A stretch of DNA of 64,000 nucleotides from contig QEUM01000001.1 of the NCBI GenBank assembly GCA_003577165.1, positions 124,001 to 188,000 of the forward strand, given 5' to 3'. Both the position numbers and the translations under genes were made by a program. This DNA is from Armatimonadota bacterium (GTDB lineage: Bacteria > Armatimonadota > Fimbriimonadia > Fimbriimonadales > ATM1). Shown piece after piece: positions 1-64,000 of this stretch. Numbering within the stretch: the stretch's first letter is position 1; each line of letters begins with the position of its first letter. The notes beneath the pieces are model-generated. The model was not told where the DNA came from. It worked only from the letters and a program-made list of their open reading frames with translations, and did not search any database.

Positions 1-1
1 A

Positions 2-970
2 ACGCACGACCTCGCGCAGCCCGACACAACGCGCGAAACGGTCAAGTTGTGTCAACGGCCAGAACGACTATCCATGCTCTACCTTTTGACCTGCGCCGAC
101 ACTCAGGCGGTTTCACCGGAGACTTGGACACCACTGTTGGCGGGCGCGCTGCGCGAACTCTGGGAAAGAACGCGTCACTCGATGGGCTCTCCCAGCGCCG
201 CGGAAGATCCGGCGCTGTACCGAAGCCAGGCTCTCAGAAGATTGAAGGCCTCGGATCAAGAGGATGTCGCGGTGTCGGCTCTTCTCGACTCGATGCCGAC
301 GCACTACTTGCTCAGCACGCCGCTGACGATGTTTCCTTTGCACGCGGACTACGTGCGGCGGGCCCGCAAGGGCGAACTAACCATCGCCTTTGCGCACAAC
401 GCAGAGCAGAGGACGACGGAAATCACGATCTGCAGACGAGACTTGCCCCGGCCGGGCCTCCTCAGTCGGATTCTTGGTGTCATCTATTCCCACGACATCA
501 CGCTGCATGGAGTACGCGCCGCGTCTACGAAGGAGTCGCGCCCCGTCGCCCTCGACGTCGCGACGGTTTCCTTCCACGGGCAGTGCCTCCCAACTGGGCT
601 GTGCCGGACGCTCACCGCAGAGTTCCGTGCCTGCCTCTCGTCGGAGGCCCGCCTAAGCGCATTGCTCCGCCGACACGGCAAGGACCCCAGTCGGCGGCAG
701 GCCGTTCTGAGCCACCGATTCTCACAGGGCGACTTGGGCGTGCTTGAGATCGAAACGCCCCTGGGTCGCGGCATGCCGTATCGAGTTTCCAAGATGCTAG
801 CGGCTCTCGGGTGGAACGTACATGTCGCGAAGATCGGCCAGTGGGCCGGAAGGGCTACCGCGCGGTTCTACATCGAAGGAAGATACGGAGAGAGGCTGAC
901 TCCGGCAGAGGTTCGGGCGGCGTTCTCAGGCCAGCGCAAGTCAGCCCCGTCCCGGGGCACGGGTCGGTAG
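2..970 (+). CDS. glnD: PII uridylyltransferase GlnD, C-terminal part (5' end outside window)
   Basis: The reading frame is already open at the window edge, so this is the tail of a larger gene. The first visible residues (ETVKLCQRPERLSMLYLLTCADTQA) match the end of the GlnD HD domain, where the 'LLTxAD' segment precedes a conserved 'Wxx..LL.ELW' stretch. Two ACT-like domains follow. The first contains 'RDLPRPGLLSRILGVI' and the second 'LEIETPLGRGMPYRVSKML'. In this family GlnD uridylylates and de-uridylylates PII proteins, and the ACT domains sense glutamine. An internal ATG at 74 and a GTG-type start at 47 exist but would leave no catalytic domain. The nucleotidyltransferase domain cannot be seen, so assignment rests on the HD tail plus tandem ACT arrangement. 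Confidence 0.8.
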   Translation, partial: THDLAQPDTTRETVKLCQRPERLSMLYLLTCADTQAVSPETWTPLLAGALRELWERTRHSMGSPSAAEDPALYRSQALRRLKASDQEDVAVSALLDSMPTHYLLSTPLTMFPLHADYVRRARKGELTIAFAHNAEQRTTEITICRRDLPRPGLLSRILGVIYSHDITLHGVRAASTKESRPVALDVATVSFHGQCLPTGLCRTLTAEFRACLSSEARLSALLRRHGKDPSRRQAVLSHRFSQGDLGVLEIETPLGRGMPYRVSKMLAALGWNVHVAKIGQWAGRATARFYIEGRYGERLTPAEVRAAFSGQRKSAPSRGTGR

Positions 971-971
971 G

Positions 972-977
972 TATAGT
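972..977 (+). promoter_or_regulatory. Candidate -10 element for the TrkA-like pair
   Basis: TATAGT preceded by GG lies 15 bases before the ATG at 993 and would give a leader of about 8 bases with no Shine-Dalgarno sequence. It belongs to the recurring GGTAnnnT pattern described in the findings. Confidence 0.4.
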
Positions 978-992
978 TCCGTCCCGCAAGAC

Positions 993-1439
993 ATGCGCAT
1001 TCTCGTTTTCGGCTGCGGACGTACAGGCGCCGCCCTCGCCCGCGGCATGGCCCGTCGAGGGCACGACGTCACGGTCGTCGAGCGAGACCCTTCGAATCTT
1101 CAGCGCCTCGGACACGACCACAACTGCGCGACCATCGTCGGAGACGGACTCGATGAAGCGGTCTTGGAACAAGCAGGCGTGGAGAACGCTGATGCGTTCG
1201 TCGCCTGCACGCGGGGAGACAACACGAACCTCATGGCGGCGCAGTTGGCGCAGATTCGATACAAGGTCCCAAAAGTGTGTGTGAAGGTGAACGATCCTCA
1301 GAGGTCGCACACTTTTACGAAACTCGGCATGTTCTGCATCACACCGAACCTTCTAACCGCAGGCATGATGCGGGACTGGCTCCTAGAGCAGGAATTCCTC
1401 CCTGTCGCTGAATACAACAAGTTGGAGAACGGCGACTAA
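993..1439 (+). CDS. RCK/TrkA-N domain protein (K+ transport regulator)
   Basis: A 148-residue protein consisting essentially of one Rossmann RCK_N domain. The dinucleotide-binding loop 'GCGRTGAALA' starts at residue 7, and an acidic residue closes strand 2 ('VVERD'). Such proteins are cytoplasmic NAD(H)- or nucleotide-binding gating subunits of Trk/Ktr K+ transporters. There is no TrkA_C domain. Its stop at 1439 directly abuts the ATG of the next RCK gene, so the two are co-translated and probably form a heteromeric gating ring or act as two halves of a split TrkA. No TrkH/KtrB channel gene is present in the window. Confidence 0.85.
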   Translation: MRILVFGCGRTGAALARGMARRGHDVTVVERDPSNLQRLGHDHNCATIVGDGLDEAVLEQAGVENADAFVACTRGDNTNLMAAQLAQIRYKVPKVCVKVNDPQRSHTFTKLGMFCITPNLLTAGMMRDWLLEQEFLPVAEYNKLENGD

Positions 1440-2090
1440 ATGTACGTAGTTATCGTCGGTGGCGGCAAGGTCGGGACGTACCTCACGCGACGGCTCCTCA
1501 AAGAGGGGAAAGAGGTGCTGCTCATCGAGCGAGATCGGTCGCAATACAAGTCGCTGCACGACCAGTTTGGTGACGCGGTCATGTGGGGCGACGGCTGCGA
1601 GGCTTCCACGCAGTCGGAGGCCGGATTCCAAAGGGCGGATGTCGTCGCTGCTGTGACGGGAGAGGACGAAGACAACCTCATCGTCTGCCAGATGGCCAAG
1701 AACGAGTTCGGGGTCTCGCGAACAGTGGCTCGCGTCAACGACCCAACCCACACGTGGCTTTTTCAGAAGTTGGGCGTTACCGCCACGGTGAGCGCGACGG
1801 ACGTCCTGTACTCCCTGATCGAGCAGGAGATTCTGCTGGGCAAGGTGATTCCTCTTGCGGCAGTCAAACTGGGGAACATGGAGGTCGTCGAGGCGAGCCT
1901 GACCTCTCGGTCTGCATGCATCGGCAGGCGTGTCCGCGACCTGAATCTGCCGAAAAAGACGAACATCGTCTGGCTTATGAGGGGCGACGAAGGGACCACG
2001 GTGGACGGTGACACCGAGTTTCAGGCCGGCGATCTCATCGTCGCGCTCGTCCCAGTGGAAGCCGAGGCCGAGTTCCGGTCCCTCCTCTAA
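1440..2090 (+). CDS. TrkA-family K+ uptake regulator (RCK_N + RCK_C)
   Basis: A 216-residue protein with an N-terminal Rossmann domain ('IVGGGKVGTYLTRRLL', then 'LIERD') over about residues 1-125 and a C-terminal TrkA_C-type domain (about 140-216, ending 'GDLIVALVPVEAEAEFRSLL'). The family regulates K+ flux through Trk/Ktr channels in response to nucleotides. It starts at the base after the upstream RCK stop codon, which implies translational coupling. E. coli TrkA has two RCK_N/RCK_C units in one chain. Here the two genes supply two RCK_N domains but only one RCK_C. The cognate membrane subunit must be encoded elsewhere. Confidence 0.9.
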   Translation: MYVVIVGGGKVGTYLTRRLLKEGKEVLLIERDRSQYKSLHDQFGDAVMWGDGCEASTQSEAGFQRADVVAAVTGEDEDNLIVCQMAKNEFGVSRTVARVNDPTHTWLFQKLGVTATVSATDVLYSLIEQEILLGKVIPLAAVKLGNMEVVEASLTSRSACIGRRVRDLNLPKKTNIVWLMRGDEGTTVDGDTEFQAGDLIVALVPVEAEAEFRSLL

Positions 2091-2150
2091 GCCGTTCTCG
2101 GGCCAGCGCCCCTGGAGGCCCGCGGCTTACCCGCCAATAATACGGGTCGG

Positions 2151-2423
2151 GTGGAGCGAGGAGACATGGAATTAGTTCATCAACCGGTTAGCCAATGTGG
2201 CCGGCCGAGGGTCTCCATGACACTTCCGGAAATCAAAGCGTTCGTTGGAAAGCGAGTGGTGATCGAATACCTCGACAGGCTCGGGCACAAGTGTGTCGCC
2301 GAGGGCTCCCTCTGGGAAGTCGAGTTCGTGCCGATGTATGGATGCAACCTGATCGGTGACTTCGGCGAGATTCAACTCGACAAGGTCGTCACGCTCGTCG
2401 AGTTCGGCCAGCAGGCCGCGTAG
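2151..2423 (+). CDS. Small conserved-looking protein of unknown function
   Basis: The frame encodes up to 90 residues. Three starts are possible. GTG 2151 would be leaderless, with an AATAAT-like -10 at 2136-2141. ATG 2166 has an AGGAG only two bases away. ATG 2217 has GAGGG five bases upstream and gives 68 residues beginning MTLPEIKAFVG. The core has an alternating beta pattern ('KRVVIEYLDRLGHKC', then 'GEIQLDKVVTLVEF') typical of a small SH3-like barrel. No family is recognised. It sits between the K+ regulators and lysA on the same strand with no overlap to either. Confidence 0.55.
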   Translation: MERGDMELVHQPVSQCGRPRVSMTLPEIKAFVGKRVVIEYLDRLGHKCVAEGSLWEVEFVPMYGCNLIGDFGEIQLDKVVTLVEFGQQAA

Positions 2424-2476
2424 AGTCCTACCCTTTTCCCTTCCTCGCGCTCCTGCGAGCCTCTCCCTGTTGCGGT

Positions 2477-2482
2477 CATACT
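2477..2482 (+). promoter_or_regulatory. Candidate -10 of lysA (leaderless)
   Basis: CATACT, preceded by GGT, lies 8 bases before the lysA ATG at 2491. Initiation about 7 bases downstream of the hexamer would place the transcript start almost on the start codon, and no Shine-Dalgarno motif is present. Confidence 0.35.
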
Positions 2483-2490
2483 TCGCGCCC

Positions 2491-3831
2491 ATGCGCCCGT
2501 TGCTGCTGGGCAATCAGGAGATCGGTGACGACGGCAGGCTCCGCCTGTGCGGGCAATCTGCCGTGGAGTTGGCCTCGCGATTCGGGACTCCTCTCTACGT
2601 CTTCGACGCCGATGTGGCACGAGAGACAATGCGGCGCTGGATGTCGGCTGCCGCCCAGGCTGCCCCGGAAAGTGAGGTCGCATTCGCTGCCAAGGCTAAC
2701 AGCGCGCTGGCGGTTCTCGCCTTAGCGAGATCGGAGGGGCTCGCTGTGGACGTCGCAAGCCTTGGGGAATTGGAGGCGGCCCGGCGTGCCGGCTTCCCGC
2801 CCGAGCGCATCCACCTTCACGGCAACTACAAAACGAGAGAGGAACTCGTTGCGGCTGTCACCCTGAGCCTCGACTCGATCGTTTTGGACTCGATCTCCGA
2901 GATCGAGGCTCTCATCGAAGTCTGCTCCGAGCAAAAGGCGACCGCGCGGGTGATGATCCGCCTCGCGCCCGGCGTCGATCCGGAGACTCACGTCGCGATC
3001 TCGACGGGGCAGGAGGACACGAAGTTCGGCTTCAACATCTCCAACGGCGCGGCTCGCGCGGCTGTTGAGAGAGTCGGTTCCGCATCCTGCTTGGAGTTCG
3101 TTGGCTACCATTGTCATGTCGGATCCCAACTCTTCGACGCCGAGGCGCAGATCGCCGGCGCGGAACGGTTAGCCGCCTTTGCACTCGAGTGCGAGGACCT
3201 CGTCGGCCTTCCGAGGACCCTGAACGCCGGCGGCGGGCTGGCGTCTCGCTACACCCAAGGCGACCAACCGGTAGGGATCGAGACGTACTGCAGCCAAATT
3301 GCGGCGGCCGCGCTTGCGCCATTCTTGCGTGCAGGAAAGCCGACTCCGAAAATCGCTTTCGAACCGGGGAGAAGCCTTGTCGCTGAGGCCGGGGTGACCC
3401 TCTACCGGGCTGGACCGATCAAGTCGGTGCCGATCGACGAGATGGGCAGAACGCGTCGGTACCTAAGTGTGGATGGAGGCCTCTCGGACAATCCCCGCCC
3501 GCAACTGTACGACGCGGTCTACACTGCAGTCAACGCAACTCGCGGGGCCGAGCCGCACTCGGCAGAGTTTCGAATCGCAGGAAGGCACTGCGAAACCGAC
3601 ACGCTGATCGCGAGCGCGCTTCTGCCGGAGGCGACACAAGAGGGCGACTTGATCGCCGTTCTCTCGACGGGCGCATACAACTATTCCATGGCCAGCAACT
3701 ACAACCGATTTCCGCGGCCCGCGATGGTGATGTTGTCTGCAGGCCGGGCAGAAATCGTCGTGGAGCGTGAAACGATCAGTGAGTTGTTTACGCGCGAGAG
3801 GGTCTTTGAGTTCACAGCGGGGGCGAAATAG
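2491..3831 (+). CDS. lysA: Diaminopimelate decarboxylase
   Basis: A 446-residue fold-type III PLP decarboxylase that converts meso-diaminopimelate to L-lysine, the last step of lysine synthesis. The PLP lysine is in 'AFAAKANSA' (K68). Further hallmarks are 'YHCHVGSQ', the phosphate-binding 'NAGGGLAS', 'FEPGRSLVAEAG', the active-site Cys in 'GRHCETDTL' and 'STGAYNYSMASNYNRFPRP'. The frame is open upstream to 2356, but the family alignment begins at MRPLLLGNQ. The upstream stretch is Arg/Ser-rich and overlaps the preceding gene, so ATG 2491 is chosen. The start of the M50 protease gene lies two bases after its stop. Confidence 0.95.
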   Translation: MRPLLLGNQEIGDDGRLRLCGQSAVELASRFGTPLYVFDADVARETMRRWMSAAAQAAPESEVAFAAKANSALAVLALARSEGLAVDVASLGELEAARRAGFPPERIHLHGNYKTREELVAAVTLSLDSIVLDSISEIEALIEVCSEQKATARVMIRLAPGVDPETHVAISTGQEDTKFGFNISNGAARAAVERVGSASCLEFVGYHCHVGSQLFDAEAQIAGAERLAAFALECEDLVGLPRTLNAGGGLASRYTQGDQPVGIETYCSQIAAAALAPFLRAGKPTPKIAFEPGRSLVAEAGVTLYRAGPIKSVPIDEMGRTRRYLSVDGGLSDNPRPQLYDAVYTAVNATRGAEPHSAEFRIAGRHCETDTLIASALLPEATQEGDLIAVLSTGAYNYSMASNYNRFPRPAMVMLSAGRAEIVVERETISELFTRERVFEFTAGAK

Positions 3832-3833
3832 AG

Positions 3834-4481
3834 ATGCGCGATATCGAGACAACGCTGATCCTCCTGGGTGTCGTCTACATGTCGATCGCTCTTCACGAGT
3901 TCGGACATGCGAAGTCTGCCGACTCGGCCGGTGACCCGACTCCGCGACTGATGGGCCGTGTCACTTTGAATCCGTTTGCCCACTTTGATCCCATCGGCGC
4001 AGTCCTGATCGCGGTGTTAGCGTTCTCCGGATACGGGCTCGGGTGGGGGAAGCCCGTGCTCGTGAATCCGTCGAAGATGCAGCATCCTCGATGGGATCAC
4101 TTCATGTCTGTTCTGTGGGGGCCTCTCACAAACGTGATCATTGCGGTGGTGTTCGGCTTTCTGTTCCGATTCGCCGCGTTGCCCAGCGGATCCGCGTTCT
4201 TCGTCGCCCTCTGCATCATCGCGGTTACCACAAACGTCGCGCTGTGCCTGTTCAATCTGATACCGCTTGGGCCGCTCGACGGCCATTGGCTCGTCGGACT
4301 GGCCCTTCCCCAACCGATGGGGCAGCGTTTCATTCTATGGAATCGCACGACCGGAACGTTCGTCCTGATCGGCCTGATCGTCGTCTCGCAGATGAGTTCG
4401 TCGTTCAACCCGATTGGGATGCTGATGTCCGGGCCCGTGATGACCCTGACGGACTTGATTTTAGGTCTTCCGACTACCTAA
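3834..4481 (+). CDS. Site-2 protease family (M50) membrane protein
   Basis: A 215-residue polytopic membrane protein with the metalloprotease signature 'ALHEFGH' at residues 19-25 (zinc ligands H21, H25; catalytic E22) and the third-ligand segment 'NLIPLGPLDGHW' near residue 140. Hydrophobic segments surround both motifs. This minimal form lacks a PDZ domain and resembles the FtsH-independent/SpoIVFB-like branch of rhomboid-unrelated intramembrane zinc proteases. Substrate is unknown. It begins 3 bases after lysA and probably shares its transcript. Its 3' end overlaps the convergent SLBB gene by 8 bases. Confidence 0.85.
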   Translation: MRDIETTLILLGVVYMSIALHEFGHAKSADSAGDPTPRLMGRVTLNPFAHFDPIGAVLIAVLAFSGYGLGWGKPVLVNPSKMQHPRWDHFMSVLWGPLTNVIIAVVFGFLFRFAALPSGSAFFVALCIIAVTTNVALCLFNLIPLGPLDGHWLVGLALPQPMGQRFILWNRTTGTFVLIGLIVVSQMSSSFNPIGMLMSGPVMTLTDLILGLPTT

Positions 4482-5604
4482 AGAAGATGAAGTAGACAAG
4501 GATCGCTGCGCCGACGATCTTTACGGTGTTGTCGACCTTGAATGAGCGCGAGGGATAGGGGACTTCCACGATGTCCGTCGCCACCAGTTCGACGTCGGGC
4601 TCCGAGCCTCCGAGAATCTTCACCACGTTCACTGTGAGGACTCGCGTGTCCTCGTCGATGCGCTTTCGATAGATCTTCACCTTGTCGAGTCTTGCGTCCT
4701 TGATGGGTCCCGCATCCTGCACAACCTGCCCGACCGTGAGGCCGGGAACGAATGGAATGAGACCTGGTCGGGTTACCGCTCCTCGGATGTACACGTTGTC
4801 GGTGATTTCGCGAACAGGCACGAAGATCTTCTCGCCGGGCATGACCGGGCGGTCCGGCACCGTCGCAGTCATGTCGAGTGTGACGAGATTTCCTCCCGTT
4901 GTCGTGAGTTCGACCGCGCGCTGATTAGCGTCGCGTCGGAAGCCGCCTGCGAGTTCGATCGCGGAGCGGACAGTCATCCCTTCCGACCATTGCACGACCC
5001 CAGGGTTCTTAACCGCGCCAAGCACCGTGACTTCTTGGGACGCAACTTGGATCGGGACGAAGACTTTGTCGCCTGCATTCAACTTTGGATTGGCGGCCTC
5101 GTCCTGCGAGGCGATCCACGGCTTGTGATTGACCGTCACAGACTCGCCAGTCACGGACGTGATTCGAATGGCCGCGAGATCTGCCACAGAAAGGGGCTCT
5201 GCAGCGGCGAGCGCGTCGGCAAGCCTCAGCGAGTCGCGATAGGGCACGTCGGTCGCTTTTGCCACTGCGCCCGTAACCTGAATCGGAAGAGGCTGCTGAA
5301 CCGGCGGCGCTTTCACTTTGATAGAAACGGTGGCGGCCCTCAGTATCTGTTGACGCACAAGCACGTCGGAGACCTTCTTGCCCGCGGCGTCCTCCGTGAG
5401 GCCGGCAATCTCGACCGCCCCCACGAACGGAAGGAGGATCAAACCGGTTGCGGTGATTTGGTACGAGCCGTCGAGTTTCGGCTCCTCGGTGCACGTGAGG
5501 GTGACCTCGTCGCCCGGCTCGAGGACAGTCTGCTGCAGAGGTGAAGCGACTGAGGAGGAGAGTCCGATCGATGCGAGGACAACACAGACGAGGAGGCGCA
5601 GCAT
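4474..5604 (-). CDS. SLBB-domain polysaccharide export-like protein
   Basis: A 376-residue exported protein. It has a signal peptide (residues 1-21), a Poly_export-type N-terminal domain beginning 'LEPGDEVTLTC', and then three SLBB-type repeats with the recurrent 'V.GAV..PG' signature ('IQVTGAVAKATDVPY', 'VTVLGAVKNPGVVQW', 'VYIRGAVTRPGLIPF'). The C-terminus ends in a single hydrophobic helix ('IVGAAILVYFIFF'). Wza-type relatives form the outer-membrane channel for capsule or exopolysaccharide. The C-terminal membrane helix is unlike classical Wza lipoproteins, which have an N-terminal lipid anchor. No polymerase, ligase or Wzc gene is nearby. The gene is monocistronic and convergent with the M50 gene. 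Confidence 0.8.
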   Translation of the reverse strand: MLRLLVCVVLASIGLSSSVASPLQQTVLEPGDEVTLTCTEEPKLDGSYQITATGLILLPFVGAVEIAGLTEDAAGKKVSDVLVRQQILRAATVSIKVKAPPVQQPLPIQVTGAVAKATDVPYRDSLRLADALAAAEPLSVADLAAIRITSVTGESVTVNHKPWIASQDEAANPKLNAGDKVFVPIQVASQEVTVLGAVKNPGVVQWSEGMTVRSAIELAGGFRRDANQRAVELTTTGGNLVTLDMTATVPDRPVMPGEKIFVPVREITDNVYIRGAVTRPGLIPFVPGLTVGQVVQDAGPIKDARLDKVKIYRKRIDEDTRVLTVNVVKILGGSEPDVELVATDIVEVPYPSRSFKVDNTVKIVGAAILVYFIFFR

Positions 5605-5703
5605 GCTTACTACTTCCGTCTCTGCACGGCGTCTCCTCCCGCCACAGTAGTATCGGACAAGCGTCGCACTCTGAAATTCGCTCGCATCGGGTCGCCCCCT
5701 CGG

Positions 5704-5709
5704 TACACT
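5704..5709 (+). promoter_or_regulatory. Candidate -10 directly before a GTG start (leaderless)
   Basis: GGTACACT ends 6 bases before the GTG at 5716, so transcription would start at or within a base or two of the start codon. Confidence 0.4.
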
Positions 5710-5715
5710 CCTTGG

Positions 5716-6216
5716 GTGCCGAGGCCGTATCCCAATCAGGTAGCCGTTCTGACGGAAAGGCCCACATTCCCCAACGAGTGCGTTTGTTGTGGCGAAAAGG
5801 CGACGGACGTGTATCGGCCCACGCCTCCCGGCCGTCTACAGGGCCTCCCGCCACCGGATCGGCCACTGGAGTTGCCGTACTGTGACGAGTGCCTCAGGCA
5901 CGTCAGGAAGTACCAGATGGGAACGACCTGGATTCTGCTCGGCGTGATCGTCGCGACTTGGGGCTTTGTCTTTACGAGGTCGGCAGGTGGATCCGGCGCC
6001 TGGTTGGCAGTTCCGCCAGCGATCGGAGGGGCGCTCGCGGTGTTCGGTCTCGCAGGGAGGAGGTCCCCAGGGATCAAGCCGAACTGTCAAGCGAACGACG
6101 TGTCTGTGAGATGCGTATGGCACCGGCGGGACGAGTACCGGTTCTCCTTCGCGTCGCAGGCATACGCTGAGAAATTTAGGGCAGCGAACGAAAGGTCATT
6201 GGCAAAGGGCGAATAG
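5716..6216 (+). CDS. Zinc-ribbon-like membrane protein of unknown function
   Basis: A 166-residue protein starting at GTG 5716. The N-terminal part has a Cys cluster 'ECVCCGEKA' (C22, C24, C25) paired with 'YCDECLRH' (about C56, C59), a plausible zinc ribbon. Two hydrophobic segments follow at about 70-110 ('TWILLGVIVATWGFVF' and 'AWLAVPPAIGGALAVFGLAG'). The C-terminal 50 residues are soluble and mixed in charge, with 'QAYAEKFRAAN' near the end. This looks like a small cytoplasmic-faced zinc-ribbon domain tethered to the membrane. No known family is assigned. The gene stands alone between divergent SLBB and the lyase gene. Confidence 0.65.
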   Translation: MPRPYPNQVAVLTERPTFPNECVCCGEKATDVYRPTPPGRLQGLPPPDRPLELPYCDECLRHVRKYQMGTTWILLGVIVATWGFVFTRSAGGSGAWLAVPPAIGGALAVFGLAGRRSPGIKPNCQANDVSVRCVWHRRDEYRFSFASQAYAEKFRAANERSLAKGE

Positions 6217-6227
6217 TCGCGCTCCGG

Positions 6228-6233
6228 TAGACT
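6228..6233 (+). promoter_or_regulatory. Candidate -10 for the lyase gene (leaderless)
   Basis: GGTAGACT ends 8 bases before ATG 6242. There is no Shine-Dalgarno sequence between them. Confidence 0.4.
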
Positions 6234-6241
6234 GAGATTCG

Positions 6242-7639
6242 ATGTCATTCCGAATCGAGCGTGACAGCCTGGGCGAAGTTCAAGTCCCTGCAGATGCCTA
6301 CTGGGGAAGCCAGGCCGAGCGAAGTAGGCTCCTCTTCCCTATCAGCGGTTTGGTCGAGCATCCAAAGATGATCGACGCGTTTGTGCTCCTGAAAAAAGCA
6401 TGTGCGCTGGCGAACAAGGAACTGGGACTGCTGGAGGCAGAGATGGCCGACGCGATCGCGGCTGCTGCGGATGAAGTGTTGGGGGGGCGACTCCGAGATC
6501 AGTTCCCCGTGGATGTGTTCCACATGGGGGCCGGAACCAGTTTCAACATGAACGTGAACGAAGTCCTGGCGAATCGCGCTGAGGAACTTCTTGGTGGAAC
6601 GAAGGGCGAATACAAACTAGTCAACCCGAATGACCACGTCAACTACGGTCAGTCGACGAACGACACCTTCCCTACGGCGATGCGCATGATGTCGCGGTTT
6701 TTGATCGGCGACTTAGTCGAAGAGACGGAGAGGCTCGCGGCAGCATTTGAGGACAAGGGGCGCGAGTTCGACGGGATCCTCAAGTCGGGCCGCACGCACC
6801 TTCAGGATGCCGTGCCGATTCGGCTGGGCCAGGAGTTCGCTGCCTACGGAGCGGCGATTCGGCGATCCATCCGCTGGCTTCGCCATGCAGAAGGCGAACT
6901 CGAGGATCTTGGGATCGGGGGTTCCGCGGCGGGAACGGGTCTCAACACGCATCCAGAATACAGATTTCGCGTCGTGAGAATCCTTTCCGATGCGACGAAC
7001 ATCCAATTTCGCGCAACGGACGACATGAGAGAAGCGATGCAGTCGCAACTGTGCATGAGCGCGCTCGCTGCGTCCGTGAGAATTCTCGCGCTGGAACTGA
7101 CGCGGATAACGAACGATCTGCGCCTTTTGTGCTCCGGCCCGTTGACGGGTTTTGCCGAAATCACGCTTCCGCCCGTGCAACCTGGAAGCAGCATCATGCC
7201 GGGCAAGGTCAACCCGTCGATGGCGGAAAACCTGAATCTTGTGCTGTTCCAGGTGCTCGGACAATGCCATGCAATTGATCTGTGCGTCCAGGCGGGACAG
7301 TTAGAACTCAACGTGATGATGCCTTCCATGGCTTTCAGCAGCCAGTTCATGCTCCAAACGCTCACCAACACTCTCAAAACCTTCCGCGAGAACTGCGTCG
7401 TAGGGATTACCGCTAATGAGGCGAAGTGCTACGAGTACGCCGCGGCGTCACCGTCGTTGGCGACGGCGCTGAACCCGATCATCGGTTACAAGAAGGCCGC
7501 CGAAGTCGTGAAGCAGGCGCTGCGCGAGGGAAAGACGATTCCCCAGGTGGTGCGAGAGATGGAGTTGTTGGACGAGGAGACGCTGTCGAAGGCTCTGGAC
7601 CCGTCGAACCTCACGGAACCGGGCATTCCGGGCAGATAA
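6242..7639 (+). CDS. Aspartate ammonia-lyase or class II fumarase
   Basis: A 465-residue member of the aspartase/fumarase superfamily, a cytoplasmic homotetramer that eliminates from aspartate or malate to give fumarate. The signature 'GSSIMPGKVNPS' carries the catalytic Ser loop. 'GRTHLQDAVPIRLGQEF' and 'NYGQSTNDTFPTAMR' supply substrate-binding residues. The downstream 'AGQLELNVMMP' and the C-terminal 'PSNLTEPGIPG' ending resemble Bacillus-type aspartases more than FumC, while His in 'GRTHLQD' occurs in both. Substrate therefore cannot be fixed from sequence alone. It stands alone and ends at a strong palindromic hairpin. Confidence 0.85.
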   Translation: MSFRIERDSLGEVQVPADAYWGSQAERSRLLFPISGLVEHPKMIDAFVLLKKACALANKELGLLEAEMADAIAAAADEVLGGRLRDQFPVDVFHMGAGTSFNMNVNEVLANRAEELLGGTKGEYKLVNPNDHVNYGQSTNDTFPTAMRMMSRFLIGDLVEETERLAAAFEDKGREFDGILKSGRTHLQDAVPIRLGQEFAAYGAAIRRSIRWLRHAEGELEDLGIGGSAAGTGLNTHPEYRFRVVRILSDATNIQFRATDDMREAMQSQLCMSALAASVRILALELTRITNDLRLLCSGPLTGFAEITLPPVQPGSSIMPGKVNPSMAENLNLVLFQVLGQCHAIDLCVQAGQLELNVMMPSMAFSSQFMLQTLTNTLKTFRENCVVGITANEAKCYEYAAASPSLATALNPIIGYKKAAEVVKQALREGKTIPQVVREMELLDEETLSKALDPSNLTEPGIPGR

Positions 7640-7669
7640 AGTCACCTTGCGCACGGCCGGCATAAAGAT

Positions 7670-7697
7670 CGCGGGGCGAGCGCATGCTCGCCCCGCG
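7670..7697. terminator. Bidirectional hairpin between convergent genes
   Basis: A perfect 12-bp stem (7670-7681 with 7686-7697) and a GCAT loop lie between the lyase gene and the convergent outer-membrane protein gene. There is only a short T-rich flank on the + side ('ATCTCTTG') and 'ATCTTTAT' on the - side. Confidence 0.65.
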
Positions 7698-7721
7698 AAT
7701 CTCTTGATGTGTCAGTCGGGC

Positions 7722-8249
7722 CTACAGCCTGAAAGAGGCTCCGGCGTAATAGAACTGTTGGTCGAATCCGACAACCTCGGGCATGAACATGAAGCCCAAC
7801 TCGAGGGACCAACTCGAACCGCCGCTCATGAAGTCAAATCCAAGAGCGAGCCAGCCGCCGAAGTCGAAGTCGGAAACCCAAACGCTTCCTGCGTCGATCG
7901 ACGAACTGAAGTAGCCGACTGCGGCCTTTCCATAGAAGTTGCCGCTGCTGCCACCCTGGCTGAAGTTGAACTTCGCCCCGTAGTGGATGCCCATGTGCTG
8001 CAGGTTGCCCGCGTCGGAGTCGGCCCAGTGTTCTCGGAATCCGAAGAAGCCCTGGGTGTTCGGCGCGAACTGGTTCCAGTAGAAGTCGACCCCGAGCAGC
8101 ATGCCGGTGTCCATTTCGAATGGATCATCGAGATCGCCTGTCGGGAACGACGCGCCGACCGTGATTTCCCAGGGGCGCGGGATGGGTGTGTACTGTGCCG
8201 AGGCCGCGACCGCCATCAGTCCGGCCAGGGCTACGAAGAGAGCTCTCAT
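7722..8249 (-). CDS. Secreted outer-membrane beta-barrel-like protein (paralogue A)
   Basis: A 175-residue protein with a signal peptide (MRALFVALAGLMAVAASAQ, cleavage after the Ala-Gln region). It then has alternating hydrophobic/polar strands rich in Gly, Phe, Tyr and Trp ('YGAKFNFSQGG', 'NFYGKAAVGYF', 'WSLELGFMFMPE') and ends in an aromatic-position strand 'FYYAGASFRL'. This is typical of small 8-strand outer-membrane barrels. A good Shine-Dalgarno (GGAGGT) precedes ATG 8249. It is paralogous to the next upstream gene: both share the 'TGDLDD' segment, a 'G..YGxKF/VRF' strand and a 'PEV.G....FY' C-terminal strand. Function unknown. Confidence 0.75.
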   Translation of the reverse strand: MRALFVALAGLMAVAASAQYTPIPRPWEITVGASFPTGDLDDPFEMDTGMLLGVDFYWNQFAPNTQGFFGFREHWADSDAGNLQHMGIHYGAKFNFSQGGSSGNFYGKAAVGYFSSSIDAGSVWVSDFDFGGWLALGFDFMSGGSSWSLELGFMFMPEVVGFDQQFYYAGASFRL

Positions 8250-8277
8250 TGATAACCTCCGTGTTATGTCCCCGGGC

Positions 8278-8345
8278 GTCGGACTCGGCCTTCCTCAGTT
8301 GCGCCGCCCCAACCCCAGGTGGCCCGGTAGTTTACCGAGTCCGAC
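8278..8345. repeat. 11-bp inverted repeat between the two barrel genes
   Basis: Eleven bases at 8278-8288 are the exact reverse complement of 8335-8345, with a 46-base GC-rich spacer. It lies downstream of paralogue B and upstream of paralogue A on the minus strand. It could fold in the intergenic RNA of a two-gene transcript or be a terminator/leader. There is no T tract. Confidence 0.45.
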
Positions 8346-8378
8346 CCCGGTCAAGTCCGGGGGGCGAGCCGGGGACGC

Positions 8379-8903
8379 CTATATCCTGAAGGCGAGCACT
8401 CCGTAGAACGAGGTGTTCTCGACTCCGGAGACCTCAGGGGCGATCTGGAACCCCGCTTCCAGGGTAAGGCCGCCTGGCATGTCGTATCCCAGGCCAGCGA
8501 ACCCTCCGAAGCCGGTCTCCGAGCCGCCCGGATCGAACTCCGTGGTGTAGTAGCCCCCCGCTATCTTCAGGTACAGGCCGCCCGCGAGAGGCAGCGAACC
8601 GAGGCCGAATCGCACCCCGTAGTGAAAGCCATAGGTTCTGACGTCGAATCCGGACTCGGACGCGAACCAGGCGCGGACGCCTGTGAATGCCCGGGCGTTC
8701 GTCGCGGTCGGCGCAACGTAGTAGTCGAGGCCCAGCACAAAGCCGTTATTGAAGCCTGCGTCGTCAAGGTCGCCTGTCCACACGAGGGCTCCGAGGCTGA
8801 CCTGCATCGAGCGAGTCAGGAGCCAGGACTGGTGGTTCTTCGCGGCCACTGAAGGGAGAGCCATAACGGTCGCGCAGGCTGTCAGTGCAAGTAACTTCTT
8901 CAA
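8379..8903 (-). CDS. Secreted outer-membrane beta-barrel-like protein (paralogue B)
   Basis: The frame is open further upstream, but the convincing start is TTG 8901-8903, because GGAGG lies 4 bases upstream and translation then opens with a clean signal peptide (MKKLLALTACATVMALPSVAA). The mature protein of about 150 residues is Gly/aromatic-rich with amphipathic strands ('LYLKIAGGYYTTEF', 'LTLEAGFQIAPEVSG') and a C-terminal 'TSFYGVLAFRI'. It shares length, the early 'TGDLDD' motif and the terminal strand with paralogue A directly downstream, which suggests tandem duplication. Function unknown. Confidence 0.7.
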   Translation of the reverse strand: MKKLLALTACATVMALPSVAAKNHQSWLLTRSMQVSLGALVWTGDLDDAGFNNGFVLGLDYYVAPTATNARAFTGVRAWFASESGFDVRTYGFHYGVRFGLGSLPLAGGLYLKIAGGYYTTEFDPGGSETGFGGFAGLGYDMPGGLTLEAGFQIAPEVSGVENTSFYGVLAFRI

Positions 8904-8990
8904 GAGTCCTCCCGGGTGGCAAACCATCGAGGTGGGGCACGGCCGCGCGCCGATGGCTGCCTGCCACAATCAGCCTGACGTTTCCCTGAG

Positions 8991-9725
8991 ATGGAAAGCT
9001 TCAGTTTGGTCGCGCCGTACTATGAGACGCTCATGCGGTCGGTCCCCTACGGCATGTGGCTTGAGTACCTGCGACTCCACTGGAGTCTCGCGGGCATCGA
9101 GCCAAAAACCGTTCTCGAGGTTTGCTGCGGGACTGGGAAACTCTCGCGGATGCTCGCTCAGGAGGGTTACGGCGTGCAGGGCGTGGACAAGAGCGAGGCG
9201 ATGATTCGCGAGGCTCGTGACCTTGCGGCGTCCGAGGGCCTAAGCATCCCTTTCCACTGCGCCGATGCAGCGCAGCTCGAAATCGATTGCACATTCGACG
9301 CCGGTTTCAGTTTCTTCGACAGCCTGAACAACATCGTCGAGATCGGTCAATTCCGAGCGGCTCTCGCAAACGTGAGAAGGCATCTCAATCCTGGAGGTCA
9401 CTTCTTGTTCGATCTGAACACTGCTTTCGCGTTTGAGCAGGGGATGTTCGATCAGGAGGAGTCCGATCCGGACGAGCCGATTCGATACCGATGGAGGTCA
9501 TCCTGGGACTCCGGGACTCGAATCTGCACGATTCACATGGAGTTTCAGACAGCTGACTCCCGGTTTGAGGAGACGCACGTGCAGAGGGCGTACACCGAGG
9601 GCGAGGTGGTCGAGGCCATGCTGACGGCGGGATTCGTGGAGGTAGGCCTGTACGACTCGTATACGCTCAATCGGCCGCATTCGAGGAGCGACCGTGTTCA
9701 CGTGTCGGGCAAGGCGCCGAGTTAG
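8991..9725 (+). CDS. Class I SAM-dependent methyltransferase
   Basis: A 244-residue Rossmann-fold methyltransferase. Motif I is 'VLEVCCGTGKLS' (about residues 41-52), motif II has acidic 'GVDKSE', and motif IV-like 'AGFSFFDSLNNIV' and 'LNPGGHFLFDLNT' follow. The second half ('RYRWRSSWDSGTRICTI') resembles small-molecule methyltransferases of the MT_25/SAM-MT family with a beta-rich lid. Substrate is unknown. The stop overlaps the convergent lipoprotein gene by 4 bases. No operon partners. Confidence 0.85.
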   Translation: MESFSLVAPYYETLMRSVPYGMWLEYLRLHWSLAGIEPKTVLEVCCGTGKLSRMLAQEGYGVQGVDKSEAMIREARDLAASEGLSIPFHCADAAQLEIDCTFDAGFSFFDSLNNIVEIGQFRAALANVRRHLNPGGHFLFDLNTAFAFEQGMFDQEESDPDEPIRYRWRSSWDSGTRICTIHMEFQTADSRFEETHVQRAYTEGEVVEAMLTAGFVEVGLYDSYTLNRPHSRSDRVHVSGKAPS

Positions 9726-11251
9726 ACCGTCGTCGCTCGCACAGACGGCTCAACCTCGATGATGCCGCTGGTAGTGAAGATCGCCGCGGCCCCGGTTCCG
9801 TCCGGCTTCATCATCCACAGGTCGCCTACACCGATCTCGGTTTCGAGAACGAACACGATGCGCTGCCCGTCGGCGGTGTAGGTCGGGTCGGAGGCGTCGT
9901 ACGGTGAGTTCAGAAGTCGGACCTGTCCTCCGCCTGCCGACGTCATCCGGTACACGGCGTCAGAGCCGCTTCGGTCAGAAATGAAGACGACATAGGAACC
10001 GTCGGGACTGTAGGACGGAGCAAGGTCGTCGGCGCTGTTCGTTGTGAGTTGCGTCTGCGACGAGCCGTTCGCCTGCATTCGGAAAATCTCGAGGTCGCCG
10101 TCGCGGTCGGATTCGAAGACGATGAACGAGCCATCGGGACTCCACGCGGGGCGAGTGTCATCCGCGGTGTTGTTGGTGAGTTGAACGGCGCCTGTGCCGT
10201 CGGCGTTCATGACGAAGATCTCCCAATCCCCTCCGATCAGCCGCGACAGCGCGATCTTCGAGCCGTCTGGACTGAACACCGGATCGGCGTCGTTCTCGTT
10301 GTTGTTGGTGATTCGGACGGCGCCGGTGCCGTTCGCGTTCATCAAGTACACCTCGTCCGTGAAGTTCCATACGAAGTCCTTGTTCGTTGTGAAGACGATC
10401 TTCTGGCCGTCGGGGCTGAAACTCGGGTGATGCACTTGCTCTCCGAAAGTGGTGAGCCTCAGGAGGCCCGTTCCGTCGCTGTTGACGTGATAGATTTCGG
10501 TGGACTGGGTCGGAGAGATTCGATCTGTGACGAAAGCGATTCTGTAGACGGGAGGCGGAGGCGGTGGGACGACGACCGTCACAGGCGCGGTGACTTGAAG
10601 GCCGGCCTGAGGCTCGCTCAGCTGCACCGTCGCCGTGCCCTCTGCGAGGCCCGAAAAGAGGCCTGCTTGGCTCACCGATCCGAACTGCCCGCCCGCGACG
10701 ACCGACCACACGAATGCACTCGGTGGGAGCAGCAGCACCTGGTTCGCGGCGTTCTCGGCGTGGCCGACGAGTTGTACTTGGCCGCCAACTGGGCAGGAGA
10801 TGGGCTGGTTGTCAATTTCGAGGTGGTGAACCAGGGTCTGGAGATTCGCGGAAACGTTGACCGTGATGACGTCGTTCTCGATGACCGTGATGCCGATCGA
10901 AGCCGTGGCGATTCTCGAGCCCGTGGCGTTGGCCTGCGTGTATGCGTCTACGACGAGAGTCTGGTTGCCTGCGGGTATCAGTTGACCGAACAGGGCCTGC
11001 CCGGTGTAGCCGAGGTCGCCCGATCGGTTGATCGTAAGCGTGACCGTCCCGTTCCCTGTGTTGATGCTCGCCTTCAGGCTGTTCGCGTAGGTCGGAACCG
11101 CTCTTTCGCGCGTGGGCCAGTCAATTTCCACCCTGACTTGGCCGCCGCTGGTCGGGGGCGGCGGCTCGCTTGCGGTTCCTGCGCCCCCACACGCGGAGAC
11201 GCACGCGAGTGCGAGAATGCCAGCCGCCAGGGCCCAGAAGTAGGTTCTCAT
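9722..11251 (-). CDS. TolB-like PD40 beta-propeller lipoprotein
   Basis: A 509-residue exported lipoprotein with a signal peptide and lipobox 'CVSACGG' near residue 20. Residues about 40-230 form beta-rich Ig-like domains ('GTATVQLSEPQAGLQVTAPVTV' resembles a BIG2 strand pattern). A Pro-rich linker precedes a C-terminal propeller built from PD40 repeats with the 'FSPDGxKIVF' core, such as 'FSPDGQKIVFTT', 'FSPDGSKIALSR', 'WSPDGSFIVFES', 'YSPDGSYVVFIS' and 'YTADGQRIVFVL'. TolB uses such a propeller for protein contacts in the envelope. Without Tol/Pal partners nearby this is more likely a stand-alone surface or periplasmic binding protein. Confidence 0.8.
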   Translation of the reverse strand: MRTYFWALAAGILALACVSACGGAGTASEPPPPTSGGQVRVEIDWPTRERAVPTYANSLKASINTGNGTVTLTINRSGDLGYTGQALFGQLIPAGNQTLVVDAYTQANATGSRIATASIGITVIENDVITVNVSANLQTLVHHLEIDNQPISCPVGGQVQLVGHAENAANQVLLLPPSAFVWSVVAGGQFGSVSQAGLFSGLAEGTATVQLSEPQAGLQVTAPVTVVVPPPPPPVYRIAFVTDRISPTQSTEIYHVNSDGTGLLRLTTFGEQVHHPSFSPDGQKIVFTTNKDFVWNFTDEVYLMNANGTGAVRITNNNENDADPVFSPDGSKIALSRLIGGDWEIFVMNADGTGAVQLTNNTADDTRPAWSPDGSFIVFESDRDGDLEIFRMQANGSSQTQLTTNSADDLAPSYSPDGSYVVFISDRSGSDAVYRMTSAGGGQVRLLNSPYDASDPTYTADGQRIVFVLETEIGVGDLWMMKPDGTGAAAIFTTSGIIEVEPSVRATTV

Positions 11252-11346
11252 CCTTTGCGCCGCCCGGAAGACTGTGAGTCTTCGGCTGTATTAGTTCTCG
11301 GCAAAAGGACGAAATCGTTTAGTGGCGCGGAGCGCCGCAAGTCGGG

Positions 11347-11832
11347 CTATTCATCCTCGACTTCGCCCTCTTCCTCTTGCTCGGCGTCTCCATCGTCCTC
11401 CAGTTCTGCAGCATCCGATGGCGCCGATTCGCTTTTCACGTGGAACGAGAATCGAGCGTTCCCGAATGCGATCACGTCTCCGTCTGCGATGGAAACTGGC
11501 TCGGAGATCCTCTGAAAGTCGCTCGCAGGGTCCAACTTGAAGGTGCCGTTGCTCGAGCCGAGGTCCTCCAGCATCCACGTTCCGTCGGCGACTGCGATCT
11601 TGGCGTGCTTCCTCGAGACGTAGACGCCTTCGTCCAGCGGTCCGAGGTCCACGTCGACGGGCCCCACTGCGGGGTCGAACCTTCCGACGACAGCGGAGCC
11701 TGAGATTGGGAAAACATCTCCCGTCGGCGCTCCACCGCGAAGGAGACGCAACTCCGCCATCTCGGCGGAATCGGCTTCTGGCGCGCCCACGTCGGGGGCC
11801 TGGTCGGAAAGAACCTCTGAATCTCCGGTCAT
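11347..11832 (-). CDS. FHA-domain protein with acidic C-terminal tail
   Basis: A 161-residue cytoplasmic protein. The start ATG 11830-11832 overlaps the symporter stop by 4 bases and is preceded by GAGGAGG. The FHA core is complete: 'VVGRFD' (about residue 54), 'VYVSRKHAKI' with the phosphothreonine-binding Ser-Arg-Lys-His, and 'LEDLGSSNGTFKL'. FHA domains bind phosphothreonine peptides. The last 25 residues are almost entirely Asp/Glu. No Ser/Thr kinase is encoded nearby. It is the third gene of the thiN - symporter - FHA operon, so a regulatory link to the transporter is possible but unproven. Confidence 0.85.
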   Translation of the reverse strand: MTGDSEVLSDQAPDVGAPEADSAEMAELRLLRGGAPTGDVFPISGSAVVGRFDPAVGPVDVDLGPLDEGVYVSRKHAKIAVADGTWMLEDLGSSNGTFKLDPASDFQRISEPVSIADGDVIAFGNARFSFHVKSESAPSDAAELEDDGDAEQEEEGEVEDE

Positions 11833-13232
11833 CGTACTTTTCCTCCTCCGTATTGTAGGACGGAACCAAGGGCAAAAGTTATTAGGGCGGCCGCGAGTCC
11901 CGGATAGATTGGGGAGAGCTCTGCGGCCCACGGGACTCTGATCGCCCCGAACTGCAAGAGCATGAACCATGCGAGAGCCGTTCCGGAGCCGGCGATCATG
12001 GTGGCGACCGCTACCGATGGATTTGGGGGCTTCTTCGCGGCGTACATGCCGATCGTGGGGATGAAGAGTCCGGGAACCACGATGCTCCCCAAGTAGAACC
12101 AGATGTCCACGACGTTGCGGATTGTCAGAGCGAGGGTCACGCCGAGTACCGTTGCGCCGGCGATGCCGAGTCGAGACCAGAGGACGAGCGACTTCTCTCG
12201 CGCGGACCGCCAAATGCGGCCCGCGATGTCGCGACCGAGCGTCGCCCCGGAAACGAGCGTGTAGCCTGCCCCCGCTGAGGAGATGAGCGCCACGAGGCTT
12301 GCGAAGAAAAGGGCCTTCAAGCCGGGTGGCAGAGCGGAGTCGCCGAACTTCGGGAACAACCCCATCCCCAGGCCGGGTCCCAGCGACGAATACGCGTACA
12401 GAGCCGTGGTCACCGTGAGGAGATCGAACACAACCCAGCAGCCGATGCAAATGAAGAGGCCCTTCCTTGCGAGTTCCGGGTTGCGCACGGATGCGACCCT
12501 CTGGTGAAAGCCTGGGTCGACGAACGTCCACGCTCCGATGAGAATCCACGAAAAGAGGAAGAACCAGCCGTCAGGCCGTCCTGCGTTCCAACTTCGGTGA
12601 GACTCGGGAAGTTGGGCAACCAGATCCCCCGGCGGGCCCATATCCCGCACCGCGACGACCAGCATGACGATGAAGCCAACGTAGATTAGGATGAACGCAA
12701 GCGTGTTGCTCCTCGCGTCCGCGAGTAGGCCCCCGCGGTAGAGAAACGCGGTTCCGACGAGCGCTCCGATGATGGTCGCCCAGACGAGGTGGATGCCGGT
12801 CAAGTCGGACACCATCTGGCCCAGCATTGCAATGTGGGCCGAGGGCGCGCCGATGACCAGCACGAGAACAGCGCAGATCAGGGCAGCGTTTCGTCCGTAG
12901 ACGCGGTCCATCCGTTCGGGAAGGCTGATGTCGTCCGCAAGTCGGACGCGACGAGCCAGGAAGAGGGCAAAGGCGATTCCAAAAATGTAATACGGGACGC
13001 CGAGGATGAGCCAAGTCGAGAGTCCGTACCAATCGAAGGCTTGACCGACTCCGAGTATGCCGCCGTACCACGTCGTCACGAGGGTTGCGACGAACAGGGG
13101 AAGGGTGAGCCCCCGTCCGGCAGCGATGAGTTGAACCGACGAAGCCTCTTTCAAGCGCGCAGTGAAGCCGAGCGTCAGATAACCGATGAGCGCAAGAGCG
13201 AGAACGAGCCAGTCGAGAGGTTGAAAACTCAC
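11829..13232 (-). CDS. Sodium:solute symporter (SSS family), candidate thiamine-related transporter
   Basis: A 467-residue inner-membrane protein with about 13 hydrophobic helices. The first ('LDWLVLALALIGYLTLGF') is followed by the SSS-typical 'LPLFVATLVTTWYGGILGVGQAFDWYG' unwound-helix region, and later 'FASLVALISSAGAGYTLVSGATLGRDI' matches the family Na2-site helix 8 pattern. These proteins couple Na+ entry to solute uptake. It overlaps thiN upstream and the FHA gene downstream by 4 bases each. Linkage with thiamine pyrophosphokinase makes thiamine or a precursor a reasonable substrate guess (ThiV-type SSS transporters are known), but no THI-box RNA is visible upstream. Confidence 0.85.
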   Translation of the reverse strand: MSFQPLDWLVLALALIGYLTLGFTARLKEASSVQLIAAGRGLTLPLFVATLVTTWYGGILGVGQAFDWYGLSTWLILGVPYYIFGIAFALFLARRVRLADDISLPERMDRVYGRNAALICAVLVLVIGAPSAHIAMLGQMVSDLTGIHLVWATIIGALVGTAFLYRGGLLADARSNTLAFILIYVGFIVMLVVAVRDMGPPGDLVAQLPESHRSWNAGRPDGWFFLFSWILIGAWTFVDPGFHQRVASVRNPELARKGLFICIGCWVVFDLLTVTTALYAYSSLGPGLGMGLFPKFGDSALPPGLKALFFASLVALISSAGAGYTLVSGATLGRDIAGRIWRSAREKSLVLWSRLGIAGATVLGVTLALTIRNVVDIWFYLGSIVVPGLFIPTIGMYAAKKPPNPSVAVATMIAGSGTALAWFMLLQFGAIRVPWAAELSPIYPGLAAALITFALGSVLQYGGGKVR

Positions 13233-13888
13233 CAGCGATCCTCGCCTTCCCAGCGCTCGGTGAACACGGCGAGCACACCGCTTTCAAGCGCAACCATTAC
13301 GGAATCGCCGACCGCTTCATTCGAAACTCCGTCCCTGCCTCCAATCGCCAACTGCAAGCCAGAGGGCGAGTACTTGAGTCCGGAGGTCTCCGCCACAACC
13401 GCAGCGGCCAACGGGATGAGGGAGACTCGGATTCCGGGCCGCGTTCGCAACTGAACGGGACTTCGGGAGGGACCGACGAGCGTGGCGATCGACCTTTCGA
13501 AGACGAAGCGTATTCTCGCCTCGTCGGCAAGCGCGGACGCGCTCGAGAGAGCCGACAGAGTGTGATCCAGGAGATCACCTTCGGAGGCGACGACGGAGAT
13601 GGACTCTGCCCGAAGGTCCTGAACGGTGTACTGCAGGGCCTTTTGAAAGTCGGTGGATTCCTGATCCTCCCGATGGAGGACGGCTGCGTGCGCAAAGTAT
13701 TCGCGGAAGGATGGGTCGATGCTGTCAAAGTCCCCGAGGATCGTCAAGGCGGCGGCCTGAAAGTCGCGGATGAGGTTAGCGCCGCCGTCAGCCGCGACGA
13801 CGTGACTCGCTTCCGAGATCCACCTTGGCAAGTCATGCGGCAGCCTTGTTCCGCTCGCCACGATCAGGGCGCGTTCGACGCCCGGCAT
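13229..13888 (-). CDS. thiN: Thiamine pyrophosphokinase
   Basis: A 219-residue cytoplasmic enzyme that makes thiamine diphosphate directly from thiamine and ATP, typical of organisms that salvage thiamine. Conserved stretches are 'VVAADGGANLIRDF' (nucleotide-binding Asp), 'ILGDFDSID' (metal-binding Asp pair) and 'EDQESTDFQKAL' (the D-x-x-x-T-D-x-x-K-A signature). Downstream, 'SEGDLLDHTLSAL' replaces the usual 'GRxDHxLaN', keeping the Asp-His pair. The C-terminal barrel contains 'ISLIPLAAAVVAETSGLKY'-like strands. It is the first gene of an overlapping operon with an SSS symporter and an FHA protein. Confidence 0.9.
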   Translation of the reverse strand: MPGVERALIVASGTRLPHDLPRWISEASHVVAADGGANLIRDFQAAALTILGDFDSIDPSFREYFAHAAVLHREDQESTDFQKALQYTVQDLRAESISVVASEGDLLDHTLSALSSASALADEARIRFVFERSIATLVGPSRSPVQLRTRPGIRVSLIPLAAAVVAETSGLKYSPSGLQLAIGGRDGVSNEAVGDSVMVALESGVLAVFTERWEGEDRW

Positions 13889-14104
13889 AGGAGGAACAGG
13901 TTACACCCGAGGTACAAGTAGACGCCTCGCAACGTGTTTTCAGGCGGAGCCGGATTTTTTGAAATTTCACGGAAGATTTTTGCGGAATTGTCGGGGAAAG
14001 CGTGGCATTCGGAGCGAAGAACAGTTATCATTCTCGAACTCGTTGGCGGGGTTTCGTGGGGAGGGTTTTGACCGCAACGCCGACGGTTTCTTTTACGTGA
14101 AGGT
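13889..14104. other. Divergent intergenic region upstream of dnaA
   Basis: These 216 bases separate thiN (-) from dnaA (+). The middle is locally AT-richer (around 13950-14040). I looked for DnaA boxes (TTATCCACA and one-mismatch forms) and saw none; the nearest string, TTATCATTC near 14025, differs at too many positions. No clear sigma-70 promoter pair stands out. It cannot be called an origin from sequence alone. Confidence 0.4.
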
Positions 14105-15463
14105 ATGTCCGAGCAATTGAGCCTGGGCGGTAACCCGTCTGTCGAGAAGACCCGACGCGCGTTCAGCGCGGTGCTCGAACGACTTTCCGGCGTGGTGACG
14201 GAAGGACAATTCAAGAAGTTCCTTGCACCCCTCAATGTTGCCGATTCGGACGGGGAAGTTGTGGTATTGAACGCGCCGGGACGGTTCGTTCAGGAATGGG
14301 TCAGCGAGAAGTATCGAACCCTCATCGAGGCCGAATTATCGTGCGAGTTGGAGCGACCGATCCGAATCGCGATCGAAGCGGTGCCAAACGTGCGTGGAGC
14401 GGAGGCTGCCGAGCCTGTTTACATTGCTCCTGAAACCTCGGACCCATCATTCGACGATTTCACGTTTGAGAACTTCGTCGTCGGAAAGAGCAACCTCATC
14501 GCAAGCAGCGGCGCTCAGGCGGTCGCCCGAGAACCGGGAAAGAAGTGCAACCCTCTCTACATTTATGGGGACACAGGGCTTGGAAAAACGCACCTCCTCC
14601 ACGCCATCGCAAATCAAGTACGGAAGTCACGGCCGAATTTGAGATGCCAATACATGACGGCGCAGCAGTTCAGCCGCGGGCTTGTTGATTCGATTCGGGA
14701 CCGCACCGTTGACAAGTTCCTTCGGTCCTTCGCCCGAGTGGGCGTTTGGCTTCTCGACGACGTTCAGTTTCTGGACGGCAAAGAGAAAACCCAGGAAGAA
14801 GTGTTTCATCTCTTCAACGACCTCATCCAGAGGGGGTATCAGGTCGTGCTCTCCGCCGACCGGCCGCCACGAATGATTCCGGGCATCGACGAGAGGCTTC
14901 GTTCGCGCTTTGAGAGCGGCCTCGTCGCGGAGATCGGATCGCCGGACACGGAGACGAGGGCAAAGATCATCGAGATGAAGTCCGATGCGCTCGGCCACAG
15001 GCTGTCGCCAGAAGTTTGCGAGTTCTTGGCGGTCAACACGCACGGAAGCATCCGGACGCTGACGGGGGCTGTATTGACGCTCATAACGACGGCGTCGTTC
15101 AACGGCCAAGAACCGGATCTCGAATTGGCGAAGGGCGTGTTGGCAACAAGCTACGCTCGACCCGAGCCGAAGGCGATTTGCTGCAAGGACGTCGTCTCTG
15201 CAGTCGCTGACCATTTGCGAGTTGAGCCGCAAGATCTGCTGGGTCCAGTGCGTAAGGCGAGGCTCGCCCATGCAAGGCACGTTGCCATCTACATCATTCG
15301 AAAATGGCTGCACCTTAGTTGGAATCAGATCGGCCAAGAGTTCAGTGGCCGTGACCACACCTCCATCATGCACGCGTTCAGGAAGGTGGACAGACTCTAC
15401 TGCAGCGATCAAGCCGTTCGGAAGCAGGTGGACGATGTGCGCGAAAAACTCGGGCTGAACTGA
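14105..15463 (+). CDS. dnaA: Chromosomal replication initiator DnaA
   Basis: A 452-residue AAA+ initiator. Domain I is about residues 15-95. A short linker leads to the DnaA AAA+ core from 'FTFENFVVGKSN'. Walker A is 'GDTGLGKTH', Walker B 'VWLLDDVQF', and the sensor segment includes 'LSADRPPRMIPGIDERLRSRFESGL'. C-terminal domain IV carries the DnaA-box-binding helix-turn-helix 'WNQIGQEFSGRDHTSIMHAFRKV'. The usual 'GGRDHTTVxHA' is slightly altered. The weak ribosome site AAGG precedes ATG 14105. The gene is not flanked by dnaN, rpmH or gyrB, so the classical origin arrangement is absent here. Confidence 0.97.
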   Translation: MSEQLSLGGNPSVEKTRRAFSAVLERLSGVVTEGQFKKFLAPLNVADSDGEVVVLNAPGRFVQEWVSEKYRTLIEAELSCELERPIRIAIEAVPNVRGAEAAEPVYIAPETSDPSFDDFTFENFVVGKSNLIASSGAQAVAREPGKKCNPLYIYGDTGLGKTHLLHAIANQVRKSRPNLRCQYMTAQQFSRGLVDSIRDRTVDKFLRSFARVGVWLLDDVQFLDGKEKTQEEVFHLFNDLIQRGYQVVLSADRPPRMIPGIDERLRSRFESGLVAEIGSPDTETRAKIIEMKSDALGHRLSPEVCEFLAVNTHGSIRTLTGAVLTLITTASFNGQEPDLELAKGVLATSYARPEPKAICCKDVVSAVADHLRVEPQDLLGPVRKARLAHARHVAIYIIRKWLHLSWNQIGQEFSGRDHTSIMHAFRKVDRLYCSDQAVRKQVDDVREKLGLN

Positions 15464-15464
15464 C

Positions 15465-16229
15465 GTGATCGTCGGCGAATCCACCTGGGAAGAGATCCGA
15501 GATTTCGACAAAGAGGCGGTCTGCCTCATCCCGACCGGTAGCCTTGAACAACACGGTCCTCACCTGCCCCTCTTCACTGACACGCTGCTCTCGACCGGCG
15601 TTGCGCATCGCGCCCATGCAGAGAGGCCCACAAAGTCACTCCTGTATCCTGGAATCTGGTTGGGATGTTCTTCCCACCATATGTCGTTCGCTGGGACAGC
15701 GACGGCCAGCATTGCCACTTACTCGGCAGTCTTGACGGAGGTCATCGAGTGTGCGATGGCGCATGGCTTTCGCAAATTCTTCGTCGTCAACGGACATGGC
15801 GGCAATACTGAGCCGAACGGCACGACGCTTCGCGAGTTGAAGCGCTCCTATCCGAACCACGTGTTCGCCCACTGCGGGTATTTCTCGCTGATCGCGGCCG
15901 ACGGGCTCGCCACGATCATGCAGGGCCCGCTCAAGACGATTCGCCACGCGTGCGAAGCCGAGGCTTCGATGATGATGTATCTGCACCCCGAACTCGTCCG
16001 GGAGGCGAGGTTGCGGGACGACCAACTTGGGATGAGCCCAGCTGCGCCAAGCGGTTTGAATTACATCCAGACGTTCGACGAGATTACGGAGATGGGGAGT
16101 TCCGGGTACGCGACGCTCGCAACCCGGGAGAAAGGGGAGCAGCTGATTGGGCTTGCCGTTGAGGGTGTGGTGCAGGCGATCGACCACATCTTTGCCGGCT
16201 ACGTGATGGAAGACGTGCGGCCGTCTTAA
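15465..16229 (+). CDS. Creatininase-family amidohydrolase
   Basis: A 254-residue metal-dependent hydrolase starting with GTG one base after the dnaA stop. Family metal ligands are visible: 'PTGSLEQHGPHLPLFTDT' (Glu, His, Asp), 'FFVVNGHGGNTE' (His) and 'HACEAEASMMM' (Glu). The family covers creatinine amidohydrolase, the F420/riboflavin enzyme ArfB, the mycofactocin peptidase MftE and related amidases. No mycofactocin or F420 genes are in the window, so substrate is unknown. Tight linkage to dnaA probably reflects co-transcription. Confidence 0.85.
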   Translation: MIVGESTWEEIRDFDKEAVCLIPTGSLEQHGPHLPLFTDTLLSTGVAHRAHAERPTKSLLYPGIWLGCSSHHMSFAGTATASIATYSAVLTEVIECAMAHGFRKFFVVNGHGGNTEPNGTTLRELKRSYPNHVFAHCGYFSLIAADGLATIMQGPLKTIRHACEAEASMMMYLHPELVREARLRDDQLGMSPAAPSGLNYIQTFDEITEMGSSGYATLATREKGEQLIGLAVEGVVQAIDHIFAGYVMEDVRPS

Positions 16230-16230
16230 G

Positions 16231-16458
16231 TCACGCGAAGATGTCGAGGAGGCTTCGGTCCATTTCAGCCTGCGTCCGGAAGAGCGCCACCCCTACTCGG
16301 TAGTGGACTTTCGCCAGGCTCAACTCGATCCAGTCGCAAGGCAAGGTATCGAGGTCGCCTTTGGCCATGGACTCGATCGCCGAGAGCAATCTCGACTGCC
16401 CCGCCTCAAATGCTGCCAGCGCCGCCCCGTATCCCGAGCCAACACGGTGGACGTGCAT
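16231..16458 (-). CDS. Small helical protein downstream of UBact
   Basis: A frame of 75 codons from ATG 16456-16458 (a TTG at 16507-16509 would extend it to 92 residues; neither has a strong Shine-Dalgarno). The product is all-helical by composition: two helices ('YGAALAAFEAGQSRLLSAIESMA' and 'IELSLAKVHYRVGVALFRTQAEMDRSLLDIFA') joined by a Pro-containing turn. The second helix loosely recalls the C-terminal motif of flagellar rod proteins (a 'Y..n..V..t..EM...Ll.i' spacing), which is weak evidence only. It follows UBact by under 100 bases on the same strand and converges on the creatininase gene with one base between stop codons. Function unknown. Confidence 0.5.
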   Translation of the reverse strand: MHVHRVGSGYGAALAAFEAGQSRLLSAIESMAKGDLDTLPCDWIELSLAKVHYRVGVALFRTQAEMDRSLLDIFA

Positions 16459-16546
16459 AGTAGATTCATTCCATATGCCGGACTGCGCTCGGAAGACGTG
16501 ACCCGGCAAAAGTCGGGGATTCCGGGACTGGGGAGATGCGGCGCCT

Positions 16547-16735
16547 TTACTCGCCGCTTCTCTGCCGATACTTTTTCGCCTGGTCCGGGTCGACCTTTCT
16601 CATCCTGCGAAGGAGTTCGTTGTCGCCCTGCGGCTTGCGGACGTCCCTTTTGGAGGGCCCTTCGTCCTCTCCAGGTTTTCGTTCCGGAATGGGGAGGTCT
16701 CTTTCCCTTCGCTCTGCGTTGATTACGGGCGCCAT
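16547..16735 (-). CDS. ubact: UBact, Pup-like protein modifier
   Basis: A 62-residue, strongly charged, Pro/Gly-rich and probably disordered protein. The C-terminal third 'LLRRMRKVDPDQAKKYRQRS' then Gly-Glu is the recognisable UBact signature (R-x-K-x-D-P-x-Q-A-x-x-Y-R-Q-R-[ST]-G-[QE]). UBact is the Pup analogue described from Nitrospirae, Armatimonadetes, Verrucomicrobia and others. It is thought to be ligated through its C-terminal Glu to substrate lysines and then recruit a proteasome-type ATPase. Here the C-terminus is encoded as GE, so no Gln deamidation would be needed before ligation. The gene starts 9 bases after the dop stop, and its Shine-Dalgarno (CTGGAG) overlaps that stop, implying coupled translation. 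Confidence 0.88.
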   Translation of the reverse strand: MAPVINAERRERDLPIPERKPGEDEGPSKRDVRKPQGDNELLRRMRKVDPDQAKKYRQRSGE

Positions 16736-16744
16736 TGTTTCTGC

Positions 16745-18172
16745 TTACTCCAGAAGGTCTGACAGGGTTCCAGTTTCCCAGTTGACGGGAAACTCTACCA
16801 CCCTCGAATCGTCTGGGCCCGCCGAGATGATCGCGCGTCGCCAGCCGATCGCCTGCACCTGCTCGCCGTAAGTGCGAACGACTTCTGCTCTGAGTTGCGC
16901 ACGGGTGTCCTGAGGAGGCATCGACATCGCGTCCAGTATTCGAGACTCCGGAATTACGGTTCGAGTCTGCCCTTCTGCGACCAGCGCGTCGAAGAGGCTG
17001 TCCTGTGGTTCGAGGTTGTGATACTCGAGGTCGAGGGACTGAGCGAGAGGAGCGTCCCATGTTTCCACTGGGCCGCAGAACTGTTCGAGCATAAGCCTCT
17101 TCGCTGCCCAGTCCACGCGATCCGCCAAGCGTGTCCAATCGGTTCGAAAGTCTTCCAGCGCAGCGTTCCATTCGTCGAGCACCCAATCCGTTTCGGCGTC
17201 GGTTCCCCGGAACCGAGATTCGCACGCACAGCGGTAATCGTCGAGCACTTCAGCGCTATTCGTCCATCCGGAAGTCGTTTCGATCCTGGAGCCGTCCAGA
17301 ATCCGTGATGCGTCTCGAAAAGCGGTCACTGGGTCACGAAGCGCCCACTCCACCCGGTCTCCCATTTCGAGGAGCCGAAGCACCAGCGACATGGTCCCGA
17401 ACTTCATCGCGATGGACCAGGGCATTCTGTTGGCGTCACCACAAATGACGTGAAGTCGAATCCAGCGCTCCTGCTCGGCATGCGGTTCATCGCGCGTGTT
17501 GAAGATCGGTCGCCGATAAAGAGTGTCTACGCTCGCGAGTTCCGTGAAGAAGTCCGCTCTTTGGCTCAATTGAAAGCGCACGTCCGGGCGGCTCTCCGAG
17601 CCGACCTTGCCCGCGCCGAAGAGGATCGATCGGGAGATGAGGAAAGGAACGAGGTGCGAGAGCAGATCTGCAAACTGCACGCTCCTCGGTACGAGGTAGT
17701 TCTCGTGGCTCCCGTAGGAAGCGCCGTGGTAGTCAGTGTTGTTCTTGTAGATTTTGACTGCGCGTCCTGTGCGCTCCTGGAAGTCCTTCGCAGCCTGTAG
17801 GACGATGCGTTCACCGGCCAACTCGTGCGCGAGCGCGTCCGCAATCCGACGGCATTCGGGCGTAGCGTATTCCGGGTGTCCGTGGTCGTTGTAAAGGCGC
17901 GCGCCGTTTTCGAGGACGCGATCCGACCTCAGTTCGCTTTCCGGAGGGTGGACGCGACCGACGTCCCATACGGAGTCAGCCGGGTCGGTGGTCAGGCGAT
18001 CGACGCTGAATCCTCGAAGGTCGCATCTTGGGGATTCGAGAGCGTAGTCCCAACAACCGACGGAGTTCGCTTGGAGCGATCGGATCACTTCCGCCGAGTC
18101 TTCCAATTGGTCCGCAACATCTCGGCCTTCGATCTGAAGGCCGTATTCGATGTCGCTCCCAAAAAGACGCAC
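16745..18172 (-). CDS. dop: Dop-type Pup/UBact deamidase-depupylase
   Basis: A 475-residue member of the PafA/Dop glutamine-synthetase-like family. Assignment to Dop rather than the ligase PafA rests on the Dop-specific insert region 'WDYALESPRCDLRGFSVDRL' followed by 'GARLYNDHGHPEYATPEC' (nucleophilic Asp), then 'IYKNNTDYHGASYGSHENYL', 'FQLSQRADF', 'NTRDEPHA' and 'HVICGDANR'. Dop removes the tag from substrates and deamidates Gln-ending tags. The N-terminal metal motif reads 'GSDIEYG', where characterised Dop has Gly-Thr-Glu-Val-Glu, so the first Glu is Asp. Start is GTG 18170-18172, which lies inside a hairpin. PafA, the ATPase ring and proteasome subunits are not in the window. Confidence 0.9.
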   Translation of the reverse strand: MRLFGSDIEYGLQIEGRDVADQLEDSAEVIRSLQANSVGCWDYALESPRCDLRGFSVDRLTTDPADSVWDVGRVHPPESELRSDRVLENGARLYNDHGHPEYATPECRRIADALAHELAGERIVLQAAKDFQERTGRAVKIYKNNTDYHGASYGSHENYLVPRSVQFADLLSHLVPFLISRSILFGAGKVGSESRPDVRFQLSQRADFFTELASVDTLYRRPIFNTRDEPHAEQERWIRLHVICGDANRMPWSIAMKFGTMSLVLRLLEMGDRVEWALRDPVTAFRDASRILDGSRIETTSGWTNSAEVLDDYRCACESRFRGTDAETDWVLDEWNAALEDFRTDWTRLADRVDWAAKRLMLEQFCGPVETWDAPLAQSLDLEYHNLEPQDSLFDALVAEGQTRTVIPESRILDAMSMPPQDTRAQLRAEVVRTYGEQVQAIGWRRAIISAGPDDSRVVEFPVNWETGTLSDLLE

Positions 18173-18194
18173 GGGAGGGATGCTACCTCCCGTG
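18170..18194 (-). promoter_or_regulatory. Hairpin enclosing the dop start codon and upstream SD-like motif
   Basis: On the minus strand a perfect 9-bp stem (CACGGGAGG with CCTCCCGTG, loop TAGCATC) contains the GGGAGG in its left arm and the GTG start codon of dop at the end of its right arm. A run of five T begins 4 bases after the stem. It could block translation initiation, or be a weak terminator for the upstream secreted-protein gene whose stop is 22 bases before the hairpin. Confidence 0.55.
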
Positions 18195-18215
18195 AGATGT
18201 GAGGCCGAAGCCGAG

Positions 18216-18875
18216 TTACTTGGACTTCGTGGCTTTCAGTTTGAGCGGGAAACTCCCTCCCATAGGAGGGACCGGCCAGTCGGTGATGTTGAGTTCGAGT
18301 CTCTCGATCGTGCCGTCTTTGGCTATCCAGTAGAAGCCGTCGTACTTCATCGGCGGTGTCAGGCCGGACTCCGCAGCCTTGACGGCGATCTTCAGGACTT
18401 CCGTCTCGCCGATCTTCTCGACGCCCTTCACTTCGTAGTCGTAGGTGACTTTGAAGTTGCCGTCGGTCGTCTTCAGTTCTTGGGAGTGAGACCACTTGTC
18501 GCCCGCTTGGACTCCGTTCGGTGGGTAGAGAATGAAGAAGGGATTCGCCATTCTCGTTAAGGTCTCTCCGAGTTCCTCGTCTTCGGCGCGCACGAGTTCG
18601 CCTCTCGTGCCTAACTGCGCTGGAGCAGTGAGGTCTTCGCCGATCGGCTGGCCGTCGAGCTGCAGGTCTTTCCAAGCGAGCTCCGCCTGAAATCCTTTGT
18701 CATCTTTCTTCTTGATCGTCAGGACGGCCATGAAATCGAGCGCCATCGTGCCCTGAGTCGTGATCTCAGCCTGGACGGCCAATTTCTGCGTGAATCCCTC
18801 CGTGAAGGGAGCCTTGATCTCCCACTTTTGGACCGGCAGCATCGCAGTCGCAGCTACTGCAAACAGGAAAGTCAT
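18216..18875 (-). CDS. Secreted protein of unknown function
   Basis: A 219-residue protein with a short hydrophobic N-terminus (MTFLFAVAATAMLPV), probably a signal peptide, preceded by a GAGAGGTGA ribosome site. The rest is beta-rich: long amphipathic strands such as 'MALDFMAVLTIKKKDDKGFQAELAWKDLQLDG', a central 'NFKVTYDYEVKGVEKIGETEVLKIAVKA' and a terminal 'GTIERLELNITDWPVP'. This layout resembles LolA/DUF6263-like periplasmic sheets, but no family is assigned. It lies just upstream of dop on the same strand, separated by the dop hairpin. Confidence 0.65.
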   Translation of the reverse strand: MTFLFAVAATAMLPVQKWEIKAPFTEGFTQKLAVQAEITTQGTMALDFMAVLTIKKKDDKGFQAELAWKDLQLDGQPIGEDLTAPAQLGTRGELVRAEDEELGETLTRMANPFFILYPPNGVQAGDKWSHSQELKTTDGNFKVTYDYEVKGVEKIGETEVLKIAVKAAESGLTPPMKYDGFYWIAKDGTIERLELNITDWPVPPMGGSFPLKLKATKSK

Positions 18876-18950
18876 GTTGTCACCTCTCGACGCGCGCTGT
18901 GTGCGCTCCGATAGATTACGCGATATCGGTTGGGCCCGTTGCGATCCGGC

Positions 18951-19136
18951 TCAGCGCTGGACCATTTCAAAGGTCTCCGACTGGAGTGGATCGGCCCCTG
19001 CCTCGGTCTCGGGCTGAAGTCGGAGGTAGACGACTGCCGCGAGTGCGGCGAGGGCGGCGGCCGCGAGGGGGAGAAGGCGACGAGTTCGCATCAGGAAGAA
19101 GCCGGGGCAATTGCCGTGCCACTTGAAACGAGCCAT
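18951..19136 (-). CDS. Possible small single-pass membrane protein
   Basis: A frame of 61 codons (ATG 19134-19136) whose product starts MARFKWHGNCPG and contains one clear membrane helix flanked by arginines ('RTRRLLPLAAAALAALAAVVYLRL'), then a short acidic tail. It is divergent from lon with 16 bases between starts, and upstream of the secreted-protein gene. There is no good ribosome site. High GC makes chance frames common, so this is tentative. Confidence 0.4.
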   Translation of the reverse strand: MARFKWHGNCPGFFLMRTRRLLPLAAAALAALAAVVYLRLQPETEAGADPLQSETFEMVQR

Positions 19137-19140
19137 GCGG

Positions 19141-19146
19141 TAACGT
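19141..19146 (+). promoter_or_regulatory. Candidate -10 of lon (leaderless)
   Basis: GGTAACGT ends 6 bases before the lon ATG at 19153 with no Shine-Dalgarno in between. Confidence 0.35.
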
Positions 19147-19152
19147 CCGAAC

Positions 19153-21528
19153 ATGCCTCGGCGTGGCGGACAGGGTGGCGCGCGGCGGTCGAAGCACGGG
19201 AAAGGCCTCCCCGTCCTCCCGGTGCGAGACGCCGTGCACTTTCCCGAGCACGTGAACACCCTGCTGGTCGGCCGGGAGGTGTCACTGCGCGCCCTTCATC
19301 GTGCGCTCGAGGAGAGCCGAAATGTACTGGTTCTCACGCAGACGGACGTGGGTGTGGAAGACCCGACGCCGGACGACCTTCACCGATTCGGAACCGTCAG
19401 CGAAGTGATCCAGGTCCTGCCGATGCCGGATGGGACGATGCGCGTTGCGCTCAAAGGCCTCCATCGGTTCTCCGCCGAGCGAGTCCGGTTCGAGGCAGGC
19501 TACATCCGAGCGACCGGCAGCGAGATCCCCGAGAAGCGGGCAGGCGGCGCGGACATCGACGCCTCCATGCGCGAAGCAGTGCGGCTGTTCGAGGCGGTCA
19601 TGCAGTTGGGGAAGCAGATTCCGTTCGAAGCGATGCAGGCCGCCACTCACGAAGAGCGGGCGGGCGCGCTCGCGGACCTGATCGCGCACCACCTTCCGAT
19701 TCGGCCTGCGCAAAAGCAGGCCATCTTAGAGATCACTGATCCGAGACAGAGGCTCGAGACCACCCTACAACTGCTGAACCGCGAGAAGGACGTCCTCGAA
19801 CTTCAGCAGGACATTCGTACGCGTGTCGAGGAAGAACTCGGCGCAACGCAACGCGAGTACTACCTTCGGGAACAACTCAAGATCATTCAGCAGGAGTTGA
19901 ACGAGCGGGACGAGAGGGGGGGGGAGGTCTCCGAGTACCTCTCTCGCATCGAACAGTCCGGGATGCCCATCGAAGTGCGCGAAAGGGCAGAAAGCGAACT
20001 GCGTCGCTTGGAGCGCTCTCCCAGCGCCTCGCCGGAGGCGATGGTCATCCGAACCTACCTCGACTGGCTCACTTCCCTGCCCTGGCAGCACGCGAGCGAG
20101 GACAGGCTGGACGTCCGGTCCGGCAAAGAGATCCTCGACCGCGATCACTTCGGATTGGAGAAGGTTAAGGATCGCGTGTTGGACTTCTTGGCAGTGCGTC
20201 AGATCAGTCGGTCGCTTCGCGGGCCGATTCTGTGCTTCGTGGGTCCGCCCGGCGTCGGAAAGACGAGCATTGGGCGATCGATCGCGGAAGCGATGGGGCG
20301 CAAGTTTGTCCGCATGTCCTTAGGCGGCATCCGAGACGAGGCCGAAATTCGGGGGCATCGGAGGACGTACATCGGCTCGATGCCAGGGCGGATTATCGCG
20401 AACATCAAACAGTGCGGCACTCGCAATCCGGTGTTCATGCTCGATGAAGTCGACAAGTTGGGCATGGACTACCGCGGCGATCCGACGAGCGCGCTCTTGG
20501 AGGCCCTCGACCCAGAGCAGAACGACCGGTTCACAGACCATTACATCGAAGCGCCCTTCGACCTCAGCGCGGTCATGTTTATCTGCACCGCGAACTTGCT
20601 GGAGAACATCCCGTGGCCGCTGCGCGACCGAATGGAAACCATTCACTTTCCCAGTTACACGGAAGATGAAAAGGTGCGCATCGCGGTGGACTTTTTGCTA
20701 CCGAAGCGGATCTTGGAGCACGGGCTAAAAGAGAAGGATCTCAAGATCTCTTCGGACACGATCCGGCACATCGTGCGAAACTACACGCGCGAAGCAGGTG
20801 TTCGAAACCTGGAAAGAGAGATCGCAACGATCTGTCGCAAGACCGCGCGCCTTCATGCGGAAGGGAGCAAGAAGAAGCTGGCCGTCACTGCGGCCGTCGC
20901 AGAGGGATTTCTTGGCCCCCCCCGGTATCCTTTCGGAACGAAGTCCGAGAACGATGAGATCGGCGTTGCCACCGGAGCGGTCTACACGGAATTCGGCGGC
21001 GACATCGTGTCGATCGAAGTCGCCCTCACGCCCGCGCTCGGCCCGGAGCCGAAGGTGATCCTGACCGGCCAACTCGGAGACGTGATGAAGGAGAGCGCGC
21101 AGACCGCGCTCACCTGCGTGAGAACGGAACTGTCGCAGGCCGACGTTCAACCGAAGGTCTCACACGACGTTCACGTCCATGTTCCCGCAGGGGCGGTTCC
21201 AAAGGACGGACCGTCCGCAGGAATCACGATCGCGACGGCCTTTGCCAGCCACATCCTCGGAAAACCCGTGCGGGCGGACGTGGCCATGACCGGGGAGATC
21301 ACTCTCCGCGGGAAGGTCCTACCTGTCGGCGGTCTCCGGGAGAAGATCCTGGCGGCCCACCGCGCGGGCATCAGGCGGATGATCATCCCGCGTGAGAACC
21401 TGAAGGACCTCTCCGAGGTTCCGAAGAACGCGCTCGATCAGATCGAGGTGCTGCCGGTTCGAACGCTAGGCGAAGTGCTGCAGGTGGCCCTCGACGTCAG
21501 CCGGAAAGCCCGCAATTCACGCCGTTAA
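19153..21528 (+). CDS. lon: ATP-dependent protease Lon
   Basis: A 791-residue LonA protease, the normal family length. The N-terminal substrate-binding LON domain begins '[23 protein letters not shown]' and is followed by a long helical region with '[14 protein letters not shown]'. The AAA+ module has Walker A 'GPPGVGKTS' (about residue 363), Walker B '[12 protein letters not shown]' and the pore/sensor region 'GNLLEN'-like '[18 protein letters not shown]'. The C-terminal protease domain has the Ser-Lys dyad in 'PKDGPSAGI' (S688) and '[14 protein letters not shown]' (K731). It degrades misfolded and regulatory proteins in the cytoplasm. The start ATG is supported by the nearby -10 element; it lies close to, but not in an operon with, the UBact/Dop genes. 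Confidence 0.97.
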
Positions 21529-21641
21529 GATCGGCCCCAGGGTCTGGAATCAGGCCCTCGTCTATGGCAGGGCCGGAGTCCCCTCGGCGACCTCATCCTC
21601 TTCGCCGTCCGCTGCCGAAGCGCCTCCCCCGCGAGGCGGCG

Positions 21642-22154
21642 TCACGGGTTGCCGAGGGCCAAGAATTTCCCGACGACGAGAGTCTCGTGTTCCCCGAGAA
21701 GAGAGGGGTTGAGACCGAGCGGGTCGGTCTTTCGACCGGGAGGGACGGCGATCTCGGCGTGGGAGACGATGAAGCCGATCGGGTGGCGGGCTCGAATGGT
21801 CGAGATGAGTTCCACCAACGAGGCGATTTGGGCGGGCGTGTAGGGGTCTTCCCCATCGTTACGGTTCACCAGTTCGATTCCGATCGAGAAGTCATTGACG
21901 CTCTGCCGGCCGTCGGGCATGACGCTGGGGCCAGCGTGCCAGGCTCGGCGGTCCTCCGGGACGTGCCGGACGACGGCTCCGTCCCGGTCGATCGTGTAGT
22001 GGGACGCGGCGCGCGTTTCGAGTCGCTCGAAGTGCCTGCAGGTTTCTTCGAGGGAGTCGAGCACGGTCGCGTGGAGAACGATGGTGTCCACCTCCACGCC
22101 AGGCGGGCGTGGGTCGTGGTGGGGGGAGGGGCGGTCCCGGACCGTGAGGCTCAT
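21642..22154 (-). CDS. N-acetylmuramoyl-L-alanine amidase (AmpD/Amidase_2 type)
   Basis: A 170-residue zinc amidase with no signal peptide, hence probably cytoplasmic like AmpD. The fold markers are 'IDTIVLHAT'-like 'VDTIVLHATV' (first zinc His), 'ASHYTIDRDGAVVRHVPEDRRAWHAG', 'NDFSIGIELVN', 'YTPAQIASLVELI' and 'IVSHAEIAVPPGRKTDPLGL', the last containing the second zinc His and the Asp ligand (AmpD has H-x-D..K-x-D-P-G). It would cleave the amide between anhydroMurNAc or MurNAc and L-Ala in wall recycling. Monocistronic, divergent from the pilus cluster. Confidence 0.88.
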   Translation of the reverse strand: MSLTVRDRPSPHHDPRPPGVEVDTIVLHATVLDSLEETCRHFERLETRAASHYTIDRDGAVVRHVPEDRRAWHAGPSVMPDGRQSVNDFSIGIELVNRNDGEDPYTPAQIASLVELISTIRARHPIGFIVSHAEIAVPPGRKTDPLGLNPSLLGEHETLVVGKFLALGNP

Positions 22155-22299
22155 GGGCTTCCGACCTCGGATCGACCGTTCGAGAGTCTCGAAGGCCTGA
22201 CTTTAGATTCTTCAGGTTGCAAGCCTCGCGCCAGCCTACAGGTTTGTTTCACTCGTGCCGACACTTTTACCTGGGCCTGACGGCCTCGGAGGATCATGG

Positions 22300-23121
22300 A
22301 TGTATGAAGCCTACTGGGGGCTACAAGAGCCGCCTTTTAGCCTAACCCCAGACCCGCGATTTCTCTATTTGAGTCGCGCACACGAAGACGCGCTGATGAT
22401 GCTGCATTACGCGGTGACGCGGAACAAGGGGGCAGCGATGTTGTGCGGCGACATCGGGCTCGGCAAGACCACGATCAGCCGCAAACTACTCGAGTTGCTG
22501 GACCCGGTTCAGTACGACGTCGTCCTCATCGTCAACCCGATTCTCACCCCAACCCAGATGCTGCAGGAGATTCTCTCCCAACTTGGGCAACCGAGCACGT
22601 CTCGCAATCGCCAAGTGCTGGTTCAGGAGTTGAACGATCGGCTGCTGACGAACTACACGAGGGGACGGCGAGTTATCTGCCTGATCGACGAGGCCCATCT
22701 CATTCGCGCCTCAGCGACGCTCGAAGAGTTGCGCCTGCTTCTGAACTGCCAGATGAACGATCAGTTTCTTATGAACCTGATCCTGCTTGGGCAGTTGGAG
22801 CTGAAGCAGAAGATCGAGCGCGTGCCTGCTCTCCAGCAGCGCATCGCAATTCGGTACACGCTCCAGCCGCTCACGGTTCAGGAGGCGGGTTCGATGATCG
22901 AGCACCGGCTGAGGACCGCCGGATTCGTCGGCGAGAGGATCCCCTTCACCCCTGACGCGATTTTTGAGATTCACAAGTATGCAGGCGGCACGCCTCGACT
23001 GATTAGTCAGGCGGCAGACAACGCACTTCTGGTTGGTTTCGCTCAGAAACTGAAGCAGATCGACGGATTCACGATGCACTCGGTTCTCGAAGACTCCTAC
23101 GGAATGTTGGAGGCTGCGTAA
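22300..23121 (+). CDS. ExeA-like AAA ATPase leading the pilus operon
   Basis: A 273-residue P-loop ATPase of the ExeA/GspA (AAA_22) type. ATG 22300 is chosen because GGAGG is about 7 bases upstream and the family begins 'MYxxxWGLxxxPFxLTPDPRFLYLS', as seen here. Walker A 'GDIGLGKTT' (residue 50), Walker B 'RVICLIDEAHLI', arginine-rich sensor 'LQQRIAIRY'. ExeA works with ExeB and peptidoglycan to place the secretin. This copy lacks a C-terminal peptidoglycan-binding domain. It is the first gene of the ATPase - HTH - pilMNOPQ unit and shares one base with the next gene. Confidence 0.85.
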   Translation: MYEAYWGLQEPPFSLTPDPRFLYLSRAHEDALMMLHYAVTRNKGAAMLCGDIGLGKTTISRKLLELLDPVQYDVVLIVNPILTPTQMLQEILSQLGQPSTSRNRQVLVQELNDRLLTNYTRGRRVICLIDEAHLIRASATLEELRLLLNCQMNDQFLMNLILLGQLELKQKIERVPALQQRIAIRYTLQPLTVQEAGSMIEHRLRTAGFVGERIPFTPDAIFEIHKYAGGTPRLISQAADNALLVGFAQKLKQIDGFTMHSVLEDSYGMLEAA

Positions 23122-23612
23122 TGAACCTGGTTGACGCAATTCGACAAGCAACGAAGCGGACCGAGGACAGCGCTCCCGTGCCTGGGTCCTCCCCTGCTGC
23201 CGCAGTGAGCGCCAATCCTGCGGAAGGAGCACCCATGGATACAACGCAACAGATCGACATTCCAGTCGCCGGGGTCAGCCCGGTGCAAACGCCGAATCCA
23301 ATCGATCCGGCAGTGGCTGCGGCGTCGGGCAGTTTGGTGCGATTGGAGTTGTTCTTGTCACCGGAGCAGATGCACCAGATGCTGCGCGGCATTCTGCAGG
23401 GCGCGCACTCGGTGATGACGCTCCGCGAGGCGGCCCAGCATCTTCGCGTCAATCAGAAGACCCTCATCACGATGGCTGAGTCCGGCGAGATTCCCGGCTT
23501 CATGGTGCAGGGCGAGTGGAAGTTTTCGCGACAGGCAATCGACGAGTGGATCACGATCCAGGGCCTGCGTGCCAACAGGATCGGACATCAGGAGGACGCA
23601 CATGCCGCTTAG
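23121..23612 (+). CDS. Excisionase/MerR-type helix-turn-helix protein in the pil operon
   Basis: A 163-residue protein. Residues 1-75 are low-complexity and Ala/Pro-rich. Residues about 75-98 carry an amphipathic helix ('LFLSPEQMHQMLRGILQG'). The C-terminal half is a helix-turn-helix of the excisionase family (HTH_17): 'VMTLREAAQHLRVNQKTLITMAESGEIPGFMVQGEWKFSRQAIDEWI'-like, split here as 'TLREAAQHLRVNQKT' and 'EWKFSRQAIDEWI'. Such domains bind DNA. Its ATG shares a base with the ATPase stop and its 3' end overlaps pilM by 11 bases, so it is made with the pilus assembly proteins. A role in regulating pilus genes is inference. Confidence 0.75.
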   Translation: MNLVDAIRQATKRTEDSAPVPGSSPAAAVSANPAEGAPMDTTQQIDIPVAGVSPVQTPNPIDPAVAAASGSLVRLELFLSPEQMHQMLRGILQGAHSVMTLREAAQHLRVNQKTLITMAESGEIPGFMVQGEWKFSRQAIDEWITIQGLRANRIGHQEDAHAA

Positions 23613-24693
23613 CCTATTTCCGAAAGATCGTTACGTCGGCATCGACATCGGACATTCCACGATCACGATTGCGCAGGTCGAACGGAGCGGTTCGAGTTGT
23701 CGCATCGTCGCGCTTGGCGTTGAGCCCACTCCAGAGGGCAGCGTCAACAGCGGCGTAGTGACGGATGCAACCGCAGTCGGGACGGCGATTCGCCATGCGA
23801 TGCGCTCTGCGCACATCTCCGCCAACGTCGCCAACCTCGCAGTATCTGGTGGAACGGTCGTCGTCCGGACGGTGAAGATGCCGAAGATGCCCGAGGACGC
23901 ACTGAGGAAGTCAATTCGGTTTGAGGCCGGCCGGTACGTGCCGAGTTCGGTCGAAGACAGTTACATCGAGTGCGAGATGCTCGGGGAGCGCGAAGACGGC
24001 CAGATGGAAGTCTTGGTAGCGGCTTCTCCGAAGGACATGGTCGAGAGCAAGATCGCCGCAGCGGGGCATGCCGGCCTCGACGTGGAAGTCGTCGACGTCG
24101 AAGCGTTCGCTCTGTACCGGGCTCTGCTCGAACATGACAGTCAGTTCGATCCGGAGACGACGGTCGCGCTGGTGGATTGCGGAGCTGAGAGCACGGACGT
24201 CAGCGTCATTGACCGAGGAGTGTTCGCCCTCACGCGTTCCATTCCGATCGGCGGAAACTCCCTAACGACCGCGCTCGAGAGTTACTTCAAACTGTCGCCC
24301 CACGAGGCGGAGGAGGGCAAGAGGTCGCTGAACCTTGCGCCGCTCACGTCCGGGGCGCCGATGGAGAACGCGCCGCTTCGCGTGATTCAGCCTCTCATCG
24401 ACGAGCTGGTGAGGGAGATTCGCCGATCGCTCAACTACTACCAGTCTCAGAACTCGGACCAGCCGGGTGGGGGCAAGGTGGAGCGATTGGTCATCGTCGG
24501 TGGAGGAAGCCTCTTGGGCGGGCTGCCCGAGTACTTCGGCTCCAAGTTGGGCCTCGAAGTCTCCTCGCCGAGTTTCCTCGAGAACCCGAAGTTTCATTTC
24601 GATGGCACCGAGCCGCCGATGGATCCGCGAGCCCTCGCGATCGCGGTCGGCTTGGGCATGAGGCGCGCCGGTCGCCAGTTGGCGGTCGCTTAA
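23602..24693 (+). CDS. pilM: Type IV pilus assembly ATPase-like protein PilM
   Basis: A 363-residue actin/FtsA-fold cytoplasmic protein. ATG 23602 follows AGGAGG by 6 bases. Hallmarks are the first phosphate loop 'YVGIDIGHSTITIAQVE', 'MPEDALRKSIRFEAGRYVP' (PilM-specific contact region), the second nucleotide-binding strand 'VALVDCGAESTDVSVI' and 'RLVIVGGGSLLGGLPEYF' (adenosine motif). PilM binds the cytoplasmic N-terminal peptide of PilN and links the inner-membrane alignment complex to the motor. It overlaps the HTH gene by 11 bases. Confidence 0.93.
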   Translation: MPLSLFPKDRYVGIDIGHSTITIAQVERSGSSCRIVALGVEPTPEGSVNSGVVTDATAVGTAIRHAMRSAHISANVANLAVSGGTVVVRTVKMPKMPEDALRKSIRFEAGRYVPSSVEDSYIECEMLGEREDGQMEVLVAASPKDMVESKIAAAGHAGLDVEVVDVEAFALYRALLEHDSQFDPETTVALVDCGAESTDVSVIDRGVFALTRSIPIGGNSLTTALESYFKLSPHEAEEGKRSLNLAPLTSGAPMENAPLRVIQPLIDELVREIRRSLNYYQSQNSDQPGGGKVERLVIVGGGSLLGGLPEYFGSKLGLEVSSPSFLENPKFHFDGTEPPMDPRALAIAVGLGMRRAGRQLAVA

Positions 24694-24705
24694 GGGAGGA
24701 ACACA

Positions 24706-25326
24706 ATGCCATTGGTCAATCTAATTGCAGCACAACGCGAAGTACGACGCGCGAAAGAGCGCGCAGCCCGCGCCTGGTTCTTCGCGTTCGTCGGCCTCAG
24801 CGGCTTGTCTCTCGTTGGCGCAGGCGGCTTGACTCTGCAGGTCGAGAGCGCGAGATCGAATGTGCGCAACCTGCAGAAGAAGGCGGAAGACCTCGCCCCC
24901 TATCAGAGCAAGTTGGAAGATCTCGACAAGATGATCGCGGCTATGAAGCCGAAGTTGGACACTCTCGGCAAGGCGCGCTTGGACACGCAGCGATGGCTGC
25001 GCATCCTGGACCACATCAGCCTCGTCGTTCCGCCGAATACTTGGCTGACGTCGGTTAAGTCGCAGAACCCGGGCGATCCGAAGCAGCCGGTTCAAGTTCA
25101 GTGGACGGGCATGAGCCAGGACCAAAACCTCGTCGGCGAGTTCATGCTTCGGCTCCAGCAGTCCACGGACCTCGGTGGAATCGAACTTAAGTTCACCGAC
25201 ATGAAGCGGACGCCCGCCGGGATGGGCCTCGAGTTTCGCATCGACTGTGTCGTACCGGGGACGGAAGAGATGCCGGAGAAGTCCGGGTCGAAGAAGTCCA
25301 GTGATACCAACAAGGAGGCTGCATAA
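24706..25326 (+). CDS. pilN: Type IV pilus inner-membrane protein PilN
   Basis: A 206-residue bitopic protein. The N-terminus 'MPLVNLIAAQREVRRAKERAAR' contains the conserved 'NLI' PilM-binding peptide, followed by one membrane helix ('WFFAFVGLSGLSLVGAGGL'), a periplasmic coiled coil (about 45-85) and a ferredoxin-like domain. Ribosome site GGGAGGA lies ahead of ATG 24706. It forms a heterodimer with PilO in the alignment complex. The last ~20 residues are Lys/Ser-rich. Confidence 0.9.
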   Translation: MPLVNLIAAQREVRRAKERAARAWFFAFVGLSGLSLVGAGGLTLQVESARSNVRNLQKKAEDLAPYQSKLEDLDKMIAAMKPKLDTLGKARLDTQRWLRILDHISLVVPPNTWLTSVKSQNPGDPKQPVQVQWTGMSQDQNLVGEFMLRLQQSTDLGGIELKFTDMKRTPAGMGLEFRIDCVVPGTEEMPEKSGSKKSSDTNKEAA

Positions 25327-25953
25327 ATGAATCGCACCTCACCGAATCCGTTCCTGTTCATGGTGCTTGCGGGCGCGGCGCTCATCGTCGGAGGGGGGCT
25401 CACGTACTGGCAGTACTCCTCTCTCACGAAGGTCAGCGCGCACGCTGCAAAACTGAAGAAGCAGGTTGACGGCATCGAGGAACTCCGCGCGAGACTCGAA
25501 CACACTCAGGACAGTGTCGACGCGAGCGCAATGGAATTGGCACACTTGGAGTCGTCGCTGACGACTGCCGAGTACATCCCCACGCTGCTGAAAGACCTCG
25601 AGGCGGTCGGAACGGCGTGCAACCTCAAGATCATCGGCGTCAGGCCTCTGCCCCCGCAGCAGGTGAAGTCAAAGTCTGCTGAGAAGGAGCAGAAGAAGGT
25701 TCGGAAGCCTTACCAGGAGATTGACGTCGAGGTCAAGTGCGCCGGGAGTTTCGATCACCTACTCGTGTTTCTCAAGAAGTTAGAGGAATTCCCGAAAATC
25801 GTCGGCGTGCGCTACCTGACGGTCAGCCCGAAGGTCTCGACCGACGGACTCACTCTGACGCAACTCGAATCGACCGTTGCCATCCGCGTCTACGTCTTCG
25901 CGGGCAAGGCAGCGGAGACCGAATCGAGCGAGGAGACAACCAAAAATGGCTAG
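25327..25953 (+). CDS. pilO: Type IV pilus inner-membrane protein PilO
   Basis: A 208-residue protein with one N-terminal membrane helix ('FLFMVLAGAALIVGGGLTYW'), a heptad-rich periplasmic coiled coil (about 35-75, 'HAAKLKKQVDGIEELRARLEHTQ') and a C-terminal ferredoxin-like domain ('IDVEVKCAGSFDHLLVFLKKLEEFPKIVGV'). This order is diagnostic for PilO. It starts at the base after the pilN stop and overlaps pilP by 8 bases. Confidence 0.9.
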   Translation: MNRTSPNPFLFMVLAGAALIVGGGLTYWQYSSLTKVSAHAAKLKKQVDGIEELRARLEHTQDSVDASAMELAHLESSLTTAEYIPTLLKDLEAVGTACNLKIIGVRPLPPQQVKSKSAEKEQKKVRKPYQEIDVEVKCAGSFDHLLVFLKKLEEFPKIVGVRYLTVSPKVSTDGLTLTQLESTVAIRVYVFAGKAAETESSEETTKNG

Positions 25954-26572
25954 TGAAAAGTCCAAATTCATCGTGCTCGGTGTGCTGGGCGCAGCCCTTT
26001 TGGGCGTGGGCGCTTGGCAGTTCATGGGCTCAGGGTCGACCGAGAAGAAGAAGCCCGGTGAGGCTAAGGAGTCCGGGAAGTCGAAATCCGACGTCGTAGC
26101 CGACGCTTCGGAGACGGCCTCGCACGGCGAAGACCTAACGATGCTGGGGCTCACTCGAAAGAACCCGTTCCAGCCCTATCAGCTGCCACAGGATCCCGCC
26201 GAGATGCAGGACCCCTCGAAGGCCGTCAAGCCAACCGAGCCTCCTCCCCCCCCGCCGTCGAGCGGTCGCAGGCTCGCCCCGAAGTTCCCTGCCGGTTCGT
26301 TCACCACCCCGCTCGATCCGAACGGCGGGAGTTTCGTCACCCAGCCGGAGGGGGGCGGACCACCGGTTGATCCAAACGCATTTAACTACTCGCTAGTAGG
26401 CATCGTTGAGGGTCCGAACCCAGTCGCCATCTTCGAAGGAGGAGGCGGTCAGAAGTTGGTTCGACTCGGAGGCCATGTCGACAGCGACAGCCGAGTCGTC
26501 GGCATCAGTAACGGCAAGGTGACTGTCCGTCACAGCGGCAGAACCTTGACCCTGTCCGTAGGAGGGCAATAG
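25946..26572 (+). CDS. pilP: PilP-like pilus alignment protein
   Basis: A 208-residue protein starting at ATG 25946 inside the end of pilO. An N-terminal hydrophobic helix ('FIVLGVLGAALLGVGAWQF') is not followed by a lipobox Cys, so it is anchored by the helix rather than lipidated as in Pseudomonas PilP. A long Pro-rich linker ('PTEPPPPPPSSG') leads to a small beta-sandwich domain ('YSLVGIVEGPNPVAIFEGGGGQKLVRLGG'), matching the PilP C-domain that bridges PilNO to the secretin. Position between pilO and pilQ supports the call more than sequence identity. Confidence 0.75.
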   Translation: MASEKSKFIVLGVLGAALLGVGAWQFMGSGSTEKKKPGEAKESGKSKSDVVADASETASHGEDLTMLGLTRKNPFQPYQLPQDPAEMQDPSKAVKPTEPPPPPPSSGRRLAPKFPAGSFTTPLDPNGGSFVTQPEGGGPPVDPNAFNYSLVGIVEGPNPVAIFEGGGGQKLVRLGGHVDSDSRVVGISNGKVTVRHSGRTLTLSVGGQ

Positions 26573-26574
26573 CA

Positions 26575-29259
26575 GTGATTCGTACCACAAAGACACTCGC
26601 AGTTCTCTTGTTCAGCGTTCTGTTGGCGGTAGCCGCGAGCGCTCAGGACAAGATCACCGGGTTCTCGATCGCGAAGGAGTCCGGTGGAGTCGTCATCACG
26701 GTGAAGGGCGCCCATGGTTCACAGCCGACTACGAAGTGGATCGCGTCGAACAAGACGCTCATGGTCAACTTCAACGGCGTGCTCGTGGGCAAGGCGGCGT
26801 CCATTCGCGTTAACAGCAACGGCATCACAACCGCTCGGCTCGTCCAATTTACGGCGAAGCCGCCGGTCGTGAGACTCGCGCTCGGCGCAACAAACGAGCC
26901 GAAGCCGACGTTCCAGAAGTCGGAGATTGGGTGGACCGTCGCCATCGGCAAATCGGCGACGCCGGCACCTACCACCGAGTCTGCGATCGTCGCGAATGCA
27001 GAGCGAGAGGACGCCAAGATGTTCGAGGAAGCGCTGAGCGACCTCAGCACCGGCATCGTCGAGACCATTGCAAAGCAGGTCGAGACTGTCAGCGAGATCA
27101 CGAAGTCCGCAGTCCTTGCGCTGAACGACAGCGACAAGGAGAAGGCGAAGCAGGGCGGCAAAACGAAGCAGCCTGAGAAGGACCCGTTCGGTCCCATCGG
27201 TCCGCTGGAGCCCGCGATTAACATCAAGGCTCCTCCGACAGGTCAGCCTGGATCGCGCGTTACGCTCGAATTTCACGATGCAGACGTTCGCTTGGTGCTG
27301 AAGGCGCTTGCCGATCAGACCGGTGCAAACATCGTCGTCGCCCTTGCCGGCTCGGACTCTGGCTCTTCGGCTGCTCCTCCCACGGGAGGGGGGGTTGAAG
27401 GTCAAGTCGCGCCCGTTTCCAACGGAGGTGGTGCACCGAAGGTTACGATTTCGCTTCGCAACGTAACAGTGGACGAAGCGCTCGACCTCATCACCGCTAT
27501 TGCGAACCTGCGCTACACGCGAGTCGGCACGACGTATGTCGTGACGAACCGCGAGGCGTATCACGAGACGATGGCGCAGTTGGCGAACCGCGTGACCGGT
27601 GCGAACGAGGTTCGCGTCGTTCCGATCGTCAGCCGCCAGGGCGGACAGATCAAGCAGGCGCTCCTCAGATGGTTTGGCCCGACTGTGCTGCAGATCGTGC
27701 TTCCTTCTGACACGGGCTCAGCATCTGGACCCGCTCAGCCAGTGAACACGGGTGCGCAGAACGGCGCCGGAGAAGCGCAGGGCGAAGGCGGAGGCCAGCC
27801 CGCAGCCAATCGTGCGGTTTCCGGAGGCGACGACTACATCTTGCTCATCGGAGCGAAGAAGTGGGTCGACGAGGCTGAGAAATTGGCCCGCGACGTAGAC
27901 AACAGCCTGGCGGAGATGTACGGCCTGTACACGACGTCCGGTGTGAAGCCGATCACCATGGCTTACAAGGTGAAGGGTGGATTCGCTGAGGACTTGGCGT
28001 CGGCCCTTCGCACCTACATCGGCGTCAAGGAAGGCGACAACCAAGCGGTCACCATTGCTGCGACTCCGAAAACGAGCCGCGCCGACCAGCAGATCGTGCT
28101 GACCGGCCGGCCGGCAGAAGTCAATCGGTTAGTCGAAGTTCTCGCTCAGATCGACACAGTGGGCGAAGGCGGCGAGATGACGTACTACGTGTACGAAGTA
28201 CGTCACTCCGATCCACGCTCGCTGAAGGAGCAAGTCACGGCTCAGTTCCCCGCTCTCAGCGTCGCCATCGGCCCGGAGGGCGCGGCGGGACTCAGTTACA
28301 CCGGCCCGGGTGGGGGCGCAGTTTCTGCGACCTCGGCGCCCGACGCGGCTAAGGGAGCAAACGTTTCCGGCACGCCGATCTATGACAACCGTGAGTTCAC
28401 GGCGAAGCCCATGAAACTCGTCCTCGGCGGCGCGAAGCGCGTCATCGACGAAGCGCTCTCCTTCCTCGGGCAGATCGACAAGCCCGTTCCGAAACTCGCC
28501 ATCGAAGCGCGAGTCATGGAACTGACGAAGGAAGAGGCCGTGAAGGCCGGCATCGACTGGAACATCCTGTCAGGCGGCATCGTTCAGTCCATCCGACTGA
28601 ATAACTCGCAGCCCGCAGGGAGCGACGGTTCTCCGTTCAACACCGGCAAGTTCTCACTCTGGGGTGAGGCCGGCGGCGAGAACTGGACGACTCAGATCAC
28701 CGCGACGCTTGACAAACTCGCCAACAAGAACAACCTCATCGCTCGTCCGAACGTGACGACTCAGGATGGCCGCGAGGCCGTCGTGTTCATCGGCGAGATC
28801 GTCCGATACATCAAGGCGATCCAGGCGACTCAAAACGGCATCACGGTCGAAGTCGGCGAGGAAGAAGTAGGCGTTAAACTGAACGTCCTTCCGCGAATCG
28901 GCGGCGGTGACACGATCACTCTCGACGTTCAGCCGACGCTGAGTTTCATTCGATCGTTCCTCGACGTGCCCGGCGGCGGACAGATTCCCATCACGTCCAT
29001 CCGCACGGCACGGAGCGCGCTCACGATTCGCAACGGTGAGACGATCGCCATCGGCGGTCTCATCAACGAAGGCGATCGTCGCGAGGTGTCGGGAATCCCG
29101 ATCCTGATGGACATCCCCATCATCGGCCAGCTGTTCCGCAGGACGTCGGAGACCAAGGTGAAGAGCGAAATCGTCATCTTCATCACGGCCCGAATCGTTC
29201 CTACGGAAGACGCGGAAGCCAAGCCCGGAGCCGGCGCTGCCGGATCGAAGGGCGGCTAA
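26575..29259 (+). CDS. pilQ: Type IV pilus secretin PilQ
   Basis: An 894-residue outer-membrane secretin with GTG start two bases after pilP and a signal peptide (LAVLLFSVLLAVAASAQ). Domains in order: an AMIN-like domain (about 25-125), a charged linker, an STN/N0 domain ('VTLEFHDADVRLVLKALADQTGANIVV'), N1 repeats with a Gly/Ala-rich insertion near 395-420, and the secretin barrel from about 640 ('PVPKLAIEARVMELTKEEAVKAGIDW'). The barrel ends with 'IPILMDIPIIGQLFRRTSETKVKSEIVIFITARIV', the C-terminal secretin signature. It forms the dodecamer-type gate for the pilus. A strong terminator follows 23 bases after the stop. Confidence 0.95.
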   Translation: MIRTTKTLAVLLFSVLLAVAASAQDKITGFSIAKESGGVVITVKGAHGSQPTTKWIASNKTLMVNFNGVLVGKAASIRVNSNGITTARLVQFTAKPPVVRLALGATNEPKPTFQKSEIGWTVAIGKSATPAPTTESAIVANAEREDAKMFEEALSDLSTGIVETIAKQVETVSEITKSAVLALNDSDKEKAKQGGKTKQPEKDPFGPIGPLEPAINIKAPPTGQPGSRVTLEFHDADVRLVLKALADQTGANIVVALAGSDSGSSAAPPTGGGVEGQVAPVSNGGGAPKVTISLRNVTVDEALDLITAIANLRYTRVGTTYVVTNREAYHETMAQLANRVTGANEVRVVPIVSRQGGQIKQALLRWFGPTVLQIVLPSDTGSASGPAQPVNTGAQNGAGEAQGEGGGQPAANRAVSGGDDYILLIGAKKWVDEAEKLARDVDNSLAEMYGLYTTSGVKPITMAYKVKGGFAEDLASALRTYIGVKEGDNQAVTIAATPKTSRADQQIVLTGRPAEVNRLVEVLAQIDTVGEGGEMTYYVYEVRHSDPRSLKEQVTAQFPALSVAIGPEGAAGLSYTGPGGGAVSATSAPDAAKGANVSGTPIYDNREFTAKPMKLVLGGAKRVIDEALSFLGQIDKPVPKLAIEARVMELTKEEAVKAGIDWNILSGGIVQSIRLNNSQPAGSDGSPFNTGKFSLWGEAGGENWTTQITATLDKLANKNNLIARPNVTTQDGREAVVFIGEIVRYIKAIQATQNGITVEVGEEEVGVKLNVLPRIGGGDTITLDVQPTLSFIRSFLDVPGGGQIPITSIRTARSALTIRNGETIAIGGLINEGDRREVSGIPILMDIPIIGQLFRRTSETKVKSEIVIFITARIVPTEDAEAKPGAGAAGSKGG

Positions 29260-29281
29260 TACAAGCACCTCCTAAGGACTG

Positions 29282-29322
29282 GAATGGCCGGCCTGGTATC
29301 CAGGCCGGCCATTCTTGCTTTT
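29282..29322 (+). terminator. Intrinsic terminator after pilQ
   Basis: A 15-bp perfect stem (29282-29296 with 29300-29314), a TAT loop and a trailing 'TTGCTTTT' T-rich tract. It separates the ATPase-HTH-pilMNOPQ unit from pilB. Confidence 0.85.
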
Positions 29323-29374
29323 CGTCCCTGCATTCTTAACGGGATTCGGACGGGCCCTGAGATGGAATGAGTCA

Positions 29375-31138
29375 ATGGGTGAAACGGGGCCGGTTCCCTG
29401 CTTCCCGGTCTTATTGATGTTCGACGGCAAGATCTTTGTGCAGGAGGGCTTCGTCTCCGAGGAGCAACTCGTCCAAGCCGCGGAGAAGCAGCGGGAACTT
29501 GGTGGAGACGAGCCAATCGCCAACGTGCTCGTTTCGATGGGATTCCTCAGCGAGCGCGATCGTGTGCGCTGCATGGGGATGATGTGGGGGATTGACTTTG
29601 TCGACCTCCTGGAAGAGTCTCCCGACCCGGCGGTGACTCCCCTCATCACGGGCACGTTTGCCAAGCGGTTTAAGGTCCTGCCGATGCACGAGCGGGACGG
29701 GCGACTCGTGGTCGCGATGGCGAATCCTCTCGACATCTTTGTCATCGACGAGTTGAGGCTCATCGCCTCGAAGGAGATCGAGGCCAAGATCGCCGTCGAA
29801 GAGGACTTGATGGCGGCCATCAACTCCCATTACTCCAAAGATGGGGGCATGGCCGACCAGCTTCAGGTCGTGATCAGCGACTTCGACGGCGACGTGGAGC
29901 TGAGTTCCGCGTCTACCGATGACGAACTCAGCGCAGAAGAATTGCGCACCATGGGCGAAGAGGCGCCCATCGTCCGGCTCGCGAACCTTATTATCAACCA
30001 GGCGATCTCGGACAGCGCGAGCGACATCCACCTGGAGCCGACGAAGAGCGGGCTGAAGGTTCGGTACAGGATTGACGGCGTTCTGCACGAACGCATGTCG
30101 TTGCCCAAGAAGATCACGGCCCCGCTGGTGAGCCGCTTCAAGATCATGGCGGACATGGATATCGCCGAGAAGCGCGTGCCCCAAGACAACCGTATCTCTG
30201 CTCTCATCGGCGGAAGAGAGTTCGACTTCCGCGTGAGCACGCTTCCGGTGGTGTACGGCGAGAAGATCGTGCTGCGCGTGCTCGATCGCGCGAGCGTGAA
30301 GATCGGGCTCGGGAGACTCGGTTTCCTCCCGGACACGCTGCAGAAGTTGGAAGATGTTTGCGCGCGCTCCTACGGAATCATTCTCGTCACAGGGCCGACC
30401 GGTTCCGGCAAGTCCACGACTCTCTACTCGATTCTCAATAAAATCAACGACGGCCGAACGAACATCTCGACCATTGAAGACCCGGTCGAATACGAACTTG
30501 AGGGAATCAATCAGACCAACGTGCTTGTCAAGGCCGGAATGACGTTTGCGACTGGCCTGCGCGCGCTTCTTCGACAGGATCCGGACATCATCATGATCGG
30601 TGAGATGCGCGACACGGAGACTGCCACCATCGCCATGGAGGCCGCGCTCACGGGTCACTTGGTGCTCAGCACCCTGCACACCAACGATGCGGCGGGCGCG
30701 GCCACGCGCCTTATCGACATGGGAGTCGAGCCGTTCCTCATTTCGAGCTCGATCATCGGGGTGCAGGCGCAGAGGCTAGTGCGAACGATCTGCCCGAAGT
30801 GCAAGGAGCAATATGTCGTGCACCGAGAGGCGCTGCTTCGTTATGGATTCCCGCTTCCAGACGAAGTGGGTGAGCACACGGACGGCAAGCTCCATCTCTT
30901 CCAGGGCGCAGGTTGCGACCACTGTTTGGGGACGGGCTATAAGGGACGAACGGGAGTACACGAGTTGCTCGTGTTCTCCGACAACATTCGCGACAAGATT
31001 CTTGAGAAAGCGCCGAGCCACGTCATCCGCGGCTTGGCGATCGAGCAGGGGATGCGGACGCTGCAAGGAGACGCGGTGCAGAAGATCCTGCTCGGCGTGA
31101 CAACGATCGACGAGGTGCTGCGCGTGATCTACGCGTAG
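29375..31138 (+). CDS. pilB: Type IV pilus extension ATPase PilB
   Basis: A 587-residue GspE/PilB-type ATPase from ATG 29375. Alternative starts in frame are at 29315, inside the terminator, and at ATG 29417; none has a strong ribosome site. The MshEN domain spans about 20-150 ('FVSEEQLVQAAEKQRELG'), N2 domain markers are 'ASDIHLEPTKSGLKVRYRIDG', and Walker A is 'GPTGSGKST' (about residue 340). The Asp box is 'TIEDPVEYELEGINQ', Walker B 'DPDIIMIGEMRDTETA', and the His box 'LVLSTLHTNDAAGA'. A four-Cys zinc motif 'CPKCKEQ ... CDHCLGTGY' is present. It hydrolyses ATP to drive pilin assembly on the inner-membrane face. Confidence 0.95.
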   Translation: MGETGPVPCFPVLLMFDGKIFVQEGFVSEEQLVQAAEKQRELGGDEPIANVLVSMGFLSERDRVRCMGMMWGIDFVDLLEESPDPAVTPLITGTFAKRFKVLPMHERDGRLVVAMANPLDIFVIDELRLIASKEIEAKIAVEEDLMAAINSHYSKDGGMADQLQVVISDFDGDVELSSASTDDELSAEELRTMGEEAPIVRLANLIINQAISDSASDIHLEPTKSGLKVRYRIDGVLHERMSLPKKITAPLVSRFKIMADMDIAEKRVPQDNRISALIGGREFDFRVSTLPVVYGEKIVLRVLDRASVKIGLGRLGFLPDTLQKLEDVCARSYGIILVTGPTGSGKSTTLYSILNKINDGRTNISTIEDPVEYELEGINQTNVLVKAGMTFATGLRALLRQDPDIIMIGEMRDTETATIAMEAALTGHLVLSTLHTNDAAGAATRLIDMGVEPFLISSSIIGVQAQRLVRTICPKCKEQYVVHREALLRYGFPLPDEVGEHTDGKLHLFQGAGCDHCLGTGYKGRTGVHELLVFSDNIRDKILEKAPSHVIRGLAIEQGMRTLQGDAVQKILLGVTTIDEVLRVIYA

Positions 31139-31148
31139 AGTTAGGGCA

Positions 31149-32036
31149 ATGAGCGCAATTCCACAAGGCACGACAACGGAAGAAGCGATCCGCGTGATCC
31201 TCGATCACGTGGGCGAAATCGCGGCCATGCCTCAGGTCGTGTATCGGATCGTCGAACTGACGAGCCGGACGTCCACGTCGGCGCGCGAACTGGAGAACGC
31301 GATCTCCATCGACCCAGGATTCACGGGGAAGGTGCTCATCCTCGCGAACAGCGCGTACTACGCGCTACCGAGAAAGGTCACTTCGATTCGTGAGGCCGCG
31401 ACGTTCATGGGGTTCAAGACGATTCGGCAACTGGCGATGACCATTGGAGTCTTCGATATGTTCGTCGGGAAGACGGACAGCGGAAGCATCCGGCGAAGGA
31501 CGTGGTGGCGGCACAGCGTCGATGCGGCGGTGTGCGCGAAGGTGATCGCCGAGTACGTGCCCTCGGTCGAGCCGGAGGAGGCGTATGCTTGCGGCCTTCT
31601 GCACGACGTGGGCAAGCCTCTGATGGATCGCCACTCGCGGGAGAAGTACGACGAGGTCGAGCGGCTCATCCAGATGGGCGTTCCCGTGCTGCGAGCGGAG
31701 CAGCATTACTACGGCGTGCCTCACGATCTACTGGGAGGCGCGGCAGCGCGAATGTGGAACCTGCCGCCTGTCATCGTAGAGGCGATCGAAAGCCATCACT
31801 CGCGGATTGACGGGGAGTTTGCGAAGCAGGCGGCCGTCACCTGCATCGCGAGCGAGATGGCACACCGGGCGATGGACGGCAAGAAGCAGCAGGACTCGAC
31901 CGGCGAGGAGTCGCCCACTTCGTGGCAGTGGCCCGCATGGGCGATCGAGGAACTCGGATTCGATGACGAACGGCTGGAGTCGGCGTATCGCCGATGCCAG
32001 GCAGAGATTGCGGAAAGAAGCAGGATGGGCTTCTAA
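31149..32036 (+). CDS. HDOD-domain signalling protein between pilB and pilT
   Basis: A 295-residue cytoplasmic protein. The HDOD core contains 'MPQVVYRIVELTSRTSTSARELENAISIDPGFTGKVLILANSAYY' style segments, seen as 'AISIDPGFTGKVLILANSA', and then 'HSVDAAVCAKVIAE' and 'ACGLLHDVGKPLMD'. The HD-like pair His-Asp in 'LLHDVGK' is retained, as is 'IESHHSRIDG'. HDOD proteins usually lack phosphodiesterase activity and act as scaffolds in motility and stress signalling, but the preserved HD residues leave catalysis open. It sits 10 bases after pilB and 11 before pilT, so it is probably made in stoichiometry with the two motor ATPases. Confidence 0.85.
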   Translation: MSAIPQGTTTEEAIRVILDHVGEIAAMPQVVYRIVELTSRTSTSARELENAISIDPGFTGKVLILANSAYYALPRKVTSIREAATFMGFKTIRQLAMTIGVFDMFVGKTDSGSIRRRTWWRHSVDAAVCAKVIAEYVPSVEPEEAYACGLLHDVGKPLMDRHSREKYDEVERLIQMGVPVLRAEQHYYGVPHDLLGGAAARMWNLPPVIVEAIESHHSRIDGEFAKQAAVTCIASEMAHRAMDGKKQQDSTGEESPTSWQWPAWAIEELGFDDERLESAYRRCQAEIAERSRMGF

Positions 32037-32047
32037 GGGGGATCAAC

Positions 32048-33262
32048 ATGTCGAACTCATTCGATTGGAACAAGGTGGTCGGCGACGCGGATCAGCAGGA
32101 GATGCGTCCGCCAGAGCGTGTCTACATTGACCCGAGGAACGGCGAGCCGATTCTTGAGGTTGAAGAGCCCAAGAAGGACTCTGAGGGAACTCTTACAGTC
32201 GAAGACATGCACATTGACGACCTTTGTCGAATGTGCGTGGAACGGAAGGCTTCGGACCTGCACATCACGACGAATCTGCCGCCGACGATTCGGGTAGACG
32301 GCGAATTGGCGTCGCTGCCCTTTGCTCCGCTGAGACCTGAGGACACACAGCGGCTGGCGTACGACATTATGTCGGACGACCACGTTCGGACTTTTGAAGC
32401 GACGCGGGAACTCGATTTCTCCCACTCCATCAAGGACTTGGCCCGATTCCGCGTCAACGTGTATATGCAGCGCGACTCGGTCGGCATCGCGCTTCGCGCC
32501 ATCCCTTCCCGGATTCCGACGTTTGAAGAGTTGCGGCTGCCGCCGATCATTCGCGAAATGTCGAAGCGGACGAGCGGGCTCATCCTGGTAACGGGTCCCA
32601 CCGGCTCAGGAAAGTCGACGACCATCGCTTCGATGATTGACGACATCAACTCGTCCCGCCGGTGCCACATCATGACGATCGAAGACCCGATCGAGTATCT
32701 GCATGCCCACAAGAGCGCGATGGTCAACCAGCGAGAGGTTCACCACGACACGATGAACTTCAACAATGCGCTGCGCGCAGTGCTTCGCGAGGACCCGGAC
32801 GTCATCCTGGTCGGCGAAATGCGAGACTTGGAGACGATCACGGCAGCCCTCACCCTGGCGGAGACGGGCCACTTGGTGTTTGGAACGCTGCACACTCGGA
32901 ACGCCCCGCAGACAGTGGACCGCGTCGTGGACGTGTTTCCTCCCGAACAGCAGGAGCAGATCCGAGTCCTGCTTGGGAACACCTTAGAAGGGGTTATCGC
33001 CCAGCAACTCCTGCCCAAACTGGGTGGAGGTCGGATCGCCGCCATCGAGGTGATGACGGCGACCCCGGCGATTCGAAACCTCATCCGCGAGGGCAAGACG
33101 CACCAGATGTACTCCGTGCTCGAGACGAGCAGCCAGCAGGGCATGATCACCATGGATCGGGCTCTGATGGACCTGTATCGCTCCGGCTACGTTGGATTCG
33201 ATGAAGCGCTGATGCGCGCGATCGATCAGGACAACTTCCACCGGATGGCCAAAGCGGCGTAG
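32048..33262 (+). CDS. pilT: Type IV pilus retraction ATPase PilT
   Basis: A 404-residue hexameric ATPase. ATG 32048 has a GGGGGAT ribosome site. Signatures: 'ASDLHITTNLPPTIRVDGEL' N-terminal PAS-like domain, Walker A 'GPTGSGKST' (about residue 183), Asp box 'TIEDPIEYLH', Walker B 'DPDVILVGEMRDLETI', His box 'LVFGTLHTRNAPQTVDRVVDVFP', and the PilT-specific C-terminal 'AIRNLIREGKTHQMYSVLE' (equivalent of the AIRNLIRE motif needed for retraction). About 40 extra N-terminal residues precede the usual PilT start. Presence of the AIRNLIRE motif and absence of the zinc Cys cluster separate it from PilB. Confidence 0.95.
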   Translation: MSNSFDWNKVVGDADQQEMRPPERVYIDPRNGEPILEVEEPKKDSEGTLTVEDMHIDDLCRMCVERKASDLHITTNLPPTIRVDGELASLPFAPLRPEDTQRLAYDIMSDDHVRTFEATRELDFSHSIKDLARFRVNVYMQRDSVGIALRAIPSRIPTFEELRLPPIIREMSKRTSGLILVTGPTGSGKSTTIASMIDDINSSRRCHIMTIEDPIEYLHAHKSAMVNQREVHHDTMNFNNALRAVLREDPDVILVGEMRDLETITAALTLAETGHLVFGTLHTRNAPQTVDRVVDVFPPEQQEQIRVLLGNTLEGVIAQQLLPKLGGGRIAAIEVMTATPAIRNLIREGKTHQMYSVLETSSQQGMITMDRALMDLYRSGYVGFDEALMRAIDQDNFHRMAKAA

Positions 33263-33361
33263 TTTCGGTCGAAGCCTGAGTCGGATTGGCTCACCCGCAC
33301 GTCCTGGATTACGGGCGCGGAAGGTCCGTGCCACCCATCGTGACGCAAGGAGCGCAACATC

Positions 33362-33880
33362 ATGAGCGATAACATGGAAGGTCAACAGCCGGAAGAACCC
33401 TCGGGTCCGGCGCAACAGCAGCCGTCCGGCGGCGCGCCTCCTCCGGGAGGACAACCCGGCTGGAGCCAGCCCCCCTCCGCACCGCCCGCAGATCCGCACG
33501 GGCTCGGCCCGACGTCGATGGGAATGGCGGCCCACGTCGCGGGCGCACTCAGTTACGTTTTGGGATGGCTGACCGGGCTCATCTTCTTCCTCTGCGAGAA
33601 GCAGAACCGCTTCGTCCGATTTCATGCGATGCAATCCATCGTTCTGTCCGGCGCGTGGTTCGTGCTGTGGATCGTTCTGCAGGTGATCCTCGTTCCCGTT
33701 CTTTTCTCTGCCGCCGCATCGGGCGGTGCGGGCGGCGTGTCCGTCGTCATGTGCATCGTATGGATCCTCTCGCTCGCTTACTTCGCCGGCTGGCTTATTT
33801 GCATCATCATGGCCGCGACCGGCAAGTGGTTCAAGATCCCGTTCATCGGCGACTTGGCCATGAAGTGGTCCGGCAACTAA
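33362..33880 (+). CDS. DUF4870-type membrane protein with Pro-rich N-terminus
   Basis: A 172-residue protein. Residues 1-55 are Pro/Gln/Gly-rich and disordered. Residues 60-170 hold three to four membrane helices with the DUF4870/Tic20-like pattern 'AHVAGALSYVLGWLTGLIFFLCEKQNRFVRFHAMQS', seen here as 'SYVLGWLTGLIFFL' and 'NRFVRFHAMQSI'. Function of the family is not established. An AAGGAG site lies before ATG 33362. It is 99 bases after pilT and probably read through, ending at a bidirectional terminator. Confidence 0.8.
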   Translation: MSDNMEGQQPEEPSGPAQQQPSGGAPPPGGQPGWSQPPSAPPADPHGLGPTSMGMAAHVAGALSYVLGWLTGLIFFLCEKQNRFVRFHAMQSIVLSGAWFVLWIVLQVILVPVLFSAAASGGAGGVSVVMCIVWILSLAYFAGWLICIIMAATGKWFKIPFIGDLAMKWSGN

Positions 33881-33898
33881 CGGCGGAGATCGCCATCT

Positions 33899-33930
33899 TT
33901 CGCGGCACGGAGTGGTCTCCGTGCCGCGAA
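33899..33930. terminator. Bidirectional terminator between convergent membrane protein genes
   Basis: A perfect 14-bp stem (33899-33912 with 33917-33930, TGGT loop), followed on + by 'CTGCCCTTTTGT'. It lies between the DUF4870 gene and the convergent GYF_2 gene. Confidence 0.75.
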
Positions 33931-33946
33931 CTGCCCTTTTGTCAGA

Positions 33947-34429
33947 CTACATGAACGGCAACCCGAACATGGCGAACGTAAGGACTAGGCTCAGCACAGA
34001 GAGCACGAGGAAGACGATGCTGAGAATTCGCAGCGTGGCCGCAGTCTGACTTAGCCTCACTTCCGGTCGGTTCGCTTGGGCGATCGCGAGCGGGAAGAAG
34101 ATGAGACTCAGACAGGCGCACGTGACGCAACCGGCGGCGCCTAAGGCGAAGAACACCCACCCAATCGTCAGGTCCGCGGACGCTTGGGAGGGATTGTACG
34201 AAGCGTAACTCCTCGGATATGGAGACTGCGGCGGACGTGCCCACCTGTTGTCGTTGTCTGGATGATTCTGGAAGAGGCCCGGCACGTAGGAGGCCGGCAT
34301 GCGCCTTTGGGTGGCGATTTCGATTACCTCCGTAGTCGGTACAAGCCGGCCCTCTGTCGCCCACTGGCGCAGGGTGTCCAGATCGACCGGACCATAGACC
34401 TTCCCGTCTGCCCCCCGAACCGAAAACAT
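33947..34429 (-). CDS. GYF_2-domain membrane protein
   Basis: A 160-residue protein with an N-terminal GYF_2 domain (residues 1-52, 'YGPVDLDTLRQWATEGRLVPTTEV'), a Pro/Ser/Tyr-rich linker and two membrane helices ('TIGWVFFALGAAGCVTCACLSLIFFPLAIAQAN'-type DUF4190 segment; second helix 'IVFLVLSVLSLVLTFAMF'). GYF_2 domains are peptide-binding modules common in bacterial membrane proteins with Tic20/DUF4190-like helices, so this and the convergent DUF4870 protein may belong to related envelope systems. It lies 27 bases downstream of infB on the same strand. Confidence 0.75.
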   Translation of the reverse strand: MFSVRGADGKVYGPVDLDTLRQWATEGRLVPTTEVIEIATQRRMPASYVPGLFQNHPDNDNRWARPPQSPYPRSYASYNPSQASADLTIGWVFFALGAAGCVTCACLSLIFFPLAIAQANRPEVRLSQTAATLRILSIVFLVLSVLSLVLTFAMFGLPFM

Positions 34430-34456
34430 CTCGCTGCGGAACCGATTGGTGAACGA

Positions 34457-36376
34457 TTAGCCGACGCGCACCATTTCGTACACCTCGATCGTGTCCCCCT
34501 CCTTAAAGTCGGTCCAGCGTTCGAATTGAATTCCGCACTCGTAGCCCGCAGCCACTTCCTTGACATCTTCCTTGAAGTGCTTGAGCGAGTCGATCCTGCC
34601 TTGGTAGACGATTTCGCCCTCGCGCTTCACGCGGCAGAGCGCGTTGCGAAGCACCTTGCCGTCCGATACGTAGCATCCAGCGACCTGGCCCTGCTTGGTG
34701 AGTTTGAAGACCGCGCGAATCTCGACGGTCCCCATGTACTGCTCTTCGAATTTGGGTTCGAGCATCCCCTTGACGGCCTTCTCGATGTCTTCGATGAGTT
34801 CGTAAATCACTCGGTATTGCCGAATCTCGACGCGCCTCCGCTCCGCTTCTTGGGCGGCGGAGGATTCCACTTTCGTGTTGAACGCGACGACGATGGCTGA
34901 CGCTGCGCTGGCGAGCAGGATGTCGCTCTCCGTGACGGTGCCGACTCCGGAGTGAAGCACCCGGACCGTCACTTCCGGGTTCTCGACTTTCTCGATGAGG
35001 CCCTTGACCGCTTCGACGGAGCCCTGGACATCGCCCTTGACGATGATGAGCAGTTCCTTCGTCTCGCCTTCCTCGAGCCTCTGGCGCAGAGTTTCGAGCG
35101 AGACTTTTGCTCCGTGCTCTCCGAGTTCCTTCCGCCTCGCTTCGGCTTGGAGTCGCTCGGACTCTTCGCGTGCGGCCTTCTCATCGAGATAGACCTGCAT
35201 ACGGTCGCCCGCGTTCGGCACTCCGTTGAGTCCGAGGATTTCCACCGGCGTGGCCGGACCTGCGTCGCGGAGCTTTTGTCCCGCAAAGTCGAACATCGCC
35301 TTGATCTTGCCGTAGAACTGGCCGACCAACACGATGTCTCCTTGCTTCAGCGTCCCGTTCTCGACAAGGATCGTGGCCACTGGGCCGCGGCCCTTGTCGA
35401 GACTCGCTTCGATGACGACGCCTTCGACGTCCCCCCCCGGATCGGCCTTGAGGTCCATCAACTCCGCTTGAAGCAGGATGACTTCGAGGAGGCTGTCCAC
35501 GCCCTGACCCGTTTTGGCTGAAACTTCGGCCACGATCGTGTCGCCTCCGAACTCCTCGGCCACGAGGCCGAACTCTGTTAGTTGCTGCTTGATCTTGGAG
35601 GGGTTGGCTTCGGGTTTGTCAATTTTGTTGACCGCGATGATGATCGGGACTTCGGCGCTCTTGGCGTGATTGAGGGCTTCGATCGTTTGAGGCATCACGC
35701 CGTCGTCGGCAGCGACGACGAGGACGGCAATGTCCGTGACCTGCGCGCCGCGAGCGCGCATCGCAGTGAAAGCCTCGTGGCCCGGCGTGTCGAGAAACGT
35801 GATCTTGCGCCCTTGACACATGGCTTGGTATGCGCCGATGTGCTGCGTGATTCCGCCTGCTTCTCGCTCGGCGACGCTCGTCTTTCGAATGTAATCGAGC
35901 AGTGAAGTCTTGCCGTGGTCGACGTGGCCGAGGATGGTGACGATCGGCGGTCGCGGCTGCGTGCCAATGGCACGCTTGCGCCGGACCGTGACGTCTTCTT
36001 CCTGCTTCTTGGGCTTGGGAGGCTCGGCCCACTTGACGGTGTAACCCAGGTCGCTGACGACCTTCTCCGCCAGATTCGGGGCGAGGCCCGTGGTGAGGGC
36101 TGCCAAGGTGCCCGCTTTCATGAGCGCCTTCTGCACTTCGACGTGGCCGACGTTTAGTGCCGTGGCTATGTCGCGCGGGGTTGCGCCGGGCGCGAGAGCC
36201 ACCGTTTTGGTCGCGACCATGTCAGCGACCGCTTCGCGCGCTACGTCGAGGGTTTCCTCATCGGCATCGACGAATCCGTTGTCCGTGAGGGCGCCAAGTT
36301 CGCCGAGAACGTGCGCCACCTGCGATGGCAGGGCGTTCATCTCTACGGCCAACTTGCTGATATCGAGCTTAGGCAT
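34457..36376 (-). CDS. infB: Translation initiation factor IF-2
   Basis: A 639-residue GTPase, at the short end for bacterial IF-2 because the N-terminal region is compact. An IF2_N segment appears at about residues 62-115 ('[26 protein letters not shown]'). The G domain begins at residue 150 with 'GHVDHGKTS', then '[11 protein letters not shown]', 'LDTPGHEAF' and '[12 protein letters not shown]'. Domains II, III and IV follow, ending in the fMet-tRNA-binding C2 barrel ('[43 protein letters not shown]' style, ending '[12 protein letters not shown]'). It positions initiator tRNA on the 30S subunit. Its ATG overlaps the ylxR stop by 8 bases. Confidence 0.97.
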
Positions 36377-36620
36377 TGGCGTCCTTTAGCGTTGTCGTCA
36401 GCGTCTCTCTGAGCGCTGAGAAGTCTACCGAACCGGGGTGAAGGCGGAGAGAGCGGAAGACGGCCCGTCCCGCCAGGCCTCGTTCGATACAGGAGGGGCT
36501 GGGACAGAAGTACGCTCCGCGTCCGTCACTCGCCATGCCGACGACGCCCGCCTGGTTTCGTGATATGCGAATCAGATCACGCTTCGGACGCTTCGATTGG
36601 CATCCGACGCACGTGCGAAT
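36369..36620 (-). CDS. rnpM: YlxR/RnpM-family protein (DUF448), no standard start codon
   Basis: Translating the minus strand between nusA and infB gives a clear YlxR product: 'IRTCVGCQSKRPKRDLIRI' then 'GRGAYFCPSPSCIERGL', with the family's 'RTCVGC' and 'GRGAY.C' motifs. This family (RnpM) binds RNase P RNA and lies between nusA and infB in many bacteria. The frame has no ATG, GTG, TTG or CTG before the first motif back to an in-frame TGA inside nusA. ATT 36618-36620 is used here as a provisional start. An ACG about 6 bases after a GGAGGAGGG run (inside the end of nusA) is the other candidate. The stop overlaps infB by 8 bases. Confidence 0.8.
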   Translation of the reverse strand: MRTCVGCQSKRPKRDLIRISRNQAGVVGMASDGRGAYFCPSPSCIERGLAGRAVFRSLRLHPGSVDFSALRETLTTTLKDANA

Positions 36621-36636
36621 CGGGGTGTGAGCGGGC

Positions 36637-37695
36637 TTAGGCCTGTGCGTTTCCGCCCTCCTCCGCGACCTGTGACTCGCTTCTAATATCGATGTTCCAG
36701 CCCGTCAGCTTATGGGCGAGCCTCGCATTGACTCCTCCCTTTCCGATCGCCAGGCTGAGTTGGGAATCGGGCACGATGACGTCTGCACGCTTCTCGACCT
36801 TGTTCAACCGGACGGAACTGACTTTCGCGGGGCTGAGCGCGCCGGCGATGAACGCCGACACATCATCGCTGTACGGGATGATGTCGATCTTCTCGTCGTA
36901 GAGTTCGTTGACGATCGCCTGGACGCGGGCGCCCCTCTGCCCAACGCACGCGCCGACCGCGTCGACGCGCTCGTCGTGCGAGACGACCGTAATCTTGCTC
37001 CGGACGCCCGGCTCGCGGGCAACGCCCTTGATCTCGACCGTTCCCTGCTCGATCTCAGGCACTTCCATTTCGAAGAGCTTGGCGAGGAGTTCGTCCGCGC
37101 GCCGCGACACGCGCACGCGGGGGCCTCTTCGGGTCTCCTCGACGCCACGCACGTAGACGCGAATTCGGTCGTTGATCCGATAGGGCTCGTTTCTCACCTG
37201 ATCCTCGCGGCGAAGCAAGCACTCGCTGCGGCCGGCTTGGAGAATCACGTCCGGCCCTTCCCTTCGAGTCACGACTGCGGACACGACATCGCCTTGCCGC
37301 TCGCTGAAAAGTTCGAGCGTGCGCTTCCTCTCCGCCTCGCGAAGTCTCTGCTGGAGGACCTGCTTGAACGTTTGGGCGGCGATGCGGCCAAAACTCTCGG
37401 GAGCGATCTCCACGGGGATGAAGTCGCCGATCTCGGCCTTCGGGTCCTTCTTCCGGGCGTCTTCGAGCGACATCTGGAAGAAGCCGTTGGTGACATGGCC
37501 GACGACCTCTTTCTCGCAAATCGCGTGCAACGACCCCTTCTCGGTGTCGATGCGAACGGTCACGTCCCCCGTCGCTCCTACGTGCTTCTTGTAGGCAGCG
37601 GCGAGGGCCTCCTCGGCTTCGGCAATCAGCTCCGTCTCCGAGATGTCCCTCTCGCGGGCGATCATCTGCAGTGTCTGAACAAATTCCTTGTCCAC
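36637..37695 (-). CDS. nusA: Transcription termination/antitermination factor NusA
   Basis: A 352-residue NusA. The frame is open upstream, but GTG 37693-37695 is chosen: ACGAGG is 6 bases before it and the product then begins 'MDKEFVQTLQMIARERDIS' as in the family. An N-terminal RNA-polymerase-binding domain (1-~105) is followed by S1 ('QGDVVSAVVTRREGPDVILQAGRSECLL') and two KH domains ('ERVDAVGACVGQRGARVQAIVNEL' and 'LSLAIGKGGVNARLAHKLTGWNIDI'). NusA binds RNA polymerase and nascent RNA, promoting hairpin-dependent pausing and termination. It heads a nusA - ylxR - infB operon with no rimP. An intrinsic terminator lies in its leader. Confidence 0.96.
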   Translation of the reverse strand: MDKEFVQTLQMIARERDISETELIAEAEEALAAAYKKHVGATGDVTVRIDTEKGSLHAICEKEVVGHVTNGFFQMSLEDARKKDPKAEIGDFIPVEIAPESFGRIAAQTFKQVLQQRLREAERKRTLELFSERQGDVVSAVVTRREGPDVILQAGRSECLLRREDQVRNEPYRINDRIRVYVRGVEETRRGPRVRVSRRADELLAKLFEMEVPEIEQGTVEIKGVAREPGVRSKITVVSHDERVDAVGACVGQRGARVQAIVNELYDEKIDIIPYSDDVSAFIAGALSPAKVSSVRLNKVEKRADVIVPDSQLSLAIGKGGVNARLAHKLTGWNIDIRSESQVAEEGGNAQA

Positions 37696-37723
37696 CGTTC
37701 GACCTCGTACATGCCTGTGGGAC

Positions 37724-37751
37724 AAAAAAAGGACGGCCGGTGGGGCCATCC
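37724..37751 (-). terminator. Intrinsic terminator/attenuator in the nusA leader
   Basis: On the minus strand, 37751-37731 forms an 8-bp GC-rich stem (one G-T pair) with loop CCACC, directly followed by seven T (37730-37724). It sits 28 bases before the nusA GTG and about 20 bases after the transcript start expected from the TATAAT at 37778-37783. It can end transcripts from the upstream gene and could attenuate nusA itself. Confidence 0.8.
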
Positions 37752-37777
37752 TATGGTCCGCACAGATTTGTACTCAG

Positions 37778-37807
37778 ATTATAGCACGGGAGGCGCTATT
37801 CTGACAG
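37778..37807 (-). promoter_or_regulatory. Promoter of the nusA-ylxR-infB operon
   Basis: On the minus strand a perfect TATAAT (37783-37778) is preceded at an 18-base spacing by CTGTCA (37807-37802), four of six matches to TTGACA. The -35 lies in the last codons of the upstream gene. Confidence 0.65.
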
Positions 37808-38932
37808 CCGAATCGGCCCCGTGAGATCGCTTCCTCGGCTGTAGAGTTCGAACTCATTGCCCCTCCTCTCGTAGCCCATGAGCCCGTCGGACATCGGGTC
37901 CGAGGCGACGCCAGGATCCGCGAGGGAGTCGAGATTGGGCGGCAGGGCGTCATGGTTCCACTTGTACTCCAGCACTGCACAGTACGCGGCGAGAAGCCTG
38001 TACCTCACCTGCTGAACGGCGGATCGTTTGACGAGGCCAGAGAGGTCCGGCATGACGGACAAGAACTCCTGAACGTCCGGGTCACTCGATTCCGGAGGGG
38101 AGAGTTCTCTCCATTCCCGGACGGGGCGCGCGAGCATTCGAGCCAGCCGTTCGCCGAAGCCCGAGAGGGCGGACCGGAGTCCGGCGAGGAAGGACTGCTT
38201 TCTCGAAGCGGGCGCAGATTGGATTCGCCTGAGGGCGATGAAGGCCCGTTCGTCCGCATCCGCGAAGTCGTCGAGGGAAGCCCTCCCCGAAAGCACTTCT
38301 TCGGCAAACCACTGGATGAATTCGATTTCCGTCCTGAGGGTTGTTCGAACGGGTGGTTCGAGAGCGGACAGTTTCTGCGCCACCTGAGTCAAGGGCGGGA
38401 GGGCTTTGATGCTGAACCCGATTGCCCTCCGACGCACCTCCGTGAAAGCTCCGTTTTGAATTGAGGAGCCCACGAGCATGCTGATCGTGGTCGTGATTTG
38501 AATCCGACGACCGAATTCGATGCAATCGGCGAGGTCCTTGGCGGCAGCCTCGCTTCGGCCCTCGGCCAGGTGCACGTAGGCGTCTGCGAGAAAGAGCCGG
38601 CCGAGACTTCGAAACGGCGAGAGTTCCGGGAATTCGGTGGTGAGGGTGTAAGCGGCTCGGGGGTCCTTGACACCCTTCGCATTGCCTGAGCGGACAAGTT
38701 CCAAGGCCCGCCCAAAACGATCTCGCAACGCTAGGTTCGCTTCCAAAAACGTCCCTGTTCCGCCTCCGGAAATGGACTCCACCATCTTGGTGAAGGCATC
38801 ACCGGAGACGAGGTCTGCGGCCATCAGGTACTCCTCGTAGCCGTTCGTTCCAGTCGGCGTTCCGATAATCCGCTCAAGGAGTGTCTGACCTTGAACGGAG
38901 ACGGCGCACGCAACGACAGCGAGAGTGAGCAT
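37796..38932 (-). CDS. Secreted protein of unknown function
   Basis: The frame extends far upstream, overlapping the divergent regulator. The plausible start is ATG 38930-38932, giving 378 residues with a signal peptide (MLTLAVVACAVSVQGQ). The body is mostly helical. 'LGRLFLADAYVHLAEGRSEAAAKDLADCIEFGRRI' looks like a tetratricopeptide-type helical hairpin. The C-terminal region 'YRLLAAYCAVLEYKWNHDALPPNLDSLADP' through 'MGYERRGNEFELYSRGSDL' resembles the pilin-like/secreted-protein tails where a helix is followed by 'P.dl..L' and a small beta meander. No family assigned. The nusA promoter overlaps its 3' end. Confidence 0.65.
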   Translation of the reverse strand: MLTLAVVACAVSVQGQTLLERIIGTPTGTNGYEEYLMAADLVSGDAFTKMVESISGGGTGTFLEANLALRDRFGRALELVRSGNAKGVKDPRAAYTLTTEFPELSPFRSLGRLFLADAYVHLAEGRSEAAAKDLADCIEFGRRIQITTTISMLVGSSIQNGAFTEVRRRAIGFSIKALPPLTQVAQKLSALEPPVRTTLRTEIEFIQWFAEEVLSGRASLDDFADADERAFIALRRIQSAPASRKQSFLAGLRSALSGFGERLARMLARPVREWRELSPPESSDPDVQEFLSVMPDLSGLVKRSAVQQVRYRLLAAYCAVLEYKWNHDALPPNLDSLADPGVASDPMSDGLMGYERRGNEFELYSRGSDLTGPIRLSE

Positions 38933-38958
38933 AGGATTGGGACGGAGCCGCGCGTAGG

Positions 38959-38964
38959 TAAAAT
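38959..38964 (+). promoter_or_regulatory. Candidate -10 of the ANTAR regulator
   Basis: GGTAAAAT lies 20 bases before ATG 38985, giving a leader of roughly 14 bases. Confidence 0.35.
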
Positions 38965-38984
38965 TCAAATCCCGCCGAGTCTTT

Positions 38985-39554
38985 ATGCTCCGAGTGCTTA
39001 TCGCAGACGACGATCCCATCATTCGGCTGGACATCAAACAGATGCTCCAGAACCTGGAGTATGAGGTCGTTGCGGAAGCGGGCAACGGCCAAGAGGCGGT
39101 GGACCTTGCAAAGGAGCATTTGCCGGACATTTGCGTCCTCGACATCAAGATGCCCGTTCGCGATGGGATTTCAGCCGTTCGCGAAATCGTGGAAGAGGGG
39201 ATCGCTCCTGCAATCCTGCTCACTGCATACTCGGACAAACTCCTGTTGGAGCAAGCGGGTTCTGCCGGCGCCTATGCGTATCTTGTCAAGCCGTTCAAGC
39301 CCACAGATTTGCCCCCGGCGATCGAGGTTGCTGTCGCTCGATTCCAGCAGGTCAAGCAACTCCAGCAGGAAGTGCTGGACTTGAACGAACGACTCGAGAC
39401 GAGGCGCCTATTGGATCGCGCGAAGGGAATCCTGATCGACAAACACGGCCTCTCGGAAGCGGAGGCTTACCGACGGATTCAACAGACCAGCATGAACGCT
39501 CGCAAGACGATGCGCGAGGTCGCGGAAGCGATCATCCTTAGCGAATCGGTCTAA
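38985..39554 (+). CDS. Response regulator with ANTAR RNA-binding output domain
   Basis: A 189-residue protein. The receiver domain (1-~120) has the acidic pair in 'IADDDP', phosphorylatable D53 in 'ICVLDIKMP', Thr in 'ILLTAYSD' and Lys in 'YLVKPFKP'. A coiled-coil linker ('FQQVKQLQQEVLDLNERLETRR') joins it to an ANTAR domain (about 130-187: 'LLDRAKGILIDKHGLSEAEAYRRIQQTSMNARKTMREVAEAIILS'-type, with the invariant 'AKGIL', 'EAYRRIQ' and 'A..I' positions). ANTAR proteins bind paired hairpins in nascent RNA and prevent termination. No cognate histidine kinase or nitrogen operon is adjacent, so its targets are unknown. Confidence 0.92.
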   Translation: MLRVLIADDDPIIRLDIKQMLQNLEYEVVAEAGNGQEAVDLAKEHLPDICVLDIKMPVRDGISAVREIVEEGIAPAILLTAYSDKLLLEQAGSAGAYAYLVKPFKPTDLPPAIEVAVARFQQVKQLQQEVLDLNERLETRRLLDRAKGILIDKHGLSEAEAYRRIQQTSMNARKTMREVAEAIILSESV

Positions 39555-39573
39555 GAAGTCGAACCGCGACTCT

Positions 39574-41004
39574 CTATCTCACGACAGCGAGCACGTTTCC
39601 AACTCCTGCCGGCTGTCTTGGCAGCAGGGTCTCTGCGCACGCCAAGTTGTACGCTGTCACAGCGGACGCGACAGACGACTGCACCAGATACTCGGGAATC
39701 GCGTATTCGAGATGGTCGTGCTGCGTGTGGTGAACGAAGTTGTAGTCGGCGCGGCCGGTCTCCGTCCAGAAGAAGCCCGGCACTCCCACTCCGTTGAACG
39801 GAACATGGTCGCTCCCACCGCCGCGCGGCATCTGCTGCACGACTCGCAATTGGATCGGCATTTCGGGAAAGGCCTCGTTGACCGCCTTCGTTGCCTGCGC
39901 CAACATCGGGACCATTGATTCGAGGCACACGAGGCCGCCTGAGTAGTTCGTGCCGCCGTCATCTATAAAGACCGCTGAGATCTTGCCCATCTCATCCTTG
40001 TGCTTCTCCACGTATGCGCGGGAACCGAGCAAGCCCTGTTCTTCGCCCGTGAAGAGGACGAATCGTATCGTTCGCTTGGGCTTTGCTCCGGCGTTCATCA
40101 GCAGGCGCGCCGCTTCCAACGCGACCATCGTGCCGGTTCCGTTGTCGCACGTGCCTTGCGATCCCGGGCCGTCCCAACTATCCAGGTGGCCCCCCACGAT
40201 GACGACTTCGTCGGGCTTCTCGGTGCCTCGGATTTCGGCGACCACGTTGTAAACGGGAACGGGGCCAGGAACGAAGTGGTTCTCCAAGTCGAATTCGAGC
40301 TCCACTCTTTGTCCACGCGCGATCTGTTCGATGATGGCGTCGCGATCGCTCTTGCGAACGATTACCGTCACTCCCTTTGGCAGGTTGTCGAACGACAGGT
40401 TTCGGAACGAGCCGGAAGTGATCACGAGTTCGTTTCGCGATGCCGACACGCGGCCGGCGATACCGATCGCATCGAGTTCTGCGTTGATCTTCTCGCGAAT
40501 CTCTCGGTTAGGATCTTCTTGCCCGCGCGCAGGCGCCGGAGCGACGATGACCCACGCGCCTTTCAGTTGACTTCTCTTGATGGCCAGGGCCGCGAGGTCC
40601 GTCGGCTCCATGACCGCCGGCGCCCTCACGGGCCCGTTCGTGCCCGCGGTCCATGAGCGGGTTGTGAAGTGGAACTCCCGTTCGACGGGCGCGACCATGC
40701 GACCCACCTGGCGCTTGCCCCTCTGGAAGCCCACAGGAACCTCGCCCCACTGTTCGAGGCGGCAGTTCTCGAGGCCGTACTCTTCAAACTTCGCCCGGGT
40801 CCACTCGCAGGCTCTCTGGAGGCTTGGCGCCCCGGTCAGCCGCGTGCCGATTTGAGTGCAGAGGTAGGTCAAGTGCTCCATGACCTTGTTCGCAGTCTTG
40901 CCTTCCTGAATGACTCTGGCCACGACTGCTGGGTCCCCCTGGGCAAGAGCCAGCGACCCCAGCGACAGCAGTGAGAGGAGTACGAAAGAGCGCCTAAACT
41001 TCAT
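39574..41004 (-). CDS. Secreted M28-family zinc aminopeptidase
   Basis: A 476-residue exported peptidase with a signal peptide (LLSLLSLGSLALAQ). The N-terminal part includes a PA-like insertion (about 125-250). The M28 catalytic domain has the paired zinc ligands in 'VIVGGHLDSWDGPGSQGTCDNGTG' (His, bridging Asp), the catalytic Glu pair in 'LFTGEEQGLLGS', Asp in 'AVFIDDGGTN', and the last His in 'FVHHTQHDHLEY'. The layout matches carboxypeptidase Q-like M28 enzymes that act on dipeptides. It is monocistronic, convergent with the ANTAR regulator. Confidence 0.9.
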   Translation of the reverse strand: MKFRRSFVLLSLLSLGSLALAQGDPAVVARVIQEGKTANKVMEHLTYLCTQIGTRLTGAPSLQRACEWTRAKFEEYGLENCRLEQWGEVPVGFQRGKRQVGRMVAPVEREFHFTTRSWTAGTNGPVRAPAVMEPTDLAALAIKRSQLKGAWVIVAPAPARGQEDPNREIREKINAELDAIGIAGRVSASRNELVITSGSFRNLSFDNLPKGVTVIVRKSDRDAIIEQIARGQRVELEFDLENHFVPGPVPVYNVVAEIRGTEKPDEVVIVGGHLDSWDGPGSQGTCDNGTGTMVALEAARLLMNAGAKPKRTIRFVLFTGEEQGLLGSRAYVEKHKDEMGKISAVFIDDGGTNYSGGLVCLESMVPMLAQATKAVNEAFPEMPIQLRVVQQMPRGGGSDHVPFNGVGVPGFFWTETGRADYNFVHHTQHDHLEYAIPEYLVQSSVASAVTAYNLACAETLLPRQPAGVGNVLAVVR

Positions 41005-41079
41005 TTGAGACCTCAGCCGTAACAGTACCCGCGACTCGCGGAAGGAGGTTCCCCGGACGTGACCAATCCGGCTATCGGA

Positions 41080-41085
41080 TACACT
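41080..41085 (+). promoter_or_regulatory. Candidate -10 of the importer-pterin operon
   Basis: GGATACACT places TACACT 14 bases before ATG 41100. There is no Shine-Dalgarno, so the leader would be about 8 bases. Confidence 0.4.
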
Positions 41086-41099
41086 CTCAGGTCTGAAAT

Positions 41100-42119
41100 A
41101 TGGTGCCGACGAGACCTATCCTTCAAGTGTTGTGCCTGGTAGCTTCGTCCGCCGTCCTGGCGTTCGGGTGCCAGAGCGCCGACAAACCCACGCCCGGAAA
41201 GAACACGGCCGGCGGAGATGCCGAGTTCCGAGTCGCACTCCTTACGCCCGGGCCGGTTAACGACAGCGGCTGGTCTGCCATCGCGTATGACGGTCTTCTC
41301 GGGATTCAAGAGGTCCTCGGCGCGAGAATTAACAACGTCGTCGCTGTGACTCCGCAAGAGATCAAAGACAACTTGAGGTCCTATGCCCAGGAAGGATTCG
41401 ATCTGATCATCGGGCATGGATTCGAATACAACCAGCACAACATGGAGATCGCGCCGGACTTCCCGAAGACCGTGTTCGTAAGTTCGAGCGGCAGCGAGAC
41501 CGCGCCGAACGTAGGCACGTTTCGCTTTTATCTTGAGCAAGCGATGTACGTCGCGGGCGTGGTCGCCGGGAGGATGACGAAGTCGAACGTCGTCGGAATG
41601 GTGGGGGGGCCGGAAGTGCCGTCGATCGACAGCACCTTCGACGCTTTCGAGCAGGGCGTGCACGCCGTCAATCCGAATTGCAAAGTCCTTCGTGCTTACA
41701 CGGGTTCGGGGGAGGACGTCGGCGCGGCGAAGCAGCAGTCGCTGGCGTTCATCGATCAAGGGGCTGACTTTCTTGTCCATCAGGCGAACGCGGCGGCTCA
41801 GGGAGTGTTCGAAGCCTGCAAGGAGAGGGGCATCTATGCGATCGGCACCAACTCGGATCAGGCCTCTGCGGCGCCGGACACAGTCTTGCTTAGCGCCGTC
41901 ATCGTCGCGCGGCCCGCGTTTATCAAGCTTGCCGAGGACGTCCGTAACGGAGAGTACAAGGGCGAGATTCGGCTGACGGGGCTGTCAGACGGAGCGGTGG
42001 ACGTTCGCTGGAATGAAACGCTGAAGGCGAAAGTGCCCGCCGATGTCCTGAAGGCAGCTGAAGAAACGATGGAGAAGATTCGCAGCGGCGAATTGGTCGT
42101 CAAGAAGAGAGAGTTCTGA
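41100..42119 (+). CDS. BMP-family ABC importer substrate-binding lipoprotein
   Basis: A 339-residue lipoprotein with signal peptide and lipobox 'LAFGC' (C24). The mature part is a BMP/Med-type (PnrA) periplasmic-binding domain: 'VALLTPGPVNDSGWSAIAYDGLLGIQE', 'FDLIIGHGFEY', 'QAMYVAGVVAGRMTKSNVVGMVGG', 'AAAQGVFEACKERGIYAIGTNSDQ'. Known family members bind purine nucleosides such as guanosine and inosine, or autoinducer-like ligands. It opens a seven-gene operon and its stop overlaps the downstream ATPase frame. The substrate is inferred from family only. Confidence 0.9.
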   Translation: MVPTRPILQVLCLVASSAVLAFGCQSADKPTPGKNTAGGDAEFRVALLTPGPVNDSGWSAIAYDGLLGIQEVLGARINNVVAVTPQEIKDNLRSYAQEGFDLIIGHGFEYNQHNMEIAPDFPKTVFVSSSGSETAPNVGTFRFYLEQAMYVAGVVAGRMTKSNVVGMVGGPEVPSIDSTFDAFEQGVHAVNPNCKVLRAYTGSGEDVGAAKQQSLAFIDQGADFLVHQANAAAQGVFEACKERGIYAIGTNSDQASAAPDTVLLSAVIVARPAFIKLAEDVRNGEYKGEIRLTGLSDGAVDVRWNETLKAKVPADVLKAAEETMEKIRSGELVVKKREF

Positions 42120-43588
42120 CCACTTCGGGCCCGCCCCTGCTCGCGGCACGCTCGGTATCCAAGAGATTCGGCCGGGTTCGGGCTCTGCATTCCGTCTCGG
42201 TCGAATTTTCCGGGGGGGAGATTCACGCCCTCCTTGGCGAAAACGGCGCCGGAAAGTCGACGCTGGTTTCAATTCTCGCCGGATTGATTCGATCTTACGA
42301 GGGCGACTTCGTCTTGGATGGACGTGCCATCAAGTTTGCCGACCCGTTCGAGGCCCAGCGCGCGGGCATCTCGCTGGTGCACCAGCACTTCGCCCTCGTG
42401 CCGAACTTCACAGTCGCGGAAAACCTCGCTCTGGCTAGTCCACTCACAACGACTCGATGGCTCGACCTTAGGCAACTTTGCGCTCCTGCGCTGGAAGCCG
42501 CACAGAATGTCGGATGGGAACTCGATCTCGATGCGCGAACAGGATCGCTCTCCGTCGGCGAACAACAGCGCATCGAGATCGTGCGCGCGTTAGCCGCGGG
42601 GGGGAAAGTTCTCCTTTTCGACGAACCTACGGCGACGCTGTCCGCGGCCGAGGTTGCAGACCTGTTCCGAGTCATGAGAATCATGAAGGATGCCGGCCGG
42701 GCCATCGTTTTCATCAGCCACAAATTAGACGAGGTGATGGAAATCGCGGATCGAGTGACCGTGATGCGGCGAGGCGAAGTGGTGGCCCAACGATTGGAGA
42801 TCGCAGAGACGTCTCCTGAGGCGCTCGCTCGCCTCATGGTCGGCGAAGTCGAGGAACCCGCGGGCGCCGCGCGGAGCCTGACTTCCGAGCCTGCCCTCGT
42901 TGCTGAGGATGTCGTTTCCGTTATGCCTCGCGCCGTGGGATTGAACGGGGTTTCATTTGAGATTCGATCTGGCGAAATCGTTGGATTCGGCGGCGTGGAT
43001 GGAAACGGTCAGATCGCGCTTGCGGAGGTGGCGGCAGGCCTCCGGCGGCCGGAAGCAGGCAAACTCTCTTGGAGGGGGGGCGAGTTTCGGCCAGATCGCC
43101 TTCGCATCGCCTACATCCCGCAGGATCGGAGACGGGACGGATTGGCGACGGAGATGTCCGTTCTCGAGAACCTCCTCATCGACGGGCATCGAGTTGGCAG
43201 CCTCAGCCGATTCGGCGTACTCTCGACCACGTCCGTTACGAAGTGGGCACAGAGACTCGTGGAGGAGTTCGATATCCGAGCCGACTCTTTGGATACGCCT
43301 GTCGCAAACCTGAGCGGCGGCAATCAGCAGAAACTCATCCTCGCTCGCACGTTGAGTGAAACTCCGGAGCTGATCGTCGCGCACAACCCGACTCGCGGCT
43401 TGGATGTGAGGGCCGCTTCCTACGTTCATCGCTGCCTTCGTTCCGCAGCGGAGCGGGGCGCAGCCGTGCTTCTCATCACGACCGAAGTGGACGAATTGAT
43501 CGCGCTGTCGGATCGCTTCTTCGTTCTCAGCGCCGGACGCTTGCTCTCGGGTCGCGACGTTGCGGCACTCATCGGGGGTCGTTCGTGA
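42116..43588 (+). CDS. Nucleoside-type ABC importer ATPase (two fused ABC domains)
   Basis: A protein of about 490 residues. The first in-frame ATG (42284) falls after the Walker A box, so the true start must be upstream. Reading back gives 'LLAARSVSKRFGRVRALHSVS' and 'ALLGENGAGKST'. CTG 42116, overlapping the previous stop by 4 bases, is the best-placed start. Domain 1 has 'LSVGEQQRIEIVRAL' and Walker B 'VLLFDEPTATLS'. Domain 2 has a degenerate Walker A ('GGVDGNGQIALAEV') but an intact signature 'LSGGNQQKLILARTL'. This is the RbsA/YufO arrangement of sugar- and nucleoside-class importers. Confidence 0.9.
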   Translation: MTTSGPPLLAARSVSKRFGRVRALHSVSVEFSGGEIHALLGENGAGKSTLVSILAGLIRSYEGDFVLDGRAIKFADPFEAQRAGISLVHQHFALVPNFTVAENLALASPLTTTRWLDLRQLCAPALEAAQNVGWELDLDARTGSLSVGEQQRIEIVRALAAGGKVLLFDEPTATLSAAEVADLFRVMRIMKDAGRAIVFISHKLDEVMEIADRVTVMRRGEVVAQRLEIAETSPEALARLMVGEVEEPAGAARSLTSEPALVAEDVVSVMPRAVGLNGVSFEIRSGEIVGFGGVDGNGQIALAEVAAGLRRPEAGKLSWRGGEFRPDRLRIAYIPQDRRRDGLATEMSVLENLLIDGHRVGSLSRFGVLSTTSVTKWAQRLVEEFDIRADSLDTPVANLSGGNQQKLILARTLSETPELIVAHNPTRGLDVRAASYVHRCLRSAAERGAAVLLITTEVDELIALSDRFFVLSAGRLLSGRDVAALIGGRS

Positions 43589-44604
43589 CTTTCCGAAACT
43601 TGCTGATTCTCATCGCAGGATTGATGGCGATCCTGGTGCTGACGCTCCTGGCATTCCGGCTTCCCGTCGCGGACTCCTTAGGACTGCTCGCCGAGGGGGC
43701 ATTCGGCGACAAGTTCGGAGTGCACAGGACCATCGTGAAAGCGACTCCACTGCTTCTGGTCGCTCTGGGGCTGATACTCTCGTGGCGAGCCGGGATGTTC
43801 AACGTGGGGGGGGACGGCCAACTCCTTTGCGGCGCAATGGCGAGCGCAAGCGCATATGCCATCTTTCATGATTTATCTCCTCCCCTTCTCCAGGCATTGA
43901 TCCTCGTGAGCGGAATTCTTGGGGGCGCTGCATTCGCCCTCATCCCGGCAGCTCTCTACGCGCGGAGGGGGGTGAACGTCGTGATTGGCACGATCCTATT
44001 GAACTTCGTCGCGATCGCATTGATGAGGTGGGCCGTGCGAGGGCCCCTGCAGGAGCCTTCGGGCGCAATACCGCAGTCCGAGCCGCTCGCCAAGGCAGTT
44101 TTGTTCACGCGACTCGATCCGCAGTCCGACTTGCACGTGGGCGTGATTCTGCCTTTCTTGTTTGCATTGGCGCTTTACGTTTGGCTCTCGTTCACTGTGA
44201 GCGGCTTTCGCCTTCGGCTTGTGGGGAGCAACCCGAACGCGGCGCGCGTCGCGAGGATCGATGTGTCGAGGACTCAAGCGCTCGCTTTGGTTTTCAGCGG
44301 TGCGTTCTGCGGGCTTGCAGGCGCCGTCGAGTATCTCGGCGTAAGCGGCTACCTGTTTGACGGCTTTTCGCCGAACTTCGGTTTCTTGGCGATTCCTGTC
44401 GCTCTGCTTGGCGGGCTCCATCCGATAGGCGTTCTCGCGTCTGGCGTTTACTTCGGCGCGCTGATGGCGGGATCGAAGCGATTGGAGGCTCTTGGCGCGG
44501 CGCCGAGTGCGCTCGTTTTCGTCATGCAGGGCGTGGGCGTTCTCGGTTACGTCGCACTCCAGTGGGTGACGCGACCGAGGACTCGTGAGGCGGACACGGC
44601 ATGA
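43585..44604 (+). CDS. Nucleoside-type ABC importer permease 1
   Basis: A 339-residue inner-membrane permease of the BPD_transp_2 family (YufP/NupP-like), with about eight to ten helices. Visible family segments are 'KATPLLLVALGLILSWRAGMFNVGGDGQLLCGA', shortened here as 'ILSWRAGMFNVGGDGQLL', plus 'GVNVVIGTILLNFVAIALMRW' and 'GSNPNAARVARIDVSR' (cytoplasmic coupling loop before the ATPase contact). It starts with GTG 43585, overlapping the ATPase stop by 4 bases. It pairs with the next gene to form the membrane channel. Confidence 0.9.
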   Translation: MTFRNLLILIAGLMAILVLTLLAFRLPVADSLGLLAEGAFGDKFGVHRTIVKATPLLLVALGLILSWRAGMFNVGGDGQLLCGAMASASAYAIFHDLSPPLLQALILVSGILGGAAFALIPAALYARRGVNVVIGTILLNFVAIALMRWAVRGPLQEPSGAIPQSEPLAKAVLFTRLDPQSDLHVGVILPFLFALALYVWLSFTVSGFRLRLVGSNPNAARVARIDVSRTQALALVFSGAFCGLAGAVEYLGVSGYLFDGFSPNFGFLAIPVALLGGLHPIGVLASGVYFGALMAGSKRLEALGAAPSALVFVMQGVGVLGYVALQWVTRPRTREADTA

Positions 44605-45485
44605 ACGAGGTTTTGGGCATAACGGCCGCAGCCTTGTCTCTGGGCACGCCACTCGTGATCGCTGCCGCTGGCGAGGTCGTTTTGGAGCGTTCGGGAGTGC
44701 TCAACATCGGCCTGGAGGGCACGATGCTGTCGTCGGCATTCGCGGCGTTCTATGTTTCCCACGTCACCGGTTCGCCATGGCTCGGCGTTCTCGCGGCCAT
44801 CTTCGTTGCGCTCTGCGTGTCCGGACTCACCGGGCTGTTCGCGCTGGGCCTCGGTGCCGACCAGGTCGTTGTGGGGACCGGAATGAACCTGCTCTGCCTC
44901 GGCGCGACGGGCAGCCTCTTCTTCACAGGCTTCGCCCGCGGAGGCGAGTTGCTCTCGGTGCCTGTCGTTCCGTCGACGGCCGGCCGGATTCCGGTGAACG
45001 GGCTCATGCTGTTCGCGCCTCTTCTTGTTCTTGCGGCCTGGTGGCTGCTTTGGCGGACGCGGTGGGGCCTGGCGGTCCGGGCCGCGGGCGAGGATCCGGT
45101 CTCTTGCGCTGCGGCCGGGCACTTTCCTCTGCGACTGAGGTGGCAAGCGCTGGGGTTCGCCGCGGTATGCGCCGGAATGGCGGGGGCATACTTGTCGGTT
45201 GCCCAAACCGGCTCGTTCGCCGAGAACATGACCGCGGGTCGCGGCTTCGTCGTGATCGCCGCCGTGACGTTTGGGCGGTGGACTCCTTTGGGTTCAGCGG
45301 GAGCGTGTCTGCTGATTTCTGCCGCGTATGGTGTTCAATACTTGGCGAAGGCCCGTGAACTCCCGATCCCGCCACAACTCTTCGACGCCCTGCCCTACAT
45401 GCTGGCGCTGGCCGTGCTTATCGGCGCCGGACGCGGGAAGGCCGGGCCGGCGGCCCTCGCCCAGCCGTTCGAGGCCGGGAGGTAG
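44601..45485 (+). CDS. Nucleoside-type ABC importer permease 2
   Basis: A 294-residue BPD_transp_2 permease (YufQ/NupQ-like). 'GTPLVIAAAGEVVLERSGVLNIGLEG' at the N-terminus and 'RAAGEDPVSCAAAGHFPLRLRWQALGFAAVCAGMAGAYLSV' further on are the expected coupling loop and following helix, cited here as 'AAGEDPVSCAAAG'. ATG 44601 overlaps the upstream permease by 4 bases. Its last codons contain the ribosome site (GGGAGGT) of the tandem PTPS gene. Confidence 0.9.
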   Translation: MNEVLGITAAALSLGTPLVIAAAGEVVLERSGVLNIGLEGTMLSSAFAAFYVSHVTGSPWLGVLAAIFVALCVSGLTGLFALGLGADQVVVGTGMNLLCLGATGSLFFTGFARGGELLSVPVVPSTAGRIPVNGLMLFAPLLVLAAWWLLWRTRWGLAVRAAGEDPVSCAAAGHFPLRLRWQALGFAAVCAGMAGAYLSVAQTGSFAENMTAGRGFVVIAAVTFGRWTPLGSAGACLLISAAYGVQYLAKARELPIPPQLFDALPYMLALAVLIGAGRGKAGPAALAQPFEAGR

Positions 45486-45488
45486 GGT

Positions 45489-46313
45489 CTGAAGTTAACG
45501 CGACGAGTGTCGTTCTCCAGCGGGCACCGATATTGGCTGCCGCACCTTTCGGAGGAGGAGAACCGTCGGCTGTTTGGCCGGTGGGCTTCGCCGTACAACC
45601 ACGGACATAACTACGTGCTTGAGATGACCGTGTCGGGCGCGATCTCACCCCAGACGGGAATGGTCATCAACATCAAAGAACTGGACGCGCTTCTTCGCCG
45701 TAGAATAGTTGACCGGTTCGACCAGAAAAGCCTGAACGATGAAGTTGACGAATTCGCCGAACTGCCGCCAACTGCGGAGAACATCTCCTTAGTCATCTGG
45801 CGACAGATGCTCGATCTCCCACAAGGGACGCGGCTCGAGTCCATCCAACTCTTTGAAAACGAACGTCTCTTCGTTCAAGTTTCCCGCAACAACGGAGGTT
45901 ATGACATGACCTTAACTCGATGTTATGAATTCAGCGCTTCACACAGGCTACATTGTCCCCAGCTGTCCGACGCGGAAAACGCGGCTCTGTTCGGCAAGTG
46001 CAACAACCCGACAGGCCACGGCCACAACTACGAGCTGGAGGTGTCAGTCCGCGTCTCGCCCGACCCCGTTACCGGCATGGGCGTTGATATTGGCGTCGTG
46101 GACGAAATCGTGAACCGAGAAGTGGTCGACCGGTATGACCACCACAACTTGAACGACGACATCGAAGAGTTTCACGGACTGAACCCAACGACCGAGGTGC
46201 TCACACGCACGATTTGGCGGCGGTTGAACGGCAAACTACCAGTACCGCTCCAAAAGGTCGTCGTGAAAGAGACGGCACGCAATTACTTCGAATATTCCGG
46301 AGAGGATGAATGA
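45489..46313 (+). CDS. Tandem 6-pyruvoyltetrahydropterin synthase-like protein, first domain degenerate
   Basis: About 274 residues made of two PTPS/QueD domains. The start is probably CTG 45489, 5 bases after GGGAGGT and giving [17 protein letters not shown] 45507 would cut into strand 1. Domain 2 is complete: '[10 protein letters not shown]' (zinc His), '[17 protein letters not shown]' (catalytic Cys, zinc His pair), '[10 protein letters not shown]' (catalytic Asp-His) and '[13 protein letters not shown]'. Domain 1 keeps the zinc histidines ('SGHRY', 'YNHGHNY') but has Trp for the Cys ('FGRWASP') and Gln for the catalytic His ('RFDQKSLND'). It presumably converts dihydroneopterin triphosphate to 6-pyruvoyl- or 6-carboxytetrahydropterin. 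Genes for folE and an SDR follow. Confidence 0.88.
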
Positions 46314-46879
46314 CGAACGAATTAGAAGAGACCTACGCAGACTTGATACGCCACATCGGTGAGGACCCGGATCGTGAAGGGCTGAGAAGAACGCCGATTC
46401 GCGCCGCCAGGGCGATGCAGCATCTGACCCAGGGCTACACGCGGGACCTCGCGCAGATCGTCAACGGCGCTGTCTTCCACGAGGATGTCGAAGACATGAT
46501 CGTCGTTCGAGACGTTGAGTTCTTCAGCCTGTGTGAACACCATCTCCTTCCTTTCTTCGGATTCGCGCACGTCGCGTATATCCCGAAGGGAAAGATCTTG
46601 GGGATTAGCAAAGTGGCGAGGATCACCGACATGTTCGCTCGCAGATTGCAGGTGCAGGAGCGAATGACTCAACAGATCGCCGAAGCGATCCAGGAGACGC
46701 TCGACCCACAAGGAGTTGCCGTTGTCACGGAGGCGAAGCATCTCTGCATGATGGCGCGGGGTGTTGAGAAGCACGCGTCGAACGTCTCTGCGAGTTTTCT
46801 CACTGGCGTCTTCCGGGAGAAGGCCGAGACGCGCAACGAGTTCTACGAACTTATCAAGGGAACTAAAAGCTACGCATGA
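46310..46879 (+). CDS. folE: GTP cyclohydrolase I
   Basis: A 189-residue FolE. Zinc and active-site segments are complete: '[29 protein letters not shown]' (Cys-His-His; quoted in part), '[19 protein letters not shown]' and '[14 protein letters not shown]' (second zinc Cys). It converts GTP to 7,8-dihydroneopterin triphosphate, the substrate for the PTPS product of the gene before it. ATG 46310 overlaps that gene by 4 bases. Clustering with PTPS and an SDR, and not with folB/K/P or queC/E, points to a biopterin-like branch. Confidence 0.95.
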
Positions 46880-47664
46880 GCAGAATCTGCGTGGTGACGG
46901 GCGCGTCCAGCGGAATCGGCAGGGCCGTGTCGATCGAACTCGCCGGAAGGGGATGCACGCTCGTGCTGGGCGGGCGCAACCTGGAGCGCCTCGATGAAAC
47001 GGCGGCCAAGTGCCGCGGCTTGGGGGTCGTCGTCGAAACCGCGGCCGGAGACGTCTCGACACTCGGCCACGCGACCCTCCTCTTCGACAAAGCGATCCGG
47101 CTCTGGGAGTCCGGCGGCGAGATGCCCGGAGTCGGGGCGTCGATCTCGCATGTGATCACGGAGATAGGAGCCTCGACTCCTCGCGCTCGTCCGAGGCTTG
47201 CAGCGGTCTTCGCCGCGGGGTCGGCGTATTTCGGTCCGACGCTTGAACTTCCGGACGACACTTGGGCCGAGACCGTAGGGACGAATCTGACAGGGCTCTT
47301 CTACTGCTGTCGCGAGGCTGCGCGATCCATGGCGGGACGAGGCGGCGGCCGGATCGTCAACGTCCTCAGCATCGCGGCAGTTCATCCCTTCCCCCAGTCG
47401 GCGGCCTACGTTGCGACGAAGTACGGCGGCCTCGGCCTTACCCGGAGCCTCTCCAGCGAGTTCCGCAAAGACCACCTGCACTTCACGGCCTTTCTTCCCG
47501 GAAGCGTGGACACTCCGCTCTGGGATCGAACGGGGACGAGCCTCGACCGTTCGAAGATGCTTGCTGCCGAGGATGTAGCGAGGGCGATCGCGGACATCGT
47601 CTGCTCGGATGACCTCGGCGCGTTCGACGAAGTGCACTACATGCCGCCAGAGGGGATTTTGTAG
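46876..47664 (+). CDS. Short-chain dehydrogenase, candidate sepiapterin/pyruvoylpterin reductase
   Basis: A 262-residue classical SDR. The NADP(H) loop is '[16 protein letters not shown]' with a basic 'GGRNLERL' end of strand 2. Catalytic residues: Ser in '[12 protein letters not shown]', Tyr and Lys in 'YVATKYGG' (the Y-x-x-x-K motif). The usual N-N-A-G segment reads '[12 protein letters not shown]', and an extra ~25 residues lie before it. In the context of PTPS and FolE, with 4-base overlap to folE, it would be the reductase that turns 6-pyruvoyltetrahydropterin into tetrahydrobiopterin or a relative. That substrate is inferred from neighbours only. Confidence 0.85.
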
Positions 47665-47683
47665 GCGAGCCCGTGTGGAGTTC

Positions 47684-47709
47684 GCCGGCCGGAGAACTCT
47701 CCGGCCGGC
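47684..47709. terminator. Palindromic hairpin ending the importer-pterin operon
   Basis: A perfect inverted repeat (47684-47695 with 47698-47709) lies 20 bases after the SDR stop, an 11-12-bp GC-rich stem without a T tract. Two weaker hairpins follow (724-731/741-748 and 758-763/778-783, in the 47,000s). Confidence 0.6.
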
Positions 47710-48038
47710 AGTATCTGAGGAGCGGGGCCGGTGGGCAATTCCGGCCCCGGGGTGGCACTGGCCACTGAGGGCAGAGCGGCCAGCGTGGGGCGAGGGTTGT
47801 GGGTGATGATTAGGGTTCTCGCGCTAACCAAGAGAAGAGTTCCGTTCGGGCTGGAGGGGCGTGTCGGTACGAATACGGGCCGTCCTCAGTCACCGCGGAA
47901 AAACCCCGCAAGTTGCGCGCGTCGGATTGCCGGGCTTCCGGCATGATTGCTGTGAAGAGTGCGGTCAAGTGCTACACTTAGCGCCCAACCCAGCGCAATC
48001 CTAGCCTAGGATCGTGCCGAAGTTTGGAGGGATCACCT
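47710..48038 (+). other. Non-coding stretch upstream of the KOW protein gene
   Basis: No convincing gene is seen. Two small GC-rich hairpins lie at 47724-47748 and 47758-47783. A TACACT at 47973-47978 could be a -10 for the next gene, giving a leader of about 50 bases with a proper Shine-Dalgarno (GGAGGG, 48026-48031). A 71-codon frame here has no ribosome site and unlikely composition. Confidence 0.45.
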
Positions 48039-49160
48039 TTGGGAACTGCTTACACGCCAGGGCTTACCGTTTCTCGCGACCAGATCGTCCGTAAGGTCCG
48101 TCGCCTCCCGCTTAAGGGTGAGGTGTTAGTGTCCTCCGGTCAGAGCGTCGAGCCGGACACCGTCGTCGCTCGAACGCAACTCCCCGGCATCCTGCAAACG
48201 ATCAAGTTGGCCGAGAAGTTGGGAGTCGAACCAAAGGAGGTCGCAAGCCTTCTCAAAGTCAACATCGGCGACCAGGTGGAAGTCGGGCAATTGGTTGGCG
48301 AGTCGAAGGGCTTGTTCGGAATGTTCAAGTCCACGGTCGCGTCGGAGTACGCTGGGACCGTTGAAGCGCTGTCGGACGTGAGCGGACACCTCCTCGTTCG
48401 AGAAGCGCCGATCCCCGTGGAAATCACGGCCTACATGAAGGGCCAAATCGTCGAAGTTATTCCAGAAGAGGGAGCCATCGTCGAGACCCGCGGTGGTCTC
48501 GTGCAGGGCATTTTCGGAATCGGTGGTGAGCGTCGTGGAGCGATTCGAGTCGCTGTTTCAAGTCCTGACGAAATCCTCAACGAGAACCATCTCCGACAGG
48601 ATGATGCCGGCAAGATCTTGGTTGGAGGAGCCGGCCTCACGCTTCAGGCAATCCGCGCTGCCGAAAAGGTTGCAGCCGCCGGTCTCGTAGTCGGCGCTTT
48701 GCGCGACGTGGACATCACGCAGTATCTTGGCTATGACATCGGCGTCGCGATTACGGGGCAGGAAGCGATTCCTCTGACAATCGTTGCGACTGAGGGATTC
48801 GGCAACTTAGCGATGGCAGAACGCACCTTCAACCTGTTCAAGGAGTTTGAGGGGCGCGACGCCAGCATCAACGGTGCAACGCAGATTCGCGCCGGCGTGA
48901 TCCGGCCCGAGGTGATCATCCCGAATCCGTCCGCGACTGGATCGGCGGGCACAACGTCAAGCGGAGGCGCACTCGATATCGGTAGCCACATCCGCGTAAT
49001 CCGCGAGCCTTACTTTGGCCTGATCGGCGAAGTCGTCGATTTGCCGCCCGAACTCCATGTCGTGGAGTCCGGAACAGAGGTCCGTGTGCTGAAAGCGAAG
49101 TTGGCCGACGGACGAGTCGTTCTCGTTCCGCGTGCCAACGTCGAGATCATCGCCTCCTAA
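48039..49160 (+). CDS. Barrel-domain protein with C-terminal KOW-like segment, function unknown
   Basis: TTG 48039 is chosen because GGAGGG ends 7 bases before it; the frame also opens at TTG 48024, but that lies ahead of this site. The 373-residue product has no signal peptide or membrane helix. N-terminal residues look like biotinyl/lipoyl or RnfC-type half-barrels ('GEVLVSSGQSVEPDTVVARTQLPG', quoted in part as 'GEVLVSSGQSVEPDT', and 'VNIGDQVEVGQLVGES'). A central Ala/Gly/Val-rich alpha/beta region includes 'KILVGGAGLTLQAIRAAEKV' and 'GVAITGQEAIPLTIVATEGFG'. The last 60 residues ('IGSHIRVIREPYFGLIGEVVDLP') are KOW-like. The mix suggests a scaffold or nucleic-acid/ribosome contact, but nothing fixes a function. 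It lies 6 bases before an OmpR-type regulator. Confidence 0.75.
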   Translation: MGTAYTPGLTVSRDQIVRKVRRLPLKGEVLVSSGQSVEPDTVVARTQLPGILQTIKLAEKLGVEPKEVASLLKVNIGDQVEVGQLVGESKGLFGMFKSTVASEYAGTVEALSDVSGHLLVREAPIPVEITAYMKGQIVEVIPEEGAIVETRGGLVQGIFGIGGERRGAIRVAVSSPDEILNENHLRQDDAGKILVGGAGLTLQAIRAAEKVAAAGLVVGALRDVDITQYLGYDIGVAITGQEAIPLTIVATEGFGNLAMAERTFNLFKEFEGRDASINGATQIRAGVIRPEVIIPNPSATGSAGTTSSGGALDIGSHIRVIREPYFGLIGEVVDLPPELHVVESGTEVRVLKAKLADGRVVLVPRANVEIIAS

Positions 49161-49166
49161 GGATGT

Positions 49167-49832
49167 ATGAAGATCCTCGTCGTTGACGACGACCCGGATC
49201 TTCTCGAGACCGTCTCGAGAAGATTGAGGCGAGACGGCTTCGATGTGGTCTGCAGAGAGTCCGCTGAAGGTGCGCTGGCGACCGCGCGGCAGGACCGTCC
49301 GGACCTCATCGTTCTCGACGTGATGCTGCCTGGAAGGTCTGGCTTCGATCTCGCAAAGGTCCTCACATCCGAGAGCAAAGTGCCGATTTTGTTTTTGTCT
49401 GCGAGGGCCTCGGCCGAGGACCGAATAACCGGTTTCGAGTCCGGTGGGGATGACTACCTCACCAAGCCGTTTCACCTCGCCGAACTCTCGGCGAGAGTGC
49501 AGGCGATTCTGCGCAGGACTCGCGGGGTTGCCGGCGGGAAGGAAGTCGTGAGGGGCTCGTTGCGCATCGACCCCGATCTTCATGAAGCCTGGATCGGAGA
49601 CACGAAACTGGACTTGAAACCGAAAGAGTTTGCGCTTTTGCACTTTCTCGCCTCGAATCCAGAGAAGGTCTTTTCGCGTGAAGCGCTGCTCGATCGAGTT
49701 TGGGGGCCGGATGCTTACGTCACACCGCGAACGGTGGATGTGCACGTAAGCTGGCTTCGCAAGCAACTGGAGGCCGTCAGCGACTCGCCGCAAATCGTCA
49801 CGGTTCGGCGCGTCGGCTACAGACTTCAGTAG
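49167..49832 (+). CDS. OmpR/PhoB-family response regulator
   Basis: A 221-residue two-domain regulator. The receiver has acidic 'VVDDDP', phospho-acceptor D51 in 'LIVLDVMLPGRSG', 'LFLSARASAEDR' and Lys in 'YLTKPFHLAELSARV'. The C-terminal winged helix contains 'LDLKPKEFALLHFLASNPEKVFSREALLDRVWGPDAYVTPRTVDVHVSWLRKQLE', cited as 'LKPKEFALLHFLASN' and 'RTVDVHVSWLRKQLE'. No histidine kinase is adjacent. Co-direction and a 6-base gap tie it to the barrel/KOW protein. Its stop overlaps the convergent gene by 7 bases. Confidence 0.95.
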   Translation: MKILVVDDDPDLLETVSRRLRRDGFDVVCRESAEGALATARQDRPDLIVLDVMLPGRSGFDLAKVLTSESKVPILFLSARASAEDRITGFESGGDDYLTKPFHLAELSARVQAILRRTRGVAGGKEVVRGSLRIDPDLHEAWIGDTKLDLKPKEFALLHFLASNPEKVFSREALLDRVWGPDAYVTPRTVDVHVSWLRKQLEAVSDSPQIVTVRRVGYRLQ

Positions 49833-50338
49833 GCGCGAAGCGACTCCATGTCGACCCCACCCGCGTACGTGACCTTCCACGTTGGGTCTGGAATGATGAA
49901 CAGTCGCTTCGTGGGCTCCCTCTTCATCACGAGTTGAAGCGGGCCCTTGTAGGAACTCTTCATCGAAGCGAGTTCAAAGTCCGCGTCCATTGAGCAAGTG
50001 ACTTGCGCTTTGTCCCCTTCGACTTGGATCTCCAAGTCTGACAGTTGGATTCGCGTAACTCGCGCCTGCCGCAGGAATCGCCCGACCTCGGCTTTGGGAT
50101 TCACAAATCCTTCGTAGTCGCCCTCGGTCCACTCTGACTGGAAACTATCCGAGAGGTACTCGAGGACACCGCCTGGTCTGCCTGCAAGGCTTGCCTCTCG
50201 CATCGTCTCGATCGCTTCACGGATTTGGGCCTCGTCGCCCGGCTTCATCATGACGCCGACGACATTCCCGCCTATCACGATCGCGAGGAACGCGGCGGCG
50301 ATAACGAAAATGTAGAACTTTGGAGACCTACCCGGCAC
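49826..50338 (-). CDS. Membrane-anchored NTF2-like protein of unknown function
   Basis: A 170-residue protein with one N-terminal membrane helix ('FYIFVIAAAFLAIVIGGNVVGVMM') and a periplasmic domain. The latter has a helix-rich start ('IREAIETMREASLAGRPGGVLEYLSDSF') followed by strands ('RIQLSDLEIQVEGDKAQVTCSMDADFEL' and 'FIIPDPTWKVTYAGGV'), the layout of SnoaL/NTF2-like or DUF4878 domains. Its start overlaps the ribF stop by 11 bases, so it is probably translated from the ribF transcript. No functional call. Confidence 0.7.
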   Translation of the reverse strand: MPGRSPKFYIFVIAAAFLAIVIGGNVVGVMMKPGDEAQIREAIETMREASLAGRPGGVLEYLSDSFQSEWTEGDYEGFVNPKAEVGRFLRQARVTRIQLSDLEIQVEGDKAQVTCSMDADFELASMKSSYKGPLQLVMKREPTKRLFIIPDPTWKVTYAGGVDMESLRAY

Positions 50339-51254
50339 TTGCCACCTCCAACGCTGACCGAACGGAGTCCACGTCTCGCTTCATCTGTGCTGCGAGTTCT
50401 TCCAATGAATCGAAGCGGGCCTCGTCGCGTATGCGAGACCAGAAACTCAGGCTGAGCGCGTTTCCATAGAGAGAGAATTCTTCCCAATCCAATAGGTGCG
50501 CTTCAATGGCGAATCCGGCGTCTTCGACGGTGGGCCGTTCCCCGATTGAAATCGCCGCGTCGAACGTAGCGCCGTTTGTGTGCGCTTGGCCCGCGTAGAT
50601 GCCGATTCTCGGAAGAACCTGATCGTGCAGCGGCGCCAAGTTCGCGGTTGGGATTCCGAGTGTCTTCCCCAATTGCCGTCCAGGAACGACTACTCCGGTG
50701 AGAGTGTAGGGCGCGTCGAGAAGTCTCCTTGCGAATGCGACATCGCCTTCACGGACCAGATTGCGTATTCTGGTGGAGCTGACTCGTTCGCCGTCCATCT
50801 CGACAGGCGGGACGACGATCGTCTTACAGCGCTGCCGAATCCAATCTTTGTCTCCCTCTCGATTGTGTCCAAACGCGAAGTCTTCGCCGATGACGATCGT
50901 CTCCGCCTTGAGTTTGCCTTTCAGAGTTTTGTCGAAGAACTCTTGCGCTGTCGTCTTCGCTGTCTCCGCCGTGAACGGCAGGACGACGGCAACGTCAAGG
51001 CCGAGTTTCGCGAATTGCGTCAATACGGCGTCAGGCGCAGAGATCAGTTGCGGCTTCCTCTCAGGTCTGAGGACCGCGAGAGGGTGCTGATCGAAGGTGA
51101 CGACGATGGCGGGGCGGCCATGGGCGCGAGCATCGGCAATCGCCGTCCGCAGCACCTGCTGGTGCCCGAGATGCACGCCATCGAAAACGCCGATGCAGAC
51201 CGTCGAAGACGGCCACTCGCCGGTCAGCGCTGACACGCCGTACACCGTCCTCAT
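50328..51254 (-). CDS. ribF: Bifunctional riboflavin kinase/FAD synthetase
   Basis: A 308-residue RibF. The N-terminal FMN adenylyltransferase module has 'CIGVFDGVHLGHQQVL' (HxGH nucleotidyl-transferase motif), 'FAFGHNREGD' and 'VSSTRIRNLVREGDV'. The C-terminal kinase module has 'GRQLGKTLGIPTANL', 'GIYAGQA' and 'EFSLYGNALSLSFWSRIRDEARFDSLEEL'. It phosphorylates riboflavin to FMN and adenylates FMN to FAD. A TACACT -10 lies 10 bases upstream of ATG 51254 with no Shine-Dalgarno. truB and rpsO, its common neighbours, are absent. Confidence 0.96.
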   Translation of the reverse strand: MRTVYGVSALTGEWPSSTVCIGVFDGVHLGHQQVLRTAIADARAHGRPAIVVTFDQHPLAVLRPERKPQLISAPDAVLTQFAKLGLDVAVVLPFTAETAKTTAQEFFDKTLKGKLKAETIVIGEDFAFGHNREGDKDWIRQRCKTIVVPPVEMDGERVSSTRIRNLVREGDVAFARRLLDAPYTLTGVVVPGRQLGKTLGIPTANLAPLHDQVLPRIGIYAGQAHTNGATFDAAISIGERPTVEDAGFAIEAHLLDWEEFSLYGNALSLSFWSRIRDEARFDSLEELAAQMKRDVDSVRSALEVASAG

Positions 51255-51264
51255 GGGGCATTTG

Positions 51265-51270
51265 AGTGTA
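51265..51270 (-). promoter_or_regulatory. Candidate -10 of ribF (leaderless)
   Basis: On the minus strand GGTACACT ends 10 bases before ATG 51254, predicting a leader of about 3 bases. The hexamer lies in the gap after uvrA's stop. Confidence 0.45.
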
Positions 51271-51271
51271 C

Positions 51272-54163
51272 CTATCGGACGCGAGACTTGGCCTTCGCTG
51301 GGGCCCGTGCTTTCGGGGGCCGCCCATTACGACTTCCGCCGAGAACCTTCGCGAGGAACTTACTCGTGTAGCCTTTTCCGGAGGCCGCCACTTCCTCCGG
51401 CGTGCCCTCGGTGACGATTCGGCCGCCTTCTTCGCCGCCTTCCGGTCCGAGGTCAATGATCCAGTCGGCTGTCTTGATGACGTCCAGATTGTGCTCGATG
51501 ACGAGCACTGTGTTTCCTTGTTCCACGAGTTGGTGGAGCACCTTCAGCAGACGGCGGATGTCTTCGAAGTGAAGGCCCGTGGTGGGCTCATCGAGAATGT
51601 AGATGGTGTTTCCCGTCGCCCTCTTGCTCAACTCCGTCGCAAGTTTGACTCGCTGAGCTTCCCCCCCGGAAAGCGTCGTTGCGGGCTGCCCCAGCTTCAC
51701 GTAACCGAGGCCGACTTCGTCGAGCGTGTGGATCTTGCGGAAGATCTTCGGAACCGACTTGAAGAACTCGAGCGCCTCGGAGACTGTCATGTCGAGGACG
51801 TCGGCAATGTTCTTGCCTTTGTATCGCACCTCAAGCGTTTCTCGGCTGTAGCGCTTCCCCTTGCAGATTTCGCACGGAACATAAACGTCAGGGAGAAAGA
51901 CCATCTCGATCTTGATGATTCCGTCTCCTCGGCATGCCTCGCAACGGCCACCTTTGACGTTGAAGGAGAACCTCCCCTGGGTGTAGCCTCGGACTTTAGC
52001 ATCTTGAGTCATTGCGAAGAGTTCGCGAATCATGTCGAACACACCCGTATAGGTGGCGGGGTTGCTTCGTGGCGTTCGGCCGATTGGAGATTGGTCGATG
52101 TCCACGACCTTGTCCAGGTGCTCGAGGCCCGCGACATCTTTATGGTCTTCCCACACTCCGCGGGTGCCGTAAATCTCATAGAGCAGGCGCGGATAGAGCG
52201 TGTCTTGGATGAGCGTAGACTTTCCGGACCCAGAGACGCCCGTCACGCACACGAAGGCGCCGAGGGGGACGTTTAAGTCGATGTTCTTGAGGTTGTTGCC
52301 TTTCGCGGCGCGAAGGGTCAGCCAGTGTCCGTTCGCCGATCTGCGAACGAGCGGCACTTGAATTGAGCGCTCGCCTTTGAGGTACTGCGCAGTGAGCGAA
52401 TTCGATGCGAGGACCTTCTGCAGGGGGCCCTGTGCGACGATTTCACCGCCATGCTCGCCCGCTCCCGGCCCCATGTCGATCACCCAATCCGCCTCACGGA
52501 TCGTGTCTTCGTCGTGTTCGACGACGATTACCGTGTTGCCCAATTCTCTCAAGCGCTTGAGGGTGTCGATCAGCTTCCGGTTGTCCCTCTGATGCAGCCC
52601 GATGCTTGGTTCGTCGAGGATGTATACGACTCCCATCAGCCCAGAGCCGATCTGCGTTGCGAGGCGAATGCGCTGCGCTTCACCGCCAGCGAGGGTACGC
52701 GCGGTGCGACTGAGCGTCAAGTAGCCAAGGCCGACGTTTTCAAGAAAGCCGAGTCGCTCCGCGATCTCTCGTATCGCCCTATCCCCAATCGCCTTTTGCC
52801 GCTGTGACAATTTCCTGGGCAGTTCCTTGAAGAACTGCAGCGATTCGGTGATGGACATCTGGGTCACTTCGGCGATGTTCTTGCCTGCCAAGGTGACGGC
52901 CAGCGATGAGGGCTTCAACTTCTGTCCCCGGCACTTGGGGCAGGCGCGCGTGGACATGTACTGCTCAAGGTCCTGCTTAACCCACTCGCTCTCGGTGGAC
53001 TCGTATTTCTTCTGCAGGCTGCGAATCACCCCGTCCCACTGCGTGGAGAACTTGCGCGTACGGCCCGCACCATAACGGATTTCGACCGTCACGGGCTTTG
53101 GAAACCCGTAGAAAACGGCTTCTCGCTGCTCCTTAGTCAGTTTTGCGAAGGATTGATTCGCGTCGAATCCCATCGCGCGGCCGAGAGCGTCGAGAACGTT
53201 GGGCCACCAGTCCTTGAGTTCTCCGTTCTTATGCACGAATGGGGCGATCGCTCCGCCCCTAACGGGAAGTTTGGTATTCGGGACGATGAGTTTCGGATCG
53301 AACTCGGTCTTCGTTCCCAAACCATTGCACTCTTCGCACGCTCCATAGGGCGAGTTGAAAGAAAAAGTGCGCGGCTCGACTTCTCCGAGCGAGATTCCGC
53401 AGTCTGGGCACGAGAGCTGTTCACTGAAAAGACGCTCTTCTCCGTCAACTTCGGAAATGGTGACGAGGCCGCCACCGAGTTTGAGCGCAGACTCGATGGA
53501 CTCCGCGACTCTTTGTTCGATTCCCTCTTTGACGACGATGCGATCTACGACGACTTCGATCGTGTGTTTCTTGTACCGATCCATCGGGATGTCGTCCGTG
53601 ACTTCGTACATCCGTCCATCCACGCGAACTCGCACATATCCAGCGTGTTGGACGGAAGCGAGTTCCGTGCGAAACTCGCCCTTTCGGTCTCGGACGATGG
53701 GCGCGAGGATTTGGAGTTTCGCCCCCTCGCCGAAGGCGTGCGCCGCGTCGACAATCTGCTCGACCGACTGGCGTTGTATCGGCCTTCCGCACCCGGGACA
53801 GTGGGCAATGCCGGCCCGCGCGAACAGAATTCGCATGTAGTCGTAGATTTCGGTGACGGTGCCGACCGTTGACCGCGGGTTTCGCGATGCGGACTTCTGG
53901 TCAATGCTGACTGCGGGCGACAGGCCGTCGATGTGGTCCACATCCGGCTTGTCCATCTGACCGAGGAACTGTCGAGCGTACGCAGACAGGGATTCGACGT
54001 AACGCCTTTGCCCCTCGGCGTAGATCGTGTCGAAGGCCAGCGAGGACTTTCCGGAGCCGCTGAGGCCGGTGATCACAACGAGTTTGTCCCTCGGAATCTC
54101 CACATGGAGGTTCTTGAGGTTGTTCTCGCGGGCCCCGTGAACTACGATCTTGTCCTGTGGCAT
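51272..54163 (-). CDS. uvrA: Excinuclease ABC subunit A
   Basis: A 963-residue UvrA, the usual length. ATG 54161-54163 gives '[18 protein letters not shown]', the normal N-terminus; the frame upstream to 54241 is extra. ABC domain I has Walker A 'GLSGSGKSS' and '[22 protein letters not shown]'. Domain II has 'GVSGSGKST' and '[22 protein letters not shown]'. Zinc modules are visible as '[10 protein letters not shown] ... CEECNG', 'CPKCRG' and '[11 protein letters not shown] ... CEICKGKRY'. It recognises bulky DNA lesions and loads UvrB. It is monocistronic with a leaderless-type -10. Confidence 0.98.
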
Positions 54164-54173
54164 CGACCGGGCG

Positions 54174-54179
54174 ATTCTA
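54174..54179 (-). promoter_or_regulatory. Candidate -10 of uvrA (leaderless)
   Basis: GGTAGAAT on the minus strand ends 10 bases before ATG 54163, with no ribosome site. Confidence 0.45.
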
Positions 54180-54245
54180 CCGCAAGCATGTAGACGCACG
54201 GCTACCTGTCCGGAGGGGCTGATACGGAACCTGGACCCCATCGTC

Positions 54246-54251
54246 TATGCT
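54246..54251 (+). promoter_or_regulatory. Candidate -10 before ATG 54257 (leaderless)
   Basis: TATGCT ends 5 bases before the ATG at 54257; the transcript would begin on the start codon. Confidence 0.3.
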
Positions 54252-54256
54252 CATAC

Positions 54257-54712
54257 ATGGCGCGGAATCTCCTCATCGCTTTCCTGCTATTGGCCGGAGC
54301 CGCGATCGTCGGCGTCCAGATCGAACCCCCGAAGGGGTTTACCAAGATGCTCTGGCACAGGCCGAAGGAACTCGTGAAGGCGAAGAACTTGGACTTCGCC
54401 TACGTGAAGATCAAGCCGCCTGGCCTCGACCGCGAGGTCTGGCTGACCATCGGGTCGGTGCCGAGGAACGCGGCCAGGTGGACGGTGACCCTCGACACGA
54501 CGTTCAACGACAACATGGACGACGACGCTTCGGTCGAGACCGGCGAGCCCGAGTCCAATGGATTCCGGAGCGTGCGGCGATTTGCGAAGGGCGAGTGGAC
54601 CGTGGGGGACAAGAAGTTCAAGTGGAAGTTCGAATTCCGGGACGACTTTCTTGGCCCCGCGGCGCGGATCGACGATTCGCGAATGATCTCCGTGAAGATC
54701 TCGAAGGACTGA
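54257..54712 (+). CDS. Small exported protein of unknown function
   Basis: A 151-residue protein with an N-terminal hydrophobic segment (MARNLLIAFLLLAGAAIVGVQ) acting as signal or anchor. The mature part contains 'FTKMLWHRPKELVKAKNLDFAYVKIKPPGLDREVWLTIGSVP' (quoted in part: 'NLDFAYVKIKPPGLDREVW') and later 'SVRRFAKGEWTVGDKKFKWKFEFRDDF', beta-strand-like and strongly basic. No family is assigned. It stands alone, divergent from uvrA. Confidence 0.6.
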   Translation: MARNLLIAFLLLAGAAIVGVQIEPPKGFTKMLWHRPKELVKAKNLDFAYVKIKPPGLDREVWLTIGSVPRNAARWTVTLDTTFNDNMDDDASVETGEPESNGFRSVRRFAKGEWTVGDKKFKWKFEFRDDFLGPAARIDDSRMISVKISKD

Positions 54713-54765
54713 TTCAGTCCTGTTTTGCGCAACTGAAGCGTGCAGGCGCGCCGAGACCGAACCGG

Positions 54766-55926
54766 CTACGCCCCGGCAAGCGGGATGGCGGTCAGTCTGC
54801 GCTCCGACGGGCTCGGCTCCGGCTCGTCGCGAACGATCTCGTTGTAGTGGCTGTCTCGCTCCACTGGGATTCGTCCAGCTTCTCGGATCATCGCGATCAT
54901 GTTCGCAGGGTTGAGTGACTGCGATTTGTTACCGAACTCTCCTTCTTTGTACGTGATCTCATACTCAAGGACCGTTCCGTCGCAGTCGTCTGCGCCATAC
55001 CAAAGCGCGACTTGAGTTACGGCCGGCGTGTTCATGATCCAGAAACTCTTGATGTGATCGAAGTTGTCCAGCATGAGCCTACTGACGGCGATGTTCCTGA
55101 GGTCGTCGTTCCCAGTCGGAGGAGCGATGTGCTCTAAGTCCGTTTTCTCCGGGTGGAAGGACAGAGGCGTCATGCAAAGGAAGTGACCCGTCTCATCCTG
55201 CAACTCCCGCAGTTGAATTAGGTGATCCACTCGTTCCTCTACCGTTTCGATGTGTCCGTACAGCATGGTGGCGTATTGCGTCAGGCCCAGTCTCGCGGCG
55301 ATGCGCGCAACCTCTTTCCACTCTTCGCCGTTGAGCTTTCTGCCGAAGAGTTCCTCATGCACGCGGTCACTGAGGACTTCGATGCCCCCTCCCGGAAGCG
55401 CGTCCAGTCCAGCGCTGATAAGATCGCGAAGCGCTCCCTCGATGGTCGTCTTGCCGACTCTCGCGATTTCGACGATCTCGACGGCGGTGAAGGCCTTTAC
55501 GTGAACGCCCGGGCGTTCTTCTTTGATCGTCCGGATGAGATCGAGGTAGTACGTATACGGTAGGCGAGGGTTGATGCCACCGACGCTGTGAACCTCCGTA
55601 ATCGGCACATGCTTGTATCTGCGAATGGCCGCCCTCACTTCGTCGAGGCTCATCTCATAGGGATCGGGCCCGCCCTTCTTCGCATAGAACGAGCAGAACT
55701 TACAAAATTTGTTGCAGATGTTCGTGTAATTGATGTGCTGGTTTCGAACGTAGTACGCGCGGTCACCGTGCTTCCGTTCGCGAACGATGTTCGCTAACGC
55801 TCCGACTGCAGGCAGGTCGGGGTGGTGGTACAAGAGGATCCCGTCCTCGCGACTGAGGCGCTCGCCGGACTCCACTTTTTGGAGAATCGGCTGCAGGTCG
55901 CTCGGGATCATGGTCTCGTGGTTCAT
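54766..55926 (-). CDS. mqnE: Aminodeoxyfutalosine synthase MqnE
   Basis: A radical SAM enzyme of about 386 residues. The frame opens further upstream. ATG 55924-55926 or ATG 55909-55911 are preferred because a perfect TATAAT sits at 55950-55945. The cluster motif is C-x-x-x-C-x-x-C in 'NICNKFCKFCSFYAKKGG'. 'EVHSVGGINPRLPYTYY', 'LDALPGGGIEVLSDRVHEE', 'YATMLYGHIETVEERVDHL' and 'VSRLMLDNFDHIKSFWI' match MqnE rather than MqnC. It joins SAM and 3-[(1-carboxyvinyl)oxy]benzoate in the futalosine pathway to menaquinone. Other mqn genes are not in the window. Confidence 0.93.
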   Translation of the reverse strand: MNHETMIPSDLQPILQKVESGERLSREDGILLYHHPDLPAVGALANIVRERKHGDRAYYVRNQHINYTNICNKFCKFCSFYAKKGGPDPYEMSLDEVRAAIRRYKHVPITEVHSVGGINPRLPYTYYLDLIRTIKEERPGVHVKAFTAVEIVEIARVGKTTIEGALRDLISAGLDALPGGGIEVLSDRVHEELFGRKLNGEEWKEVARIAARLGLTQYATMLYGHIETVEERVDHLIQLRELQDETGHFLCMTPLSFHPEKTDLEHIAPPTGNDDLRNIAVSRLMLDNFDHIKSFWIMNTPAVTQVALWYGADDCDGTVLEYEITYKEGEFGNKSQSLNPANMIAMIREAGRIPVERDSHYNEIVRDEPEPSPSERRLTAIPLAGA

Positions 55927-55944
55927 AGAGGGGGTCGAGAGCCC

Positions 55945-55950
55945 ATTATA
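55945..55950 (-). promoter_or_regulatory. -10 element of mqnE
   Basis: A perfect TATAAT on the minus strand, preceded by CG-GCG context, ends 18 bases before ATG 55926 (33 before ATG 55911). The -35 region is weak. Confidence 0.55.
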
Positions 55951-55996
55951 CGCGTGGTTGGGCCTGAGTATCTGACGGGCGAGGCGCCCGATAAGC

Positions 55997-56029
55997 GGCG
56001 GGCCGAGCGTCAAAGACGCTCGGCCCGCC
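55997..56029. terminator. Long hairpin between the subtilase gene and mqnE
   Basis: A perfect 15-bp stem (55997-56011 with 56015-56029, AAA loop) lies 19 bases beyond the subtilase stop. There is no T tract in either direction. Confidence 0.65.
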
Positions 56030-56047
56030 TACAGGGCAAAGACAAGT

Positions 56048-57193
56048 CTACTGAACCGACCGGAGCGCGTTGATGCGCTTGGTGGGGTAGCGGCCGAAGC
56101 CGCTGCTCACCGGGTCGCCCAGGGTCACGACGCGGTCTCGGACGACAGAGTTGCTCGTTCCGTACCTTGTCCAAACGAGAGCGGCCAAGCCGGCGACGTG
56201 GGGACCCGCCATCGAAGTGCCGCTCATGTACGCATAGCCTCCCGGATAGGTGCTCGCGATGGAGACACCCGGCGCGGCGCAATCAACCCACGAACCGTAG
56301 GTGCTGAACGACGCCCGTCTGTCGTTTTGATCCGTAGCCGCTACTGCGATGCACACGCTGTAGTAGGCCGGATAGTTCGGGCGCGTGTTGCCGTTGTTAC
56401 CTGCGGATGCGACGATGACTACGCCCTTGTTCCAAGCATATGTGCACGCGTTGGAAAGCGTTGTGCTTCCTGACGAACCGCCGAGGCTCATGTTGATGAC
56501 CTTCGCTCCGTTGTCGGCGGCCCAGATGATGCCGTCGGCGATCTCGCTGTGATAACCGCTTCCGTTATCGCCGAGGACTTTGCCGACCATCAACGGAGTC
56601 GACCAGCCGATGCTCGCCACGCCGATCGCATTGTTCGTGAGCGATCCGACAGTGCCTGCCGTGTGCGTCCCGTGACCATTCCCGTCTTGAACCGTATTCG
56701 CGCTCCCGTTGAGCACGGTGAAGTCTTTGGATAGCACGACCTTTCCCATCAAGTCAGGATGACCTTGGTCATAACCCGTGTCGAGGACCGCGACGGGAAC
56801 CGTCGGGAGGCCGATCGTGTAATCCCACGCCGCAGGCGCGCTGATCTTCGGAAGTCCCCACTGCAGTCCGTAATGTTGGTCGTTCGGAACGACCGTCGTT
56901 TGCGCGATGTAGTCGGGTTCCGCGAATTCAACGGTGGGAAGCGACTTGAAGAAGCGGACGGCTTCCTCGACGGTTGTGCCTTCCGCCAATACGACGCGCG
57001 TGACGCCCAGCCTTTGGACGGTTCCCGCTGGACGGGCCCCGATCAGCGAAGACTGGAGGAACGCCGCAAAGACTGACGAGTTCCGGAACTTGACCAGGAC
57101 TCGTCCCTCTGCGTACTCAGTGGCGGACTGCTGGGCGATCAGGCCCTGGATTAGGCCAAACAACGCGGCAACTGCCAAAAATCGGACTCTCAC
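56048..57193 (-). CDS. Secreted subtilisin-like serine protease (S8)
   Basis: A 381-residue exported protease with GTG start 57191-57193, ribosome site GAGGTGAGA and a signal peptide (FLAVAALFGLIQGLIAQ). An inhibitor I9-like propeptide covers about residues 25-95. The catalytic triad is intact: Asp in 'VAVLDTGYDQGHPDL', His in 'GNGHGTHTAGTVG', Ser in 'MSGTSMAGPHVAGLAAL', with the oxyanion Asn in 'VIVASAGNNGN'. There is no C-terminal sorting or P-domain. It probably acts extracellularly. It ends at a 15-bp hairpin upstream of mqnE. Confidence 0.93.
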   Translation of the reverse strand: MRVRFLAVAALFGLIQGLIAQQSATEYAEGRVLVKFRNSSVFAAFLQSSLIGARPAGTVQRLGVTRVVLAEGTTVEEAVRFFKSLPTVEFAEPDYIAQTTVVPNDQHYGLQWGLPKISAPAAWDYTIGLPTVPVAVLDTGYDQGHPDLMGKVVLSKDFTVLNGSANTVQDGNGHGTHTAGTVGSLTNNAIGVASIGWSTPLMVGKVLGDNGSGYHSEIADGIIWAADNGAKVINMSLGGSSGSTTLSNACTYAWNKGVVIVASAGNNGNTRPNYPAYYSVCIAVAATDQNDRRASFSTYGSWVDCAAPGVSIASTYPGGYAYMSGTSMAGPHVAGLAALVWTRYGTSNSVVRDRVVTLGDPVSSGFGRYPTKRINALRSVQ

Positions 57194-57315
57194 ATTCTCA
57201 CCTCGTTTTTGTACTTGCCTCCCCCGCCAAGCGGAGCGGGGAATGTTGGCATGATAACCGAAAGACGGCGATTCGGCAAGGGAATTCTCAGGCGCCGGCG
57301 AACCTCCAACCAGAT

Positions 57316-58380
57316 ATGCCTGGTCTACAAGCCCTCACCGCCTGCCTTGCTACAGTGGTTGCCACGGCGACTTGCGTGCCAGAAGGCCGTTCCCCAGGAA
57401 AAGAGCCGGCCCAGGCCGAGCCGGCGGGCGCAGTGGTCCTTATTCCCTTCTCCAAGGACGGCCTCTGGGGGTTCATGAACACGCAGTTCAAGCCGGTGGT
57501 TCCGGCCCAATACGACTCGGTCATGGACTTCAGCGAGGGATTGGCCGCGGTTTGGAAGGACGCGAAACTCGGTTTTGTCGACACCAAGGGCAAGGTCGCA
57601 ATACCCCTCCAATTCGAAGAGGCAGGAGACTTCTCCGAGGGCCTCGTGGCGGTTGCGAAGGGCGAAAAGGTCGGATACATCGACAAGACCGGGAAGTTCG
57701 TCATCGAGCCTCGATTCGATCCCGTCCCGGATCTATTCCCACTTCATCCCTTTAAGGGCGGCTTGGCGCTTGTCGCGAAGGGCGAGAAGGTGGGTTACAT
57801 CAACAAGTCGGGGCAGTGGGTCATTAACCCGACATTCGACTACGGTGAAGATTTTTCCGAAGGCTACGCGGTTGTTCTGAAGGGTGAAGACTCCTTCTTC
57901 ATTGACACAAAGGGAGCGCGTGCTTTTGGTTCGCGAAAGGCGGTTTCTGGATTTAGCGAAGGTCTCGCTGCGTTTTGGGAGAACAGGAAGGCGGGCGTAA
58001 TCGATCGAACTGGAAAGGTCGTCATCCCCGCGCAGAAGTTCGACCTGATCCGAGAATTTCACGGCGGCTTTGCGCAGGCGATCGTCGACGGCAAGTTAGG
58101 GTTCATCGACAAGACGGGAAGTTGGATCATCCAGCCTCAATACCACGCCTACAACGACAGCGATGAACCGCCCGCAGGCAACTTCTCGGAGGGCTTGGTA
58201 TGGGTGCAGCGAGACTCCGATGGCCTATGTGGGTACCTGGACAAATCCGGAAAGACAGTCATTCCGTTCCAGTTCACGAATGCAAACGACTTCGAACATG
58301 GCCTCGCATTCGTTGGGTTGGAGGAAGGCTACGCGTACATAGACAAGTCCGGAAAGATACTTTGGCGTGGGGAATATTAG
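57316..58380 (+). CDS. WG-repeat protein, probably a lipoprotein
   Basis: A 354-residue protein with an N-terminal signal and a possible lipobox ('VVATATC'). From residue 45 the sequence is a run of about nine WG repeats, each with 'GxxGxID..GK.vI...FD...dFsEGLA.V', for example 'GLWGFMNTQFKPVVPAQYD', 'KLGFVDTKGKVAIPLQFE', 'KVGYIDKTGKFVIEPRFD' and 'KLGFIDKTGSWIIQPQYH'. WG proteins form beta solenoid- or propeller-like surface structures of largely unknown role. It is monocistronic and divergent from the subtilase. Confidence 0.85.
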   Translation: MPGLQALTACLATVVATATCVPEGRSPGKEPAQAEPAGAVVLIPFSKDGLWGFMNTQFKPVVPAQYDSVMDFSEGLAAVWKDAKLGFVDTKGKVAIPLQFEEAGDFSEGLVAVAKGEKVGYIDKTGKFVIEPRFDPVPDLFPLHPFKGGLALVAKGEKVGYINKSGQWVINPTFDYGEDFSEGYAVVLKGEDSFFIDTKGARAFGSRKAVSGFSEGLAAFWENRKAGVIDRTGKVVIPAQKFDLIREFHGGFAQAIVDGKLGFIDKTGSWIIQPQYHAYNDSDEPPAGNFSEGLVWVQRDSDGLCGYLDKSGKTVIPFQFTNANDFEHGLAFVGLEEGYAYIDKSGKILWRGEY

Positions 58381-58420
58381 AATCCTCAGATGAGAGCGGG
58401 CATAGGCGACTCCGCTAGGA

Positions 58421-58426
58421 CATAAT
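58421..58426 (+). promoter_or_regulatory. Candidate -10 of glyA (leaderless)
   Basis: GGACATAAT ends 5 bases before ATG 58432, so transcript and translation starts would coincide. Confidence 0.4.
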
Positions 58427-58431
58427 CAGCC

Positions 58432-59715
<1,284 letters not shown>

Positions 59716-59721
59716 AGCGGG

Positions 59722-60819
59722 CTATTCCCCTCTTAGGTACTCGGCCCCGTACATCGCCGCCTGAGGCGCGACGGTGTCAATCGCGTTGGGCGCCAGGACG
59801 AATGCGAACTTCATCGGGAACTGTCCCGGCGGCGGATTGGGAGTGTAAGTGCTTGCGCCCCACGCGACGGCAGACGCGAATCCCCTGAAGTTGGAGAGCG
59901 TCGCGCCTGCGTAGGTGAGGACGGCTTCGAGGCGGCCGTTCAGGCCCCTGCGTCCATCGGCCGTAGCCATGCGGAACTCGCCCGTGAGCAGTCGTCGTCC
60001 GTTGGGCGCAGTTTGGATCGCGAACTTGCGCTCCAAGATTTCGGACGTTTTCCAGAAGTCCGGCTCGCCGCGCACGGCGTCGACGAACGCGAATCGGCAC
60101 AGTCTCGCGGCCAGCGCCGGTGGCACGTCCGATCCGCTGCGCAACTGCGCGGCCTCGTCGGAGAGTATCCAGACGTGATCGCGCTGTAGGTTCTCATTCG
60201 AGGGGTTCGAGTCCTTCGGGACCGGCGAGATCCGTGAATACATCCTGAGGACGATCGTGCCCGGTGGTGCTGCCGGGCTGACGTCTTTGAGTTCCGGGCG
60301 GGTGCCCGCTCGTTTCGGCGCCGCGAGGAAGGCAGAGCGCGCCTTGCGGAGCATGTCGAGAACGCGATCCACGTTGCGGTTGTTGTTGAATCCGAATGCC
60401 TGGCCGTCCGGGCCGATGACGTAGAAGCCCTGACTTGTGACGCCGTCACGAACGCGCGGATTGATCTGACTCACGGCGTGCATGAACCACTCGCCGGTCG
60501 GACTCCTTCGATTCTGAAGGTCGTGAGTGTTCCCCGCGAATGGAATGAAGTCGCGGAGAGCGGCGATCACGTCGTCATGCGAGAAGAGGAACCGACGGTC
60601 CCACAGACCGTTGTTTCACGTGCATCCCATCGGGTGCCCGTTCATGATCCAGAGGAAGATGGGCTTGCCGGTCGCCTCGGCCGCCGAAACCGCATCTTGG
60701 AGCCGGGTCCGCCACGGAATCGAGAGCCACTTCTCCTCTTCCGGCGAGGGCAGCACTTCAGCGATGCGAGCCTCGATGTCGAGGCTTAGGGGTGCGAGAG
60801 CCAGAGCGACCAGCAGCAT
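59722..60819 (-). CDS. Candidate selenoprotein: thioredoxin-like exported protein with in-frame TGA (Sec)
   Basis: Two frames annotated separately by naive translation are one gene interrupted only by TGA at 60616-60618. ATG 60817-60819 lies 2 bases after the DUF4139 stop and opens a signal-like segment (MLLVALALAPLSL). Upstream of TGA: 'PWRTRLQDAVSAAEATGKPIFLWIMNGHPMGCT', quoted as 'ATGKPIFLWIMNGHPMGCT'. Downstream, with no frame change: 'NNGLWDRRFLFSHDDVI', 'FIPFAGNTHDLQ' and 'SQGFYVIGPDGQ'. This is the layout of a thioredoxin-fold domain, with TGA two residues after a Cys, at the redox site. A bSECIS-like stem-loop follows at once. The C-terminal 200 residues are of unknown family. A nonsense mutation is the alternative. 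Confidence 0.72.
60588..60602 (-). promoter_or_regulatory. bSECIS-like stem-loop after the in-frame TGA
   Basis: On the minus strand GGGACC (60602-60597) pairs with GGTTCC (60593-60588), six pairs with one G-T, closing a GTC loop whose first base is G and lies 20 bases after the TGA. This is within the spacing usual for bacterial SECIS elements. An alternative stem (ACGGTC with GACCGT, loop TGTGG) overlaps it at 60611-60595. Confidence 0.6.
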
Positions 60820-60821
60820 GA

Positions 60822-62264
60822 CTATTCCCAACTGGTTTGGACGGTGTAGGTGATGACTACTTCTTTGTCCGGCTGGAGCGTCACGAGGTATTCAAATGTG
60901 TTGGAGTCTGTCTTCTTGTGAGGCATGGTCTCGGAGAGGATGCTCCACTCGGCCCATGCGTGCTCGACGACTCTCACCGTCTCAGCGACCCTCTTCCGGT
61001 TTCTCAGGCGGATTTCGAATGTCTCTTGCACGACTCTCGGCGAGATGATCTTGAAGTCGGTTCGCTTGCGTTCGCCGACGATGTCGAACGCGTCGCCGAC
61101 GTAGAGCCGGATCTTCTCCTCTCTCGGTGTGTGATCGATCAGGTCCTCGCCGACCATTTGAACGGACCCAGAAGAATCCCGCTTATAGACACGCACTTTT
61201 CCTTTTGGAAGAGGAATGCCCAAGCCGTTCTTCTCGCTGTTGATCATCTCCACCATGATGTTGACTTTGACGTTGGGATCCGTCGCGTATCCTTGGCCTG
61301 GACGATAGGTGTTGCCGTATCCTTGCCACACGCTCCTCTGCCCCTCGAAGATGAGTTCTTTGCGAACCGCAACGTCTTCGGCCCCCAAAAGGGCGATCTG
61401 CTTGGTTTCCTTGTTTCTCACCGTGGCGGGGCGCTGAAGCGTGTACATGTGATATTCGAACAGGCCTTCCTCTACGAACTGATCAGCCGCCTTCGCCATT
61501 TCCATGCGCGGCGCACCACCCCCGAAGCCGCCTCGGGGCGCAGGCATGATCCTCCTCACGTCTCCTGCGATCAGCTTCAACTTTGCGTTCTCATAGGTCG
61601 CTCCACTTCGATTATTGAGCGTCACCCAGCCATTGAAGTTGGCCTTCGTGTCGTTCGGATCAAGCGTCATGACGTACTCTGCCGACCAACTGATTTCTCC
61701 CGTTAGATACGCCACTTCGACTTGGTGCAGTCCCGCCTTCGCTGCCGCGACATCCCACATCAAAGTCGGCTTGCTGATAAGTCCGCGAGGCATCTCCAGG
61801 ACTTCGATCGTCCCGCTCGGATTCAAGATGATCCTCCCGTCGGTCGTCCGAAGCACAAGGCCGTTGTAGGTTTGATAGCCTCCCCCACCAGAATTCACGA
61901 CTGCCGTGGGGGAACTCAGGAGGACTCCCTCCGTCGTGACCACTTGACCGGTTTCCAAGAGTTGATGCAAGCGGATCGTCTTTCCAACGGATTTCTCAAG
62001 GATGCTCGTCGGAGACAGGAGGTCGTATTGGTAGTTCTGTTCGTAAACTTCGATCGGCGAGTCTGGCGTGAGCGAACGGAAACTCACACTCGTGGGATCG
62101 ATTTGCGCAGCGACATCTTCGACGCGGAGTTCTTGGCGGTTCGCTTGCAGCGTGAACTGCCGAACCTCTTTGACCAAAGCGAAATTCGCGTTGTAGACCG
62201 TGATTTCGACGCTGATCGGCGCGGTTGCCAGTAGGGCCCCTGCCGTTAAGAGTGGGTGCAGCAT
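60822..62264 (-). CDS. DUF4139-domain exported protein
   Basis: A 480-residue protein with signal peptide (LLTAGALLATAPIS) and a strong AGGAGGT site before its ATG. The N-terminal half has 'ITVYNANFALVKEVRQFTL', typical of DUF4139 proteins. The second half has the DUF4139 core: 'AYLTGEISWSAEYVMTLDPNDTKANFNGWVTLNNRSGATYENAKLKLIAGDV' (shortened here to 'GEISWSAEYVMTLD' and 'VTLNNRSGATYENAKLKL'), and later 'GKVRVYKRDSSGSVQMVGEDLIDHTPREEKI'-type strands. Function is not established; the fold is mucoidy/beta-sandwich-like. It is followed without a gap by the candidate selenoprotein, whose ATG is 2 bases after the stop. Confidence 0.85.
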   Translation of the reverse strand: MLHPLLTAGALLATAPISVEITVYNANFALVKEVRQFTLQANRQELRVEDVAAQIDPTSVSFRSLTPDSPIEVYEQNYQYDLLSPTSILEKSVGKTIRLHQLLETGQVVTTEGVLLSSPTAVVNSGGGGYQTYNGLVLRTTDGRIILNPSGTIEVLEMPRGLISKPTLMWDVAAAKAGLHQVEVAYLTGEISWSAEYVMTLDPNDTKANFNGWVTLNNRSGATYENAKLKLIAGDVRRIMPAPRGGFGGGAPRMEMAKAADQFVEEGLFEYHMYTLQRPATVRNKETKQIALLGAEDVAVRKELIFEGQRSVWQGYGNTYRPGQGYATDPNVKVNIMVEMINSEKNGLGIPLPKGKVRVYKRDSSGSVQMVGEDLIDHTPREEKIRLYVGDAFDIVGERKRTDFKIISPRVVQETFEIRLRNRKRVAETVRVVEHAWAEWSILSETMPHKKTDSNTFEYLVTLQPDKEVVITYTVQTSWE

Positions 62265-62333
62265 GATTGTGTGACCTCCTGAGTACTCGAATTCACCCTT
62301 TAGACGTCCTGAATTTCATCGGGTTATCCCATC

Positions 62334-63476
62334 CTAATAGGACGGGACGGTAGGGTCGATCTCCTCGGACCAGGCGTCGATTCCGCCCTCGACGTTGGCC
62401 ACTTGCGTGAAGCCCTGGTCAATCAGGAACGAAGCGATCGAGTGGCTTCTCAGCCCTGAGTGGCAGATGACATAGATTTCCGAGTCCTTGTTCAGCAAGT
62501 GCAATTTTGCCGGCACGTCGGATACGGGGATGTGAACTGATGGATGGATGGCTGCGATCTCCCGTTCGTAAACCTCTCGGACGTCCAAGAGAGTGTGCGG
62601 CCGTCCCGACGCCAACACGGACTGGAGTTCTTGAACCGTGACTGACGGCACCGATTTTCTCTGGCTCTGTGTCTCCGGAACGGCGTTGCAGAACGACTCG
62701 TAGTCCTGCAGTTCGCGAATGTGGGCATTCGGGCCGCAGATCGGACACTCGTCGGACGCCCGGATCCGAAATGAGCGCATCTCCATCGAGAGAGCGTCGA
62801 TCATCAGGAGTTTGCCAATGAGAGGCTCTCCGATGTTGAGGATCAGTTTGAGGGCCTCAGCGGCTTGGATCGTGCCGACCATGCCGGGGAGAACTCCCAG
62901 CACTCCGGCCTCGGCGCATGTGGGCACGCTGCCAGGTGGGGGCGGCTCGGGATAGAGACATCGGTAACAAGGTCCCTTGCCGGCCCAGAACACGCTCACC
63001 TGTCCGTCGAAACGGAAGATGGAGCCGTAGACGTTGGGCTTGCCGAGCAGAACGCAGGCGTCGTTGACGAGGTATCGCGTCGCAAAGTTGTCGGTCCCGT
63101 CCAGCACCACATCGTAGGGTTGCAAAAGCTCGAGCGCGTTTTCGCTCGAAAGCCGAACCTCGTGGGTTTCCACCTCGATGTCGGGATTCAGAGCGCGCAG
63201 TTTTTCCGATGCGCTTTCCGTCTTCGGGCGATCTTCGTCGGTGTCGAAGTGGAGGATTTGGCGGTGCAGGTTGGTTCTGTCCACCCGGTCGAAGTCGAAG
63301 AGTCCCAGTCTCCCGACCCCTGCGGCGGCGAGGTAGTAGGCCGCGGGCGAGCCGAGGCCACCCAGGCCGACGATCGCCACACTGCCCTTCAGAAGGCGCT
63401 CCTGGCCGAGCTGGCCTACCTCGGGCATGATGAGGTGGCGCAGGTACCTCTGTTTCTCGCTTTGGGTGAGACTCAC
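62334..63476 (-). CDS. moeB: MoeB/ThiF-type adenylyltransferase fused to a rhodanese domain
   Basis: A 380-residue E1-like enzyme. The adenylation domain (1-~250) has 'VAIVGLGGLGSPAAYYLAAAGVG' (ATP loop), 'RTNLHRQILH', 'DVVLDGTDNFATRYLVNDAC' and structural zinc cysteines in 'PCYRCLYPEPP' and 'ECPICGP'. The rhodanese domain (about 275-380) has the active Cys in 'IYVICHSGLRSHSIASFLI'. Such MoeBR proteins activate MoaD, ThiS or a CysO-like carrier C-terminus and supply sulfur. No carrier protein is nearby, so the pathway (molybdopterin, thiamine or cysteine) is open. The start is GTG 63474-63476 with a leaderless-type -10. Confidence 0.92.
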   Translation of the reverse strand: MSLTQSEKQRYLRHLIMPEVGQLGQERLLKGSVAIVGLGGLGSPAAYYLAAAGVGRLGLFDFDRVDRTNLHRQILHFDTDEDRPKTESASEKLRALNPDIEVETHEVRLSSENALELLQPYDVVLDGTDNFATRYLVNDACVLLGKPNVYGSIFRFDGQVSVFWAGKGPCYRCLYPEPPPPGSVPTCAEAGVLGVLPGMVGTIQAAEALKLILNIGEPLIGKLLMIDALSMEMRSFRIRASDECPICGPNAHIRELQDYESFCNAVPETQSQRKSVPSVTVQELQSVLASGRPHTLLDVREVYEREIAAIHPSVHIPVSDVPAKLHLLNKDSEIYVICHSGLRSHSIASFLIDQGFTQVANVEGGIDAWSEEIDPTVPSY

Positions 63477-63485
63477 GCACCCAAG

Positions 63486-63491
63486 ATGTTA
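63486..63491 (-). promoter_or_regulatory. Candidate -10 of moeB (leaderless)
   Basis: GGATAACAT on the minus strand ends 9 bases before GTG 63476. No ribosome site is present. Confidence 0.35.
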
Positions 63492-63528
63492 TCCGCTCGG
63501 CAGCGGGCCGTGACAGAATGCGAGGCTC

Positions 63529-64000
63529 ATGGGATGCGAAGTCGTCCTCGCGAGCAGGTCCCCACGCCGCATCGACCTTCTCCGCACGGTCGTGCCCGAC
63601 TTCATCGTCGATCCGGCCGATTTGGACGAATCGCTTCCCTCCGGAGGCGACCTCGATCCGGAGGCGGTCGCGGCTGAACTCGCTGCCCGAAAGGCGGACG
63701 AAGTGGCGGTGAGGCATCCCAACTCGCTCGTCATCGGCGCGGACACGGTTGTTGCCCTCGACTCCACGCTCTTCGGAAAGCCGGAGAGTCCGGGAGACGC
63801 AGAGAGGATGCTTCACGGCCTCAGCGGGAAGACCCACAGAGTCATCACCGCTGTCGCTTTTCGACTTCGCAGCCAGTCCATTTCGTTTGACTTCCGGGAG
63901 ACGACGAGGGTCACTTTCAGGGAGCTGACTCACGAAGAGATCAGCCGATACGTTGCGACGGGCGAACCGTTCGACAAGGCGGGTGGATACGCGGTACAAG
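63529..64000 (+). CDS. maf: Maf-family nucleotide pyrophosphatase (3' end outside window)
   Basis: ATG 63529 (GAGG three bases upstream) opens a frame that runs off the window after 157 codons. The product begins 'MGCEVVLASRSPRRIDLLRTV', the S-x-S-P-R-R signature of Maf/HAM1-like proteins. 'VIGADTVVALDSTLFGKPESPGDAERMLHGLSGKTHRVITAVA' follows, cited as 'GADTVVALDSTLFGKP' and 'LSGKTHRVITAV', then 'YVATGEPFDKAGGYAVQ'. Maf enzymes hydrolyse dTTP, UTP or modified nucleotides and can delay septation. About 30-40 residues are missing at the end. It is divergent from moeB. Confidence 0.92.
   Translation, partial: MGCEVVLASRSPRRIDLLRTVVPDFIVDPADLDESLPSGGDLDPEAVAAELAARKADEVAVRHPNSLVIGADTVVALDSTLFGKPESPGDAERMLHGLSGKTHRVITAVAFRLRSQSISFDFRETTRVTFRELTHEEISRYVATGEPFDKAGGYAVQ

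Follow-up and report, generated by a model that had tools for sequence, protein, structure and literature searches.

Reading frame and the question it raises

In the window analysed here, a stretch of 64,000 nucleotides from an Armatimonadota bacterium (assembly GCA_003577165.1, contig QEUM01000001.1, positions 124,001 to 188,000), a frame coding for a thioredoxin-like protein carries a TGA codon, and the question is whether this TGA ends translation or is read as selenocysteine (Sec). An initial annotation of the locus had proposed the second reading. The frame lies on the minus strand and runs from its ATG through 365 codons, with one TGA at residue 68 and otherwise free of TAA and TAG (Table 1). 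With the TGA read as U, its context is GHPMGCT-U-NNGLWDRRF, which agrees with the sequence given in the initial annotation, as do the open frame on both sides of the TGA, the start and end coordinates and the 2-base gap to a DUF4139-like ORF; the strand, which had been omitted, is the one point that had to be supplied. A reading of the same positions on the plus strand was tried and rejected as a gene, since it contains no comparable frame. The DUF4139 adjacency is absent at every other homologous locus examined and was discarded as a functional clue, and the gene neighbourhood of the homologues is kept solely among closely related genomes. An Rfam scan of the window gave no match.

Table 1. 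Features of the locus, in window coordinates
Feature	Position	Strand	Basis
Gene of the probable selenoprotein, 365 aa including Sec68	59722..60819	-	Frame open through the TGA; homologues conserved over their full length
In-frame TGA, probable Sec codon, residue 68	60616..60618	-	Column with TGA in 81/86 homologues and Cys in one
Hydrophobic, export-signal-like N-terminus (MLLVALALAPLSLD...)	60757..60819	-	Sequence; hydrophobic stretch upstream of the domain in 72/86 homologues
Predicted thioredoxin-fold domain, residues 22-176	60292..60756	-	AlphaFold2, Foldseek, conservation
C-terminal beta-rich domain, ~residues 189-365	59722..60255	-	AlphaFold2 model
bSECIS-like hairpin GGGACC-GUC-GGUUCC, apical loop 60596-60594	60588..60602	-	Register and covariation tests
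DUF4139-like gene, directly upstream, 2-base gap	60822..62264	-	ORF; neighbour only, no system membership drawn from it

Homologues and the TGA column

Homologues were present in six of eight genomes of the same family, mostly with one in-frame TGA, and the closest relative found (L030), from a genome of the Fimbriimonadaceae, a family within the Armatimonadota, is 57% identical over its best segment and shares the TGA. When a family profile built from 13 sequences (A1) was searched against 291 genomes of the phylum, it matched in 75 of them, and the strong matches nearly all contained one TGA. TGA copies were also found in two genomes of Verrucomicrobiota (G291, 464 and 287 bits; G533, 233 bits), both with SelB over the cut-off. 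A search of plasmids for the family gave no match; nine matches to GGNTGYACNTGAAAYAAYGG in viral contigs all lay in unrelated contexts and were set aside as chance.

The tree was built from 86 homologues, in which the column in question holds Sec (TGA) in 81, Cys in one, Ser in two and Asp in two; over the tree this requires two changes of state. Before cleaning, the alignment of all matches had 85 U and nine 'C' calls at this column, of which five came from GRCU/MCU-type relatives aligned one codon off, the next codon being TGA. The single Cys homologue (L020, G006:C4:98159-99229) has the site CDDC and comes from a genome that also has TGA copies, SelA and SelB, and the four Ser/Asp homologues (L102, L115, L116 and L118) form one clade. 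Because the HMM search scores TGA as Cys, Cys copies would have been detected. The wide set of Cys homologues usual for selenoproteins is absent from the sequences compared, so that the Sec/Cys argument depends on one Cys copy. Conservation of the protein extends some 300 residues past the TGA, with Asn69, Asn70, Gly71, Arg75, Gln130, Gly131, Arg196, Trp217 and a DxVRG motif (247-251) among the conserved residues, and Trp36 is conserved before it, in the thioredoxin-fold domain. Homologues that end at the TGA, or random substitution at its column, were among the outcomes named at the outset as contrary to a Sec reading, and neither was found.

These comparisons bear on the simplest alternative, namely that the TGA is a real stop in a pseudogene, created by a nonsense mutation, or the artefact of one assembly. 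A stop or artefact of this sort would also appear as a lone TGA in a draft-genome gene that is otherwise open, but this TGA is shared by homologues from dozens of genomes, the protein is conserved on both sides of it, and the hairpin behind it covaries, as described below. The homologues already refute this explanation, and we give it practically no weight.

A conserved hairpin behind the TGA

The 6-bp stem with a GTC loop that had been described 20 bases from the TGA is present as described, the first G of its 3-base loop being nt 20 after the TGA. Folding energy by itself set the site only modestly apart, with a mean z-score of -1.13 vs -0.19 at control sites, and for this reason a synonymous-shuffle test was added, in which the register was fixed and the codons past the TGA were redrawn among synonyms according to each gene's own codon usage. 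For sequences like that of the window, with redundancy removed, the best of all scanned registers was centred 21 nt after the TGA, which is the hairpin noted, with 4.22 of 6 pairs formed in the native sequences vs 3.40 in the shuffled ones (z = 7.0). In the VIARR-type paralogues, the best register was centred at 25 nt (5.46 vs 3.09 shuffled; z = 7.7). Over 30 aligned homologues, 74% of the cells of the helix were paired, six of seven pairs were changed on both sides and compensatory change occurred in 20 cells, while the covariation score was 0.32 vs 0.14 in shuffles and dropped when the partner strand was slid. The native value was reached by 0/400 shuffles in each of the two register tests and by 0/500 in the covariation test, counts that are not exact probabilities because the sequences are related. 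The bSECIS-like character first ascribed to the hairpin is therefore borne out by a conserved position, by pairing above that of synonymous shuffles and by covariation.

In the RNA of the window itself, a rival hairpin at nt 5-21 after the TGA is calculated at -8.0 vs -7.4 kcal/mol for the one noted; when all 39 bases of the stretch are folded, the noted hairpin is not the structure of minimum energy. The competing hairpin requires bases near the TGA, and when the first ~8 bases are omitted, as in the ribosomal channel, the noted hairpin alone remains.

Selenocysteine machinery

The genome to which the window belongs (2.75 Mb, 97% complete) has the complete set of genes for Sec incorporation, the lack of which the initial annotation had listed as an objection to its reading: selA (491 bits), selB (376 bits, over the cut-off), selD (355 bits) and a tRNA-Sec (76 bits) with the anticodon UCA confirmed by ARAGORN. 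Its selD (L016:1501-2439) is a selenoprotein gene itself, with an in-frame TGA (DCAGUASKLG) and another TGA at which it terminates, so TGA serves as both Sec and stop in this genome.

A change of the code or another form of readthrough, by which this lineage would read TGA as Trp, Gly or a near-cognate residue, has in its favour that any code giving TGA a residue leaves the frame open. Such a reading is very unlikely in view of the complete Sec machinery, including tRNA-Sec(UCA), and of the two roles of TGA in selD. The codons that replace TGA in the homologues also speak against it, being Cys once and Ser or Asp in a clade mostly without SelA, and never Trp or Gly, and the hairpin fits a bSECIS. 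Taken with the TGA column, the covarying hairpin and the conservation past the TGA, the Sec machinery supports the reading first proposed: the TGA almost certainly inserts selenocysteine rather than stopping translation.

The distribution of the family follows that of the machinery, with a selA match in 43 of the 47 genomes that have a strong TGA copy vs 106 of the 244 others (Fisher p=2e-10). The four TGA genomes without a selA match (G004, G020, G021 and G034) are all fragmented, two of them being 73-78% complete, and SelB is over the cut-off in both G020 and G021. Three of the four Ser/Asp genomes (G143, G144 and G109) have neither selA nor selB over the cut-off, G109 having a full-length SelB-like protein below it, and the fourth (G108) has both genes. 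This pattern suggests, but does not prove, that Sec incorporation was lost and that the active residue was then lost as well, rather than swapped to Cys. Over the phylum as sampled, 149 of the 291 genomes have a selA match, over the cut-off in 138, and Sec use appears to be common in Armatimonadota.

Predicted fold and active site

AlphaFold2 modelled the whole chain (13 sequences, mean pLDDT 88.7) as an N-terminal alpha/beta domain followed by a C-terminal beta-rich domain, and models of the N-terminal domain (53 sequences, pLDDT 96.6) have the active-site helix beginning immediately after Sec. Foldseek searches with the N-terminal domain returned Thioredox_DsbH (7tkv), 3f9u, AGR2/AGR3, ERp18-like proteins and DsbD-gamma, with a probability of ~1 and E values of 3e-4 to 7e-4 and weaker, and a sequence profile search agrees with this fold (3f9u, E 2e-4). 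The domain, with its beta-alpha-beta ... beta-beta-alpha arrangement, is predicted to take a thioredoxin fold of the DsbD-gamma/AGR2/DUF255 type in which Sec occupies the position of the nucleophile. With the whole chain, Foldseek gave no significant match in the PDB, and the C-terminal domain had no recognised relative or fold in that search.

The models also bear on the possibility that the locus codes for two proteins, a chain of 67 aa stopping at the TGA and a second one of 282 aa starting at a GTG at 60570. An ORF from 60570 to 59722 does exist, but it begins inside the thioredoxin fold, past the start of the active-site helix; moreover, all TGA homologues share this junction, and those with Cys, Ser or Asp in place of Sec are each one unbroken chain. 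We consider two separate products extremely improbable, and one chain that continues through Sec68 is the reading followed here.

The site reads Cys66-Thr67-Sec68, a CxU motif that is kept in most members and replaced by CU in a subgroup. Since several members with Sec have no such Cys (GSTU, GTTU, GMTU and GETU), Cys66 would be dispensable, and Sec alone may be enough, by analogy with one-Cys peroxidases. As for the cis-Pro expected opposite the active site, the aligned sequences have no conserved Pro there, and Gln130-Gly131 stands before the strand instead. The hydrophobic stretch upstream of the domain suggests that the protein is exported.

Relation to known families

The window protein had no Pfam match at E values up to 1, and its only NCBIfam match was to VPGUxxT type 1, at 12 bits. 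The VPGUxxT family (NF041382/NF041383; OS_HP5), in which Sec likewise lies near the active-site helix of a thioredoxin-like domain, is the known family of which the protein might be a divergent member, since weak matches cover ~50-70 residues of the thioredoxin domain (E=0.08 for the window protein, E=5e-7 for the best relative). Outside these residues no similarity was found, the motif here is GCTUNNG, not VPGUxxT, the score of 12.2 bits is far below the curated cut-offs (350 bits for NF041382, 275 for NF041383), and none of the 291 genomes had a match over that of NF041383; membership of this family is therefore very unlikely.

Other known proteins share single features with the family. The Trx7/PDZ selenoprotein (NF041199, cut-off 300 bits) has a distant Thioredoxin_7-type domain, but its motif is CxxU, here CxU, and the window protein was unmatched, the best score, from one distant relative, being 20 bits over a span of 24 residues. 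The CxU motif is that of Sec.1 among the thioredoxin-like Sec.1/Sec.2 proteins (PF13192; CxU and UxC), and a scan of 13 full-length and 53 domain sequences gave no PF13192 match. The nearest solved folds of the N-terminal domain, those of the DsbD-gamma, AGR2-AGR3 and DUF255 (Thioredox_DsbH) type, ERp18 included, have CxxC, CxxS or CHWC at their sites, whereas this family has CxU, a second domain of beta type and Gln-Gly at the position before the strand.

The initial annotation had recognised no described family with the GCTU context, and this statement held: no Pfam or NCBIfam model scored over its cut-off, and catalogues of 2022 (PMC9312934) and 2026 (PMC13188914) contain no family that combines the motif with this architecture. 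The CxU families in both catalogues have other domains, none of which matched here. Literature searches, with subscription papers and supplementary tables outside their scope, found no paper on the family. It is thus an apparently undescribed family of exported redox selenoproteins, of a kind already known and nearly exclusively Sec, as judged from the phyla searched here. GrdA, selenoprotein A of glycine reductase, is a small CxxU protein unrelated to the present one; it has been named as an earlier example of a selenoprotein without Cys homologues (PMC12013277). The authors of deep-Sep note that selenoproteins of this sort, without Cys homologues, can go undetected by their method (PMC12013277), and this blind spot may explain why the family is absent from the literature. 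Selenoprotein searches mostly lean on Cys relatives, so they overlook a family that is almost all Sec, whose genes would be cut short or missed in annotation. With the present case the Armatimonadota, on which the papers searched contained no selenoprotein report, gain a family of exported redox enzymes.

Proposed role

The gene very probably encodes an exported two-domain selenoprotein in which UGA68 is decoded as Sec through SelB, tRNA-Sec and the hairpin, and which would carry out selenolate-based reduction outside the cytoplasm. In the mechanism that we propose, the UGA at residue 68 would be read by SelB and tRNA-Sec with the assistance of the hairpin 14-28 bases behind it, placing Sec68 just ahead of the active-site helix, at the point that the nucleophile takes in folds of this kind. 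Once outside the cytoplasm, the selenolate would reduce a disulfide or peroxide substrate; in most members Cys66 of the CxU motif could form and resolve a selenylsulfide, a role in which it would be dispensable, and the C-terminal beta domain may bind the substrate or a partner. Most likely the protein is a thiol/peroxide oxidoreductase that is exported and works through its selenol; this reaction and the substrate are inferred, and we put the chances of thiol/peroxide reduction as the broad reaction class at about even.

With slightly more confidence than that, we favour a wider view, in which the protein belongs to an ancient and large selenoenzyme family of the Armatimonadota, with copies in Verrucomicrobiota, whose chemistry would effectively need selenium. 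Sec would have been kept through deep divergence and many paralogues, genomes losing Sec incorporation would tend to lose the catalytic residue (Ser/Asp) and not swap to Cys, and related lineages would hold further Sec motifs, so far undescribed (GHCUQNG, GRCUGG and GCGUNNA). The Ser/Asp clade and the lone Cys copy offer a natural test of when sulfur cannot replace selenium.

Related motifs with in-frame TGA

Several groups of sequences with other motifs around an in-frame TGA were seen in the course of the searches. Ten loci of Fimbriimonadales genomes (type C, L103-L112; e.g. L103:3578-4051) have the motif FGDPRGHC-U-QNG, with Cys directly before Sec and a hairpin centred at 25 nt; the type C example scanned had no NCBIfam match. 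More distant thioredoxin-like proteins from other Armatimonadota families (L117, L120, L121, L122, L124 and L125) read GRC-U-GGAF, the best known match of L117 being VPGUxxT type 2 at 22 bits. A GCG-U-NNAVRGR variant, also with TGA, occurs in two genomes of one family, f28 (L099 and L100), and a weak relative from Verrucomicrobiota (L139, G533:C23:56423-56614), likewise thioredoxin-like, has FC-U-ANGTL with an in-frame TGA.
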